A stretch of 64,000 nt of DNA from NCBI GenBank assembly GCA_004335835.1, contig RWJK01001857.1:1-64000 (forward strand), written 5' to 3'. The position numbers and the translations under genes were made by a program. The notes below the pieces were generated by a model. It did not search any database, had not been told where the DNA came from, and saw nothing but the letters and a program-made list of their open reading frames with translations. The number at the start of each line of letters is the position of its first letter. Position 1 is the first letter of the stretch. The stretch is from Scenedesmus sp. ARA3. Lineage: Eukaryota > Chlorophyta > Chlorophyceae > Sphaeropleales > Scenedesmaceae. This document shows positions 1 to 64,000 of the stretch, piece by piece.

Positions 1-77
1 GGCGATTGACGCAGGCGGGCGGGCCGTTACGCTGCATGTGACAGTGGCAAAGACAAGCAGGCTAGTTGGCAAGCGGC

Positions 78-167
78 GCAAAGGTACACAGCTGCACTGC
101 AAAGGTACACAGCTGCTCTGCAAAGGTACACAGCTGCACTGCAAAGGTACACAGCTGCACTGCAAAC
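78..167. repeat. 21-bp tandem repeat, about four copies
   Basis: A 21-bp unit containing caaaggtacacagctgc is repeated head to tail about four times with one or two substitutions. It lies upstream of the first recognisable exon. No coding meaning is seen. Confidence 0.85.
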
Positions 168-458
168 ACGCCCTCAAACTCGGTGAATGTGTGGTGTACG
201 GATTTTCCTTAGTGTAATGTAGCTGCTGCCCTCCTGTGCTGCGCATTGCAGGCAGCGTGCTTGCATCCTCATGCCTAGGCCTTGGCGGTTAGGCCTTGGT
301 GGTTTGATATGTACTGCATTCCTCCGCATGCCTGCAGGCCTCCTGCCAAAAAATATTGTCGGCTGCCTAGGCCTGGGCTGCTGCCGAGCAGCAGGAGGTG
401 CTTTAAAATCACCACCATGATTTAATTGAACAGCAGTCTGTTGCATGCATGCCTGCAG

Positions 459-1438
459 GCCGCCTGCCAAAGATCCCGGAGGCTGCCTGGGCTGCTGCCC
501 AGCAGCAGGAGGCGGTGCGCTGCATCCCAGTCACAGTAACGGAGATCCAGATCTGCAGCATGCAGGGGCGCAAGGCGGGGCAGTACTACAGGTGAGATGC
601 ATAACATATATTAAAGTTCAATGTGGAGTCTGCAGCATGCCGCATGCAGGGCCGCAAGCCAGGACGGTGCGCGAGAGGAAGTTTTGTGGGGATTCAACTC
701 TCAGCGTGCAGGGGCGCAAGGCGGGGCAGTACTACAGGTGAGAGCGAGATTCGCTAGGGAGTCTGCAGCATGCCGCGTACAGGGCCGCAAGCCAGGACAG
801 TGCGCATGAGAATGATTGTGGCGACTACTCAGCGTGCAAGGCCGCAAGCCGCGGCAGTACTACAGGTGAGATCCAGATCTATAGCGTGCCACTTGCAGGG
901 CTGCAGATGTGACAGTGCGTGAGAATCAGATCTGCAGCATGCAGGGCCGCAAGACGAGACAGTACTACAGGGCAGTACTGCAAGTAAGCATCTTTGATGT
1001 GTGAGCAATGCGGTTCGCAGGGAGAAAACTTGTGCTCGTTGCTGTTGGCTGCATGTGTTGTTGGCTGCGCTGGGCGGTCACGCCCGTCCAATGTTGGCCT
1101 CTCAAACACTTGTGTGCGGCCGCAGCCTCTGTTAATGTTGCAGCTGCTGCTGCTGCTGCTGCCTGTGCAGGGTAACACACAGGCAGAAGCTGACTGCGCC
1201 TGCAGCAGGAGCAGCAGTGCCAGCGGCTGTAGTGCAGCCACCGGCAGCGGCAGCCAACTTACACAGCCAGACGCAAGAAGGTGGGCCAGCAGCAGCAGCA
1301 GCAGCAATGACACAGCCGCAGGCGAAGCGGCAGCATGGGCCTCTGGAGTCAGCCAGGAAGCGTTTCAAGCGGCTGCTATCAGTGCTGGCAAGTGGTGGCC
1401 GCCAAGAGCACACGAAAGACAGCAGTGACCCTTGCTGA
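459..1438 (+). CDS. 3' end of an unrecognised gene (partial)
   Basis: Two exons join in phase. The first is 459-591, after a ctgcag acceptor and before AG|GTGAGA. It reads RLPKIPEAAWAAAQQQEAV and ends QICSMQGRKAGQYYR. The second starts at 1171 after gtgcag and runs to a TGA at 1436-1438. It is Ala/Pro/Gln-rich and closes with a basic stretch (QAKRQHGPLESARKRFKRLL) that could be a nuclear localisation signal. The 5' exons lie outside the window or are not recognisable. A degenerate copy of the 459-591 exon head sits at 326-405. The family is not recognised. The exon structure is inferred only from splice signals and open frame, so an extra or missing exon is possible. Confidence 0.45.
690..970 (+). 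repeat. Tandem copies of an exon tail with its splice donor
   Basis: Three further copies of the end of the 459-591 exon follow it, at about 700-742, 828-867 and 924-969. Each contains a version of QGRKAGQYYR (variants QGRKPRQYYR and QGRKTRQYYR), and most keep the AG|GTGAG donor. They look like duplicated exon-intron junctions, not independent exons, though use as alternative donors cannot be excluded. Confidence 0.7.
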
Positions 1439-2046
1439 TCCGATTGACAGGCCACAGGACAGGAGCAGTTCAAAGATCAGGATGTTAATGTGAGTGGGTT
1501 GTGGTGCGTGCCAGCACGTTGCTGAATTGGTGGCTAAAGAAGTTCAGTGTGGGTACCTGGGACACGGCCGGCACTCACTGGCGCTGGCAGTGTGCAGCAA
1601 GCACTCTCACTGCCTTTCGTGTCGGGCGTGCACGCGGCTGGCTTGTTCCAACCGCTGTTATTATTCAATTGATTATAGGTTGCGCTGCTGCAGGCCGTGG
1701 TTGGCAACAGATGACGAATCAGGCCAGGAGCAGGAGTTATGACGGTGTCACCCAACTACAATGAAGGTGCACATACAGATCCTTCCCTGCTGGCTGTCTC
1801 GACTATGTTTGGAGAATATGATGTGTTGTTTGTCGGAAAAGACTTTGGCATCAGCATCTTGCAGGCTGCGTGTGCGCGCTCTTTGTGGTGTCGTCAACCA
1901 TGTTGTCCTGCGTCAGCTACGAATCGCAAAATTAGTTAATACGTAGCCTCAAGATCGTCTGCATCAGAAGAGTGTGGCGTTGAAGTGGCGGGGCCTGTGG
2001 CACCCGACGTCGAAAGCAGTGAAAGGAGTGTAGACACACCAGCAGC

Positions 2047-5000
2047 ATGGCGACTGGCAACCACTACTCAAAGCAGGCAAGTTCTTGTTTTCTTGTAATT
2101 CCGCTGCCTGATGCGTGGGGCGTGGCAACAAAGCAGCATAGGTTGCTCATGGCACCCTGCACCTGCTGCTCGTTGCAGGTCGCTGCCTTGGAGAATGTGC
2201 TGCGGGGCAAGATGTCGCAGCTCTCTCTGCTGTCTGCGGAAAATCAAGTGCTGCGGCAACGAGAGCGTGCTCTGCAGGTGCGCTGATGCTGCTGCTCACC
2301 TGGCACGGCCTGGCAGTAGCAAAGCACACATCCAGCAATTGCAGGCTGGGCTTTGCAGCGCGTTGCCTTGTTGCCTGCCAGTGACCAACACACGATAGGC
2401 CACATCCGTTTTCTGGCGTTATCCGCAATCGCACGCACCATCAAGCCCCTTCCTGCAAGCATTTCTTCCCCATCTTGCTGCGCTGCGCTGCTGACACTGC
2501 AGGCTTATCAGGCCTCGCTCGTTGGAGGCCTGCATGCAACAAAGAAGGTGCTTCGAGAGGCGAGCTTTTCCAGCCAGGCTGCACATGGCTCTCCTGCAAG
2601 CGATACAATGAGTGGGGAGGATGGCCCGGCCACTCCAACCACCCCAGCCAATTCAGCAGGCAGCCACAGCTTCAGCGATGGCCCAGCGCTGCTGCAGAAG
2701 ATAGACGAAAGGGAGGAGGCTGTGCAGCAGGTGAGAAGGAATAGGAGGAGGCTGTGCAGCAGGTGAGAAGGAATAGGTGAAACTGGTGCAGGTATTTGGG
2801 TAAGACAGTGGATGGGTGCAGGAATGGTGTACGCTTGCGTAGCAGCTGTTGGTAGTCCTGCAAGCTGCAGTCTGCACACATGCAATGATTCGAGGGAGAT
2901 GCAAGCGCCCCCTTTTATATATTTATTTGTTATCTTTAAAGAAAGCATGCAGCAGTGCAGCCTGGTAGCTGGGCAAGTGGGCCTGCTCCTAGTGCAACAC
3001 CAGCACTTCGACAGCAGCAAAGTTTGCCAGGTCAATGCAGGGGCAGCGCCGGTTTCCTGCAAGCGGCTGCATGTCCTCGCTGCCACTTGTGCCTACCAAC
3101 CATTCTCCAACACCTTGCAGGCTTTGCAAGCCATTGGCGACTGCGACCAGGCAGCCTGCAACTCCCTCTACTCCACGCAGCTGCATGCGGTCGCGAGCTG
3201 CAATCTGGCACCCGCTTTTCGTTGCCACTAGTTATACTGACCATGTTTTCACCACCTGGCAGGCCCTGCACGCCATTGGCGGCTGCGACCAGGCAGCATA
3301 TGGCTCCCTCTACTCCATGCAGCTGCTGTAGCACCAATTCCTCGCTCCCATATATGTTGTTGCTAACCATCTGCCTCAACAATTCATTTGCAGGCCCTGC
3401 ATGCGATCGGCGGTTGCGACCAGGCAACATATGACTCGCTGTACACCACGCAGCTGTAGCACAATCACCTCGCTCCCACATCTGTTACTGACCATCTGCC
3501 TCAACAATTCATTTGCAGGCCCTGCATGCAATCGGCGGCTGCGACCATGCAGCACATGACTCCCTCTACTCCATCCAGCTGCTGTAGCACCAAACCCTCG
3601 CTCCCATATGTGCTGCTAACCATGCGTCACAACATTTCATTTGGAGGCCCTGCATGCAATCGGCGGCTGTGACCAGGCAGCATATGACGCCTTCCACACA
3701 ATGCAGCTGCTGTAGCACCAACACCTCGCTCTCATATGTGTTACTAACCATCTGCCTCAACAATTCATTTGCAGGCCCTGCATGCAATCGGCGGTTGTGA
3801 CCAGGGGAAAAACGAATCGCCTCACTCCATGCAGCTGCTGTAGCACCATTACCTCGCTCCTATATATGTTGTTGCTAACCATCTGCCTCAACATTTCATT
3901 TGCAGGCCCTGCATGCAATCGGCGGCTGCGACCAGGCAGCATACGACAGCCTCTACACCACGCAGCTGCTGCGCCGCGCCACCTCACAGCCGGAGCGCAC
4001 TGCTGCCATCCTGAACATGAGCATCCCTCAGCGCCTGGCGTATGTAACAAAGTGCGTGGAGCGCTTTGCGCTGCTGCTGCCAAAGTACGACCGGACCGGC
4101 GCATCCACACGGCTGGGGCCTGCGAGCGAGCAGACCGACAGGTGGGCAGGCTGAGACACTGCTCCATGTATGTGCTGCAGATCTGCAGAGCAGGGGCTGT
4201 TTAGGTGTACTTGCAGCTGCCAAAGTACGACAGAGCCGGCCCATCCACACGGCTGGGGCCTGCAAGCGAGCAGGCCGACAGGTAGGCAAACGGGGGCAGG
4301 AGTGCTTGTGCAAGTCACAATGACAGGAGCAGTGTGCTCCATCACACTCGCGATTGTTGGGGACACCACGCAGCACACTGCACAGCCAGGTCTTCGCGTT
4401 GACTTCGTTCAAATGCCTGCATGATTGTAATGTAATGATATGTCACTTTGACCGCCACTGTGTTACTTTGACCGCAGGTTGGTTGACGAGCTGAGTGAGA
4501 AGGCACTCACCTTTGGCCTGCCGGACCCCTCTGGTGTGCACCTAAGCGAGTGCATGTTCCACATGGAGACCACCTAAGATACGCCACCGTGTGTTACTTT
4601 GACCGCCGCTTTGTTACTTTGGCCGTAGGCTGGTTGACGAGCTGAGTGAGAAGGCACTCACCTTTGGCCTGCTGGATCCCCCTGGCGTGCACCTGAGCGA
4701 GTGCATGATTAACATGCAAAAGCACCTGCATGAATGTAACAATGTGTCACTTTGACCGCCGCTGTGTTACTTTGACCGCAGGCTGGTGGACGAGCTGAGT
4801 GAGAAGGCACTCACCTTTGGCCTGCTGGACCCTCCTGGCGTGCACCTGAGCGAATGCATGATTAATATGGAAACAAGCCAGCCTGAAGCGTACCCTGATG
4901 GCTGGTGGGACCTGGTGGTTGAGGTGAGGGCTGTTATTAGCAGTATGTAACTTGAAAATAACAAAGTAACACCTGCAATGTATGTTGATTGGTGCGTGCA

Positions 5001-6819
5001 CCTGAGCGAGTGCATGATCAATATGGAAACAAGCCAGCCTGAAGCATTCCCTCAAGGCTGGTGGGACCTGGTGGTTAATGTGAGGGCTGTTACAAGAACA
5101 AAAACGCAGAAGTTGCATAACGCAAGCAACATGTGTAATCTGTGGATCAGCACTAGTGCATGGCAAACATGGAGGCCTGCCAACATACACTACTGGCTGT
5201 TGCGATCTGGTGGTTGAGGTGGTCGCAGCAGGTGTAAGCAGCTTGTATCACAACAACTTGTGCATTCCATCTGGGATGTTGGGTCAATCGCCCAAATGCA
5301 TGAACATGGAAACAGCCAGACTGCAGTACTGGTCTGTTGAAGTCCGTATTCGTAACGCTGCTGCTGCTACCGCTGGTGCTGCTGCTGCCAGGCCATGGAG
5401 CTAACTGGGGAGCAGCTTGCAGCGTTAAAAGTGTGTTATGACAGGGTCAAACCGGTCAAAGATGCGCTGACAGCTCAGCATGCAGCGCTGGCAGCGCGGC
5501 TTGCGCAGCTGCAGAGCAGCCAGCACAGCAAGCAGCGTGCATTCGAGCACGGGGCGCAGCAGCTGTACAGCTGGGTGCATGCAGAATCGACACATAGCGC
5601 TGCTGCAAGTGCAGCAATGACGCCGCAAGCAGCACTGCTAGCGCGGCAGGCGGAGCGGGCGCAGCAGCTGCAGAGGCAGGCTCAGCTGCAGCGGCAAATC
5701 TCCGGCGCCGCAGCTGCACATGCTGCAAGCACGCCGCAGGGGGGTTTGCTGCAGCTCGGGAGTGTTGCACTGCAGGCGAAGGTTGCGTCTGCAGCTGATG
5801 CTGAGCAGCTAGCACAGCTGCTGGAGCAGAGCTTGCAGGAGGCTGCAAAGTCAGCTACAACTGGCTCAGGGGGCGCTACTGTTGCCGAGAGTGTGTCATC
5901 ACCTGCGTGCGGCGCAGCAGGTGCAGCGACAGCATCCACAGCAACATGGCCACAAGCAGCAGCCACCCCAGCTCTGCAGCAGCAGCAGCAGCAAGTGCGG
6001 CAGGTGCATTTTGCGGTGCCTGTGCAGCAGCACAGCCCAGTCTCGCCAGACCAACCCCAGAGCAGTGCAGAAGCTGCAATGCAGCTGCAGCAGAGTTTCC
6101 TGCAAGCAGATGCAGCAGCAGCAGCAGCAGCAGCAAGCTGGCAGATGAATGCTGGTGCTGCCATGCCTGGATCAGCAGCAGCAGCAGCAGCGAGTGCAGC
6201 AAGCTCGCCTGAGCTAGCCATGAATGTGGAGAGTGCAGCGTATCAATATGCTGTGATTGACACAGTGCTTGATAGCCAGCTGGAGCTCGATCCAGGCATG
6301 GACTCGGGAACAGCAGCAGCAGCAGCAGGCATGGAGACGTTGTGCAGCAGCAGCGGCAACGCAGGGCTTGCCGGCAGCAGCAGCAGCCCTGACAACCTTC
6401 TGCTGCAGCAGCACCTGCAGCAGCAGCAGCAGCAGATTGGCAATACAGCTGCAGCAGCACCAGCAGCAACAGCAGCAGGCGAAGGCGTGGCGATGCTTTC
6501 CCGGGACGAGGTCGCTGCTGCTGTCCTCGGAGCGGCGCAGTGCAGCACCGGCGGCGGCGAGGCACTCACATCTGTCATTGCGCGCAGCAGCTCACAGTGC
6601 CAGAGAGACTTACTGATGCATCTGGGCTGCAAGGAGCAGCAGCAGACTGAGCAGAAGATGGACAGGATTACGGCTCAGCTGAAGATGCAGCAGTATTGTC
6701 TTGCGCTGCACCTGCACAACGTGTGCAGCAAGAAGCAGATCGCGCTGCACTACCTGCACTGCTTCCCCTTCATCCCCGAGGCCTTCAGCTGTAAGTCCAG
6801 AGTCATGTTCTTGATGTGA
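2047..6819 (+). CDS. bZIP-like coiled-coil protein with Gln/Ala-rich C-terminus
   Basis: Proposed exons are 2047-2076, 2179-2277, 2503-2730, 3906-4141, 4782-4923 and 5392-6819; phases close throughout. The first two give MATGNHYSKQ followed by VAALENVLRGKMSQLSLL and NQVLRQRERALQ, a leucine-zipper-like heptad stretch like that of green-algal bZIP proteins. No basic region is visible before it, so DNA binding is not shown and the true N-terminus may lie upstream. The middle (HAIGGCDQAAYDSLYTTQLL, LVDELSEKALTFGLLDPPG) and the helical LTGEQLAALKVCYDRVKPVK part recall the conserved regions after the zipper in algal bZIP-like proteins; this is from memory of the family. The C-terminal 400 residues are Gln/Ala-rich. 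Intron 1 would start with GC. The end is uncertain: a strong GTAAGT donor at 6791 could splice to 7102, but TGTAA at 6953 favours the TGA at 6817-6819. Confidence 0.6.
2713..2776 (+). repeat. 32-bp duplication of an exon-intron junction
   Basis: The end of the 2503-2730 exon plus the first bases of the intron (unit gaggaggctgtgcagcag followed by gtgagaaggaatag) occurs twice in direct succession. This places two identical splice donors 32 bp apart. Using the distal donor would shift the frame. Confidence 0.85.
3121..3975 (+). repeat. Seven tandem copies of one exon head
   Basis: Copies begin after acceptor-like AGs at about 3121, 3263, 3394, 3520, 3645, 3776 and 3906. Each encodes a version of ALHAIGGCDQAAYDSLY. 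Only the last continues into the full exon (3906-4141). The others run into TAG or lose the frame and are separated by a repeated intron segment containing a version of catctgcctcaacaattcat. They are exon heads duplicated together with their acceptors. Confidence 0.85.
4195..4285 (+). repeat. Copy of the tail of the 3906-4141 exon
   Basis: The end of the exon (LPKYDRTGASTRLGPASEQ) recurs with its donor as LPKYDRAGPSTRLGPASEQ, followed by GTAGGC. It lies 140 bp downstream inside the intron. Confidence 0.8.
4479..5330 (+). repeat. Tandem copies of the LVDELSEKALTFGL exon
   Basis: Copies of the exon head start at about 4479, 4629 and 4782. The third is complete to its donor at 4924. Truncated copies of the exon tail (ECMINMETSQPEA and later) follow at 4996-5085, 5151-5218 and 5290-5325. 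The upstream copies share the intron segment ttactttgaccgcag. Confidence 0.8.
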
Positions 6820-6879
6820 TAATGGCGTAGTTTGGGTGTCTTGGCTGCATCACTGCATGCGTCACCTGCTTTGGATTAT

Positions 6880-6932
6880 GCGCTGCACTAGCTGCACTGC
6901 TTCCCCTTCATACAGAGGCCTTCAGCTGTGAG
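6880..6932 (+). repeat. Copy of the end of the long terminal exon
   Basis: The stretch encoding ALHYLHCFPFIPEAFS, with its GTAAGT, is repeated about 130 bp downstream with substitutions and a frame break, again followed by a donor-like GTGAGT. Confidence 0.75.
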
Positions 6933-6952
6933 TGCTGGTCTATCACATTTCA

Positions 6953-6957
6953 TGTAA
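6953..6957 (+). promoter_or_regulatory. Putative polyadenylation signal TGTAA
   Basis: TGTAA lies 134 bases after the TGA at 6817-6819. It supports transcript ending here instead of splicing on to 7102. Confidence 0.4.
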
Positions 6958-7199
6958 TCAGCACATTTTTCACTCGCGAAGGTCTGTTGTGTTTTACTGC
7001 AATGTCCTAGTTTGGCATGGTTCTGCTGGTCGCACAGCTGCAAGCACTGCTTGGACAGGCGCATGCACTGCACTTGTGATGCTTCATGCTGCCTGTTTCA
7101 GCACCTGTGATCCGCCGTCAATGCCGACTGTTGAAATGCCTGCCGCTGCTGCTGCTGCTGCTGCTGCTGCTGCAGTCTTTGAGGCGCTGGAGGCCACCT

Positions 7200-7812
7200 G
7201 GGCTGGGCAGGCCTGCAAGAACAACAGGCCGCAGCGCAGCCGCTGATAGCACCACTGGCAGCCGCATGGAGATGCTGGGAGCGATGCTGCAATCTACTGA
7301 GCATTGACAGGGCTGGGCAGGCCTGCAGGGGCAACAGGCCACAGCGCAGCCGCTGATGCACCTGCTGCATCCATGATTTGCCGTGGCAATCCCTTACAAA
7401 CTGCCGCAGCGCCGCCCCTGGTGCACCTGCTGCACCGATGATTTGCCGTGGCAACCCCTTACAAACTGCCGCAGCGCAGCCCCTGGTGGCACCGCTGGCA
7501 GCTGCATGGCCAGGCCTGCAGGGACAACAGGCCGCAGCGCAGCCCCTGATGCACCGCTGGCAGCCGCATGGGGTTGCTGGGAGCAATGCTGCGACATGCG
7601 GAGCAGTGATACTAATGCCGCACGCAGCCCCTGATGCAGAAGCATTAGGCCGCAGCGCAGCCCCTGATGGCACCGCTGGCAGCCGCATGGAGATGCTGGG
7701 AGCTATGCTGTGCAACATGCTGCGCAGTGATACTAATGCCGCAGCGCAGCCCCTGATGCACTGCTGGCAGCTGCATGGAGTTGCCGGGAGCGATGCTGCA
7801 ACATGCTGAGCA
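7200..7812. repeat. Imperfect tandem array 3' of the bZIP-like gene
   Basis: Roughly 60-120 bp units with shared elements gccgcagcgcagccc, ctgatgcaccgctggcagc and gcatggagatgctgggag are reiterated six or more times in changing order. The open frames across it on both strands are by-products of the repeat. Confidence 0.75.
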
Positions 7813-10800
7813 GCGAGAGACCAATCTGTCACCTGGTTCGATGGACTTGATTGCTGTCGTGGCCCAGGTCTGAATCTGTTTAGTGTTTTTTTTAGAGATG
7901 TCTCATGTGCACCTGCACTGCCTGCGGTGCGGAATCTCTAGTGTTTGGTTTCAGAGTTGTCTCCTGTAGCCTCTCTGCGCTGCCGGCCTAGCTGTGGTGC
8001 TGTAGTTGTGCGGTTGCAGGCGGCTGCGCGGCTGTCAGCTGCCATCAGATCACTGCATTGTTGTGCTGGCAGGCCACAACTTGCCTGCTGCTGATCAGGC
8101 CTGGCGTGTGTGTTGCTGCACCTTCCTGTTGTGTGCGCCCTGAACCTTTGTGCATGCTTGTTATCCACCCTGCATGTTTTAGGCTGAGAACCTAATACCG
8201 TGTGATTGGAACGGCGAGGGATAGGGGGCGGGCGGGGTTTGTGTTGGTGTGCGCTTCTGGCCATCCTTTGGTTGCCACTTGGTTGCATGGAGTTTCATGC
8301 TATCCTAAACGTTCATTGTGAGAGGGCCGGGTGCTCAGACAGCTTGTGGTTGCGGTTGCAGCAGCTGCTGCTGCACTCAAGTGTCCTTAACTTTGCCAGG
8401 GACGGCCGGGAGTTGTGTGTGCACTTTGCCATCCCCGTTTGGCACTTGAAACACATTTAGATGTTCCACTTGTGTTATGAGGAGTCTGTGCAATTAAAGG
8501 TTGTGTAGTGGCTGCTGTTATTGTGTGCCAGGGATTACTGCGCGCATGCCGCACCTGAACCCTGTCTGAAAGTGAAAGCGGATGTCTGCAACCAAAGCGC
8601 CGACTGTGCAGTGCGGTTGCAGTTGATTGATTGCCTTGAGCGCTGCTGCCGCATGTCTGTTGCCACTTTGGTGCATGCTGTGCATCCGCAGCTGTTTAGG
8701 CCTTTTGAACCATCGCGTGCAGCGCGCCTGTTCAGGCTGCTGCGCTGCCAGTGAACCGATCATGTGAAAAGGTGTGAGCATTGCCTACTTGTTGACTTTT
8801 TGCATGCCGCCATAGCCGGATGAGGCTGGTGCTTGTGTTGCTGCGGGAGCTGCTGCTGCTGCTGCTGCTGCGTTCAGGTGTCCATGCATGTACGCTGCAG
8901 CAGCTGCACGGGGTTGGTTTGTGGCTGACTTGCCTAGCAGTTCTCAGCATCACCTGAGTGATGTTGTGCAACTACTGGTTGCACCAGTACACTTTCTGGT
9001 TTGCTGTGTGGTTTGCAACACATGCAGGGACAACTCACCGCCATGTGGTGCTTTGATGAACAGATCGATTGATTAACCGGCATCCTGGTGTGTTATGGCA
9101 CCTCCCCGTCACAAAGGTTACATGTGCTCAGTTGCACTTGATGCAGCAGCTGAAAAGACCTGAAGGGTGGCGTCTCAAGGGAGTGTGATGGTTTGCTTCC
9201 TAGCATGATATGACGCACATGAGACATGTTATAACATGGCATCGCTGAGTGGGCGCAAGACAACAGGCATATGGGCGTTGGGTGGGGTTAACCTGGAGCA
9301 ACATGCGGTTTGGTTTGGGGTGGTGGTTGTGGTGGGACAGACGTGGCTGCGATACAAATGACACGGCATGAAACTGGGTTTTGTCACTGTGCTCATTGTG
9401 CCCAGCAAAGACACCGCATTGGCTGTGCTGCATGGCAGGTGGAGCTGGATGTGCTGCTTGGTATGTAGTTGCTGCTGTGGCATTGTAGCCACTACAGTTG
9501 GTGATGCAATCAGCAATATACCAGCGTGCATCTCACCTTGACGGCTCGTGACGTGTCTTGATTGCTTTTCAGCTGGGAGCCTCGGCGAGGGGTGGAAATG
9601 GGTGTTTCAAAGGCCTGGCATCATCTAATTGTGTGTGCTTGAACTGTCAGGCAATGTCTGCAGCAGCCTCGCAGTTGGCAATGCTGGCTGCAGCAGGGTT
9701 CTGCCTGCCACTGAAGCCCGGCTTCTGCTGGTTTGGCCCTGGGCTGCATCTACGGGGCATGTTGATGCCATCACCAGTTCAGGGTTCTGCATGTTGTTAA
9801 CGTCTCGTCTCTGTAGCGGGTTGTGACTGTTGTCAACATCTTGTCTCCGTGGCAATAGCGAGCTGCCAGTTGCTTTTTGTGATAGCTTGCTGCCATCTGC
9901 ATTGCCTGTGGTGGTTGGTGCGCGTTTTGAATGCGCAGCAGTTTGCTGCTGCAACGCATTTGCGACAACTTTGCGCGGTGCTCATGACCCCCGTGTGATG
10001 TAGCAGACATCATTAGCTTGTGGGCTTGCTGTGACGCTTCACAGCGCATGTGTGCTGCTGCATATTGACATGCATCGTGTGCCACATGCCTTGCGGCTGC
10101 GACTGCTGCTTTGACCTTGCTAGACACCAGCGCTATGGCAGAACAGCGCTGTGTGCGGTGTTCTTCCTTCAAAACCTATCGGTAGAAGCACGTGCTCAGG
10201 CCTCGCCCTGAGCCTGTGCTGTGCGGTCCTGCAGCTGTTTTTTGCACGCTGCAGCGCAAAACACATACAGGTGCAAAGTTTGTGGACTCTCAACTGTGTA
10301 CATACAATGGTTGCGCATGTGGCAGGGGCATCCCTTGGGTACATGCCGCAGAACCGGCTGGTTGCAATTAGAACGTACTTGCATCTCTGAACGGCACTTT
10401 GCGTCTCCTACAAAGTGTGTGATGCCAGCTGTGCACATGTCGGCATGCTGGCGGTTTTTGCCACATTTGGATGGGCATCCCATCTTACATGCCTGCTACA
10501 ATTGTGTACTTCCACACTGCGGCGTGCGTACACATGCGGCACCTGCCTGTGTTAACATGGAGTTTTCAGAGTTTGTTAGCATGTGAAGCAGATGGAAGTA
10601 GTGTGTGTGGTTTATGGGCACATGCCAAATGAGGCAGCAGTTGTCTGACAAGGCCCGACCCTGAGGCTTTGTAATTATATTTTGCTTGATGCACCCGGGG
10701 GCTTGATTGAGGCCTGTGTGTACAGACGGCATTGTATGCAGCGCAAACTGTGCATTTGCAGGCATTGTGTTGATGTGCTGTGGTCTGGTCTGCAGCCGCG

Positions 10801-11289
10801 CGGGATTCGACCCTGCTCTGCGGAACGCCGGCTGCAGGTGTGGTGCTATCATGATACGACGTCTGAACTGCCGTATACTCTAGGGGATAAGCCTGTTGAA
10901 CACTGCTTCCCCATCTGTCTGCTCCAGCGCGGCACTTGGCCGCTTGCGGTGTTTGCTGTCATTGTAACAGTCATAATGGCTGGAATGGCCCATTACGGTA
11001 ACATGTTTCAAGCTTAGTATGCTAACTTAGTTGAACCTCCACTGTCATCAAACTGGCGGCTCAGCTTCCACAGTTCCGCCCAGCATATCATATGAGTCAT
11101 GCGATTTACAGGTTACACTAGCTGCACACAAGTGGATGCTATCGTTGGGGTGGCATTGGCTTGATTGCATCACCACTGAAGCTCAGTCATCATGTGACGC
11201 CTTAGTCAGTGACTGTCACAGTTGACGGTATACATTGATCAGCCACATGACACACACATTGTCAGACAAGCTATGGCTTAAATGGTAAC
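7813..11289. other. 3.5 kb with no recognisable gene
   Basis: Only short frames without family similarity, codon regularity or joinable splice sites are seen. Base composition is less CAG-rich than the genic parts. Nothing further can be supported. Confidence 0.5.

Positions 11290-11346
<57 letters not shown>
11290..11346. repeat. (ATG)19 microsatellite
   Basis: A perfect ATG trinucleotide run of about 57 bp lies 78 bp beyond the stop codon of the DUF815 gene, probably in its 3' UTR. It is the only long triplet run here that is not CAG/CTG. Confidence 0.95.
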
Positions 11347-11349
<3 letters not shown>

Positions 11350-11423
11350 GTCAGACAAGCAACATGCAGGCTGCATGCAGCTGCAGCAACAAAGCGGACA
11401 ACAAACTGCTGGCAGCTGCGCGC

Positions 11424-14400
11424 TCACATGCAGCTGCGTGCAAACACTGCAGCGCTGCGCACGCTCAGCCCCTGCTGCTTGCCCCATGCCAGCGCTGCCT
11501 CCTTCAGCTCCCCTGACAGCACACCGCTGCTGCTGCTGCTGCCGCCACTGCTGCTGCTGCTGCTGCTGCTGCTTTGCTTAGCCGCCAGCAGCTCCTCTAC
11601 TGCTTGCAGGAAAGCCTCCTCGTCCTGCAAGCCCTGCAGCGGCACCACCAGCGGGCACCTCGCAACCACTGGGTCGGATCTGCTGACCGTACTGCTTGCA
11701 GAAGCTCCAACATACAGCAACGTGTTGCTAGGCCAGCCCGATGCTCCGCTGCTGCCTAAACCCGACATAAGGTCCGCTGCGAGCTGGCCTTTCAAAGGTA
11801 AATCCACGTGGTCAGCGACGAGGATGAAGTGCACGCGAGGGTAGCGCGCGCAGCCGCGGGCGATGTCGAGGATGTTCGGCAGCTCCGAAGGCGGGACTTC
11901 GACGATGCGGAGCCCGGCCTCTTTGCCTGCAGAAAACAAATGACACGCATTTTAGACCCCAAGTGCCCAAGCGCACAGCAGCCCCCACCTGCCAGCAGCA
12001 AGCCCTCCCACAGAAGCACAGCAGCCCCCACCTGCCAGCAGCGTGCCCTCCCACAGAAGCCACGACTTGCCAGCCTGGTGGGCCGCACACCACAGCATGC
12101 TGCCCAACAATCCTGCCATCCTGATAAGCAAAAACATATATCCCTGCTATACAAGTAATTGATGGATGATTGTACAAGTAACTGGTTTGGCAGTCCTTAC
12201 CTGCCAGCAGCGTGCCCTCCCATAGCAGCCAAGACTTGCCAGCACCCGGTGGGCCGCACACCACAGCATGGTGAGCTGGCAGCCCCGCGCAGTGCCTGGC
12301 AGTGTTTTCTGCCAGTGCATCATATGGGCTGCGCAGAGCAGACAGCACTGCGCTGCTCATGGAGCCTGCTGCTGCTGCCATGGGTGGCGCCAGCAGCGCG
12401 GCTGGGTTGGTGGCGCTGAGGAAGGAGGCGCCGCCTTGGGCGTCCGTTACACCTGACGGTGGCGTTTGGAAATAGCGTATAACACAGAACAGTACATGTG
12501 TTAGAGAGTGGGTTTGAATTCCAGAGGCTGCTGGAGCTGCTGTGCGTGGTGTTGGTGGCGCTGAGGAAGGAGGCACCGCCTTGGGCGTGTGTGACAGCTG
12601 ACGCAAGCAGCGGAACAGAACATGGTGCGTACGATGCATCGTAAGCAGTTGGCGCTGAGGAAGGAGGCGCCACCTTGGGCGTCTGTCACACCTGATTATG
12701 AAAGCAGCAGGTTGTAACATAATGCATACGACGCGTTTCAAGCAGTTGGCGCTGAGGAAGGAGGCGCTACCGTGGGCGCCTGTTACACCTGGCGGCGCAT
12801 GTGAAAGGAGCATACTGGAACACGGTGCATGCGTAAGATGCAGCCAGCGATCCTGCTGCTGCTGCGCCAGGTGGTGCAGCCTGTAGCCTCCTCAAAGCCC
12901 CCCTTGCTCCACCACCAACTGAGTCCGGAAACCATGCAGTGCTGAACTCAAAGGATAACAGACAGCTCTGGTTGCAGGCCAAGCGTTTCCCGCGTCAATC
13001 AACGCGCCAGTTGCTGTACAAGGGCAGGACAACATGACCCAGGTGGTCCTTAAGCACGCACAAGTGTGTGCACATGCTCACCCGGCACATAGTTCTGCGC
13101 AAGGCCGCCCTCCGTAGCTTCTTCAAACCCGCCCTTGCTTATCAACCTTTCGAGTCTGGAAACCATGCAGGGCTGCACTCTAAGGATAACAATCAGCTTT
13201 TGATACAGCCCAAATGCCTCAAAGCCAAAGAATGCGCCAGTTGACGTAAAAAAGGCAGAACAACTTGACCCACCGGGTCCTTTAGCACGCACAAGTGTGC
13301 ACACGCTCACCTGGCACGTAGTTTGGCGCCAGGCCACCCTCCGTAGCTTCTTCAAACCCGCCCTTGCTCCACCTCAGCGCGCTGTTGCGGCTAGTAATGC
13401 CAAAGCCATGCCGGCTGTAATATTCCCGCAGCAGCGGCACAGCACTGCTCCAAGCATCGTGTCCTGCAAGCACGCCCCGCCAGCTCGCCAGCTCCTCCTG
13501 GCTTGCAGGACGGCCCACGAAGCTTCCTGCAGGCGTTCCTGCAAGCGGCCCGCCGTCACTTGCAGGAATGACGACGGCGGGCTGCGGCGGCGCGCCGGCG
13601 GTGGGCAGCTGCTTGCCGCTGCTGCGGCGCCGCACGGCGGTTGCAGATGCTGCTGAGACCCAGTAGCTGCCAGCTGTTGGCGCCACCTCTCCTACATAGT
13701 CTGCAAGGGTCTCCAGGCTGATGGCGAGCCCTGCAAGCAGCAAATGCAGCAGCAGCAGCAGCAGCAGCAAAAGGAGGCCAGTGCAGTGTTGGACAGCCGC
13801 CAGACGAGGGAGCAGATAGTGATAGGGGAAAACAGTGTTCTGCACAATCGACTTCATTTGACTGCCAGTTTATTGTGAACAGCAACACACAGCAGCAAGC
13901 AGCTGAGGAACGAGGCAGGCAAGGTTTGACTGCTTCATCACCACTTCACAAACGCACCTTGCAGTGTGTCCAGGTCGTAAGCAACGGCTTGCAGGATAGG
14001 CGCTCCATCCTGCACCTGACCCTGAGCCACTGCCCGCGCAAAGCTGTTGTCCCTGCACAGCAAAAGCAGCACCACGGACAACATAACTTACTTGAGGTTA
14101 ACGACATACTACCAGCTGCTGACGCCTGTTGTCTACCTCCACTCTCGCCTGTCACATATTTTGTCAGCCCTGCACATCTTTTGTGGCTCGTGCCAGAAAG
14201 AACCTAGTCCACAAAGTATCTTTGCTCACCTGCCCAGCAGGATCTGGTCCACCACGTAGTCACTGAAGCACTCATACCCAGACAGCAGCAGCAGCCCGTA
14301 GAACTTGGCATATGCAGCAATGATGTCTTTGTTGCTGGCCTGGTACTTCTGGCTTGATGCAATCAGAGCTAGCAGCGCCTCCCCTACTGCTCCTTTGAAC

Positions 14401-15185
14401 ACATGTGCATACAGCAGCAGGCTGCTGCAGCGCTGCAGCACAGCAGGTGAAAGGCAGCAGACATGAGGCGTTGTGAGGTGCGGTGCAACATTTGAATCTG
14501 TTGAAGAGCGATGCGGCCTCAACCACATGTGCAGACAGCAGCAGGCTGCTGCAGCGCTGCAGCAGGCATGCACAAAAACAGGGCAGCGCATAAAGTGGTA
14601 AAGCAATGTTGACATGTGACATGACACAGAGCCTGGAGCACATGCATGTACAGCATCAGACTGCTGCAGCACTGCAGCAGGCTTGAGTTGCAGTGTTCAA
14701 CATCAGCAGCAGGCAGCATGATCCTATGAATTGCTCAGTGCTGTTGGCATATGACTGTTGGCACATGACTTCATAGGCGCTTGTAAGTTGCACTACAGCT
14801 CTGTGCATGCAGCTGCTTTGCATAGCCAACACCGTAACATCTGCTCCAGCCCCGAAATACTTTTATGTATGAAGCTTAGCACGAGCAGGCGCATGTAGCA
14901 ACTGGACTTGTTTGAACTGGTGTCAAAGCAGCACCACCACCACATACATACCAGGGTGTAAGCTGCAAAGGCTTTGGGGCTGGGCCTCCGGGGCTCAGCA
15001 GCTAGCCTGCTGTCCCGCTCTTCGTCTCCGAAATCGAACCCTAAAGCACGCACTTGAAGCTGTCCTCGGCAAGGCCTGCGGTTGCTGCTTGCAGGCACTA
15101 CTACTGCTCCTGCTGCTGCTCTGTGCCACGACTGCCTGCTGTGTCCGCAGGCCAGACGCGCATTGCTGTGCAGGCAAAGATTCAT
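11424..15185 (-). CDS. Plastid-type DUF815 P-loop ATPase
   Basis: Six exons close in phase into 575 residues: 15185-14952, 14432-14230, 14053-13958, 13740-13311, 12452-12201 and 11936-11424. The N-terminus (MNLCLHSNARLACGHSR, then Arg/Ser/Ala-rich, no acidic residues for about 45 positions) looks like a chloroplast transit peptide. A helical stretch follows (YQASNKDIIAAYAKFYGLLL). The DUF815 ATPase core has LRWSKGGFEEA, a Walker A motif GPPGAGKS at about 388-395, then GLRIVEVPPSELPNILDI and VHFILVADHVDLP (Walker B region). It ends ALAWGKQQGLSVRSAAVFAR, as DUF815 proteins do. The bacterial family is shorter; the extra length is N-terminal. Its biochemical role is unknown to me. A Ser run near the C-terminus is a CTG-repeat product. 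TTACA at 11106-11110 and 11113-11117 (TGTAA on this strand) may mark the 3' end. Confidence 0.85.
11985..12110 (-). repeat. Copies of the Walker-A exon tail in the last intron
   Basis: Two partial copies of the end of the 12452-12201 exon lie in the intron. One reads GKSWLLWEGTLLAG, the other keeps only LLWEGLLLAGG, and both have donors. The exon part upstream (HHAVVCGPP) is also partly copied. Confidence 0.75.
12550..12795 (-). repeat. Three copies of the 12452 exon head
   Basis: The head VTDAQGGASFLSA with its acceptor recurs at about 12557-12602, 12650-12694 and 12746-12792, separated by diverged intron sequence. Confidence 0.85.
12855..13145 (-). repeat. Copies of the 13740-13311 exon tail
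   Basis: The exon end (GGFEEATEGGLAPNYVPG) recurs as GGFEEATEGGLAQNYVPG at about 13082-13140 and, more diverged, at about 12860-12915. The closer copy keeps a GTGAGC donor. Confidence 0.8.
14520..14690 (-). repeat. Copies of the second exon head of the DUF815 gene
   Basis: The exon 2 head CSSLLLYAHVF recurs as CSSLLLSAHVV (about 14526-14560) and CSSLMLYMHVL (about 14645-14680), each after an AG. Confidence 0.75.
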
Positions 15186-16395
15186 GCTTTTGTTGAAGTG
15201 GAATACGTACTTAGGTGCGCTCGCCGGATCAAACGATAGGCATGACCACCCGCCACGGAATAGATCACAGGCGATCAGAAGTTTGCCGTGCCGAGCACCA
15301 CCTTAAAACAGAATACGTGTCGAATGGGTCCTCTGGAAGTTTTTGACGGTAGTTCACCTCCTCCAAGTTGTGACAAGAGCCCTAGTGGTTGGGTGTGTCA
15401 CACCATGTTTCAGAAACATGCTGCTCACCAGCTGCTGCTGTGTCTCCCTGCAGGCTACAACTATGCATGAAATGGTCGATAGTGAAAGGCCCCCTTGCAA
15501 GCACGGCCCGGATAAAGCGCAGATACGCGCCACAGTGGTGCAAGCAATGTTGGACATCTTCAGCTGCACCATGCCAACAAGGCCTGCAAAGTTTCCTGAA
15601 GGCAGTACAAAGATTTGCATGAAGGCAGTCGTCCTTAACGAATGAGTTACAAACCAACAGTTTTGAGGAATAAAACGGAAGAATGAGCCGGACGAATCTT
15701 GACGCACCCATTGCAGCCTGTGCATGCACAGGTTTTGAATCAAAACCTGCAGTTGAAGTGCATGCCAATCAAGGCTGTCACAGCCACAGGCACATCAATA
15801 GCTCCCTGAACGAGCTACATTTCAATATAATACATCGCCCATTGGAAGTACTGAGAAGGGTACCAACAGGATGGCAGATTCATGCCGCATGCAGCGCTGA
15901 GCACACTCATCTGAGATGGCGTCGATGCATGCAGCAGGCCGAACATGCTGATAATAAACATCACCAAACATGCCCTGGCAATCATTGCCATGATGGCACA
16001 GCATGCTGATCATGACGCAGCAGTTGCATGTACCAAAAGACGTCGCTGTATGCAGCCGGCCATGTGAATGATTCACACCTGCTGCCAATCAACACCGTGT
16101 TGATCGGAGACCGATATGACCAGTCAAACCATACTAACATCGCCGCGTGCTAATCATATAACACAGCATGCCGGAACGATTGATCAGCTAAGCCATGATC
16201 TGCAGGTGAAGCCATCGCAGGGTAAATCAACGACCCATTGGATGCACCATGCCGCCCATCAAGCCACAGCAGCTGCTGCTGCCAGAGGCAAGCACGCAGT
16301 GAGCCGCCCAACGACTTTCAGCCGGCACTGCCGCAATGCGCAAGGCAGGGACACAAGCAAAAGGCAGCGCGGCAGGGACACGAACAAAAGGTAGC
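15186..16395. other. Intergenic, upstream of the DUF815 gene
   Basis: Presumed promoter side of the - strand DUF815 gene. No core promoter motif or gene could be identified. Open frames on both strands are short and unlike any family I know. Confidence 0.4.
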
Positions 16396-16399
16396 GCAG

Positions 16400-16720
16400 C
16401 AAAGCATGCTAGTCAGGTTGGCGCTGCGCCTGCGCTGTCACACTGCGCAAGGCAGCACGCCATCAGCCAGGCAGCCACATGCCTGCACTGCCACCATGCA
16501 TATGCAGCAAAAACATAGCAAGGCTGATGCTGGCAGTGTGCACGACCTTCAGCCTGCACTGCTGCAATGCGCAAGGCAGCACAGCATGCCAGTTAGGTTA
16601 GCCCTGGGCCTGCACTGCCACACAGCGCAAGGCAGCACACCATCAGCAAGGCAGCCCTACGCCTGCACTGCCACCACGCATATGCAGCAAAGCAACAGCA
16701 AGGCCAACCCCCCTGGTAGT
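16400..16720. repeat. Two copies of an about 180-bp unit
   Basis: Segments starting near 16421 and 16601 are about 85% alike, sharing gcgcaaggcagcac, catcagc-aggcagcc and gcatatgcagcaaa. The open frames across them are unsupported. Confidence 0.75.
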
Positions 16721-17282
16721 ATGCACATCCAAGCACACCGCATGAATTGACACATACTAACACACACCTACACATACATACAGTACCACACACACACAAC
16801 CTATGAAATCAAGTGCTCCAACTCCATGAAAGCAACCGCTGCGAGCTGGCAAACCAAAGTGTTTGTGTGCTGGCGCAAAACGGCAGCGCCGGCACCTCTG
16901 TGTGATGGTGTGGGGGGTTAAGTGTGCAGCATAACCATCAGCGAAGATAGTGCTGCTGGATATGCCTGCCTGGCTGTTTTAGGCATGCTCTGGCAGGAGC
17001 AAACACAACCGGCCCTGGCGCTACAGACACGTGCAATGTGACGCTGTGCCAGCGCGCATGATGCATGTTCAGCAGCTCCAACAATGACAGCGCCAGTTCA
17101 TAAAGCAGCACTGAGCCTCGCACATCCATTTGCACGTGCACAGCGTAGACGAACGCGCCAAACAACCTCCAGCTGCTGCTGCAGCCTTAAGCATATCCTG
17201 CAGAGCAACACCCGTGTGGCAGAATGCATGCAACCTGCAACACAACAATTCTGCATGAAGTTCACACATGCAGCCGCAGCAG

Positions 17283-17325
17283 CAATCCCAGCACAGCACA
17301 GCACAGCACAGCACAGCACAGCACC
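17283..17325. repeat. (CACAG)n pentanucleotide microsatellite
   Basis: About seven perfect copies of cacag/agcac. Confidence 0.9.
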
Positions 17326-17607
17326 ACAGTTCCCAGTCAACCTCCAGCCAATGCGACACCAGCCCCAGCTCCCCAGCCAACGAAATGCATCAAAGACAAT
17401 GCAGCCATACATATAAAAGCATTAAGCATCGCCGCTATGGTGTCCAGCTGGGCAGTCCTGCTATCATATTACTATTAGGTATCTTTAAACAGTACGTATT
17501 ATATTAAATGCATTATGTACAGCGAATCAACCAGCCAGGAGTGTATCCCTCAGCTGTGCTTCACAGCCAACTGCATCCATGCCGGCATTCAGCTCGCACT
17601 GGCGGCA

Positions 17608-17890
17608 ACAGCAGCAGCAGCAACAGCACACCGGGCACAGCACAGCAGCCGCAGCACAGCAGCCACAGCACACCGGGCACAGCACACCGGGCACAGCACA
17701 GCAGCCACAGCACACCGGGCACAGCACACCGGGCACTGCAGCCGCAGCACACTGCACACAGAGCACAGCAGCCACAGCACACTGCGCACAGCAGCCACTG
17801 CACACTGCGCACAGAGCACAGCAACCACAGCACACTGCGCACAGCAGCCACTGCACACTGCGCACAGAGCACTGCAGACAGAGCACTGGA
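17608..17890. repeat. Minisatellite built on cagcacaccgggcacag / cagcacactgcgcacag
   Basis: Alternating short modules (agcagccacagcac, accgggcac, actgcgcacag, agagcac) make a nested array. Long frames on both strands here reflect its 3n structure, not coding. Confidence 0.85.
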
Positions 17891-18825
17891 CAAAGCATAC
17901 GCTCACAGCCGCCTCATCCTCGGTGTCAGCGCTATTCAGCATGCACGCATGCGGCACCCTGTTGCTGCAGCGCACACACTATATAGTGTGGATACATCCA
18001 GCTGCAATGAGGTACTCACGCAGGATCAATGTGCCAGCAGTGCTGTTGTCACTGTCAGCAAAACCGCTCAAGCCCTAAACCCAAGATCCTGAAGAGCTAA
18101 CGTTGCTCCAGTGGGGTGTTCTGTGGACCAGAAGGGGAGAGGATAGAAAAAGCAGATCAGCAAGATGAGCAGAGCAGATGGTAGTAAACCTTGCAACGCA
18201 TTATGCCGCTAGTCCTCGCAGTGTCAGGCTTGCACAACAGGGTGTGCAAGCTTATGCTAAAGGCAATTGAGCCACAAGCTGCACCACAAGCGCACCACAG
18301 TGTGTATCGAAGCAGTACGCAAGTGCACGCATACTATGTGTGTAGATAGATGCGCGCAAGCAGTGTGCGCATCAAAAATCGGCGCCTCGTTTCCGTGCTG
18401 GTAGTACCCCACATGGCGTGCTGTGTGGGTGACACAAAACATACGGTGCCACCAACCTCAGACATACAAGTGCATAACAAGTTATATCACACGGTAATGT
18501 AGTATTACGACGGCAATCATGCTACACACGCCCAGCGAGCGACACTGCAGCACAAAGCATCACAGCAAATCCTGCTCAAACGTCCGGCACCTGAGAGTGA
18601 TGCTGTGCGGGAACAAGTACGAGCAGAGGATAGAGAAACAAAAACACACACGCACACAGTCAGGGCAGCAACTCCCCTGCTGCCGCACTTCCCGTCCCGG
18701 CAGTACTGTACTCTGGACGTCACTCGTTGTCATCATCATCAGCCTTAGGCAATGCTGGCAGAAGATTATGAGCAGCGGCGGCTGCTCCGGAAGGAGAAGC
18801 AGCAGCTGCTGCACGCAGCCATACC

Positions 18826-19115
18826 CATGATGGTGATGAGAGAAAGATCTGCGTCGGGAGGCTCAGGTCTAGCAACAGTCATCGCTCGGACGGCAACGCA
18901 ACGCAGCAGCAGCTGCACGCATACAACCCCTTGATGGTGATGAGAGAGACATCTGCGCCCGGATCTGCGCCCAAATCAAGTCCCCGCAACAGGCATCGCT
19001 CAAAAGGCAACGCAGCCGCTGCAGGCATACAACCCCTTGATGGTGGTGGGAGAGACATCTGCGCCCGGATCAAGTCCTCGCAACAGTCACCACTCAAAAG
19101 GCAACGCATTGCAAC
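18826..19115. repeat. Three copies of an about 105-bp minisatellite
   Basis: Units start near 18826, 18932 and 19038 and share gatggtgatgagagagacatc, a caag-cctcgcaacag segment and a caaaaggcaacgcag segment. Confidence 0.8.
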
Positions 19116-19564
19116 ACAAGGAAACGCAATATAACGCAAGGAAATCATTGTTGCGGCAAGACGCGCTTCCTCACATCGGAACAGCAGCGGCGCTGCCGTC
19201 GCTCGCACATGTGGCAATTCAACACAATGAAAGCCCCAACGTGTGACCTCCATGTAAACGTATGCCATGAACCATATGTACTAATAACAATAGTAGTAGT
19301 GGTGGTAGCAGGTGCATACATGCAGACGAGGCCTGGCGGGACGTGTCAAATGACAAACAGCATAGCTGTCGCACCAGCAGCAGATGCAGTCATGACAATT
19401 GCAACACACCCACCCATGCTTGCTGGCTTCTGGGGCCAACTGCCGGAGATACACACGGCATCCCGATACAATTGAAACATCTAAACATGCACTTCACTTA
19501 TCTAAAACCTGTGATTAACAAGAAACATCTGCGCCACGCTGCGCGCCGGCCTGATTGTCACCTA

Positions 19565-19905
19565 CAGACGGCCACCACAACAGCACTAGAGGGCCGGCAG
19601 ATGCAGTGCCGCTGGCAATCGCCTACACAGACCCAAAACATCCGGTCTAAAGGTTGCCGGTCGGCATTTGCATGACCGCCACCCTACAGACTGCCACAAC
19701 AGCACTAGAGAGCCGGCAGGTGCGGTGCCGCTGTCAACCCCTCTGAGCCAAGATGTCTGCCAGCTGTGTGTCAGCATGACCGCCACCTACAGACCGCAAC
19801 AGCACTAGACAGCCGGCAGGTGCGCTGCCGCTGACCACCCCTCGGAGCCAAGCTGTCAGCCAGCTGTGTGTCAGCATGACCGCCACCTACAGACAACCAC
19901 GACCG
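19565..19905. repeat. Three copies of an about 105-bp minisatellite
   Basis: Units share acaacagcactaga, agccggcaggtgc and gtgtgtcagcatgaccgcc. It is unrelated in sequence to the array at 18.8 kb despite the similar period. Confidence 0.8.
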
Positions 19906-20174
19906 CACTAGATCGCGTGCCGCACTGCACAGCACATGACCTAACAGCGCAGAACCAACAATGTACTAGGTAGTAAGATGTTGAAATGACTTCAAATGCA
20001 TCACAGCAGGACTGACATCCCCACGCTAACAAACCTCCTTTCCAGCTGCTCTTGCTGCTGCTGCTGCTGAAGGCGCACAGCAACTCTGCTGGTGACAACC
20101 ATCCCAGACAGTGCACGATGGCCTCCACCCACATGCATGCCAGCACCTCCTCAGATGATCGACAATCCCCATCA

Positions 20175-20440
20175 CCCTTGCACCAGGGACTTGCTCAGGG
20201 ACATGAGCAGGTCAGCAGCAGCAGCCGCCGCAGCCCCATCCAGCCCTGCAGTGCGCTGGCTGTGCATCCGCAGCTGCTGCTGCTGCTAAAGGTGCGCAGC
20301 AGCTCCGCTGGTGACACGCGAACACACGGTGAACGATGCCTTCGACTCGCACGCACATGCATATCAGCAACTCCCCATCAGCCCTGCACCAGGGACTTGC
20401 TCAGGGACATGAGCAAGTCAGCAGCAGCACTCGCAGCCAC
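20175..20440 (-). repeat. Duplicated end of the Cys/His-cluster gene, including its stop
   Basis: The last codons of the gene (ADLLMSLSKSLVQG and TGA, 20378-20425) and about 130 bp of following 3' sequence recur about 200 bp downstream. The copied end (AAADLLMSLSKSLVQG and stop) is at about 20180-20230. Confidence 0.8.
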
Positions 20441-20883
20441 ATCCAGACCCACAGTGCCCACACTGCCCGCCACAGCCTCGGCAGCAGCAGCAGCAGCCGC
20501 CGCAATATCATTCTCGGCCTCACGCTCCTGCTGCTGCTGCTCAGGTGGCGGCGTCATACGGGTGGAGTGCCCCTGCTGCTGCTGCTGCGGTGCGCCCGGC
20601 AGCCTGCTGACAGCAGCAGCATTAGCAAGCAGCCTCACGATGCGATCCCTGACATCCTGATCCCCAATCAGCCTGAAGATGCTGCTGCTTGGCCCTGATG
20701 CTGCCGCTGCTGCTCCTGCTGCCTCCCCAGTGCCGGCAGCAGCTTCGTCTGGCGCACCAATAGGAGGAGGTGCAGCAGCAGCAGCAGCAGCACCGCTAGC
20801 AGCAAACGCGCCAGCTGGCGGCGGGGTGCTGATGCTAGCAGCAGGCTGCGCGGCAGCAGCACGCTCGCCGCCATAAGCACGGA

Positions 20884-20920
<37 letters not shown>

Positions 20921-21159
20921 CTGCTGGCTCTGTGTTGCATTGTGAGCAGCAGCATGTGATGCCGACCTAGCCTGCCTCTCCATCTTACTGGCAGCGGTGT
21001 GGAAGCCAGGGCCGCCGGCTGCTGCTGCTGCTGCTGCTGCTGCTGCAGATGCTGCTCTTGGAGGGCCCTGTGGGTACTCAGGCGGGTACTGCTGGTACTG
21101 CTGCGGATACTGCTGCTGCTGCTGCTGGTACTGCTGCTGCTGGTACTGCTGCTGCTGTA

Positions 21160-21199
<40 letters not shown>

Positions 21200-21318
21200 C
21201 CTGTGCCGGCGCGGTGACACGAGTTGCTGCGGCAGTGGGAGGCCGTACGACGCTGCTGTTGCTGGCGGCGGTGGTGGTGGCGGCAGTTGTGGTGGCGGGC
21301 CATAGGGATCTGCAAAGC

Positions 21319-21369
<51 letters not shown>

Positions 21370-24300
21370 TCTCACCCACTGTCAGCATGGCAGTGATGGC
21401 TGGAAGCACACTCTGGCTGAACCGCCGAGCTGTAGCCAGTACCTGCAGCACACAAGCACAGCATGGACAGTCAGCTCACTGCAACAGTGCATACAGTTTT
21501 GGTGCACCCCTTCGTAACCCCTCAAACCTCAACCCAAAAGCCATATTCCAAACCTCACCTGCCACAGATCCTTAGCCTCCCTCTGTGCTTCAGCCAGCTG
21601 CTGCGCCATTGCGCTGCCGTTCCCTGCAACCCCGAAACCCTAGTCCAACTCCAACCCTTAAACCCTTGAACCTCACCTGCCGCAGACCCTCAGCCTCCCT
21701 CTGCGACTCCGCCAGCTGCTGCGCCATGGCCGATCCGTTTCCTGCAATCACTGCCGCCTGCTCCCGCTCCCGCTGCTGCGCGGCACGCATTTCCATCAGC
21801 TGCTGCTGCAGCCCTGCAGCATGTGCCACGCTGTCATGCAGCTGCCGCTCTAGGTGCAGTGCATGCTCTGTTGCTGCCTTGGCTGTGGCATGCAGCGCAG
21901 GCACCTTTGCTGCCTCCCGCTGCGCTGCTGCCAGCTGCTGCTGTAATGCAGCGACTTCCTCGCCTGACAGCTGCTGCTGCTGGTTGCCGTCGCCGCCCCT
22001 GTCTGACTGGCGCTTGTCGAGCAAGGGTGCAGCAGCTTGGCTGTCGGCAGCAGCAGCGGCGGAGGCTGCGGCAACGGCAGCGGCGGCGGCGGCTGTGATT
22101 GCTGACAGCGCACCGCTCCTCTGTAGAATAGAGGGCATCTGCTGCTGCTGCTGTGGTGGTGGTGGTGGAGGTGGGGGTGCGGAGGATGCCTGCTGCTGCT
22201 GCTGCTGCTGTTGGTCACCCTGCTGATGCTGCTGGTGGTGGTGGTGGTGGTGGTGGCGCTCGCCCTGCATTTGCTGCTGCTGATGCTGCTGCTGATGCTC
22301 AAGCTGTGAAGTGTTGCTTGCCTGCAAATAGACAGCAGGGGGGTGGCAACAGGAGGCAAGTCAGTATCTCAAGAGTGGCAGTTGCGTGATGTGGCATGGT
22401 TAGCACAGCCATCCCTTAGCACACTGTCAAGCATTCACTGCAATCCTGCAAGCACACATGATGCCAGCAACACCTGGATAGGCAACCAAGCATACTCAGC
22501 ACCACAACAACACACATGACATGTGTGCCATTTGCCAACAGCAGCAAGACAGCAGCTACCAACCCGGTTGCACGTTGCAGGAAACAACCATGTAACATGT
22601 CGATTCACGGGTTTCAGCCTGGTTTGGGCACTCACGCTTCGCCGCATGCTGGGACGCTGCTGCAGCTGCTGCTCGTAGCCGTTCTGCTGCTGACCCTCCT
22701 GCTGCTGCTGCTGCTGCTCAAAGTCTGGTGGCTCGCGCTGCAGCTGCAGCTGCTGGTGCTCGTGCTGCAGCTGCTGCTGCTCCTGCTGCAGCTGCTGCAG
22801 CTGTGCCAGCTGCGCATTCAGCCAGGCCAGGGGCTGGTTCTGCATCATCTCCTTCTCCGCATCGTCCATCTGCACAAGCAGCATACACAAACACCCACAC
22901 AGCAGCAGCATGAGCAGCAAGAACGAGCTAGAAGAAGCCACACGCTGACACAGCACCCAGCCAGCCATGGTCAGCGCGCGCACCAGCTGGCAACAGCTGC
23001 TGTGGCAGGCAGCGCAGGCAGCGGCCGCCACCGCCCTTGCTACCACTACAGGAGAGGTGGGGTGCTGCAGCAGCTGCAGATGACTTGTGACGTGGAATGC
23101 GGCAAACAAGCATTATGACATTGAATCCGGCCAATAGAAACATTGCAGGTTGTGTTCACCTGGTGGTCCTGCTGCTGATCCGCACCCTGCTCACCCCAGC
23201 CGCCGCCCATATGCATCAAGCTGACACATGAAAAATGCAACCACCAACAACAAAATAAACAACAAAATAACATGTTTTCACCTGGTAGTCCTGCTGCTGA
23301 TCCGCGCCCTGCTCGTCCCATCCACCACCCATCTGCATCAAGCTCGGCATCGCGGCAGCAGCAGCAGCGGCAGCAGCCGCGCACGCCGCATGCTCAAGGT
23401 GCACCTCGTAGCCGGGCTGCTGCTGCAGCTGCTGCAGCTGCTGCTGCAGCCGCCGCTGTGCCTGGTATTGCTGCGACTGGCGGATGAACTGCTCGTGGTC
23501 CTCGAGTGCCCGGGAGCGCTTGTGGCCAGTGATGCCTGACCTGTGCTGGATGGCTGCCTCCCACATGTCATATGGGTACAGCCGGCCCTGCAGGCAGACA
23601 TGGAAATGAGTACAGTAGTGTAGTAATTGTAGTACTTGTGTTGTCCTACATTATGATTATGGGAGTGCAGCTACACCACAACAGAGCAAGACAACATAGC
23701 AGAGAAGAATGCTTGCTGTGCATAGCTGTCGTTTGCTACGCAGCTGCGCCCGGCGGCTGGTCGATCCTGGCGCTGTGACAAGTCAAAACCAAAGTCACAG
23801 CCAGCGACACCTTGCAGGAAAACCTCCCTCTGCTGCTGCAGCGCACCTTGAAGTTTGACACGTTGCACTTGCCGTTTGGGTGGCGGTGCTTTTGCAGGCA
23901 TCCCGCGCAGCAGAAGTGCCCTGAGCACTCCTTGCATACGTTGCCGGCTGCCCAGGTGACGTACGCGCTGATCTTGTGGCCCCTGTTGCCCTGAGGGCTG
24001 GTGCAGGCTGCCCCTAAGATGCAGCGGATGCGGCCTGCAGGACACAGTCAGGGAGGGGGGGGGTGCAGGCAGCAGGCTCAGCATGTGAGGAGCTGTGGTG
24101 GCGATTGCGTAAGCTGTGGACACATTACTTTGGGGGCTGGTGCAGGCAGCTCCTGAACTGTAGTGGATGCGGCCTGCAGGAAACATTTGGGGGAGGGGGG
24201 AGGCGGGGANNNNNNNNNGGGAGGGGGTGGCAGGCAGGAGGCACAGGATGTGAGGAGGTGCGGTGGCGATTGCGTGAGCTGCGGCCCCTGTTGCCCTGAC

Positions 24301-25218
24301 GGCTTGTGCAGGCTGCCCCTAAGATGCAGCAGATGCGGCCTGCAGGAAACAGCAAACGGGAGGTTGGGTGGGGGTGGGATGCTGCAGTGACAGGCAAAGA
24401 GGTGGGAGCTGGTGCAGGCTGCCCCTAAGATGCAGCGGATGCGGCCTGCAGGACACAGTCAGGGGGGGGGGGACAGCACAGGACACTGGGCAAACATGTC
24501 TCAAGGGCCGATGCACAGGCATGCAAGCAGGTGCTGGTCTTGGCCCAGCCAGAATTCAGTGTTGACATGGTCAAATACAAGCTACACTGCTGAAAGAGTA
24601 GGGTAAGATTGCAGTGGCCAAGCAAGTGGTGTGCTGCTGCTTGGGCCTCTTTGAAGGATGTGCACGCAGTGCATTGAGTACTTGCTGTCATTCAAGTCAA
24701 TACCCGCGGGACTATGAAACAATTGCCTTCTGAGCTGATAGCGTAAAGTGCTGTGGGAACATGGTGCCAGCAGGGCCACGAGGGACACTAGACGGTGCTG
24801 CTGCTGTGTGCCGCACCGCGGCACGTACGACTTCCTGCTAAAAGCCAAAAATTTAGAGCCTGTTGATGCTATAATGGCCCAGCCAAGGCTTGCTGAATGC
24901 TGCCACATGGGCTACCACTGCCACCAGGACCTGCGAGAAGCCTCGTCAACACGCGAGCTGCTTTCTACTCCCTTCAATAGAGCACAGTTGCATCAAATGG
25001 ACAACCAAAAGCAACGCAAGTGGAACTGGGGACCAACCTTCTCGGTCACCAATCAAATGGCCCGCCTGTTGCCCAGCATTGCCGTATATCCCGAAGTTGA
25101 CATTTGATGTGGTGGCTCCACTGACTGCGGCGTCTGCTTGGTTGAGAGGAGTCGTGGCGCTAGAGTTGGCCTCGGGGCCAGTAGAATCCTGCGCGGCCAT
25201 ATCACCAACGGCGCCCAT
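20378..25218 (-). CDS. Cys/His-cluster, poly-Q protein of unknown family
   Basis: Six exons close in phase to 868 residues: 25218-25050, 24034-23847, 23587-23282, 22869-22636, 22321-21677 and 21442-20378. Residues 57-119 hold a Cys/His cluster: RCILGAACTS, HKISAYVTWAAGNVCKECSG and HFCCAGCLQKHRHPNGKC. The spacing C-x2-C-x4-CC-x2-C-x3-H-x-H-x4-C suggests zinc binding; I cannot name the family. A conserved-looking segment GRLYPYDMWEAAIQHRSGIT and KRSRALEDHEQFIRQ follows. After that come long Gln-rich coiled-coil stretches (AQLQQLQQEQQQL, LHLERQLHDSVAHAAGL), His and Pro runs and a Gln/Ala tail. The composition suggests a nuclear regulatory or scaffold protein, by inference only. The first exon rests on splice and phase logic (HLI|G junction) and is the weakest part. 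The intron before the cluster exon holds a 9-N gap and G-rich repeats. Confidence 0.7.
21558..21625 (-). repeat. Copy of the 22321-21677 exon tail
   Basis: NGSAMAQQLAESQREAEGL with its donor recurs as NGSAMAQQLAEAQREAKDL with a donor in the next intron. Its natural acceptor would put it out of phase, so it is probably not used. Confidence 0.7.
23995..24460 (-). repeat. Copies of the Cys/His-cluster exon head, with a sequence gap
   Basis: The first about 40 bp of the 24034-23847 exon (GCCGCATCC-GCTGCATCTTAGG region with its ctgcag acceptor) recur at about 24140-24180, 24290-24345 and 24405-24455, each followed upstream by G-rich tracts. Nine Ns lie at 24210-24218. Confidence 0.8.
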
Positions 25219-25985
25219 AATGCATGCTATTGTCTAGTTAATCCAAGGCATTGCGCAACTCATGAAGCTAAGCGTCAGGGACACAGACTGGACTTGACTG
25301 CAGGGACCCTGGGACAGAACCCGTTGGGACAGAGTGACAACGCCTGAACGCCATGAATAACGCAGAAAACACTTTAAACAGACTCACATATTATCAGGTG
25401 ACCAGCAGCCGATGTAACAGGGCAGGCCATGCTCCAATACTGAGAGGCAGTAAAAAGGTACTGTACCGCTGGGCAGCTGCGCTGCAGGCTACATCCTACA
25501 GCGCTGCCAGCCGCTGAGTATACTTATGTTGCTCTGCAACTCACAGCCAATCGTCTTCACTCCGACAGAATACCAAACACTGGGATTAATGGAAAGGGCG
25601 AATCTCCCAACCATAAGCAGCACTGAAACAACAAAACTGCTCAATCTGCAAGCATCTCTCGCCAACACACCACCAACAGCGCCACCTTCTGCACAATGTG
25701 TGCAGACTACGGCATAACAACACATCCTCATCTGCACACGCACACTAAATCACGCAAACACAGCTTACATGCTTACATGCTGTATGGAAACTCTCTGTCA
25801 ACAGCCTGACCGCCTGCACGCTGCAGCGATCCACAACAGCCCAACAGCAGTAGCAAACCAATTTTTTTGTCACAGCAGTAGCAAACATTCATGTACAAGA
25901 TGCCGTTCACGGCAATGCTCTCAAAAGATGCTGGTGTAAGCACCCACCACATGATGCCAGGAACATGGTTCCACAGCACACATGC

Positions 25986-26369
25986 TCAAGTGCGAGCACC
26001 ACCATTTGCAGACGGCGCTGCAACGACAGCATGATCCACACCACCGCCGGCTGTGGGACCAGCCGCAACTGTGCAGGCAGCCGCAACTGCCGCTGCCGTG
26101 GTGTCACCTGCAGCAGCCGCATGCAGTTCTTGCCGCCCTTGCTGCTGCTGCTCTGCCAGGCCGCTTGCTGCCACATCTGCTGCACTGCCACCAAGTTCAG
26201 CTTGCTGCTGCTGCTGCAGATGCTGCTGCTCTTGCTGTGCAAAGCTGCCTGCTGCCGCATCTGGGTGGTGCGGGTGATGGTGTTGGTGGTGGTGGTGGTG
26301 CTGCTGTTGCTGCTGCTGTGGCGGCGGCAATACCAGCTGCTGCTGCTGGAATTGCTGCTGCTGCTGCTG
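25986..26369 (-). pseudogene. In-frame continuation of the MYB gene past TAG
   Basis: After TAG (26372-26370) the frame continues with QQQQQQFQQQQLVLPPP, a His-rich stretch and Gln/Ala-rich sequence for 127 codons to a TGA at 25986-25988. The composition matches the sequence before the TAG. Candidate polyadenylation signals (TTACA on the + strand at 25765 and 25773) lie about 215 bp past this TGA, a more usual distance than 600 bp from the TAG. It is either a recently lost C-terminus or part of the real protein if the TAG is an error. Confidence 0.55.
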
Positions 26370-26628
26370 CTATTGTTCCTGCTGCTGCCGCTGCTGCTCC
26401 CGCTGCTGCTGCTGTGATGCTGCCTGCTCCGCTGCTTCACTCACTGCTTGCTCTGCTACTGCTGGTTCATCAACATCCATTGCCACAGCTTGCTGCTGCT
26501 GCTGCCCCGGGTGCTGCGCCAGAGTAGGGGCTGCCTCCGCCTGTGCTGTTGCATCTGCATCAGCATCAGCAGGTGCTGCTGCAGCAGCTGCTTGACTGCA
26601 TTCAGCTGCACGAGCGTCAGTTACTGCG

Positions 26629-26659
<31 letters not shown>

Positions 26660-26980
26660 GTGGTGCTGCTGCTGGCGCTGCTGCCTCGGTTGAAGCTGCT
26701 GCACCGTCAACAGCAGGCACATCTGCAGCACACAGGCAGCACCATGCAGTGGCCAGGGCAAGTGAGGGTATGGACAGCAGAGGCGCATTGCCAACAAAAC
26801 ATGTGACCAGCAGCCTTGAATAACACTACGCACAGCGCTCCTTTCTTCAGCTGTGCACATGCACATTTATCACCGCAGTCAAGGCATCAACAAAGGAGTG
26901 CAGCGTACAGCTATGTCACCACTGCTCCTGAGCCAGCCAGCTCACCTGCAGCACCATCGCTTTGATGCTGGGCATCAAAA

Positions 26981-27015
<35 letters not shown>

Positions 27016-27016
27016 C

Positions 27017-27048
<32 letters not shown>

Positions 27049-28709
27049 CACTGCTGCTGCTGCTGATGCTGGCACTGCTGCCGCTGCTGCTGCTGCTGCT
27101 TCCAGCTCCGCGCCTTCTGCAGCTGCTGTGCCAGCACTGCCGGCTGCCGTGCCTGCGTCTCTGCTGCAGTCCCTGCTGGTGCCGTCCCTGCTGGTGCCGT
27201 CTCTGCTGTTGGTGTGCTGCTGCTGCTGCTGCTGCTGGCTGATGCTTGCAAGCTCCTCACTCAGCACGCGCAGCAGCCGCACAACCATGTGGCGATCGCG
27301 CCCCTGCACACATATAAGCACATGCGTGGCAGCAGCAGCGGCGGCAGTAGCAGCAGCACGATGACAGCACCAAGCAGACTTCAGTCCTTTGCTATGCACA
27401 GTGCAGCAACTGGTGCACTGCTGGCCACACAGGACAAAATTTATTGTGCTGCTGTTGCTGTGACTCAGCTCACCGTCAGCCGCTGCAGCATGGCCTCGTG
27501 GTTGGCCGGCGCCTGCCCCCACATGGAGGCCAGGAACAGGTACACGTGCTGCAGCACCATTCACTCAGCTGGCACCAATGCTGCTGCCACCACCGCAATG
27601 TATGCTGCTGCTGCTGCTGTTGCTGCTGCTGTGGTTGCTCACCGTCAGCCGCTGCAGCATGGCGTCATGGTTGGCTGGCGCCTGCCCCCACATGGATGCT
27701 AAAAACAGGTACACGTGCTGCAGCCCCTGGCAGCTGACAATGGCCCGCGAGGCCTCCAGCTGCAGGACACGGCAGGACAGGTGGGTTTGCAGGACAGGAG
27801 GGTTTGGGGGTTTGGAGGGTTTGCAGGAAAACAGGGCTTGCAGGAATGGTGCCGGGTGCGGTTGGTGAAGCGCGAAAGGTGTTAACAGGCACCGCAGCAT
27901 GGGCGCTGGTAGGGTGCAGCTGGCCATTGCTGCCTGATGCTGCTGGCAGAGGCTGCTGCAAATAGCTGGTTGTCCAGTCATGGTGACTAGGTGCTGATCA
28001 TGATTAAGTATTGCTGCAGCGTATGGTGGGCTCGCTCCGCATGCCATGACACACAGTGTCGGACGCTTGATGTCAGCTGCTACCTGTACCTTGCTGCTCA
28101 TGCAATGATCAGGGAAACGATGCAGCACGCACGCCACAGCTTGACAATACTGCTGCAGCAACTATTGCATCTCACCTGTGCAGTGGCCTCTGCAGCATCT
28201 GCTGAGCGCATGCTGGCTGCTGCCTCCAGCTGCTTGCTGTTCTGCTGCTGCCCGCCCTCATCACTGTCCACCTCGCCCCGCGTGCTGGCCCGCGTGGAAG
28301 CCTCAGACATGAGCCGCATGTGTTTCGCATCCAGAACAGCAGAAGATGCCTGAGAAGCCAGCGGGGCATCGCTGGCGCGCCGCTTGGGCCGTGGAGGTGG
28401 GATGGCATCAGTAGACTGCCCAGACTTGAGCACCTTCTGGAAGTACTTCTGCGCGTGGCTGCGGATCTGAACTACTGTCTTCGTGCCTACATAGGACTCA
28501 ATCTTCTTCCAGTCCCTGTTGTAGAGCTGCAGAGCCTTGATGAAGCGCTCGTGCTCATCGTTCGTCCAGCTCTCTCGCTGCTTGGTGAGCGTATAAGGTT
28601 TCCTGTTCTTTTTATGCTTCTCTGGCTCGTCAGGCTGCATCATGCTGGCGAGACGCTGCCTGAAGTTCACTGCTGCTGTGGTGACAGCCCCAGGTGTGCA
28701 GCAGACCTG
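26370..28709 (-). CDS. REVEILLE/LCL-type SHAQKYF MYB transcription factor
   Basis: Exons: 28709-28176, 27759-27643, 27303-26946 and 26722-26370, in phase. An upstream first exon is possible because 28709 follows a good acceptor; otherwise the start is the ATG at 28643 ([12 protein letters not shown]). The single MYB repeat runs from [20 protein letters not shown] through [17 protein letters not shown] to [16 protein letters not shown], with PPPRPKRRA just after. Both are hallmarks of the plant RVE8/LCL subgroup, which binds evening-element-like DNA in the nucleus and works in the circadian clock. The later exons ([28 protein letters not shown]) fit the conserved C-terminal LCL domain. A long Gln/Ala-rich tail follows. 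A TAG at 26370-26372 interrupts a poly-Q run; the same frame stays open to 25986. A clock role here is inferred from family. Confidence 0.88.
27474..27548 (-). repeat. Second, intact copy of the LCL exon
   Basis: A 75-bp segment between an acceptor-like gctgcag and an ACG|GTGAGC donor encodes the same 25 residues as the end of the 27759-27643 exon, with one change (NHDAM to NHEAM). Its length keeps frame. Confidence 0.75.
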
Positions 28710-29158
28710 CTGCTCAAAAAAGATGAGAGACAGCAAGACATGAAAGCGCTGAACGATCTCACAACAGACGTCTGAGCTGGTGGCACTTATGCAAATGGAC
28801 GGTTGCAGGTCATAACAGCAGCTGTTACACAGTAACAGTCAGGACTGCTGTGGAGCTCCCACATGCTGCGGCAAGTCAGCTGTCTTGCCATGCTCGCAGT
28901 GCATGCCTTGCCTGTAAAGCACCCTTGTGTGTCAGATGTTGCAATCACATCATTCTGGCTGAGATCCCTGCCGGTTAGGCACCACCCACTTGTGGTTCTC
29001 GCTGACCTGTCCAAAGTTTCACTTGTAAATGTGGCGAAGTTCACGTTGCTGACACAGGACCCCATAAAAGCTGCCTCTTACTTTTATTGACCACCATAGA
29101 TAAATGACAACAGTGCATGTTTCAGTGCCACAGTCGGACTCTGGCCAGCATACATCCC

Positions 29159-29261
29159 TCAACCACTGGCAGCTGACTTATGGAATGGCTGCACACTAAC
29201 AGGGCGCCAGCTGACAGCCCCCTCCTCCGACACAGAGAGCAGCTTTAGCACAAGCGAGCCG

Positions 29262-29303
<42 letters not shown>

Positions 29304-31152
29304 TGTTGAAATCCATCCTCACCGCCATCTCCACTACCGCAATTGCTACTGCTGCTGCTGCTGCTGCTGTCACTGCACCCTCCATACAGCAGCTCTGCCA
29401 GCAGCTCCACCCCATCCCACAACCTAGGGCCTGGCCTGCTGAACAGGCCATGGTCAACGACATAAGTTTGACCAGATCTGACAGCTGCCAGGTCAGCAAA
29501 GCCAGGCTGCTGAGTCAGCAATAACACATCAGGCATGGCTGCTGCAGGGCTGCGGCTGCAGGGCGACAGCAGCAGCACGTCCGGGGCCCATGCAACAATC
29601 TGCAGCAGCAAACGTTTTGCCAAGACAAACAGTAGCAATGGCAGCAGTGGCAGCAGTCGACATGTTGAAATGAAAGTCACAGAAAGCCAAAGACAAGCAG
29701 CTTGGCTGTGCAACAGCTCAAGTTACAACTGTGCAGGCAAGAGCTTGTTGGAACTGAGCCAGGGGTGCTTGCTTCATTTGAACTGCTGAAGGCAGTGTTT
29801 AGCAAGCCTACAAACTGTAGAAAGCCGGCTCATTGAAGGTTGGCCAACAGGCTCACCTGCTGCCATGTGATGCGATCAGGGCTGTCACCCGGCTGCTGCC
29901 CATAAGCGTCAGCAGCGCCCGCTGCCGCCTTCACATTTGGCATGCGACTAAACCCTGCACAGCTGCCGTGCAGGGAGCTTGTCTGACACCCAAGTCACTG
30001 CAAGAGATCATATCTGAGATCATAACTGCTCACCTGCTGCCATGTGATGCGAGCAGGGCTGTCACCAGGCTGCTGCCCAGAAGCATCAGCAGCGCCCGCT
30101 GCCGCCTTCACATCAGGCAGCCACTGCCCACCAAGCACCAGAGGGTTTAGCCCCTCCAGGGACAAAACCCTGGGAGGCTGGAGCCACACACGCTGCTGCA
30201 GGGGCTGCTGCTGCTGCTGCTGGTGGTTCTGGTGCTTGTTGCAGCCTTGGTTGATCGATGCCAGCTCACTACTGCTGCCGCCGTCATTAGCGGTGCCTCC
30301 ACCGCAGCTACTGCCGCTGCAACAACTGCTTTCAACACTATAGGTGGCACCAGCCGCTTTTGTGCCTGGCAGCATATAAGCACTAGCTGTACATGCAGCA
30401 GTGACAGCAGCAGCAGCAGGGCAGGCTGCAGCTACCCTGGCTGCCACCTTTACCAGCCTCTGCTGCAGCTGCTCCACCAATTCAACTGCTGCCTCAACTG
30501 CGCCTGCTGCACGCCCAACTGCCAGAATGCTGTCTAGAACCTCCGCCAGGGTTTTGGGGTGCAGCACTACAACCTGTGTGGTGCTGTGGTTTAGGCCCGC
30601 CTGCTGCAGGGCTTTGCAGACTAAGCTGCAGTCTGCGTCACATGTGCCGCACGCATCCTGCAAGGCACATGATGACAGCATGGAGCATAATAAAAACAAA
30701 GGATGTCAATGTAATGACATGACATGAGCCTTTTTCTGGCTCCTTTTGTGGGTGGGCCTGTGGCCCTACTTTGGTAGCTGGTAAGGTGCACAGGAGTCTT
30801 CACTGCAGAAGCACCACACTCTCAGCTCATGCAGTTGCTGAAGCAACCAAGGAGTTCACGCTGTGAGTCAACACTGTTGCGCCTGTTGCTAGCTGCTAGC
30901 TAGTCGCGCTGCTGCTGCTGCTGCTGCTGCTGCCACACCAGCCCGCTGCCGTGCTCACACTGTTGTGTGACAACTTGTGTATGTTACTAACAACTAACAA
31001 GTCCTGCCACTGCCGGTGCTGCTGCTGCTGCTGCTGCCGCACCTGTGTCAGCACCAGGCCAGGCCGCTGCTGTGCCAGTAGCTGCGCGTCAACCTCAAAA
31101 GGGCTGCTGCCTGACGCCTTGAAGCCCTGCAGCCAGCAGCAGAAGTAGCGGC

Positions 31153-31191
<39 letters not shown>

Positions 31192-31979
31192 CATATATGG
31201 ATGTTCAACCCTTCAGCGCCGGCTGCACTGCCCTGCCTCTCTTGCTCAAACAGGGCTGCAGTGTACTCTGCAGCACCAACAGCAACATGCTGAGGTGACC
31301 AGGGGCACATAAACATGCACGCAGGTAGTACTGCAGTTTACAGCACATGCAAAACAAAAGGATTCGTAGCAGTCTCAGCTGCATGTTCAAGTACATCAGC
31401 TGTGGCTTGTCCCAACGCAAACACCAACCTGCATTGCAGCCTCAATCTCATCTGATGTCATCGCATCAACATCAATCAGCGACCGGACTGCCACAGGCTT
31501 GCCTCGCGCTTCAGGCGGGTAGTCACAAAACCCTGACACACCAACCACCCGGGCCCCTAAACCCAGGGCATACAGGATCTCGGTACCGCTTGGCAGCAAC
31601 GACACAATCCTGTCACTCCTGCTGCTGCTGCTGCTGCCGCCGCCAATTTGTACTGCATGGCTTGGCGTGCTGCTGCTGCTAGCCTCACAGCTGCGGCTGC
31701 AGCATAGACAGTTCTGCACACTTACTGCTGCAGCAAAGCTGCTGTTGCTGCCAGCAGCAGCAGGAGCAGCGGCATGCTGAGGTGGCAGCAGCACCTCCCC
31801 GCTTTCTGCTGTTGCAACGCTGCTGCTGCAGCACTGTTCAACAAAGGCAGCAGCAAGCGCAGGGCAGCCCCCAAAGTGCAGGTGCACATAGCTTGCAAGC
31901 ACATTGCCAATGCTGTACCCTTCGGGCTCTGGCTCAGCTCCTGGCAGCACCTTCAGCAGCTGATACGTGTGCCGCAAGC

Positions 31980-32015
<36 letters not shown>

Positions 32016-34301
32016 GCTGTGTGTCCGTGGAGAGTACTACAGGTACTGCTGCTGCCGCTGAACCATCTGCGCTGTTGCTGGCTGCTGCTGCTGCTGCTGC
32101 TGCTGATGCCTCCTGAGCCACAACCTCACTGAAGTGGTACAGCTGCCCCCGAGCTGTCACCCCAGCAGGAAACAGAGGGCTGGCATCTAACACCTGAACC
32201 TCAACATACCCCATCTTCATGCCTCCCATGCGGATGCTGAAAGGCAGCACACCAGCAAGCGGCACCAGCTGCTCCTGCTTTTGTTTGAATGTGCTGCTGC
32301 TGCTGCTGCTGCTGTCAGTGCTTGCTGCAACTCCAGCGTCTGGCTGCTGCTGCTGCTGCTTTGGGCTGCATGTTGATGCCTTACCGTTTGCAAGGTTGCT
32401 GCTGCTGCTGCTGCTAGGCTGCTGCTGCTGCAGCACCCCTTTGCTCAGGTACATCAGCCCCCCACACTCCGCATACACCACCCCTCCAGCAGCAGCAAAT
32501 GTGCGCAGCTGCTGCAGCAGCGCTGCGTTGCTGCTCAACTGCTGCAGATGCTGCTCGGGATACCCCCCACCCACATAGATTCCAGAAATGCCAGCTGGCA
32601 GTGAAGCATCTTTCAGGGGGCTGAAGTGTACTAGATCAGCACCTGCTGCTTGCAGCAGCGTCAGGTTGTCATGATAGTAGAAGCAGAAGGCTTCGTCACG
32701 CGCTACTGCTATCCTGCACCTGTTGCTGCTGCTGCTGCTGCTGCTGCCGCTGCCATTGCTGTCAATATGTGCTACGGCTTTCGCGTGTTCAGCAGCACTG
32801 CATGTTGGCACTGGTACAGCAACATCATCCGGAGACTCAGATTGCGTAGCTGCGGGAGTTTCTGCATCAGCTGCTGCTGCTGCTGCTGTCGCAGGGGGTG
32901 GCGGGACAGCTGCTGTTGCTGCTAGCTGCAGCAGCAGCTCCAGGTCTGTGTGCTGCTGCACAAGCCTGCCCAGCCGCTGAACATACTCAGGCACCTGCTG
33001 CTGCTGCTGCTTCTTCTTCTTGTCATTTCCCAACTTATCCTGCTGCTGCTGCTGCTGCTGCTGCTCGTGTGGCATGGTGAGGCCCAGGTGCCGCTCAGGC
33101 ACAGCCACAGCCGCATCCTGCAGGCAGCAACGCAAAGCAGGGCTGGTTCTTTCACACAATTGCAGTCTGCGACACACTCATGTGCATCCCACGGAAGCAA
33201 CACAGCAGCTTATGGTGATGTTGCACGCAACCAGCAGCTCAGTGAGACCAATTTCCATGTGCTCTGTATGGCCCTGCAGCTCTCTGCTCAGTGCAAGCCA
33301 GCCAAATGTCAAATTGTTTTCTACCGTATCACAAGGCTGCGTTCTAGTGCTAGGTGTAACGCTGCAGTGAATGGTGAAGCACAATCCCAACAGCTCTGAG
33401 CGCAGCAAGTGCAGCAGCCAGCTGCTGTGGCGACCCACTAGTGTACTGCCTACCTTGGGTATGCATCCGAGCACCTGTACTGCTGCCAGGCCAACTGCAC
33501 CACGCGGCTGCTGCTGCTGCTGCTGCTGCTTGTTCTCCTGCGCAGCAGCTGCTGCTGCTGCTGGTGCTGCTGCTGCTGCCAGCGCCTCCTTCAGCCACAC
33601 CCCATGTGCAGCACTGCCCACTTTGTTCAGCAGCAGGCCCCTCAGGTTCAAATCCTGGTCAAACTCTGCGTAGCCTTTGACCAGCGCTGCTACAGACCGT
33701 GCCATGGCCCAGCAGTCAACCACCAGCACCACTGGAGCACCCAGCCACTTGGCAATCTGCAGCAGCACCAGCAGAAGCATGCACAGAAGAGGAAAATGAC
33801 ATAAGCATTGGCTCATCCGCGCACTTACCAGAACTCAAGACATAACACCTGGCTCTCAGCACAAGCACCTGCTGCATATTCAGATGTACCACAGCGGCAG
33901 CAGCTGCTGCCAGCCACATAGCAGCCTGCCTTCCAGTAACCCTGCTGTTGCTGCTTGTCAGTTGGCATCATATAAAGCAGTTCAAGCAGCTCTGCTGTTT
34001 CCCGCAGGCTGCAGGAAAGCAAGCGGCTACCTGTGCTGTCCTGCTGTCTGCATGGAACCAACAGTGCTGTACAAGCAGCTGTTTCCTGCAGGCTGCAGGG
34101 AAGCACGCGGCTCATCTGTGCTGTGCTGCCGTCTGCATGGAACCAACAGTGCTTTACAAGCAGCAAATTCCTGCAGGCTGCAGGGAAGCATGCGGCTACC
34201 TGTGCTGTGCTGCCGTCCTCGCTGCTGCCGTCCCTGCTGTCAAACAAGCCCATCACTCCCTCCACCACAGCAATGTCAGTATCTGCGGTGTGCCTGCACG
34301 C

Positions 34302-34361
<60 letters not shown>

Positions 34362-34411
34362 NNNNNNNNNNNNNNNNNNNNNNNNNNNNNNNNNNNNNNN
34401 NNNNNNNNNNN

Positions 34412-34468
<57 letters not shown>

Positions 34469-35855
34469 CTGTCACATGCAGCATTCATGACCACATATGA
34501 TGCCAGCATCTACAATGCATCATCAAAAAATAAGGTTGCTCCAGGAGCAGTGGCTCAGCCCATGTGTCACTTACACCAAGCCGTTGTGTTGCTTTGACCA
34601 GGCTCATGTCATGTTTGACCAGGCATGGGTTTGCTTGCTCACCTACGGAAGGTGTCCAGCACCTGCTGATGTGTCTATAACAGTATTTATGCACTCGGCC
34701 TAGCCATTTGTCGCGTTAAATGGCTAGGTGCTTTTGTGTTAGTTTGACCAGGCACATGTCATGTCTGACCCGGCGTAAGTGTGCTTGCACACCTGTGGAA
34801 GGTGTCCAGCACCCGCTGACGTGTCAGCATCCAGCCATGTATAAGATAGCGTGAGAGTACTGGTTTATGTGCAACAATTTGGGGACTACACCACTGGTTG
34901 AAGCCTTGAAGCCCAAGAAGGCCGAGTAATTGAACCATAAACCCCGCATCTCCCTTTCCAGACATGACTATTAGCCAGCCGAACAGGACCAACACGTCCG
35001 TGCTACTGTTCGCCGGATTACATACAGTAGTCGATTTGTCTCTTTTGCTGGCTCACCTGCGGAAGGTGTCCAGCACCTGCTGGCTTCACTTCAAATGGCT
35101 AGGTGTTTTTGTGTCGCTTTGACCAGGCACTTGTCATGTTTGACCAGTCACATGTCATGTTTGACCATACCTGTGGAAGGTGTCCAGCACCTGCTGACGT
35201 GTCAGCATCCAGCCATCAAGGTTGATGGAGGGCCGGCCAGTAGCTGCAGCGTGGTGCATAGGGTCTAGGAAGTCAGGCCCAACCTTGAACCCTTGCACAA
35301 CAAGGCCTTGCTGCCTGCAGGAAAGATGTTGGTGCAGCAGTTTAGAGGATAGCATGCTAGGATGTGTGCCCCAACAACGCAGCATCTACAGTTTTGCGGC
35401 TGTGGTGTGTGTATGCTTGTTATGGGAGCCACTGAGCTGCGGCTGCGGGTGCACTAGCGTGCCTATGATGCGTTGATAACTTGTGCATGTGCTTTGCACT
35501 TGCACGTAGATGCTCCTGATGAGCCTGGTTGTATTGTTGAATGCCAAGGTGCCAAGCAGGGCTTTCACGTAGCACAGCAGCCACAACAGCAGCAGCAGCT
35601 TGTGCCTGGCAGCTGTTGCAAAGTGTGGATTTCGGCAAACTTCTAAAACTGTGTGATCGATAGGTTGCCAGCCTGCAACCATATCTTTTGCAGACATGCC
35701 TTGTTGGTCTTAGCTTGTGAAGTAATGCCTGCAGCAGCAGCAGCAGTACCACTGCCATGCTGCAGTGCAGCACACCTGAGCGCCTGCATCACTCCCGTCG
35801 CCAGCGACGTCTTCCCCACGCCACTGTGCGTGCCCGCAATCACAATGACCTTCAT
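29159..35855 (-). CDS. Cobyrinate a,c-diamide synthase (CobB/CbiA) fused to BtuF-like domain
   Basis: Eight exons close in phase to 1152 residues: 35855-35776, 35314-35171, 34293-34200, 33756-33454, 33117-31429, 31126-31043, 30657-30034 and 29599-29159. Residues 1-230 are the CobB P-loop amidotransferase half: GTHSGVGKTS, FKVGPDFLDPMHH, NLDGWMLT, VVEGVMGLFD, GSTAQ, LGAPVVLVVDCWAMARSVAA and VPERHLGL. Residues 343-640 are the GATase half, with AECGGLMYLSKGV (nucleophile Cys425), MGYVEVQ and SYVHLHF. Residues 710-1130 match the BtuF/COG0614 cobalamin-binding fold: RIVSLLPSGTEILYALGLGA, DYPPEA, VLTQDACGTCDADC, LSLEGLNPLVLGGQWLPDV, RITWQQ, FSRPGPRLWDGVELLAEL. The bacterial enzyme amidates cobyrinate side chains a and c with glutamine and ATP. 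No signal or transit peptide is seen, so it is probably cytosolic. Ser/Gln runs lengthen the linkers. Substrate and role are unknown here. Confidence 0.9.
29845..29940 (-). repeat. Copy of the exon 7 tail of the CobB-BtuF gene
   Basis: GQQPGDSPARITWQQ with its GTGAGC donor recurs 170 bp downstream in the intron as GQQPGDSPDRITWQQ plus donor. Confidence 0.85.
34005..34195 (-). repeat. Copies of the exon 3 tail of the CobB-BtuF gene
   Basis: Three tandem units of about 60-75 bp follow the 34293-34200 exon. Each carries a version of DGSTAQ and a ctgcaggctgcaggaaa segment. Confidence 0.8.
34302..34465. repeat. (CAG)n/(CTG)n expansion with a 50-N assembly gap
   Basis: About 60 bp of pure CAG precede and about 55 bp follow 50 Ns (34362-34411), within intron 2 of the CobB-BtuF gene and 9 bp from its acceptor. 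The true length is unknown. Confidence 0.95.
34600..35165 (-). repeat. Copies of the exon 2 tail of the CobB-BtuF gene
   Basis: The exon end (QQVLDTFHR, with AG|GT) recurs at about 34641-34665, 34785-34850 (longer, from GWMLTRQRVLDTFH) and 35055-35080. Between them lie repeats of tttgaccaggcacatgtcatg. Confidence 0.85.
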
Positions 35856-38067
35856 GGCTGCCTGATTGCTGCCTTATAACGCCAATGCAGCACCGTCCTG
35901 TGTTTGGTGCGTCCGTCGCAGATGTCGCACTCTATCGCGCAGAATCCGCGGCATCGACGCATATGATCATTGAATTTGCTGTCATGTACACGTTGCTAGC
36001 TGAGCGACATCAATCCTTGACACCGACAAGCAGCTACTGCCAACCAGGTGACTGGTCAGTGACATGGCGTGGCATATCTTCCCACGTCGTCCGATTCTTT
36101 CATGTATAACCGCGTTAGTATAATCGTTTTGCACTAGCACATACCACCTCACAGACAACAGGCAGTCACCATGGCAGGGGAGGTGCAAAAAGTGTTCAAT
36201 GTTACTTGGATCTGTTGACCAGTGGCAAATTTCATCTGAATCCAATGCACTACACCATCTCATGCCAGGCTGCTGGCCACTTCAATGCACCAAAAAACCA
36301 GTTTCAGTAAACCTGCCAAGGGCTGCCATCCGCAGACCCCTGCAAGCTCCTGCACTCAAGTATAACATGTTCCCAGCCAGCCAAAACTAACACAAGGCCA
36401 CCGCAAACATCTCCTCACATTGCGTTGCTGCCTCTGCTGCGGCCATGCAGGATCCCAAAAAGCCATTTGTATGCCAGGCCATGTGCAGGCCTGGAGCTTT
36501 TTGGCCCCGCACGGCGTGTATTGCAATGGCTGCTGCAGCGGCATGCCCAGCTGACACCCCAGACAGGGCCAGTATGCAGATATATGCTGCAGCATCCGCC
36601 CACAGCAGCCATGCACACAGAGCATGCAACAGCTGTCCCCTCCTGACCGACTGAGCACGCCCATGCGTTGTGCGTTCAAAGCCGTTCGCCACCCGACACC
36701 GACACCAAGCAAGCAACATGCACACCTGCAAAAGCAGTGCACCGGTTTCAGCTGGCAAGGCCAGCACACCAGACACTGCTATGTACACTACATCTGCCTG
36801 GCCAATGTAAATGCGCCACATATGTACAGCAGCCAAACTCAACTCAACTGGAGATTGAGCTGAGTTGAGAGCCGCAGGCCGCACTAAAAAGGCACAGGCA
36901 CACCCAGCCATGTACACCGTGACCCAGTGCAGCAAGCAGCAGCAGCGCACTGCACAGCTGCTGCTGGTGACACCGTCCAGTAGCATACACGCACTAAATT
37001 GCCGCATTGTTGATCCGGTCCAGGGGCCATAGAGCGTGCAGCATTGCAGCTCTGTAATGGTTTTTATATGACACCCACCCCACCCCACCTACACCCTAGC
37101 CCCCCAAGCAGCACTACTGCATCACCTGTGTGCCCGACCTACATGGCATAGTATACTGACGTGCCATGCATGTGCATGCGGTGCATTATCAGTGCAGTAA
37201 GCCAGGCATTCACCGGAACTGCAGAACAGGGCACACACGTATGCAGGTGGCTTGCACTGCATCCAGATGCAGTGAGATATGCAGCCATGCGACATGACAG
37301 GCTGGCACGTTGCCTTTGCTTGCACCACACAGGTAGTGCTGCTGCACCTTCCGGGAAGAAGGTGCACAAGCCGCACAGCCGCAGGCATGCGACAACAGAC
37401 TAACAGCATATATAGAAGTTCATGCGGCTCCTCAGAGAGCTGCGGCTGCTGTCCCGGCACAGCAGTGCACACATCCAGAACCCCACAGCCCCGCCTGCTC
37501 CCCAACCCTGGCACCAACAGAGTCCCCTGCACTGCGCCATTGCTGCACTAGGGCCAGCAATGTCCAGTGCTGTTCATGGTGCGCATCCCCAACCCCCACC
37601 CGTGAAACAGCAGATGATCCTGAGCGCTGCTCTCGGCACAGAAGCACAAATGGGCCCAAACACCAGTGGCCCAGCAGACAAGTGCTGCTGAATCACTCCG
37701 CATTGCATACAGCCGCCTTGCTCCATCGCAGAAACTCGCCACACAACACAAAGACGCCACTTCCGGCTTTTGGCACATCATCCAAGCCAATCAGCCGCAT
37801 TGCTTTGGGGCAACAGCCTGAACACACGCCTGCGGCACACTGCACAAGACTGCACACATAATGTCACAGCCGTTGCTGCCAAGCTGCGTTTAAACCGACC
37901 TGGCAGCAGCTTCAGCTTGCGGCACTCCATTAGAACCAGCCAGGCAGTCGCCAAGCTGCCGCCAGCTGCGCCAATTCTCAGATCAAGCAAACCGCAAGGC
38001 AAGCTGCTGTTGCTGCTGCTGTTGCTGCTGCTTCTGCTGCTGCTGCTGCCGCTGCTGCTGCTGCTGC
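35856..38067. other. 2.2 kb intergenic, no recognisable gene
   Basis: This lies between the start of the CobB-BtuF gene and the stop of mannanase 1, so it should hold the CobB-BtuF promoter. No B12-riboswitch-like or other conserved element was recognised by eye. Short frames occur on both strands but none has family similarity. Confidence 0.45.
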
Positions 38068-41000
38068 TTACGCAGACCTGCGCAGCTTCTTGGCGGACGG
38101 CGTGGTGCAGCCCTCAGGGAAGGCACCAGTGCCGGGCTTGCAGCAGGCCGCCTTGGTGGGGAACACCAGCGCCTTGCCAGCCTTCAGGTCATCAGCCAGC
38201 TTGCTGCCAATGTCATCGGCCTTAGCGGGCGCCTTGGCAAAGTAGGCGGTGGCTGCTGCCGGCACGTTGGCGCAGTTGCGCTCGCCGGAGGCCTGGTCCA
38301 GCGTGCCGAACCACGCGCCCAGGTTGCACTCAGGCCTAGGGGGCACGCTGTTCATCTTACGCTTCATGAACTCGGAGTGGTCCTGGATGACAGCCATGGT
38401 GGAGTCGGAGTCGTCCACGCCGTACGGCCCGCGCGCATCCTGGCCGTCAAACACGGGGATAGCCAGCTTCCAGAACAGCGAGCCGGCGATCGGCTGCTTG
38501 CCGTCGATGGCCTTCTCAACGGATGCATAGGTGGACTGGTAGATGGGGTCGCGCAGCTGCTGGATCATCCACTCGGTCTGCTGGTCGGCGTTGAGCTTCT
38601 TGCCGAACTCCTCAAACATGATGGGCTTGGAGCCGGAGGAGAGGTTGGCGCCGGCAGTCATGTGCGACTGCACCCACTTGTCCAGGAAGGCGGGGATCTT
38701 GTCCTGCAGGGGCAGAAAGAAAAGGAGTTGGCGGCAGCGTGTAAGCTTCGATCCAAAGGTTCTGGACAGTTGCGGAAGGTTGTGTGGCTGGCGCATAAGT
38801 TCCTGCAAGCTGTGCACAACGACACAGACCACGGCATGCACTGCTGACCTGTCACACTGCCTGCATCTGCGGACCCCAAGGCTGCCCTGCTAGCTTTGCT
38901 GCCGACATGCAGCACCGAGCATCTGCGCGCACCTGGGGGAGCATCCAGTTGTCAGGCCACGCGTGCACGGTCGCAAAGTCGATGTTGGGCAGGTTGGTGT
39001 TCATCACAAAGTCCTGGCCCAGCTCGCGCGCCCACGCCTGCGGATTGTACTGCATCAGCTGCGGCGTGCTGTCGCCGTAGAAGCCCTCCGAGCCAATGGT
39101 GATGAGGTGGTTGGGGTCCAGGCTGCGCACGTGCGTGGACATCTCAGCCAGCCAGTTCTGGAAGCGCTTGTTGCAGTCCTTGTTGGACGCCAGCCACGAC
39201 TCGCAGCGAGGCTCGTTGATGAGGTTCCACGCGATGATGGTGGGGTCGTCGCGGTACACGCGCCTGCAGGAAACACGAAGACAGATGAAGGCCTGAGGTC
39301 AAACCAAAGCAGCATGCACAGGGTTCTCAAGATGCTGCTGCTGTACAAAAGGACAATGTGCTGCAACTGCCAGCAACCGGCTACAAGTGCTCCCCTACAA
39401 GGCATGCCAGCAGCCCTGCCTGCAGGACTGCTGCTCTGCCAAGCTCTGCTCACCCGTTGATGCTGTTGTTCCTGTTGACGAGGAATGCCACGTGGTTCTT
39501 GTAGAACTTCTTCGCGTCGGGGTCCGAGAAGAACAGCGCGTGGCGCTCCGTCTCGTAGCGCTTCAGCTCCTCGCCAGCGGGGCCGGTGCCGTAGATGGCA
39601 GCGGTGGGGTCGCCCACCAGGTCCTTGAAGGGAGAGGCCAGCGTGCGGTTGGGGGCAGTGGAGGACCTGTAGAAGTGAAACAAACAGCACACGATGGTGA
39701 TGCAGGGGAGTGATGCAGGATGATGAGCAGACGGCGTAGCTGGCCTGCGCTAGGGCAGCCATGTCTGTGCACGCGGGGGTTGAACATAGGACCTTTGCAG
39801 GAACCCTCCAGCTGCTGTAAGAGCATCACTGCTGCCATCAGTTGCTCGCCCTGCACCGCCTGCCTCACGTACCGCTAGCAGCAACACCCAGCAGCCGCAC
39901 CGCCACTCACCAGTCCACGTACTGGTCCACGCCGTTGTAGTACTTCCAGTTGTCGATGAACGACAGGATCACCTGCAGGCCGTACTTGCGTGCCGTCTCC
40001 AGCACAAAGTCCAGCGACTTGAGGCCACGCTCGTCGTACTTGCCGGGAGCCACCTGCAGGACACACCATTGCAGGAAACAACAAGCGCAGCAGGGAAGGG
40101 GTCAGGGCTATGTTGCAGCTGCTTGCGAGGCTGCTGCAGCATGTCAGTGATGCACAAGAATGAAGCGGTTGCGTATGTTGCATATGTTGCTGCTGTTAGA
40201 TATGTTGCGCTGTGCTGGTGCTGCTGCAGCTGGCTCAGCAACCACTGCGAAGCAGTATGCTTGCACGCATAGGCGTTTACAGGCAGAAACACGCCGGACC
40301 AGACTTAAAGGTGTGGCAACATGTGAGCTGCTGCGCTGCTGCCTCTCCTGCAAGCGCACCTGGAAGGGGTACAGTGCTGTGGTGGTGTGTGCCCACATGC
40401 GGACTGTGTTGATGCCGCGTGCTGCAGCCGACCGCAGAGTGTCGTCAACAATCTGTGCTCCAGACCGGTCACCTGCACAATAAAATGTTGACAACGTCAG
40501 GAGCAAGCACCAAAAACACATCAGGGATCCTTAACAGCAACCCAAACCATTGTCCCAACAACTGCCTGCGGCAACAGCTGGGGTCGTACCAACAACTGGA
40601 AGCCACAGATGCAACTGACGTAACAGGCTGCTGGCAGCTGCATAATGTGTGTTTCTAAATCAAAGGCTTGTATAGTTCGCTGGCGAGCAACAATGGCAGT
40701 CCGGTGCACCCATTGCTGCTTGGCGCTCGTGTATCAGCTGCTTGCCGCGGCAGCCACGCGGTTGTTGCTACTGCTGCACTCCTCAACCACTGCAGCAAAG
40801 GCTCCTAGCATGCTGCTGTTGCTTGCAGGAATCCCACCAGACATGCAGCAAATCACCATCAAAGACAGTGAAACAGAAACTGCACAAGAATGCTGCTGCA
40901 GCTAGTCCATGCACTGTTTGGCGCTGCACAGCGTTGTACGCACCGACTGTCTCTGCACGACGGGATACCATTGCTGCTTCTACCAGCTCATATGCGTTGA

Positions 41001-41630
41001 AGCCAGCCGTGTAGTAAGGCCTGCAGAAGCGCTCAAACTGTGGGAGCAGGGAGACAGACGACAGTGCAGAGCAGGTCAGAAAAGCAGCAGCCTGAGCTAA
41101 GCTGAGGGGCAACTGTTTGGCAGTGACCATCAGCGACTGCTGCGATGAATGCGTGAGCGCCGTAGAATGTCTTGTCACAAAAGGCATCAACCATATATGA
41201 TTTATGCGTGCGAGCAAACCCAGTGCAAGAATGGACTGGCAAGGAGCGCGGGCTGCGCAACGATTCAGGGACACTGAAGCACCCAAGCAGCCCTCTGAAG
41301 CGCCTGAAAGCTCACCGATTTGTCCGTGACTTTCAAGAATGACTCTTTCTGCTCCTCCTTGGTCACCTCCTCATCGGCAATGGGGACAAAGTCCTTTGAC
41401 AGCTCCGGTCCAGTGATAGCTGCCTCCAGCGTCTCGTACTTCTTCCCGCTTTTGCCAGTCACTTTCATGACGACGATAGGCACAGCGATTGGGATGGCTA
41501 GCAGCAAACCAATGGCCAGCACAGCAAAGAAGCGTGGTATGTGCGGACTGGGTGGCTTCTGCTGCTTCTGCGGAGCCTTAAGTGCTGCTTTCTGTGGCCC
41601 TCCTTCCATGTCTGCTGCAGGGGCGCTCAT
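38068..41630 (-). CDS. Membrane-anchored GH5 endo-1,4-beta-mannanase (copy 1)
   Basis: Seven exons close in phase to 614 residues: 41630-41316, 41037-40944, 40472-40360, 40053-39911, 39666-39454, 39263-38933 and 38703-38068. A cytosolic Pro/Lys-rich start precedes one membrane segment (FFAVLAIGLLLAIPIAVPIV), giving a type II signal-anchor layout with the enzyme in the lumen or outside. The GH5_7 mannanase motifs are in order: YYTAGFNAYELVEAA, INTVRMWAHT, VILSFIDNWKYYNGVDQYVD, KKFYKNHVAFLVNRNNSING, DDPTIIAWNLINEPRCESW (acid/base Glu310), HLITIGSEGFYG, FATVHAWPDNWM and PIMFEEFG (nucleophile Glu435). A C-terminal Cys-bearing extension (ECNLGAWFG, AACCKPGTGAFPEGC) is shared with copy 2. The family hydrolyses mannan backbones; cell-wall remodelling is the likely role, since mannose-rich walls are common in such algae. 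Both catalytic residues are present. Confidence 0.92.
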
Positions 41631-44330
41631 TGTGCGAGGCCAAGACTATGCAAGTCTTGCTGCTCAACGCCCGGTGTGGCGCCTGGCAAGTGCGCCAACG
41701 ACACCGGCGCTTTAAACTTCAACTATGTAAATATGTTTGAAGTTTTGTTCAGCCTAGAACCAGCAGACGTAGCAAACACCGGCAAGTGCAGGGCGTCGTG
41801 CGGGCAACTGCAGGTGAGAGGCACCTTAGGTGTTTCAGCTGTGTGATAAAAGAAAGTATAACGTGTTGAGTCCAACTCAGCGAGCGTGGAGTGAAGGAGA
41901 AGGCCTCCTGAGCACCTTATGCGCAAAACCTGTTAACAGCTCAGACTGCGTGTCACTTCTCAGGCTAGCTGCGCTTGTTGGACGATTGGTATCTATGAAA
42001 GAATTTCAATTATCATTGTTGTTTGTTTCGTGCTCCCGTGGCCCCGATGCAATCCAGCTGGCGCACCAACTGTTCAGGGCAAGGCTGCACCTGCGCACTG
42101 ATGTTGAGTGAGCTGTTAAAGTGGACGTCAGTCGTTTATTCTTCTTACATTCAAAAGGTTCGATCCTGAGCATGTTCAACGACAGCAGGTACCTACCCGA
42201 CGCTGGCAACCGTGGCCTGGGACTAGCACCTGCCAGCACCCACCAGACCCAACTGTATTTTCCGGTGGACAGTCTCGCGCAGCACTGTATGTCGTACTTT
42301 GTCAGGTAGTCCACACATATATAAATCAGTGGCAAGGCATTGGAAGTGTACAGCATTGTTAATCCAAGGACAATTGCGCATGGCAGCTGGCATGCAAAGC
42401 AGTGCTGCGAATCGCCAGCTGTGGGTTGAGAGGAACCTAAGGCCAGAGGATGAATTTCAGAACTATTGTTACAAATCTCGCAACCCAGCCAACAACATGC
42501 TGTGACGCTGTTTGCAAAGAAGCGGTGCTGTCAGGACTGAGCTGTATAGCACTGGCTGTCAGCACATTTGCGGACTCCTGCAAGCCCAGCCCAGGGTTTG
42601 AGTGCAAGACAGCGGACACAACATAAGCAAGACACTGGGAGACTCCCTACACTATCAAATGCATGCTACAGGCTTCCGCAGTGCAGGCAGATGCCAGTGT
42701 TTGCTGAACTCCACATGCTCAGGCCCGGACAGAGAGCTTCAAAGAAACTTTCCTGACGCTGGCTGATGTGATGGCTCGCTTTTCCATGCTTTGACGCTTT
42801 GTTGTACTGCCAGCTGACAGCTCTGAATGCGACATCACTCGAGAGTGCCCTGTTGTGTCAAGCATATGCACCATGATATGCACTGCACAATAGGCAGCAT
42901 ACCGTTTGCAGTGCTGCACCGGGCCAAGAACAGCACATCGTGAGACCATGCTTCACATTGATTGCGTATTCCGCCGGTGTGGGAGTACCTGCAGCCATTT
43001 AGACCCAACTACTACTCTATCCAAGAGATGCATCCTGCCCTGTCGCTGCTATTCTGGCAAGGCAGCTGTGTTATATATAAAGGTCGCAGCGTAATACTGC
43101 GGTGCCGTTGCATGCCGGCATGCACAGACATCTGTGCAAAAGGATGTGCAGGTTACAGTTGAATCCGCGTCGTCATTGCCAAGATGTGGGTTTGTTACCG
43201 TAACGTGATGGCATCACAACCAGCAAGCAGCCGCTGCTGCCAACATGCCGCTGCTGCCGCCATAGCAACGTGCGCTGTGCAGGCACCAACTATACACCGT
43301 AGCACAGAGCTGCTACAGCACTGCCGGCACCTTGCCAGCCAACTGCACTGAATGCTGTCACGGCTCCGACAGCTCGATGCACGCTGCTGCCTGGCAACAG
43401 CAATCGACCAGTTTTACTGTATATGCGGCAGCATCATGTGGCACCATGCGTGGCGTGCAAATGATTTAGTTCTGTTGGCAACTGTTATACTTGCAACTGT
43501 TCAGTGACAATGCAGCAGCACAGGCTGCTGGCCATTGCAACTGCAGCACATGGAAGCTGCTGCTGCACCGCAGCGCCCAGCACATATGGTGCCCAGCCCT
43601 CTGTGCATGCCACAAGACGCTTCATGATCAGAGCACTTGCGTACCAGCAAACACTTCAATACCAAAGCATATGTGTACCACGGAATGCTTCCAAACCACA
43701 GCGTCTGTGCACCGCATCTCATGTACAAGCCTTGCCACTGGGTGAAGGCACAACCAACAACACAAGGCTATGGCATAAACCAGTAACAGCGGTCTGTACA
43801 TGTCATCAACACTGCCATCGTCCACCACGAGCAGACATACCATATGCAGCGAGTAGTGTAGGCTGCAGCAGCCATGTGCACAACATGGCGTGCCACTATT
43901 ACACACAGCTGCTGCTGCGGCAGCAGCACATGCCACTGCAGCTCTTAACAGATGGCACAACATGTGTTTGCCAGGCGTTTATGTTATGTGTCGTGACACA
44001 GAAGCTGAGCTTCTGCCAGCGACACGCAGCCTGGCCTGTTGCCGTTGCTATCAGTTCACAAGCTCATGTGCCTTTCCAGACAATGAGCTTGACTGCACAA
44101 GATTGAAAACCAGCAACTAGGGCTCTGCAGCGACACCAAAACATGCACACCTGCTGCCTCAAACACTCCCCTGCGCTGCCGCGCAGTCAGTATGGAGTGT
44201 TGCCAGTGCCCACCAAAACATGTGACACACAAAGCCCTAGGCATGCCACTAAGCACTGCTGCTGAAACCCTGAAACCTCATCACCATGCACACAGCCCTG
44301 AAACTGAAAGCTGACCCTGTAACAACTCCA

Positions 44331-45392
44331 CCTGTGCACAATATGAATGGGTCGAGGCTCATGTCAAAGATCACATCCAACTGCTGCAGTGCGGCTAATC
44401 TCTGTGCATGCCGAGCCAAACATTCCGCCTGACAATGCATATACAGCCACCGCTGCGCCTGTAACACAATAGCAGGACACTTGGACGCCTGCAATGCCGA
44501 ACCCCACGCAACCCAAATGTGCACGCCAATCCAACTGCAACTGTACCCGACGTCACAGGGTATGCCGACAGTCGATGCACTATGACTGACAAGCAGGTAG
44601 CGCAACACCTACTAGCGCCACAAGAGACAATGCAGCCAGCATGCACCCTAACAGCCCTACACCCTGCATGCTCAACGTGCTACACCAGCCGCATGCAACA
44701 GACCACACTCACCTCCGTCACCGTCTGCTGCCACGATGCACATGGAAGTGCTGTTGCATCTGCCAAGTGCTGCCATATGTGGTTCTGACACTGGCGAAAT
44801 GCTTTGCTGCAGCAGATCTCAAACAAAACTCACACCGCAGTGCCCCCAAGCAACGCCTGTCACGTAGCCACCACGCCCCAGCTGTACTACACCTGTTCAA
44901 GGGTCATTCATTGTTTGATGCAGCCCTTCCCACCGACTATCAGCATCTGCAACACGCTGCTGCAGCTGTCACTGCCGGGCACTGACATGCCACATCACTG
45001 AAGCACAGCCCAACTGGCATGATGCAACACTTTTAAGCATCAGCAGCAGCAGCAGCAATGCTTGAAGGCTTCAGCACTGCTGCTGCTGCTGCTGCTGAGT
45101 CAGCTGCTGGGTGCCTAGGCAGTCCAGCGCCTGGGGCAGGCTACCTGCATAATGGCAACGCATTCCCTCCATGGGTCGCACTGCCCGCCGGCTGTTGCGC
45201 CTGTCCGTTGACTGCTGCTGCTGCTGCGGCTGGCAGCTGCTGCAGCTGCCAACCGGCCGGCTGCTGCGCCTGTTGACGGCTGCTGCTGCTGTGGAGGCTG
45301 GCAGCTGCGGCCGCCTGCCTGCTGCTGCTGCTGCTGCTGCGGAGGCTCACGTGGCGCTCACATGGTGCACCCCACTGCAGTTTCTCTGCCAC
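44331..45392 (-). CDS. Possible unrecognised gene, isolated exons only
   Basis: Three splice-bounded open segments lie on the - strand. The first is 45392-45142, from ATG (MAEKLQWGAPCERHVSLRS, then Gln/Ser/Ala-rich) to a TGCAG|GTAGCC donor. The second is about 44790-44711 (CQNHIWQHLADATALPCASW, ending VTE|GTGAGT). The third is about 44491-44331 (ASKCPAIVLQAQRWLYMHCQ, ending FILCT before GTGGAG). The last two join in phase. I found no clean middle exon to connect the first, and no family is recognised. It may be a small real gene or chance. Confidence 0.2.
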
Positions 45393-45487
45393 CCGTCACT
45401 GCCACGCCACTACACCCCAGCCTCGCCAAAACCACCTGTCCCTCACCCACCGCTGCAACACACGTCATAACAATGTAACATGTTATA

Positions 45488-45492
45488 TTACA
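45488..45492 (-). promoter_or_regulatory. Putative polyadenylation signal TGTAA (mannanase 2)
   Basis: TTACA on the + strand lies 21 bases past the mannanase 2 stop codon. Confidence 0.6.
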
Positions 45493-45512
45493 GTCATGTA
45501 ACACCAAGCAAC

Positions 45513-48500
45513 CTACACGTTGCAGCCCTGCGGGTACGCGCCCAGGCCTCCCGCCCTGCAGCAGTCCAGCCGTGTAGGGTACACCTGCACCTTTCCACTG
45601 TACAGCGCCTTTGCATATGCCATGCTCACTTCACTCAACTCAAGCTCTTCTGCTGTTGCAGTGGGGGTGCCGTCAGGGCCATACAGGTTGTAGTATGCCA
45701 GAGAGACCTCGGGTGCATTCACACAGCCGCGCTTTGCTGCGCTTGGTGCTGCAGATGCGAACCAGGCGCCGAGCTTCTTATCGGGTGAGGCCGGCAGCAC
45801 GCATCCGGGGCGGGGTGGGATAGCATTGACTAGGCGGTGCATTACGTTGGCGTGTGTTTTGATGACGCCCATGGTGGAGTCGTCCAGGTCAACACCATAG
45901 GGGCCTGCAGCAGCAGCAGCAGCAGGCGAAGGGGAAAGATGGTAAAGTGTGAGCGTCCAGTGAAAGCACCCGCTGCAGGATCATGCCAACAAGCACAGGA
46001 GACGCCAGATGCAACTGCAACCACTGCCAGGCTTCAATATCAATATCAAATCTTACGAGATTCTGCAGTCACATGTTACTAACACAAATTGTAACAACAA
46101 AAGAACACAGCAAATCACCCTTGGGCACGCCCGGCACGGCCCACTTCCAATACAGCCTCCCCAGCAGCGGCGTGTCCTCCTCAACCGCCTTCTGCACCGC
46201 ATCTCATTTTCCCCTAAAACATGTCACGATCAAGCTGAATAACAACAACAATAACACACACTCACCCTTGGGAAGGCCTGGCACGGCCCATCCAGTAGAG
46301 GCTCCCCAGCAGCGATTTGTTCTCCTCAACCGCCTTCAGCATAGCATCTCATTTCTAGGCCCCAAATCATGTCACTAACACGCTATATGACAACAACAAT
46401 AACACATGCTCACCCTTGGGCAGGCCCGGCACGGCCCACTTCCAATACAGGCTCCCCAGCAGTGGCTTGTTCTCCTCAACCGCCTTCTGCACCGCATCGT
46501 ATGTCGCACCAAACTTGTCACTAACAAGCTGTATAACAACAACAATAACATACACTCACCCTTGGGCAGGCCCGGCACGGCCCACTTCCAGTACAGGCTT
46601 CCCAGCAGCGGCTTGTTCTCCTCAACCGCCTTCTGCACCGCATCGTATGTGGCACCAAAGACGGGGTCGCGCAGCTGCCTGATTGCTGCGGTGTCATCTG
46701 GGCTGTCCAGCTTTTTTCCAAACTCCTCGAACAGCAGTGGCATGCCGATGGACTCTGCTGCCTCAAGGTGGCTGGCAAGCCACTCGCGCAGGAAGCCGCC
46801 CTGCTGCTCGTTGGGGCTGCGAGGAAAATTGTGAAGTAACAGTGAGAATGTGTGTGGGCGTCAAAGCGCTGAGCAAGGTTGGTGCCACGGATGGCGTGGC
46901 AATGTCAGCCGCTGGGAGGGTCTGTCGAAATGCACACACAGGCATCAGTTGTACCACACACATGTTTGTAGGATGTCTGTTTGTGCTAGCGTCCAGTCAC
47001 GTGTATGTGCCCTTGCCACCCACACACATGTGCCTAGCATGCAGGTGTTTCCACATGTAGTCAAAGTCAATGCTAACTCACATCTCCCAGTTGTCGGGCC
47101 AGGCGTGTGCCACCGCAAAGTCCATGTGCCTGTTGTCGTCCACAAAGTTCTGGCCGGTCTGCGCTGCCCAGGGCTGAGGGTTCTTGCCCTGGTTGGCGTC
47201 ACCCTGGCCAAAGAAGCCCTCGGAACCTGCGGTTGATAAAGAACATATGTTTGGATATTAGCCGTTGACCTGAAACCTGCAGATCTAGATCAAGCATTGG
47301 AAAGAGGCTGACATATGTTAAGTCGATTCAAGGAGTGGTGCTGAGGTGGTCGACGTCCTGATTTGCCAATGGAGGAACACCTGTAGCACGACGCTGAGTC
47401 AAACTGTTGCTGGCCGTGCGCAGCTGCTGCTGCGGTTGCTGCTTGCTCTGTGTGCAGCTGCATGTGCTGCTGCTGCTGTTGCTGACCGTGCGCCCAACCT
47501 GCTGCTGCTGCTGCTGTCACTCACCGGATGACACCAGGTGGTGCTGCTGTTGCTGACCAAGTGCCCAACCTGCTGCTACTGCTGCTGCTGCTGCTGCTGC
47601 CAGCACTCACCGGATGACACCAGGTGGTTGGGGTCCTTGCTCCTCACATAGTCACCCATCTCCTGCAGGCACAAACAGTAGCAGCGGCAGCAGCAGCAGC
47701 AGCATGTGAGTGGATGCAGTGTTTGCATCACATAGTTACCCATCTCCTGCAAGCACAGCAGCAGCCAGTAGCACAGCTGCGTGTGAGTGGGTGCGATGTG
47801 ACGGTTGCCACTGACATGTGTGCACGCTGGCGTCACTAGAGCTGAAGACAATTGCTGCCGTGCAATCCGGATAACCTTGCTGCAGCTTGCCAGCAGGCAC
47901 TGCTAGCAATGAAGACCTTATTCTTTGCAAACCAAAGGGCTAGCAGTAAGCCCTCGGGATGATGTGACACCCCACCTTGAACCAGGATGACAGCGCGCCG
48001 GAGCACCATAAGTGGCTGGCATCAAATTTTATTTTTCACCATCCAGGCTGCGCACCGCAGAAACCTGACCGCTGTAAAGCAGCAGAAACCCACCTTGAAC
48101 CAGGATGACATTGCGCCGGGGCACCATGAGTTGGCAGGCATCCATGTCTCGCAGCGCGGCTCATTGATCAGGTTCCAGGCGAGGATGGTGGGGTCGTTCT
48201 TGTAGAGCAGGCCGTTGATGCTGTTCTTGCGGCCTGCGCAGAAATAACATGGGTGTTGTTATGTGTGGTGTTATGTTTCACTTTGTGGTTGATCAGGTTC
48301 CAGGCGAGGATGGTGGGGTCGTTCTTGTACAGCAGACCATTGATGCTGTTCTTGCGGCCTGCATGGACACAATATGTATGTTGTCATTTGTGGTGTTATA
48401 TGTTACTTGGTGGTTGTTGAGGCTTCCAGGCGAGGATGGTGGGGTCATGCTTGTACAGCAGACCATTGATGCTGTTCTTACGGCCTGCAGTGTGACGACC

Positions 48501-49191
48501 CACATCATCAATGTGTTCGATCTGAGTAGCTGTTGATGTGTTGCCTAAACAGGATAATACAGTGAACATAAATATCTCATCAGTATGGTGATTACCCACC
48601 CGTGATGGCGTCCACGTGGTCCTTGTACAGCGCCTTGCAGGCCTCCTCCTTGAAAAACAGCGCGTGGCGCAGTGTCTCGTACTCGTTCTGGGCCACAGAC
48701 CGCACCTGCAAGAAGACGGGAAAATCAAGGCAAAGAAACATAACAGCAGCATCAGCATCAGCACATGTATGTGAAGAATAGCGCGTGGCACGGCGTCTCG
48801 TACTCGTTCTGAGCAATCCAGCGCGCTTGGCGCAGCATAAGAGAGAAGATAGAGACAGCAGATGAGGAAGTGAGGCCATATGGCAAAGCTTCAGCAGATC
48901 ATATGCTGTCTCCTGCTGCTGCACAGCTGCGCCTCAACGTCCGCTGCACCGCGTGCGCCAGGCCGCACCACTTGTCCTGTGCTGCTGTACACAGCTGAGC
49001 TATGTGCTGCTGTCTGCTGCTGTGCGGGCGCCAGTTCGTGCACACCGTGGTGCCTGTGTGCAACAGACATCGCGTGCTGCTGTCTGCTGCTGCTGCACCG
49101 TTTGCTCCACTTGCTGCGCACCGTGGTGTCTGTGTCGCCTCCGTTCTTCTCCTCGAAGCGGGCCATGGTTCTGCCTGGGCCACACCTACAG

Positions 49192-49226
<35 letters not shown>

Positions 49227-49735
49227 TTGCGCCCGCACAGCAACCAGCTGGACTAGCACCATGATCAGAGCATATCTGCATTTGCAGAGGCGCAAATACA
49301 GGCGCTTGGGGCGTGCTGCTCAACTGACCACCTGCTAAAAACCTTCTTGTGGTACATGTCCCTCCTCAACACCCACACACACCTGCCTCAAACACCGCTG
49401 CAACCACCCAGTAGCCGCACCGCCACTCACCAGTCCACGTGGTCCACACCCGCTGCAGTATACAGTATCACAGCTGAGCCCAAACACTGAACGAAGGGCT
49501 GCTGTTGCCACTCACCAGTCCACGTACTGGTCCACACCGCTGCAGTATACAGTATAAGCCCTGTTGGAGAAGCTTCCCAGCCTTAGTAGGCCACACCAGC
49601 AGCCGCACCGCCACTCACCAGTCCACGTACTGGTCCACGCCGTTGTAGTACTTCCAGTTGTCGATGAACGACAGGATCAGCCGGATGCCGTGGCGGGACG
49701 CAGAGTCAACCACATAGTCCAGCGCCTGCAGTAGT

Positions 49736-49769
<34 letters not shown>

Positions 49770-51130
49770 GCAGCACAGTTCTTGTCATGGATCAGCCGGA
49801 TGCCGTGGCGGGATGCAGAGTCGATCACATAATCCAGCGCCTGCATGCAAGGACAGCACACACTTGTTGTCATACGCTGTTTCTACATGATGTGCCCATT
49901 GACCAGCCATGATGCGTGCTTCTGCAGGCCAAGTTGAAGCGTCACAGGTGCACACAAGTTCACACAGCAACATTATAGCAGCCGTGTTATTTATTTTTAT
50001 AACACCAGGGCTCACCTGCAGCCCCTGCTCAACACACATCTTATGGGTGCGCACATTCGCATTTTTCATGCTAGGCTGTCCATCTTTACACATCTGCCGT
50101 GCTGACACTACGCGAACGTTAAACTGGGTGTTTAAGGCACACGGGCTCACCTGTAGGCCCTGCTCGTCAAATTATCCAGGTGCCGTCTGGAAAGGGAACT
50201 GCTCGCTGATGCTGTGTGCCCAGGTGCATGCGTAAAAATGGTGCAATTCACAGTTGACCTGTGCCCTGAACCAACCTCATTGTGTGCTTGTTCAGGGGCG
50301 CTTGCAATATTACATGACCAGATAATACACGCAAACACTAACAGCTGCGTAACCATGAAATCCATGCACAAAACGATGCAATCGCGCACCTGCAGGCCCT
50401 GCTCGTCATACTTGCCGGGTGCCGTCTGGAAGGGAACTGCTCGCTGATGCTGTGCGCCCAGGTGCGCGCATTGCTGTCACAACTTGGAGCTGACCCATGC
50501 CCGAAGTAAGCACAAAGTGTGCTGCTCTATGCCATTTGACGTTTGATATGAAAACAGGTAAACACAAAACCCATGGTATACACAAGGGCGCACCTGCAGG
50601 CCCTGCTCGTCATATTTTCCGGGTGCTGTCTGGAAGGGGAACTGCTCGCTGATGCTGTGCGCCCAGGTGCGCGCTGACGTCATGCCCATGCTCGCAGCGT
50701 TTTTGAACACAGCATCCACGTCACTCTTGCGGCCGGCTGCAGTTCACAACAGCAAGTAAAGCGAGAACTGGTCAGTATTGTTCAGGACATCGTGCTGTGT
50801 GCTGGTGTGCATGCAGCAACGAGCGTGCTGCTGCTGTTGTTAAGCTCCTGCTAACACATATGCATTGATGCCAGCATCCCCCCACCCGCTGCACCGCAAC
50901 ATCATTCCGTTGCTGCGCTGTTTGATGTGCGCTCTGCTGGTGCTGCTGGCGCTGCAAGTCTGTGTTGCAGCTGCTGGCGCTGAACGACTCCTGCGCTTGC
51001 TGCCCCGCTGCTAATGCTGCTGCTGCTGCTGCTGCTGCTGTCACTCACTGGCTGCCATGGTGGTGAGCTCGAAGGCATTGAAGCCAGTAGGGTAGAAGGG
51101 CCTGCAGTTCTCATCGAACTGCAGCCAGCA

Positions 51131-51161
<31 letters not shown>

Positions 51162-51951
51162 TGGTGAAAACGCAGAAGCCCGGCAATTGAAATGCTGTCA
51201 TGACACCGCAGACGGTTAGATACACATGCGTTATTGCCTTGTTTGTCCTGTACACGCTCTTGCGACGTGCGCGCATTCGTCTAGGGGTGGCTACCCGCAG
51301 TGCAGTGTTACCCCAGGGGGGTTGCTGCTGTGGCAAGTCCAGGATGCAGTGACACACCAACGCCGCACAATTCAGGCAGCGCGTTCAAATCGCATAAACA
51401 TGATAGGCAAATTTCGATAGCGTTTGCTGCGTTCGAGAGCCCTGCGTCGCTGCTGCCGTAATTGCCGGGAACAGTAATGGATGTCTTGCCACTGCAGCTG
51501 CTCGCACCTGGCCATTCGCGATCTTCACAAATGGCGTCCACTTCTCGCTCTCGAACGTTTTTTTCGCCACTGCGTCCTTGGTCTTGTTCAGAGTGCGTGT
51601 GGGCACCTTGAGCGTGGTGTTTGACGTGGTGAGCTGCCCATCAGCTCCAACGAAAGAGTTTGGATCCACGTCGCTGCCTGTCTGGCTGTTGATGCCACGC
51701 GAGTTGGAGTTGGCCAGCTGAGTCCTGCTCTGATTGTTTTTCTGCGAGGCCACCGCTGCAGGCACCACGATGGCGGGAAGAAGCACGCAAAGCAATCCTA
51801 GTCCTGCAAGAGCTTTGCCCTTGGGCGTTGAGAGGAGCTGCTTGCTTGCTGCAGCGGCACCAGCAAGCTTGCCGGTCTTCGCTGCTGCTGCAGGCTTCAC
51901 GGGGTCTGCTGGGATGTCTTGCACGACAACTTGTAAGTCCGAAGACGACAT
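45513..51951 (-). CDS. Membrane-anchored GH5 endo-1,4-beta-mannanase (copy 2), one-base frameshift
   Basis: Eleven exons: 51951-51508, 51118-51049, 50736-50594, 49725-49619, 49185-49122, 48705-48600, 48233-48095, 47662-47611, 47226-47082, 46816-46560 and 45904-45513. The start could be 45 bp earlier at 51996. A basic start precedes one membrane segment (LAGLGLLCVLLPAIVVPAAV), as in copy 1. Motifs: FYPTGFNAFELTTMA, MTSARTWAHS, LILSFIDNWKYYNGVDQYVD, ETLRHALFF, NDPTILAWNLINEPRC (acid/base Glu), HLVSSGSEGFFG, FAVAHAWPDNWE and PLLFEEFGKKL (nucleophile Glu). The Cys-bearing C-terminal extension ends DCCRAGGLGAYPQGCNV. Phases close except that the 48233-48095 exon is one base short: near 48119 the reading goes NSWCP then leaves frame, whereas a neighbouring partial copy keeps the base. 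It is either a sequencing error or a recent lesion. Four more introns than copy 1. Confidence 0.88.
46100..46515 (-). repeat. Three extra copies of the exon 10 tail of mannanase 2
   Basis: Units of about 150 bp start near 46111, 46263 and 46413. Each holds a version of DAVQKAVEENKPLLGSLYW, WAVPGLPKG and the donor with gttattgttgtt intron sequence. The authentic exon end is at 46560. Confidence 0.9.
47519..47765 (-). repeat. Copies of exon 8 ends of mannanase 2
   Basis: The exon tail HLVSSG with its donor recurs at 47519-47545. The exon head EMGDYV with its acceptor recurs as EMGNYV at about 47737-47762, flanking the real exon 47662-47611 on both sides. Confidence 0.8.
47960..48030 (-). repeat. 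Copy of the exon 7 tail of mannanase 2
   Basis: About 60 bp resemble the end of the 48233-48095 exon. This copy reads LWCSGALSSWFK in the expected frame, with one base more than the authentic exon end. Confidence 0.8.
48285..48490 (-). repeat. Two copies of the exon 7 head of mannanase 2
   Basis: RKNSINGLLYKNDPTILAWN recurs at about 48287-48362 and, as RKNSINGLLYKHDPTILAWK, at about 48418-48489. Each follows a gcag acceptor. Confidence 0.9.
48771..48813 (-). repeat. Copy of the exon 6 head of mannanase 2
   Basis: The segment encoding NEYETLRHALFF recurs upstream of the exon as a diverged copy (NEYETPCHALFF). Confidence 0.75.
49415..49560 (-). repeat. Copies of the exon 4 tail of mannanase 2
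   Basis: The exon end (DQYVDW, with its GTGAGTGG donor) recurs at about 49515-49545 and 49430-49455, together with ctgcagtatacagtat. Confidence 0.8.
50005..50465 (-). repeat. Copies of the exon 3 tail of mannanase 2
   Basis: HSISEQFPFQTAPGKYDEQG and its donor recur at about 50389-50460 and 50150-50222. A shorter piece (EQGLQ and GTGAGC) lies at about 50015-50040. Each copy has lost one base or gained a stop. Confidence 0.85.
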
Positions 51952-52820
51952 TTTGGCTGCTTGTTTGACTCGCTCGCCTGCAATGTCCCCGAGCAACTAC
52001 TGGTTCCCCCGCTTCAACGACAAGCAGGTTGACCTGTTCGGCCTGCAATCAGCAACGTGACATCCTCTGGTTTGACCAAACGTGTGTGGCGTTGACTGCG
52101 CTGCAGAGGCGTCTTTGCGGAAGCACCAAACGACTGGGCGCCCTGGAGGTGACAGGACAACAACTGAACGGCCCCGGTGACACTGATGGCGGAAGGGCAC
52201 AAACACTGATGAATGAGATGTGATCGCTGAAAAAGTCTAATTTCACCGTCTGGGAGCACGTCACCGACCCTTGGAGTTACAAGTGACGCTTGCCCGAGAG
52301 CCGGTGACCATACTCTTCAGGCCTCAACGTCGCAAAATTTGCCTCAAAATCCATAGAAATAACGATGCAATGATGTTTCGCAGCCCCGCATGCCATGAAG
52401 GTAACATGTGTGGGTGGGTTGCAGCAAGAGGGTTGGGGCTCCCCTGCATGCTGTAGGCGCCACAGCAACTGCTCATCCAGGCAACACGCTCCATCGCAAA
52501 CAGCTGGATCACTGGTTGAGCATCATCATACAACGAACAGCAGTGCGGGGCGCACTGCACGCGTGACAGACAGGAACATACACATGTCAGCGCAGCCCTG
52601 TCCAGCCTGGAGTCAGCCTGCGGCAGCTCCAGGGAGAATGTTTGACCTAACCTGTCTTCTGCTGCAAGCAGACAGATGGCAGCCAAGCCCAAGTAAAGCC
52701 CTGCAGGAGTCAAGTCACTTGAAGGAGGCCACAACACACCGCAAGGATCGCTGGAAATACCCAAACCACTGCCTGAGACGGCACTTTTTTCACTGCACAA
52801 ATACCCACTGTGGCACAATC
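51952..52820. other. Intergenic between mannanase 2 and the C78 peptidase
   Basis: This is the promoter side of mannanase 2 and the 3' side of the peptidase gene (TTACA at 52277-52281 is a possible signal on the - strand). No other gene is seen. Confidence 0.4.
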
Positions 52821-55800
52821 CTAGTCGACCAGCCTGTCTTCTGCCGCAATCTTTTTGAGCGAGTCTCGCGCAGGGCCTGCAGGAACCAGCCCAGGGGCTA
52901 CGTACAGCACCTGGTACTCGGGCTTGCGTGACAGGCTGGCCATGCCCCGCTTCACTCGCCGCTGCCAGCCCTGCTTGGCCCTGCACAGCGGTGACAAGAG
53001 GGACACATTGCAGCGACAGTGAGTCCCTCATGTAACACACAAATCGTGAGTGGTGATGTACAGCACCTGGTACTCAGGCTTGCGCGAGAGGCTGGCCATG
53101 CCTCGCTTGACACGGCGTTGCCAGCCCTGCTTGGCCCTGGAAAGACAGCGTGTGTGGCAGTAGCAAGCACGGCGTGGCGGGTAAGGCGGTTGCGCTTTGC
53201 AGAGCGCAGTGCAGCTACAACAGGTCGCATAACCCAGGTCCCCCCGGTCAATGACTTCTTTGCAGTCCCATGGCTTTGTGCAACTCACCTGAGGGAGCCC
53301 AGCAGCTCAGCAGCAGGCATCCCAGGGTCCAGGATCACCAGGCTGTACTCAGCAGCAGCAGCAGCGCCGCTGCGCGCCTCAGCGTGCGGCGGCAGGCAGC
53401 GCTCGATGCCCACCACGGTGCGGGAGTGGCCCTCGTGCTGCAGGTACAGCGGCGGCTTGCCTGCAGGGAGATAGTATGTCGGAAAACAGGTAGCAGCAGC
53501 AGCAGTGCGAGCATGTGGGTGCGGGAGTGACCTCCGTGCTGCGGGTACAGCGGCGGCTTGCCTGCAGGGAGATAGTATGTTGGAAAACAGGTAGCAGCAG
53601 CAGCAGTGCGAGCATGTAGGTGCGGGAGTGACCTCCGTGCTGCGGGTACAGCGGCGGCTTGCCTGCGGGCAGCAGCAGCAGCAGTAGTGGGATCATGCGG
53701 CTGCAGGAGATGCTAATTATGCGCAGACTTTGCACCCTGCTACAGTAGTGGCGTGCACAGCTTGTATGAGGAGCCACTTGAAACAAAACCGATGCAGGCG
53801 GGGGGCTGTGTCGCTGCACGTGTGAAAGGCATGCACATTGGCGGGCAACACATCAGCACCAAGAAAAGAGTGCACATGCTACAAATTGTCAGACTTACTG
53901 TGCAAAGCGCATGTTGCAAGACAGATTTCACTGAAGATCATCATCGGCAATCACACTGGTTTAGGCGGCACTGTCCTTGTCAGCACACGACTCACCAGTC
54001 ACAATGACAGAGCTGCGGCGTGGCATCTTCTGCAGCCCGCCGCCGCTGCTGCTGCTGCCTGCAGTGGCATGCACAGCAGGCAGACCCACTGCTCCATTCA
54101 CTGCTGCTGCTGCTGCGGGTGGGTCAGCTGTAGACAGCCAGCCAGGCTGCTGCTGCTGCTGCTGCTGCTGCTGAGCAGGCACTGCCCTCCTTTGACTGAA
54201 GTAGGCCCAGATCCACTCAGCCATGCGCCTGTGCCTGCTGGGGTCTAATGGCTGACCGACACCACCTGCTGCTGCTGCTGCTGCTCTGGTGCCACCCTTG
54301 TTGCTGCTGCTGGGATCCGCGCTGCTGCCTACCTGCCCTTGCTGCTGCTGCTGCTGCTGGTGGTTGCCGCGGTCCACATACGGCAGGATACTAGGATGCC
54401 CTCTGCCGCTGCCGCTGCTGCTGCTGCTGCCACTGCCTGCACCAGCTCCTCTACCCCTGCCCCTGCTCCTACCACTGCTGCTGCTGCTGCCCCTTCCAGC
54501 TGGCCCGCTGGGCCCAGCCTGTCTGCCAAAGGCCCTGAATGGCGAGTGCTGCTGTGCCTCAGGTGACTGCCTGCAGCTGCTGCATACATCGTAGTTGGGC
54601 GTTTGGTAGCTTTTGTAACGAATGCCAATGATGGGGCCCTGCTGGCATACGTTGCAGGCAAAGCCTGTGTGGATGGTGGCTCCCGAGGCATCTTCTGCTG
54701 TTGGCGGCGCTTTGCCTGTGCAGCAATGAAGTAAGGAATGTTGAAGGGTTGGAAAAATTAATTGGTTGTTGTGGCAGAGGGTGGTGCAGAGTTGTGAGCG
54801 CAGGCAAGGGTTGCTTGGCACCTCCCTGACTGCTGTGCCTGAACCCACAGCTGAACCGCGGCGGTTGCCTGATGACAGCAACCGCCCCTTGCAGCATACA
54901 ACACAAACTCAGCATGACTCCCGTCCCAATCAGCATCCCATCAGTGATTGTCCGTATTAAACCTACACCAACAAAGATGCTGGCCCACACACAACACAGC
55001 ACTGTCTGCCCTGCCAGGGCACCACAGCAGCAGTGCCACAGGTGCGTATGGAGCTTGACATGTTTTGTAATCTATGATCGTATCTATTGATTGTTGAAGG
55101 ACTTAAAAGGCGCTGCTATACCACCGATACGGTTGCTTTGCTTCCACAGGCCGTTCGCTGCTTCATCACGTCGTGCGCGCTTGCAGCCAGTACGCGCAGC
55201 AGCAGGTGAAACTCGGGGTAGCAATCACGTGCAGCAACGCACGGACGCAGCACAGACTGGCTGAGCTGCACCGTGCTGTCCACCCTGCTGCTTACAGCAT
55301 CCGTGGACACAGACTCTGCTCTCAGCGTGATCAAGTCATGCGTGGCAAAGCCGGGGGCAGTGCCAGCACCTGTCGTGCTGGATGCGATGCTGCAGCTGGA
55401 AGCAGCAAAGCTGCCAGTGAGTAGCACCGCAGCTGCAGCAGCACTACAATTCAACACAGTACACTGCATGCTGATCATGCACGCCAGTGTGCTACGTGCT
55501 TTGCGAGTGTGCTACGTGCTTTGTGCTACGTGCTTCGTCGCAACAGAGGCACGGAAACATCACCCTCATCACAAGGCGCAATATGTTTGCAGCAGCGGTG
55601 TTGGCACATGGCTGCATGCCCATCCTCAGGCAGAGTTTCCTTGCACACGCAGCACATACAACCAACGTCACAGCAGCATCAGCTGAGGTACAATTCGCTG
55701 TTGCAGAACATACCACTAACAGCAATATAACATTCATATATTGTTGTTTATGCACCCACAGACTGAGGGCTGGCTGGAGCTGCTGCAAGCGCCAGGCACC

Positions 55801-57138
55801 CACTGGAGGCTGGTCTTCACAGCAGGTGGGCTGCCACACCCTGGCTTTGCACCTGTGCTGATGCAGGACGCCACACCCTTGCATGCGCCACACCCTTGCA
55901 TGCGCCACACCCTTGCATGCGCCACACCCTTGCATGCGCGTGGTTGATGCAGGACGCACTGTGTGTCCTGCAAGCAGAGCCATACTAATTCAAACCTCAG
56001 CCATAGTTTAGAAGCAGTACAACACAGAGGCAAGCTGGCTTGCCTCCTGTGAGGTATGCAGGTTTCGGCCGCGGTGTCACAGGATGTGCGCCTGTTGAAC
56101 AAAAGTGTCTAGCTGCAACTGCAAGCAGCTACTTCCTGCATACAAGAGACAGCTGCACTTGCACCTGTCAACCAAGGAGCGCGCCGACGAAACAAGATGC
56201 GACAGCCATAACTGCTGCTGCTGCCGCTGCTGCTCGGTCAGATGAGAAGCAGGTGCAGGCTGCCAAGAAGAAGCAGCCCAACAAGGGAGGCGTGTACTTC
56301 CCCATCGCTGCATGCCAGGTGGGGGCAGCATGGGTTCAGAAGTTTAGAAAATGACAGTTGGCAGCATTGCACAAAGTGTTGTTTGTGCAGCAGCCGAACC
56401 CATGGGCCCACCAAAGGAAGCCTCCCACATTACGCCGATGTTAGACAACCTCGGCATTCCCTGCACTGCTCCTGCTGCCGCCGCAGACATTTCACGCGGC
56501 GCAGGCGGACTTTATGAACAGCGTGTTCCTGGGCCCCACCAACTTTCTGACCTCTGCATTGCTGCTGCTGCTGCTGCCGCAGAAATTTGACGCGGCGCAG
56601 GCCGACTTTGAAAACGGCGTGTTCCTGGGCCCTATTGCTTCGCTCACCTTCAACGGCCCGTATGCAATGAAGGGCAAGCAGCTCACATTTGATGTGGTGA
56701 AGATGAACATCGGGCTGGGGCCGTGGCGCTTCAGCATCCCTTTCAAGAAGGATGCGAAGGGCATCGCTGAGATGGACCCGCAGTGAGTTATGGATGTGTT
56801 GTTGTGTGTTGTTTGTCTTATATCGCTTCCGCAGCAGCCTCATGCAGTCCCACCACAGCGCAGCCACAAATCAGGGCAGGGCATGGAATAGGATACTTAT
56901 GCTGCAGCTACAAGACCGGTGAAGTTTGTAGAGACCTGCAAAGCTTGTGTGTTTGTGGCAGTCGGTTGCCTGGTACTGATCTGTCAAGTTCTCAGCGTTG
57001 CTCTGGCAATGCACTTAGGGCACTTGGCCCACTGCAATTGCCGCTGCTACTGCTGCTGCTGCAGGGATGCCAAGAAGCTGCCGTTCTTCCTGTATGCATA
57101 CATTGACAGGGACATCGTGGTGGCTCGGGGCTTACTGC

Positions 57139-57169
<31 letters not shown>

Positions 57170-59803
57170 ACTGCTGCTGCTGCAGGGATGCCAAGAAGCT
57201 GCCGTTCTTCCTGTATGCATACAATGACAGGGACATTGTGGTGGCACGGGCCTCACTGCTGCTGCTGCTGCTGCTGCAGGGATGCCAAGAAGCTGCCGTT
57301 CTTCCTGTATGCGTACATCGACAGGGACATCGTGGTGGCGCGGGGCAGGAGCGGCGGCCTGGCAGTGTGGCAGCGCGCCAGCAAGGATTGGGAGGCAAAG
57401 GCTGGAGTGCTGGCAGTGTACAAGTGATTTAAGTAGAGTTTGACTGTTGACAGAGAGTTTGCATATAGCATGTAACTGTGATTAGATGGTGGAATTGAAG
57501 GCAGTTGAGGTATGTGTGTGGTTGTTTGGGGCGGTGTGGTGTCAGGCTTGCCCCAGGCTTCAGTTGATGCAAGTTTGGCGCAGTTTATTTGCAAATCAAA
57601 TCAATTGATGACGTGATGGTGTTGATGTCGTTGTGGAGGAAGTGCGCATGCATACAGTCAGTCAAACTACAACACAGAATTCTTCGATTATATGCAGTGC
57701 GGGTGGCAGCCTTTTGACAACCATGGCTTGCTTGGTTTGAACGCCCTTGTGAGACAGGGAGGGTTGGATTGCGGTTTTGCTGGGGTGAGCATGCTCCTTG
57801 TTTCAGCAGAGACACAGGAGCAGCACCAGAGCTGCTAATCATCATTGAAATTGCTTGCATTACACATCATATGCGTGGTAGGCGAATGCGGCAGCAGCAT
57901 TGATTTTGGCCGGGTCTGCTGCCATCTGTTTTGTTCGGCAGATTCCAAGTGTCTCGAGCATTCACAAACAAACGGTGGTACTGTGATTGTAACTTTTGTG
58001 TACAGTAATCGCACTCCATGAGGGCGGCCGGGGCGAAGCTGCGCAAATTCCAGGCGGACACGGACCTAGAACTGTTCGCAGTCAGCCCCGCAGACGCAGC
58101 AGCCGAGGCTGTTTCAAATAGAGACAACCAGGTATACTTCGGCAAGGGAGCAATATCTTTGCGGGAAGGTGAGCACATCATAACCCCGGCCAACCACCCG
58201 GGAGCAGTACAACAGTTCCCATCACTCCAGCCAAGACAGTAGCAGTTCACCAGCTGCAACACGCTTCCGGACAGCATGCATGCCATGCAAAGCCTTACCA
58301 TCACTAAGTAACGTGACAAACGATACCAAAACGGGCTTGCAGGAGACGTTGTGCTGGACTGTGGGGCCAATGTGGGCTCTTTTGCACGCATGGCAGCGCC
58401 AGTCATCGGCCCCACAGGCACAATCTACTGCTTGGAGCCCATGCCGGATGTCTGCACTGCCCTGAAGCTCAACATCATCAAGTACAAGGAGTGGGCAGAC
58501 CAGCGGAAGCTGAAGGTGGCAAATGTGGAAGCCATCTGCGCAGGTGCTGCTCATGCTGCTTGCAGGACAGCCATTGGGTCGTGTGCCAACCAAAAAAGAC
58601 AGCGGCATGGGACAACAGCAGCAGCACATGCAAGCGGCAGCCGCATAGCATCGGTGTACATGCGTCTTGAAGCCATGTTTTGAGTAGCGTTCGGCTGGGA
58701 AAAGAGTTGATGTATGTAAGCTCCACAGGCCGCACTGCTTTGCAGCACTTCATGTGGTTGCTGCTGCAGTGGCTGCTTGCAGCCGCCCAAATGCCAGCAT
58801 TTGCAGCAGCAGCTTCTCAAGAACAAAAGGCACCTGTTGCTATTCCCCTGCAGGTGTTGGTGACGAAGGCAGCCAGCCAGAGCGCGAGTTTGCATACTAC
58901 CCTCGCCTCACAGCCATGAGCAGCATGTACCCGGATGAGGCGGATGCAGCGCAGGCCACTTTCAGCCTGGTGCTGCACCGACCGCAAAGCTTCTCACTGC
59001 TGGAGGATTGCGGCAAAGCAGTTGCACGGTGAGCTGCAGGCGCGCACGCATGGGCACAGGCAACTGCATGCATCTTGCGGAGGTGAATTTGACGACAGAA
59101 CTAGAGAATGATTAGGAGAGACAGAATACATACAGTCAGGCGGATGAGCGCAGGCCACTTTCAGCCTGGTGCTGCACCGGCCGCAGAGCTTCTCACTGCT
59201 GGAGGACTGCGGCAAAGCAGTTGCGCGGTGAGCTGCAGGCGGTCGCACGCATGGGCACAGGCAACTGCATGCATCTTGTGGAGGTCAAGTTGACGACAGA
59301 ACTAGCGGACGATTAGGGGAGATAGCGTACATACAGTCAGGCGGATGAGTGCAGGCCTCCTTCAGCCTGCTGCACCGACCCCAAAGCTTCTCACTGCTGG
59401 AGGATTGCGGCACAGCAGTTGCACGGTGAGCCCCCAGCACTGACGTGCATGAGAAACATTGCAACTGTATGCATCTTTTGGGGGCAACACACGAAAGCAG
59501 AAAGGTCAATTTAAGCAGGGAAAGGCAGCATGTACGCGGATGAAGTAGATGCGGCGCAGGCCACTTTCCGCTTGGTCCTGCACCGGCCGCACAGCTTCTC
59601 ACTGCTGGAGGACTGCGGCAAAGCAGTTGCGCGGTGAGCCGCCGGCAGTTGCATCGCCACATCAAATCACTACGTGTGTGCTCAGGACATATCGGATTCC
59701 AGCAAGTGAGATGGCTTGAAAGAGATAGTAAGGCAGGTGCGATGCAGCTGTAGACCATAGTGTCCCAGCTGTGTCTCTACAGCCTTGATGCTGGGTATCC
59801 TCA

Positions 59804-59838
<35 letters not shown>

Positions 59839-62800
59839 TGCCGCTGCTGCATCAGCAGCTGCTCGCCACAGCTGTACAAGCTGGTGCACTCGCTGTTCTT
59901 CCGGGCGCTGCTGCTGCGGCCCGCGGAGAAGGTCATGTGCCCCATGGTGACCGTGTCGCAACTGATACGGCAGTACAACATCAAGTGAGTTTGGGTGTGT
60001 GGCTGCACATCAGCGTACTCTGCTGCTGCTGCCGCTGCTGTTACTGCTGTTACTGTAGCAACAAGGTCATCGGCCATACTGTGATGGCCTGGCAGTTGGC
60101 TAGTTTTGTGGGATTGGTGGCGATTGTATGCTTTTTGCAGAGCTGCTGACCAGCAGGAACAGCAGCGGCTCTCTGTTGCGACCTGTGCAGCATGGCAGGG
60201 CAGGGCAGGGTCACAGCCAGCCTGGTGGCTGCAAATCGGGTGGTTAAGAGCTACAGACAGAGATGTCCGCATATAATCTGAGTGCATTTACTGCTGCTGC
60301 TGCTGCTGCTGCAATGGCTGCAGGGAGGTTGGCCTGCTGAAGATCAACGTGGAGCGGGCAGAGTGGGACGTGCTGGCAGGCATCCAGGAGCAGGACTGGC
60401 CCAAGGTACTGATTCAAAGAATAAGCAGCTGAGGAAGCACTGCTGTAACTTTGAAATGCAACTTGCAAATTGTGGAGCATGCTGACCGCGTCCATCCTGG
60501 TTCAGCTGTCTGCACCTGCACTCGATGCTGTGTGTTATCATTGCGTGCAGGTGCGCCAGGTCAGTGCGCAGGTGCACGACATCCGCGGCCGAGCGGAAAC
60601 ACCTGCGCTTGATGTGTTTGAAGGTTCAACAGACTATCTGCACCTGCATTGTGTGCTGTGTTGCCGCCCGCAGGTGCGTGACATCCGCGGCTCATTAGTT
60701 TCAACTGTCTGCATCTGCACTGTGTTGTTGTCGCTGCCCGCAGGTGCGCCAGGTCAGCGCACAGGTGCACGACATCCGCGGCCGCGTGGGGCACCTGGCA
60801 GTGCTGCTGCGGCGGCGCGGCTTCCAGGTGACAGTCTGCCAGGAGCCGCGCTTTGCGTCGTGCAACCTGCACATGGTGTATGGCTGCAGGCCATAAACAC
60901 CAAAGGCGGTGTACCCTTGGGGCTGCAGCAAGTAACGGCTGATACTGCTGCTGATGTTTATGCTGCAGTCGTGACAGCAGCGCTAGCTATATATCAAGTT
61001 ATTTGGTTGCTGCGTAGAGGGATCCCTGTGCCAGAAAGGGGTATGAAAATGGCTGCGCTTTCAGGTGGCCGTCTGCCAGGAGCCGCGCTTTGCTCGTGCA
61101 ACCTGCACATGGTGTACGGCTGCAGGCCAGGGCAGTGAAAATTCCGCTGACACTGACGGTGGTGATCGCGGTGTTACAGTGACGCTGCTGGCATGACGGC
61201 CGGCATGTCACATTGTTGTTTATGCGTGCTCGCCAGCAATGAATGATGTGGCGAGCAACCTGCATATGGTGTATGTACGGCTGCAGGCCGCAGCGGTTAC
61301 GGCTGTGCAACTGTATGCTGATGCTGCTGATGGTGGTGATGGTGTTTGTGCAGCAGCCATGACCGCAGTCCATGCTTAAGCTGTTGTACGTCACCGACGG
61401 TACAATGCCACCACCGTACAATAGTAGAGGGCACTAGTGGGGCGGTGGGCCTGCACATACGTATGGCTTCTGAAACCGCAGCACATGCTTTCACAGCGGC
61501 CTTGTCTGTTTCACTGCTTGGTGGGCCACAGGGCTGCAGTTGGGCCCTAGGCTGGAGCTGGACTGCAGTCCCACAGCACGCTCAGCATGAGGCTTGGGCC
61601 AAGAAGCAGCAGGAACAGCTTGCACATTGTAGGGGCTGTGGACACTAGCTCTGGATTCTGTGATGCAGAGGCGCAGCATGCTAGAGCGGTTGTGACATGA
61701 AACTAGTGAGTTAGCAACCTGAGGCGAATTAGGCTGCAGCTGTTGAGCATGTGTGGCAGTACCAACGTGCTGCAGCAGCGCGCAGATCATTGAGTACATT
61801 GTGTTGATTATTTCGTCTAGCCCACCGCTGGTGCACAGCAGGCAACCTAGAACTGCTGTCGCTTGTGCTGAATGTGCACCTGATGTGCTACCTTGTGTTC
61901 TAGCTGCGCATGCATTTGTGTTGACAGCAAGCATGCAACACCTTATAGATAAGTAGCGGTAAGGCATGCTGGTTCTGCTTGCAGTGGGGCCTGCGCATAC
62001 AGGCATATGTGAGATGTGTGGCATGTGTATCCAAGCCAGAGAGTTGCCGCATGCTGGAATTAAGCTTCCAGACTGGTGTTTTCATGTGTGCACCTTTCTC
62101 TCTCTCTGAAGTAGGGCGCGGCGCCGTAGAGTAATTTCTGTGATAGGTGCACATGGCGCTCGTGCTGCGGATATTGCGTACATGAAGCCCCGCAGGCTGC
62201 CCTGCAGCGCTGGCTACCAACCCAGGCAGACCAAAGTAGCTGCACCTGTAACCATACAAGCCCGACAAGGCTAATCAGCAAACCGTGTCTACCTTAACTT
62301 CAGCTAACCCGACAGCATGAAAGAAACACTCACCTAGGAACTTCACCAGCTGTGCCCTGCAGCCGAAGTAACGCAGCAGTGCGGCAGCCTCCGTAGTGCC
62401 CACCCACTTCCTGCTGCAAACATAACACAAATACAAACTACTACACAGCCATAGCTCACCTAAAAACTCAACTAGCTGCGCCCTGCATCCAAAGCAGCGC
62501 AGCAGCGCTGCCGCTTCAGTTGTGCCCACCCACTTCCTGCTGCACTGCACGCTGCCGCCAAACATGGCGGCACCGCCTGGGTCGAACCCCGCTGCCCAAG
62601 CAGCCTCCAGCCAGGCCTGCAGGGAGGCTGCAAAGCAGTGCAGCAAGCAGGCGGGCGTGGCAACAAGGTCAGCCATAGACATGTGTGCTAATACTACCCT
62701 TGCACAGCAGTTCTCCATTTGAACAGCACCACACACATGAGAACAATGTGCAATGAAATCGACTAAAGCCAAACATGGTGGCAGCCCCTGGGTCGAACCC

Positions 62801-64000
62801 CGCTGCCCATGCTGCCTCCAGCCAGGCTTGCAGGGAGGCTGCAAAAGCAGGCAAGAGTGCGGCAGACAGGCAGGAGTGCGGCGGCGATGTTTATACGTGC
62901 TTCGGTATGCATGGGCAGCGAACAAGATGCATACACAGCTCGCGCGACGGTGGGTACTGTGCAATCAAAGCCTGCAGCCAAACATGGCAGCACCACCTGG
63001 GGAAACCCCGCTGCCCATGCTGCCTCCAGCCAGGCTTGCAGGGAGGCTGCAAAAACAGCAGGCAGGTGGGGCACGCAGGAGCAGTGATTACGGACTGTGC
63101 AGCATCTATCTGCACATACTAAAAAAAACCTCAACAGTGTGAATTTTATATGTTCTGTTGGTGACGTGCAACCCTTCAAAGCCCATGCAAGTTTCCCTGT
63201 TGCAAGCACAACACAAATCAAACACGTCTGCACCCGCTCAGCAATGTTAGGTACGGAGCCGCAGCCGCCAAACAGCGCCGCCCTTACAGCAGGCTCCCCG
63301 CGCAGCAGCTGGTGGCTGTCCTGCATCGATTGCCGGATCCCCAACATTTGAACTTACATGTTACCTTACAAGTTGTCAATGTGCACCCCTCCAAAGCTCT
63401 TAGCATCCCGTCTTAACAGGCTATTCAGCGGTCCCTCAATTCTGGCATTTTCTTACGCGTCATTTCATTCTAGCCGTTGCGGAACCGCTGCAACTGCACA
63501 TATTGCACGATAATGGCCAAGTGGAGGAATTCTTCCACCGCTGAATAGCCTGTTAAGCAAACCCAAATTAACAAAAAAATCTGCACCCACTCACCAACAT
63601 CGGGTACGAAGCTGCGGCCGCCGAACAGCGCCGCACTAACAGCATCATCGCCCCGCAGCAGCTGGTGGCTGGCCTGCATCTGTTGCGTGCTTGCCAAGCG
63701 TGCAAAATGACCCAAGGAGTGTTGTTGTTATTAGTGGATCCTTAAAAAGCTCATTGCATGCTGAACAACCCAGACAATCCATCAACGCCCACTCACCCAC
63801 GTCAGGCACAAAGCCGCAGCCGCCAAACAGCGCTGCTCTTACATCAGCATTGCCCCGCATCAGCTGGTGGCTGGCCTGCATCTGTATGTTGCGGAAGCCA
63901 CAGCCCCAGCCGCTGTCTGCTTGCCCAGCGCCGCTGTGAAAGCCCACCGGCCCTGCATTGCAATGTAACAACAGCAGTGAGTTGCGGCCAAATGATTCGA
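52821..64000 (-). CDS. UFM1-specific-protease-like peptidase (C78) with ZZ finger (5' partial)
   Basis: Visible exons: 63952-63797, 62627-62460, 54715-53996, 53460-53289 and 52980-52821. Phases match at every junction (about 458 residues); the N-terminus is beyond 64000. The first holds the C78 catalytic Cys region (GWGCGFRNIQM). The second reads SLQAWLEAAWAAGFDPGGAA and SRKWVGTTEAAALLRCFGC, as in UFSP proteins. The third starts with a ZZ zinc finger (HTGFACNVC, IIGIRYKSYQTPNYDVCSSC), then a Gln/Ser/Gly linker and AEWIWAYFSQ. The fourth has PLYLQHEGHSRTVVGIE and LVILDPG, giving the catalytic His and Asp. The last, AKQGWQRRVKRGMASL then YQVLYVAPGL, closes the fold. Such enzymes cleave UFM1 or ubiquitin-like tags. 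Intron 62459-54716 spans 7.7 kb and holds two genes on the other strand. Reading the two halves as one gene is inference from domain order and phase. Confidence 0.78.
53050..53142 (-). repeat. Second copy of the final exon head of the C78 gene
   Basis: AKQGWQRRVKRGMASLSRKP through YQVLY is present here almost unchanged, after its own acceptor (ctttccag), then diverges. Splicing to this copy would replace the normal C-terminus. Confidence 0.8.
53500..53670 (-). repeat. Two copies of the 53460-53289 exon head
   Basis: KPPLYLQHEGHSRT with its acceptor recurs as KPPLYPQHGGHSRT at about 53517-53570 and 53622-53668 (period about 107 bp). Confidence 0.85.
55219..57427 (+). CDS. PAP/fibrillin (plastid lipid-associated) family protein
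   Basis: Exons: (55219 or earlier)-55416, 55762-55825, 56242-56318, 56583-56782 and 57280-57427; phases close from 55416 on. The first visible exon gives LLLTASVDTDSALSVIKSCV and APVVLDAMLQLEAAKLP. Then come EGWLELLQAPGTHWRLVFTA (the usual fibrillin WxLxYT-like segment), NKGGVYFPIAACQ, LTFNGPYAMKGKQLTFDVVK and LPFFLYAYIDRDIVVARGRS followed by GGLAVWQRA, the typical fibrillin C-terminal motif. Fibrillins sit in plastoglobules or thylakoids and bind lipids. The start codon was not found; an Arg/Ala/Ser-rich stretch around 55145-55206 in another frame may be transit peptide in a separate exon. TGTAA follows 43 bases after the stop. The gene lies inside the C78 peptidase intron on the opposite strand. 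Confidence 0.75.
56480..56555 (+). repeat. Copy of the 56583-56782 exon head
   Basis: FDAAQADFENGVFLGP recurs just upstream as FHAAQADFMNSVFLGP after its own ccgcag acceptor. Confidence 0.85.
57060..57262 (+). repeat. Two copies of the final exon head of the fibrillin gene
   Basis: DAKKLPFFLYAYIDRDIVVA with its ctgctgcag acceptor recurs at 57062-57125 and 57187-57248 (YNDRDIVVA). Each is followed by CTG runs. The third copy, 57280, is the complete exon. Confidence 0.9.
57471..57475 (+). promoter_or_regulatory. Polyadenylation signal TGTAA (fibrillin gene)
   Basis: TGTAA lies 43 bases after the stop codon, the usual position for chlorophyte genes. Confidence 0.7.
58018..60896 (+). CDS. FkbM-family SAM-dependent methyltransferase
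   Basis: Seven exons close in phase to 296 residues: 58018-58168, 58343-58543, 58854-59028, 59856-59984, 60324-60405 and 60744-60896 are firm in sequence; the 58018 start is the first ATG in frame. (These are six coordinates; the 59029-59855 intron holds only pseudo-exons.) Motifs: VVLDCGANVGSFARMA (SAM-binding motif I), GTIYCLEPMPDVCTALKLNI, LLKINVERAEWDVLAGI, DWPKVRQVSAQVHDIRGR and GFQVTVCQEPRF, ending NLHMVYGCRP. This is the FkbM pattern of O-methyltransferases acting on small molecules or glycans; the substrate cannot be told. No clear targeting peptide. It lies in the C78 peptidase intron, opposite strand, 590 bp after the fibrillin gene, and has the same orientation as that gene. Confidence 0.85.
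59130..59640 (+). repeat. Three copies of the 58854-59028 exon tail
   Basis: QATFSLVLHRPQSFSLLEDC with GKAVAR and the CG|GTGAGC donor recurs at about 59135-59228, 59340-59426 and 59530-59635 (period about 200 bp). Confidence 0.9.
60545..60700 (+). repeat. Partial copies of the last exon head of the FkbM gene
   Basis: VRQVSAQVHDIRGRAE after an acceptor lies at about 60551-60598. A shorter VRDIRGS piece lies at about 60674-60695. Confidence 0.8.
61055..61290 (+). repeat. Copies of the 3' end of the FkbM gene beyond its stop
   Basis: VCQEPRFA through NLHMVYGCRP recurs with stop at about 61064-61138. A fragment (NLHMVY) follows at about 61258-61278. The copying extends into the 3' flank, not only into introns. 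Confidence 0.8.
61300..62330. other. Intronic stretch without recognisable gene
   Basis: This lies within the large C78 intron, beyond the FkbM gene. Only short unsupported frames are seen. A brief CT run is at 62098-62110. Confidence 0.4.
62335..62415 (-). repeat. Copy of the 62627-62460 exon tail
   Basis: RKWVGTTEAAALLRYFGCRA then QLVKFLG, with a GTGAGT donor, repeats the real exon end (RCFGC, QLVEFLG) 125 bp downstream. Confidence 0.85.
62765..63065 (-). repeat. Copies of the 62627-62460 exon head
   Basis: SLQAWLEAAWAAGFDPGA recurs at about 62775-62850. SLQAWLEAAWAAGFP recurs at about 62990-63060. Both have ctgcag acceptors. Confidence 0.85.
63215..63700 (-). repeat. Two copies of the catalytic-Cys exon tail
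   Basis: QASHQLLRGDDAVSAALFGG with FVPDVG and a GTGAGT donor lies at about 63595-63690. QDSHQLLRGEPAVRAALFGG lies at about 63235-63335. Both lack the GWGCGFRNIQM part, so they cannot replace the real exon. Confidence 0.85.

Follow-up and report, generated by a model that had tools for sequence, protein, structure and literature searches.

A eukaryotic family of CobB-BtuF fusion proteins represented in the green alga Scenedesmus sp. ARA3

Cobalamin synthesis is generally regarded as purely prokaryotic. The genome of the green alga Scenedesmus sp. ARA3 carries a gene in which an amidotransferase of the CobB/CbiA type is joined to a BtuF-like domain, and the question is what such a protein may be doing in a eukaryote. 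The gene lies in a window of 64,000 nucleotides, which is the whole stretch of DNA that was analysed. A sequence-only reading of this window had proposed that the protein may capture and amidate salvaged corrinoids or amidate another tetrapyrrole, an interpretation that is partly supported by the results below. A literature search found no paper describing a CobB-BtuF fusion.

Results

Gene structure

The fusion gene occupies positions 35855-29159 of the minus strand and encodes 1152 residues in eight exons, with the stop codon ending at 29159 (Table 1). Splicing was modelled from homology and from consensus sites in the sequence. All introns are GT-AG and the exon start phases (0/2/2/0/0/0/0/0) are compatible, in agreement with the initial claim that both halves share one frame over eight exons. 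The motifs GTHSGVGKTS, AECGG (Cys425) and SYVHLHF were likewise found intact and correctly placed. A BtuF-like domain is present as had been claimed, but its bounds are approximately residues 709-1080 and not 710-1130. Intron 2 contains a 50-base N gap (34362-34411), and introns 2, 3 and 7 contain decayed copies of exon ends.

Table 1. Features of the fusion gene, in window coordinates
Feature	Positions	Strand	Description
Exon 1	35776..35855	-	aa 1-26 and part of 27; start codon; donor GTGTGC
P-loop GTHSGVGKTS (K15)	35805-35834	-	in exon 1
Exon 2	35171..35314	-	QQGLVVQGFKVGPDFLDP...LDGWMLTRQQVLDTFH; acceptor TTTCCTGCAG, donor GTATGG
Exon 3	34200..34293	-	ADTDIAVVEGVMGLFDSRDGSSEDGSTAQ; contains VEG and LFD motifs
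Exon 4	33454..33756	-	IAKWLGAPVVLVVD...VLGCIPK; Ala/Gln-rich insert
Exon 5	31429..33117	-	563 codons; CobB synthetase end, whole GATase_3, Ser-rich linker, BtuF-like start
Cys425, GATase nucleophile in AECGG	32464..32466	-
SYVHLHF, GATase histidine motif, aa 616-622	31873..31893	-
BtuF-like domain, aa 709-1080, exons 5-8	29378..31614	-	CDYP, QDxCxxC, SPC cysteines
Exon 6	31043..31126	-	GFKASGSSPFEVDAQLLAQQRPGLVLTQ
Exon 7	30034..30657	-	DACGTCDADCS...RVLSLEGLNPLVLGGQWLPDVK...ITWQQ
Exon 8	29159..29599	-	IVAWAPDVLLLSPC...FSRPGPRLWDGVELLAELLYGG, poly-Gln tail, stop

Exon 5 by itself encodes, in an uninterrupted frame, both the GATase half and the start (~60 residues) of the BtuF half, and the matches to PF07685 (E 7.6e-25) and to the start of PF01497 (E 0.0014, under the Pfam cut-off) share a single frame of 593 residues. 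Since the joint lies inside this open exon, the fusion is independent of any guessed intron at that point. Only seven residues precede the P-loop, which would be too few to accommodate a typical transit or signal peptide. The protein is identical at 425 of 835 aligned residues (51%) to a separately annotated Chlorokybus-type fusion (P0004), and its repeat-rich inserts map mostly to loops of the homologue model. The analysis thus confirmed what looks like a functional nuclear gene encoding a real-looking fusion.

The amidotransferase half

The window protein passed the NCBIfam cut-offs of PRK01077 (CobB; 427.9 bits against 254) and TIGR00379 (373.3 against 261.4). Considering the PRK01077 score and the identity to P0004, the finding of a fusion gene is not due to chance. 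In a test of CobB/CbiA sites, the P-loop Lys (K15), the GATase Cys (C425) and the His motif SYVHLHF were all kept. The protein is therefore like CobB/CbiA in domain order, P-loop and GATase Cys and His, but unlike them it is fused to a BtuF-like domain, carries low-complexity inserts and has a eukaryotic host in whose genome an intron-blind six-frame search gave no match to CbiC or CobT, each of which matched 7 of 14 controls. This means that cobyrinate would need an outside source. The proposed comparison with CfbB (Ni-sirohydrochlorin a,c-diamide synthase) was borne out in that the two are homologous amidotransferases, but the protein did not reach the curated CfbB cut-off (347 against 560 bits), which weakens CfbB as an alternative. 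Passages of one paper describe CobB homologues that have shifted to other tetrapyrroles, DsrN to siroheme and CfbB to F430 (PMC10504309); DsrN, which functions in siroheme amidation, is set apart from the window protein by its description as a prokaryotic sulfur-metabolism protein. A sequence search of the PDB with the Marchantia CobB half returned no match.

Across the 102 fusions that were collected (see below), the Glu of the VEG motif is retained in 85 of 98 non-gap rows and is Asp in the other 13, while the LFD Asp is D in 101 of 101. The GATase Cys is present in 83 and replaced in 19, with at least seven state changes on a 95-row tree, and the Glu next to it is kept in all 102. Amidation therefore seems dispensable in several lineages. 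Four of the Cys-less fusions (P0167 of Ostreobium, P0170 of Bryopsis, P0175 and P0176) have also lost the P-loop Lys. The window protein and 44 other fusions keep all eight sites that were counted.

The BtuF-like half

The BtuF half of the window protein scores 27.5 bits, far short of the 234 bits required by the BtuF equivalog model. A good structure model was available for the Chlorokybus homologue (pLDDT 91), and in fold comparison its second half matched BtuF and heme- and B12-binding proteins, with heme-binding proteins among the best matches. Judged by this homologue model, the half is predicted to have the class III periplasmic-binding-protein fold. Unlike BtuF, which is a periplasmic B12-binding protein, the window domain is internal in a fusion and appears to lack a leader, and many of the fusions keep a CxxC and other cysteines. 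CBA1, which functions in algal B12 uptake, is also BtuF-like in structure according to passages of PMC10828217, but it is a different protein, likened here by description.

Among the best 120 matches listed, the closest non-fused relatives are soluble BtuF-like proteins (PF01497) of Nitrospira, Acidobacteria and others, which are 45-50% identical to the Chlorokybus-type domain and are entered in the database as "iron complex transport system substrate-binding protein". Unlike the fusions they are separate genes, and they mostly begin at the domain itself. All 45 that were sampled have the CxxC, with the first-cysteine pattern (CDYP type) in 16 and the last-cysteine pattern (PC[GS] type) in 14.

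A coupling between loss of the GATase Cys and loss of the BtuF-half CxxC/C4 cysteines was considered and dropped. In the raw counts all three BtuF-half cysteine sites are kept in 57 of 83 fusions with the GATase Cys and 2 of 19 without it (Fisher p 3.8e-6), but kinship-independent pairs (n=7) gave no support, with averages of 1.4 in the same direction and 0.5 in the opposite.

Bacterial gene order

Some bacterial relatives of the BtuF half adjoin B12 uptake or salvage genes near cobalamin riboswitches, and in one genome the gene for a soluble BtuF-like protein overlaps with cobB within a riboswitch-led run of B12 genes. Such adjacency is rare. The two genes co-occur in 4 of 119 genomes of one phylum and lie close together in two, one of which was the starting genome of the comparison. 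The genes that recurrently adjoin the BtuF-like gene in Nitrospira had no B12 link when inspected by eye and gave no functional lead; by their names they are phytoene/squalene-synthase-like and FAD-desaturase-like. A further gene considered as cobC/D was rejected, as Pfam places it as a TIM-barrel (AP_endonuc_2) protein.

Distribution and ancestry

Both halves were found in 102 of 202 collected proteins, a number that includes metagenome proteins, some of which could be prokaryotic. The fusions with organism names are from chlorophytes, streptophyte algae, liverworts, mosses, lycophytes, saprolegnian oomycetes and a dinoflagellate, with land-plant records from Marchantia, Riccia, Physcomitrium, Ceratodon, Selaginella and Diphasiastrum. 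They lie in named eukaryotic assemblies, some on megabase-sized contigs. The fusion family, which is little-noticed, is thus not peculiar to Scenedesmus sp. ARA3. The sequence-only reading had asked whether other green algae carry it; they do, but the label "green-algal" proved too narrow. No names from Chlamydomonas, diatoms or seed plants appeared among the best 120 matches of each protein search, and 22 stretches of virus contigs that matched a pattern yielded no relatives.

In two subset trees, one for each half, the eukaryotic sequences formed one group, so that a recent bacterial donor is unlikely; the sequence-only reading had suggested looking for a donor shared by the two halves. The halves are in reverse order in one of the 102 fusions (P0178, Tetraselmis code). 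More than 15 residues precede the P-loop in 38 of 81 fusions, and more than 60 in 13 of those 38. Kelch and DUF5522 domains have been added in records from Saprolegnia and other oomycetes and from Prorocentrum.

The Scenedesmus genome encodes a second, intron-bearing fusion (C1546) in which GEGAA replaces AECGG, together with a B12-dependent methionine synthase (METH) and a cobalamin adenosyltransferase (Cob_adeno_trans). When the same genome and the controls were searched for MMACHC, none of the controls was matched. A whole-genome query with PF01497 gave no matches in this genome and missed even the window gene, so that the genome may hold further BtuF-like copies.

Discussion

We propose that the protein is a two-domain corrinoid-binding amidotransferase with a cytosolic salvage or repair role, which is the best explanation of the data although we hold it with only even confidence. 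In the P-loop half, ATP would serve to activate the acetate carboxylates of a cyclic tetrapyrrole. The GATase half, through Cys425 and the His motif, would release ammonia from glutamine for the amidation of these groups, while the most likely task of the C-terminal BtuF-fold domain is to hold the tetrapyrrole. The two halves would derive from the prokaryotic corrinoid toolkit, their fusion being an early event in the family. The likeliest task is that incomplete or de-amidated corrinoids are captured in the cytosol and their a and c side chains (re)amidated, which in Scenedesmus would represent salvage or repair. The gene order in some bacteria strengthens a B12 reading, whereas the repeated loss of the catalytic Cys and the plants reported to lack METH complicate it. 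In passages of the sources, METH is described as absent from mosses and vascular plants (PMC11439496, PMC10828217) and from land plants other than hornworts (PMC11439496), and liverworts are described as having CblB and CblJ without METH (PMC11439496, PMC10828217). It is puzzling that the fusion occurs in records from mosses, liverworts and lycophytes, where METH is so reported to be absent.

That the locus is a bacterial contaminant or a chimeric assembly would fit the prokaryotic ancestry of both halves, but this has a negligible probability and was rejected, as had been anticipated from the introns. There are eight spliced exons with inserts mostly at model loops, both trees show eukaryotic groups, named eukaryotic assemblies share the fusion, and the same genome has a second, intron-bearing copy. 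It is also very improbable that the reading mis-joined a pair of neighbouring genes or a gene in decay. The gene model was built from sequence, and the decayed exon-end copies in the introns might suggest decay, but the frame is maintained over 1152 codons and the same two halves are joined in a relative, P0010, despite its short gene model; two separate genes were rejected on the open exon 5.

More serious is the suggestion that the substrate is a non-corrinoid cyclic tetrapyrrole, of the siroheme/sirohydrochlorin type or another, amidated in the manner of DsrN or CfbB. This would explain why the fusion is kept in plants without METH, and it is consistent with the presence of the fusion in the six land-plant genera named above, with the substrates of these CobB homologues and with the heme-binding proteins among the predicted fold matches. 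Plants make siroheme in the plastid, and the short N terminus speaks against plastid import; furthermore, the curated cut-offs give CobB and not CfbB, and the BtuF half has bacterial relatives of which some lie near B12 genes and cobalamin riboswitches. We therefore regard a non-corrinoid substrate as rather unlikely. A role in several lineages as a tetrapyrrole-binding sensor, chaperone or scaffold, with the enzyme half kept for its fold or ATP binding only, also seems doubtful. The replaced GATase Cys, the additional loss of the P-loop Lys, the GEGAA of the second Scenedesmus copy and the added Kelch and DUF5522 domains all favour it, but the complete sets of sites in the window protein and 44 others, the constant Glu beside the Cys, and the lack of support for linked cysteine loss once relatedness is allowed for argue against it.

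The occurrence of a CobB-BtuF fusion in green plants, oomycetes and a dinoflagellate would mean either that eukaryotic corrinoid salvage has been missed or that another tetrapyrrole is amidated, and the bacterial gene order offers a starting point for understanding the soluble BtuF-like proteins found in Nitrospira and other taxa. A more speculative proposal, which we consider rather improbable, is that in algae as well as in mosses, liverworts and lycophytes the fusion belongs to an unrecognised pathway, in which it binds and amidates a cyclic tetrapyrrole other than the vitamin B12 used by METH or MCM, and that several lineages later turned it into a non-enzymatic tetrapyrrole-binding protein through loss of the glutaminase Cys. 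If true, plants considered to be B12-free would contain an amidated tetrapyrrole cofactor or signal that has yet to be described. Since the fusion is present in two model plants, Marchantia polymorpha and Physcomitrium patens, the question is directly testable.

Structure of the fusion genes

In the assembly containing the window (87.27 Mb in 1567 contigs), the fusion gene is predicted to have eight exons, with introns that are all GT-AG and phases that fit, and to encode a putative protein of 1152 aa. Since exon 5 is a single open frame across the CobB-BtuF joint, the joint is independent of any splice guess. The fusion recognised in the sequence-only reading was real and correctly spotted, and the positions which that reading gave for the P-loop lysine (K15), the GATase nucleophile (Cys425) and SYVHLHF (616) were correct. 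Degenerate duplicates of exon ends, donor site included, are present in introns 7, 2 and 3, in each case derived from the exon just before the intron, and these could be relevant to intron growth or alternative donor sites. The adjoining gene has a single Myb domain with the SHAQKYF motif.

A second CobB-BtuF fusion lies elsewhere in the alga's genome, on contig C1546. It has a P-loop exon, synthetase exons and a GATase with GEGAA for AECGG, followed by the CobB end (35.9 bits) and the BtuF-like half (178.9 bits) in one open frame that closes with the family's usual tail. A pattern search of the locus did not recover the exon that carries the FKVGPD motif. Judged from these motifs, it looks like a non-glutaminase copy.

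Coordinates of features in the window, the alga's genome (G000) and fetched bacterial loci
Feature	Location	Strand	Details
Fusion gene	window 35855-29159	-	predicted eight exons
Exon 5	window 31429-33117	-	563 codons in one open stretch; entire GATase domain and start of BtuF-like domain
Intron 7 repeat	window 29851-29942 vs 30028-30119		92 nt, 93% identity; copy of exon 7 end
Intron 2 repeats	window 34638-35216		exon 2 end and three intron copies; 51-nt family, 71-100% to reference
Intron 3 repeats	window 33999-34217		50-nt repeat of exon 3 end, 90%; separate 82-nt repeat within intron 3, 91%
Single-Myb domain gene (PF00249)	window 28098-28838	-	neighbour of fusion gene
Glycosyl hydrolase family 5 protein, exon (PF00150)	window 38852-39298	-	
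Second CobB-BtuF fusion	G000:C1546 ~45.2-51.0 kb		L003 from 4192, L004 to 56
DUF5522	G000:C1104:105495-105629		apart from fusion
PP-loop protein, diphthamide-synthase-like (PF01902)	L087 4622-5314		adjoins soluble BtuF-like gene
PP-loop protein, diphthamide-synthase-like (PF01902)	L054 2115-2780		adjoins soluble BtuF-like gene
TIM-barrel protein (PF01261)	L091 10478-11335		between cobQ and cobU

Distribution and origin of the family

Two protein searches, each contributing the best 120 of thousands of matches, gave 201 proteins, or 202 with the window protein. Among the matches listed, both halves were present in 102 of the 202 by profiles trained on 16 of these same fusions. Pfam is weaker than these profiles at detecting the second half, PF01497 being below cut-off in P0012, P0017 and P0021 and unreported in P0011. 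Metagenome proteins account for many of the 102, and every member with a named organism is eukaryotic: chlorophytes (Myrmecia, Trebouxia, Monoraphidium, Tetraselmis, Chloropicon, Ostreobium, Bryopsis and others), liverworts (Marchantia, Riccia), mosses (Physcomitrium, Ceratodon), lycophytes (Selaginella, Diphasiastrum), saprolegnian oomycetes and Prorocentrum. Further database codes presumably denote Chlorokybus, Mesostigma, Mesotaenium, Spirogloea, Picochlorum and Tetraselmis striata. The fusion is one member of an old, broad eukaryotic family and not a local oddity.

The halves are reversed in a single case among the 102 (P0178). At most 15 residues precede the P-loop in 43 of the 81 fusions with a P-loop lysine, 16-60 in 25 and more than 60 in 13. 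A Pfam scan of seven proteins found Kelch repeats with DUF5522 in Prorocentrum and Saprolegnia, DUF5522 alone in a metagenome protein, and neither in four.

Quick, unrooted trees were built from hand-picked rows, 73 for the CobB half and 74 for the BtuF half. Rows labelled eukaryotic fell on one side of a branch in both (41 rows, SH-aLRT 99, and 29 rows, support 96, respectively), this label resting on architecture for the metagenome fusions (9 of 41 and 7 of 29) and the bacterial label being mostly on unnamed rows. Letter make-up warnings attach to both trees, and two long branches (Picochlorum and the cobB of bacterial genome G029) to the CobB tree. Three of the 41 eukaryotic CobB rows lack the BtuF half (Chara, Closterium, Rhizophlyctis); that of the chytrid fungus Rhizophlyctis rosea is a CobB-like protein of 467 aa (P0197). 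Both trees allow, short of proof, that the fusion may have arisen in a single event. In the CobB tree the streptophytes form one group of 11 (support 89), consistent with inheritance within green plants. That group is missing from the BtuF tree, where land plants pair with Chloropicon (support 91) and Spirogloea joins metagenome rows (84). Transfers between lineages may have taken place.

Bacterial relatives of the BtuF half

The closest 120 non-fused relatives listed are proteins of 315-391 aa. From 80 fetched loci, 66 usable reading frames were obtained in 65 loci, and most lack a leader, since the distance from frame start to first motif is at most 20 residues in 51 and longer in 13 (in two the motif was not found). 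CxxC occurs in 45 of 45 sampled rows, the patterns for the other two cysteines matching 16 and 14. The majority of loci are from Nitrospira, with recurrent neighbours that by eye have no link to B12.

Riboswitches were found in two of 12 loci scanned (eight of the 20 originally chosen were omitted for size). At L067 a cobalamin riboswitch stands between the btuF-like gene and cobU and cobB, so the btuF-like gene is probably a separate transcript. At L087 a riboswitch is followed by a TonB receptor, a diphthamide-synthase-like PP-loop protein, the btuF-like gene, cobO, a permease and an ATPase; the PP-loop gene thus falls inside a cobalamin-riboswitch-led run, and its counterpart at L054 is from a different phylum. 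Among 119 genomes of the L067 phylum (E 1e-40), btuF-like matched in 20 and cobB in 22 (20 above the family cut-off). Both occurred in four, near each other in G001, from which the comparison started, and G029, and distant in G095 and G121.

The btuF-like gene of G029 (locus L091) overlaps cobB by four bases; the gene order is the reverse of the half order in most fusions. The same run holds a 92.5-bit cobalamin riboswitch, a TonB receptor, a PduO-type adenosyltransferase, a separate exported BtuF-like protein, a permease, an ATPase, cobQ, a TIM-barrel protein, cobU, cobT, cobS and cbiB. PduO, cobB, cobQ, cobU, cobT and cobS exceed their cut-offs; for the receptor, the exported binding protein and the permease, the top matches include B12 families but fall short of the cut-offs of those families. 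Some TIM-barrel proteins of the PF01261 type remodel cobamides (CbiR), a candidate identity for this one. As the best functional lead, the run would place a soluble BtuF-like protein beside CobB in corrinoid uptake and salvage.

Function of the fusion

No paper describing a CobB-BtuF fusion was found in the literature searched, whose coverage falls short of most subscription journals, and this is not proof. One transcriptome paper mentions a CobB-like protein in a prymnesiophyte (PMC4057078), and another paper describes DsrN, a homologue of CobB that acts on siroheme (PMC10504309).

Two sets of facts do not fit neatly with a corrinoid-salvage reading. According to PMC11439496, no METH was found among land plants other than hornworts, and of the B12 proteins surveyed (13, counting METE and METH) liverworts have CblB and CblJ; the paper nowhere uses the terms CobB, cobyrinic or BtuF. 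Liverworts are reported to lack METH (see also PMC10828217). Liverwort, moss and lycophyte records nevertheless carry the fusion. Furthermore, the GATase cysteine is replaced in 19 of the 102 fusions (Gly 13, Ser 5, Ala 1), including Riccia, Selaginella, Diphasiastrum, Bryopsis, Ostreobium, Picochlorum and others, these counts including proteins from short or damaged gene models. This requires at least seven changes of state on a tree of 95 rows, the other seven having been dropped for a gap at the position of the first BtuF cysteine. The GATase cysteine is intact in Marchantia, Physcomitrium and Ceratodon; of the four cysteines in the BtuF half, Marchantia is missing three.

The alga's own genome encodes METH, METE and a cobalamin adenosyltransferase; intron-blind searches of it gave no match to CbiC or CobT. 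Because just seven residues precede its P-loop, the window protein is probably cytosolic. Its catalysis is putative, and the fusion would be strongly testable by experiment. Our preferred reading, to which we give about an even chance, is that it captures and (re)amidates corrinoids.
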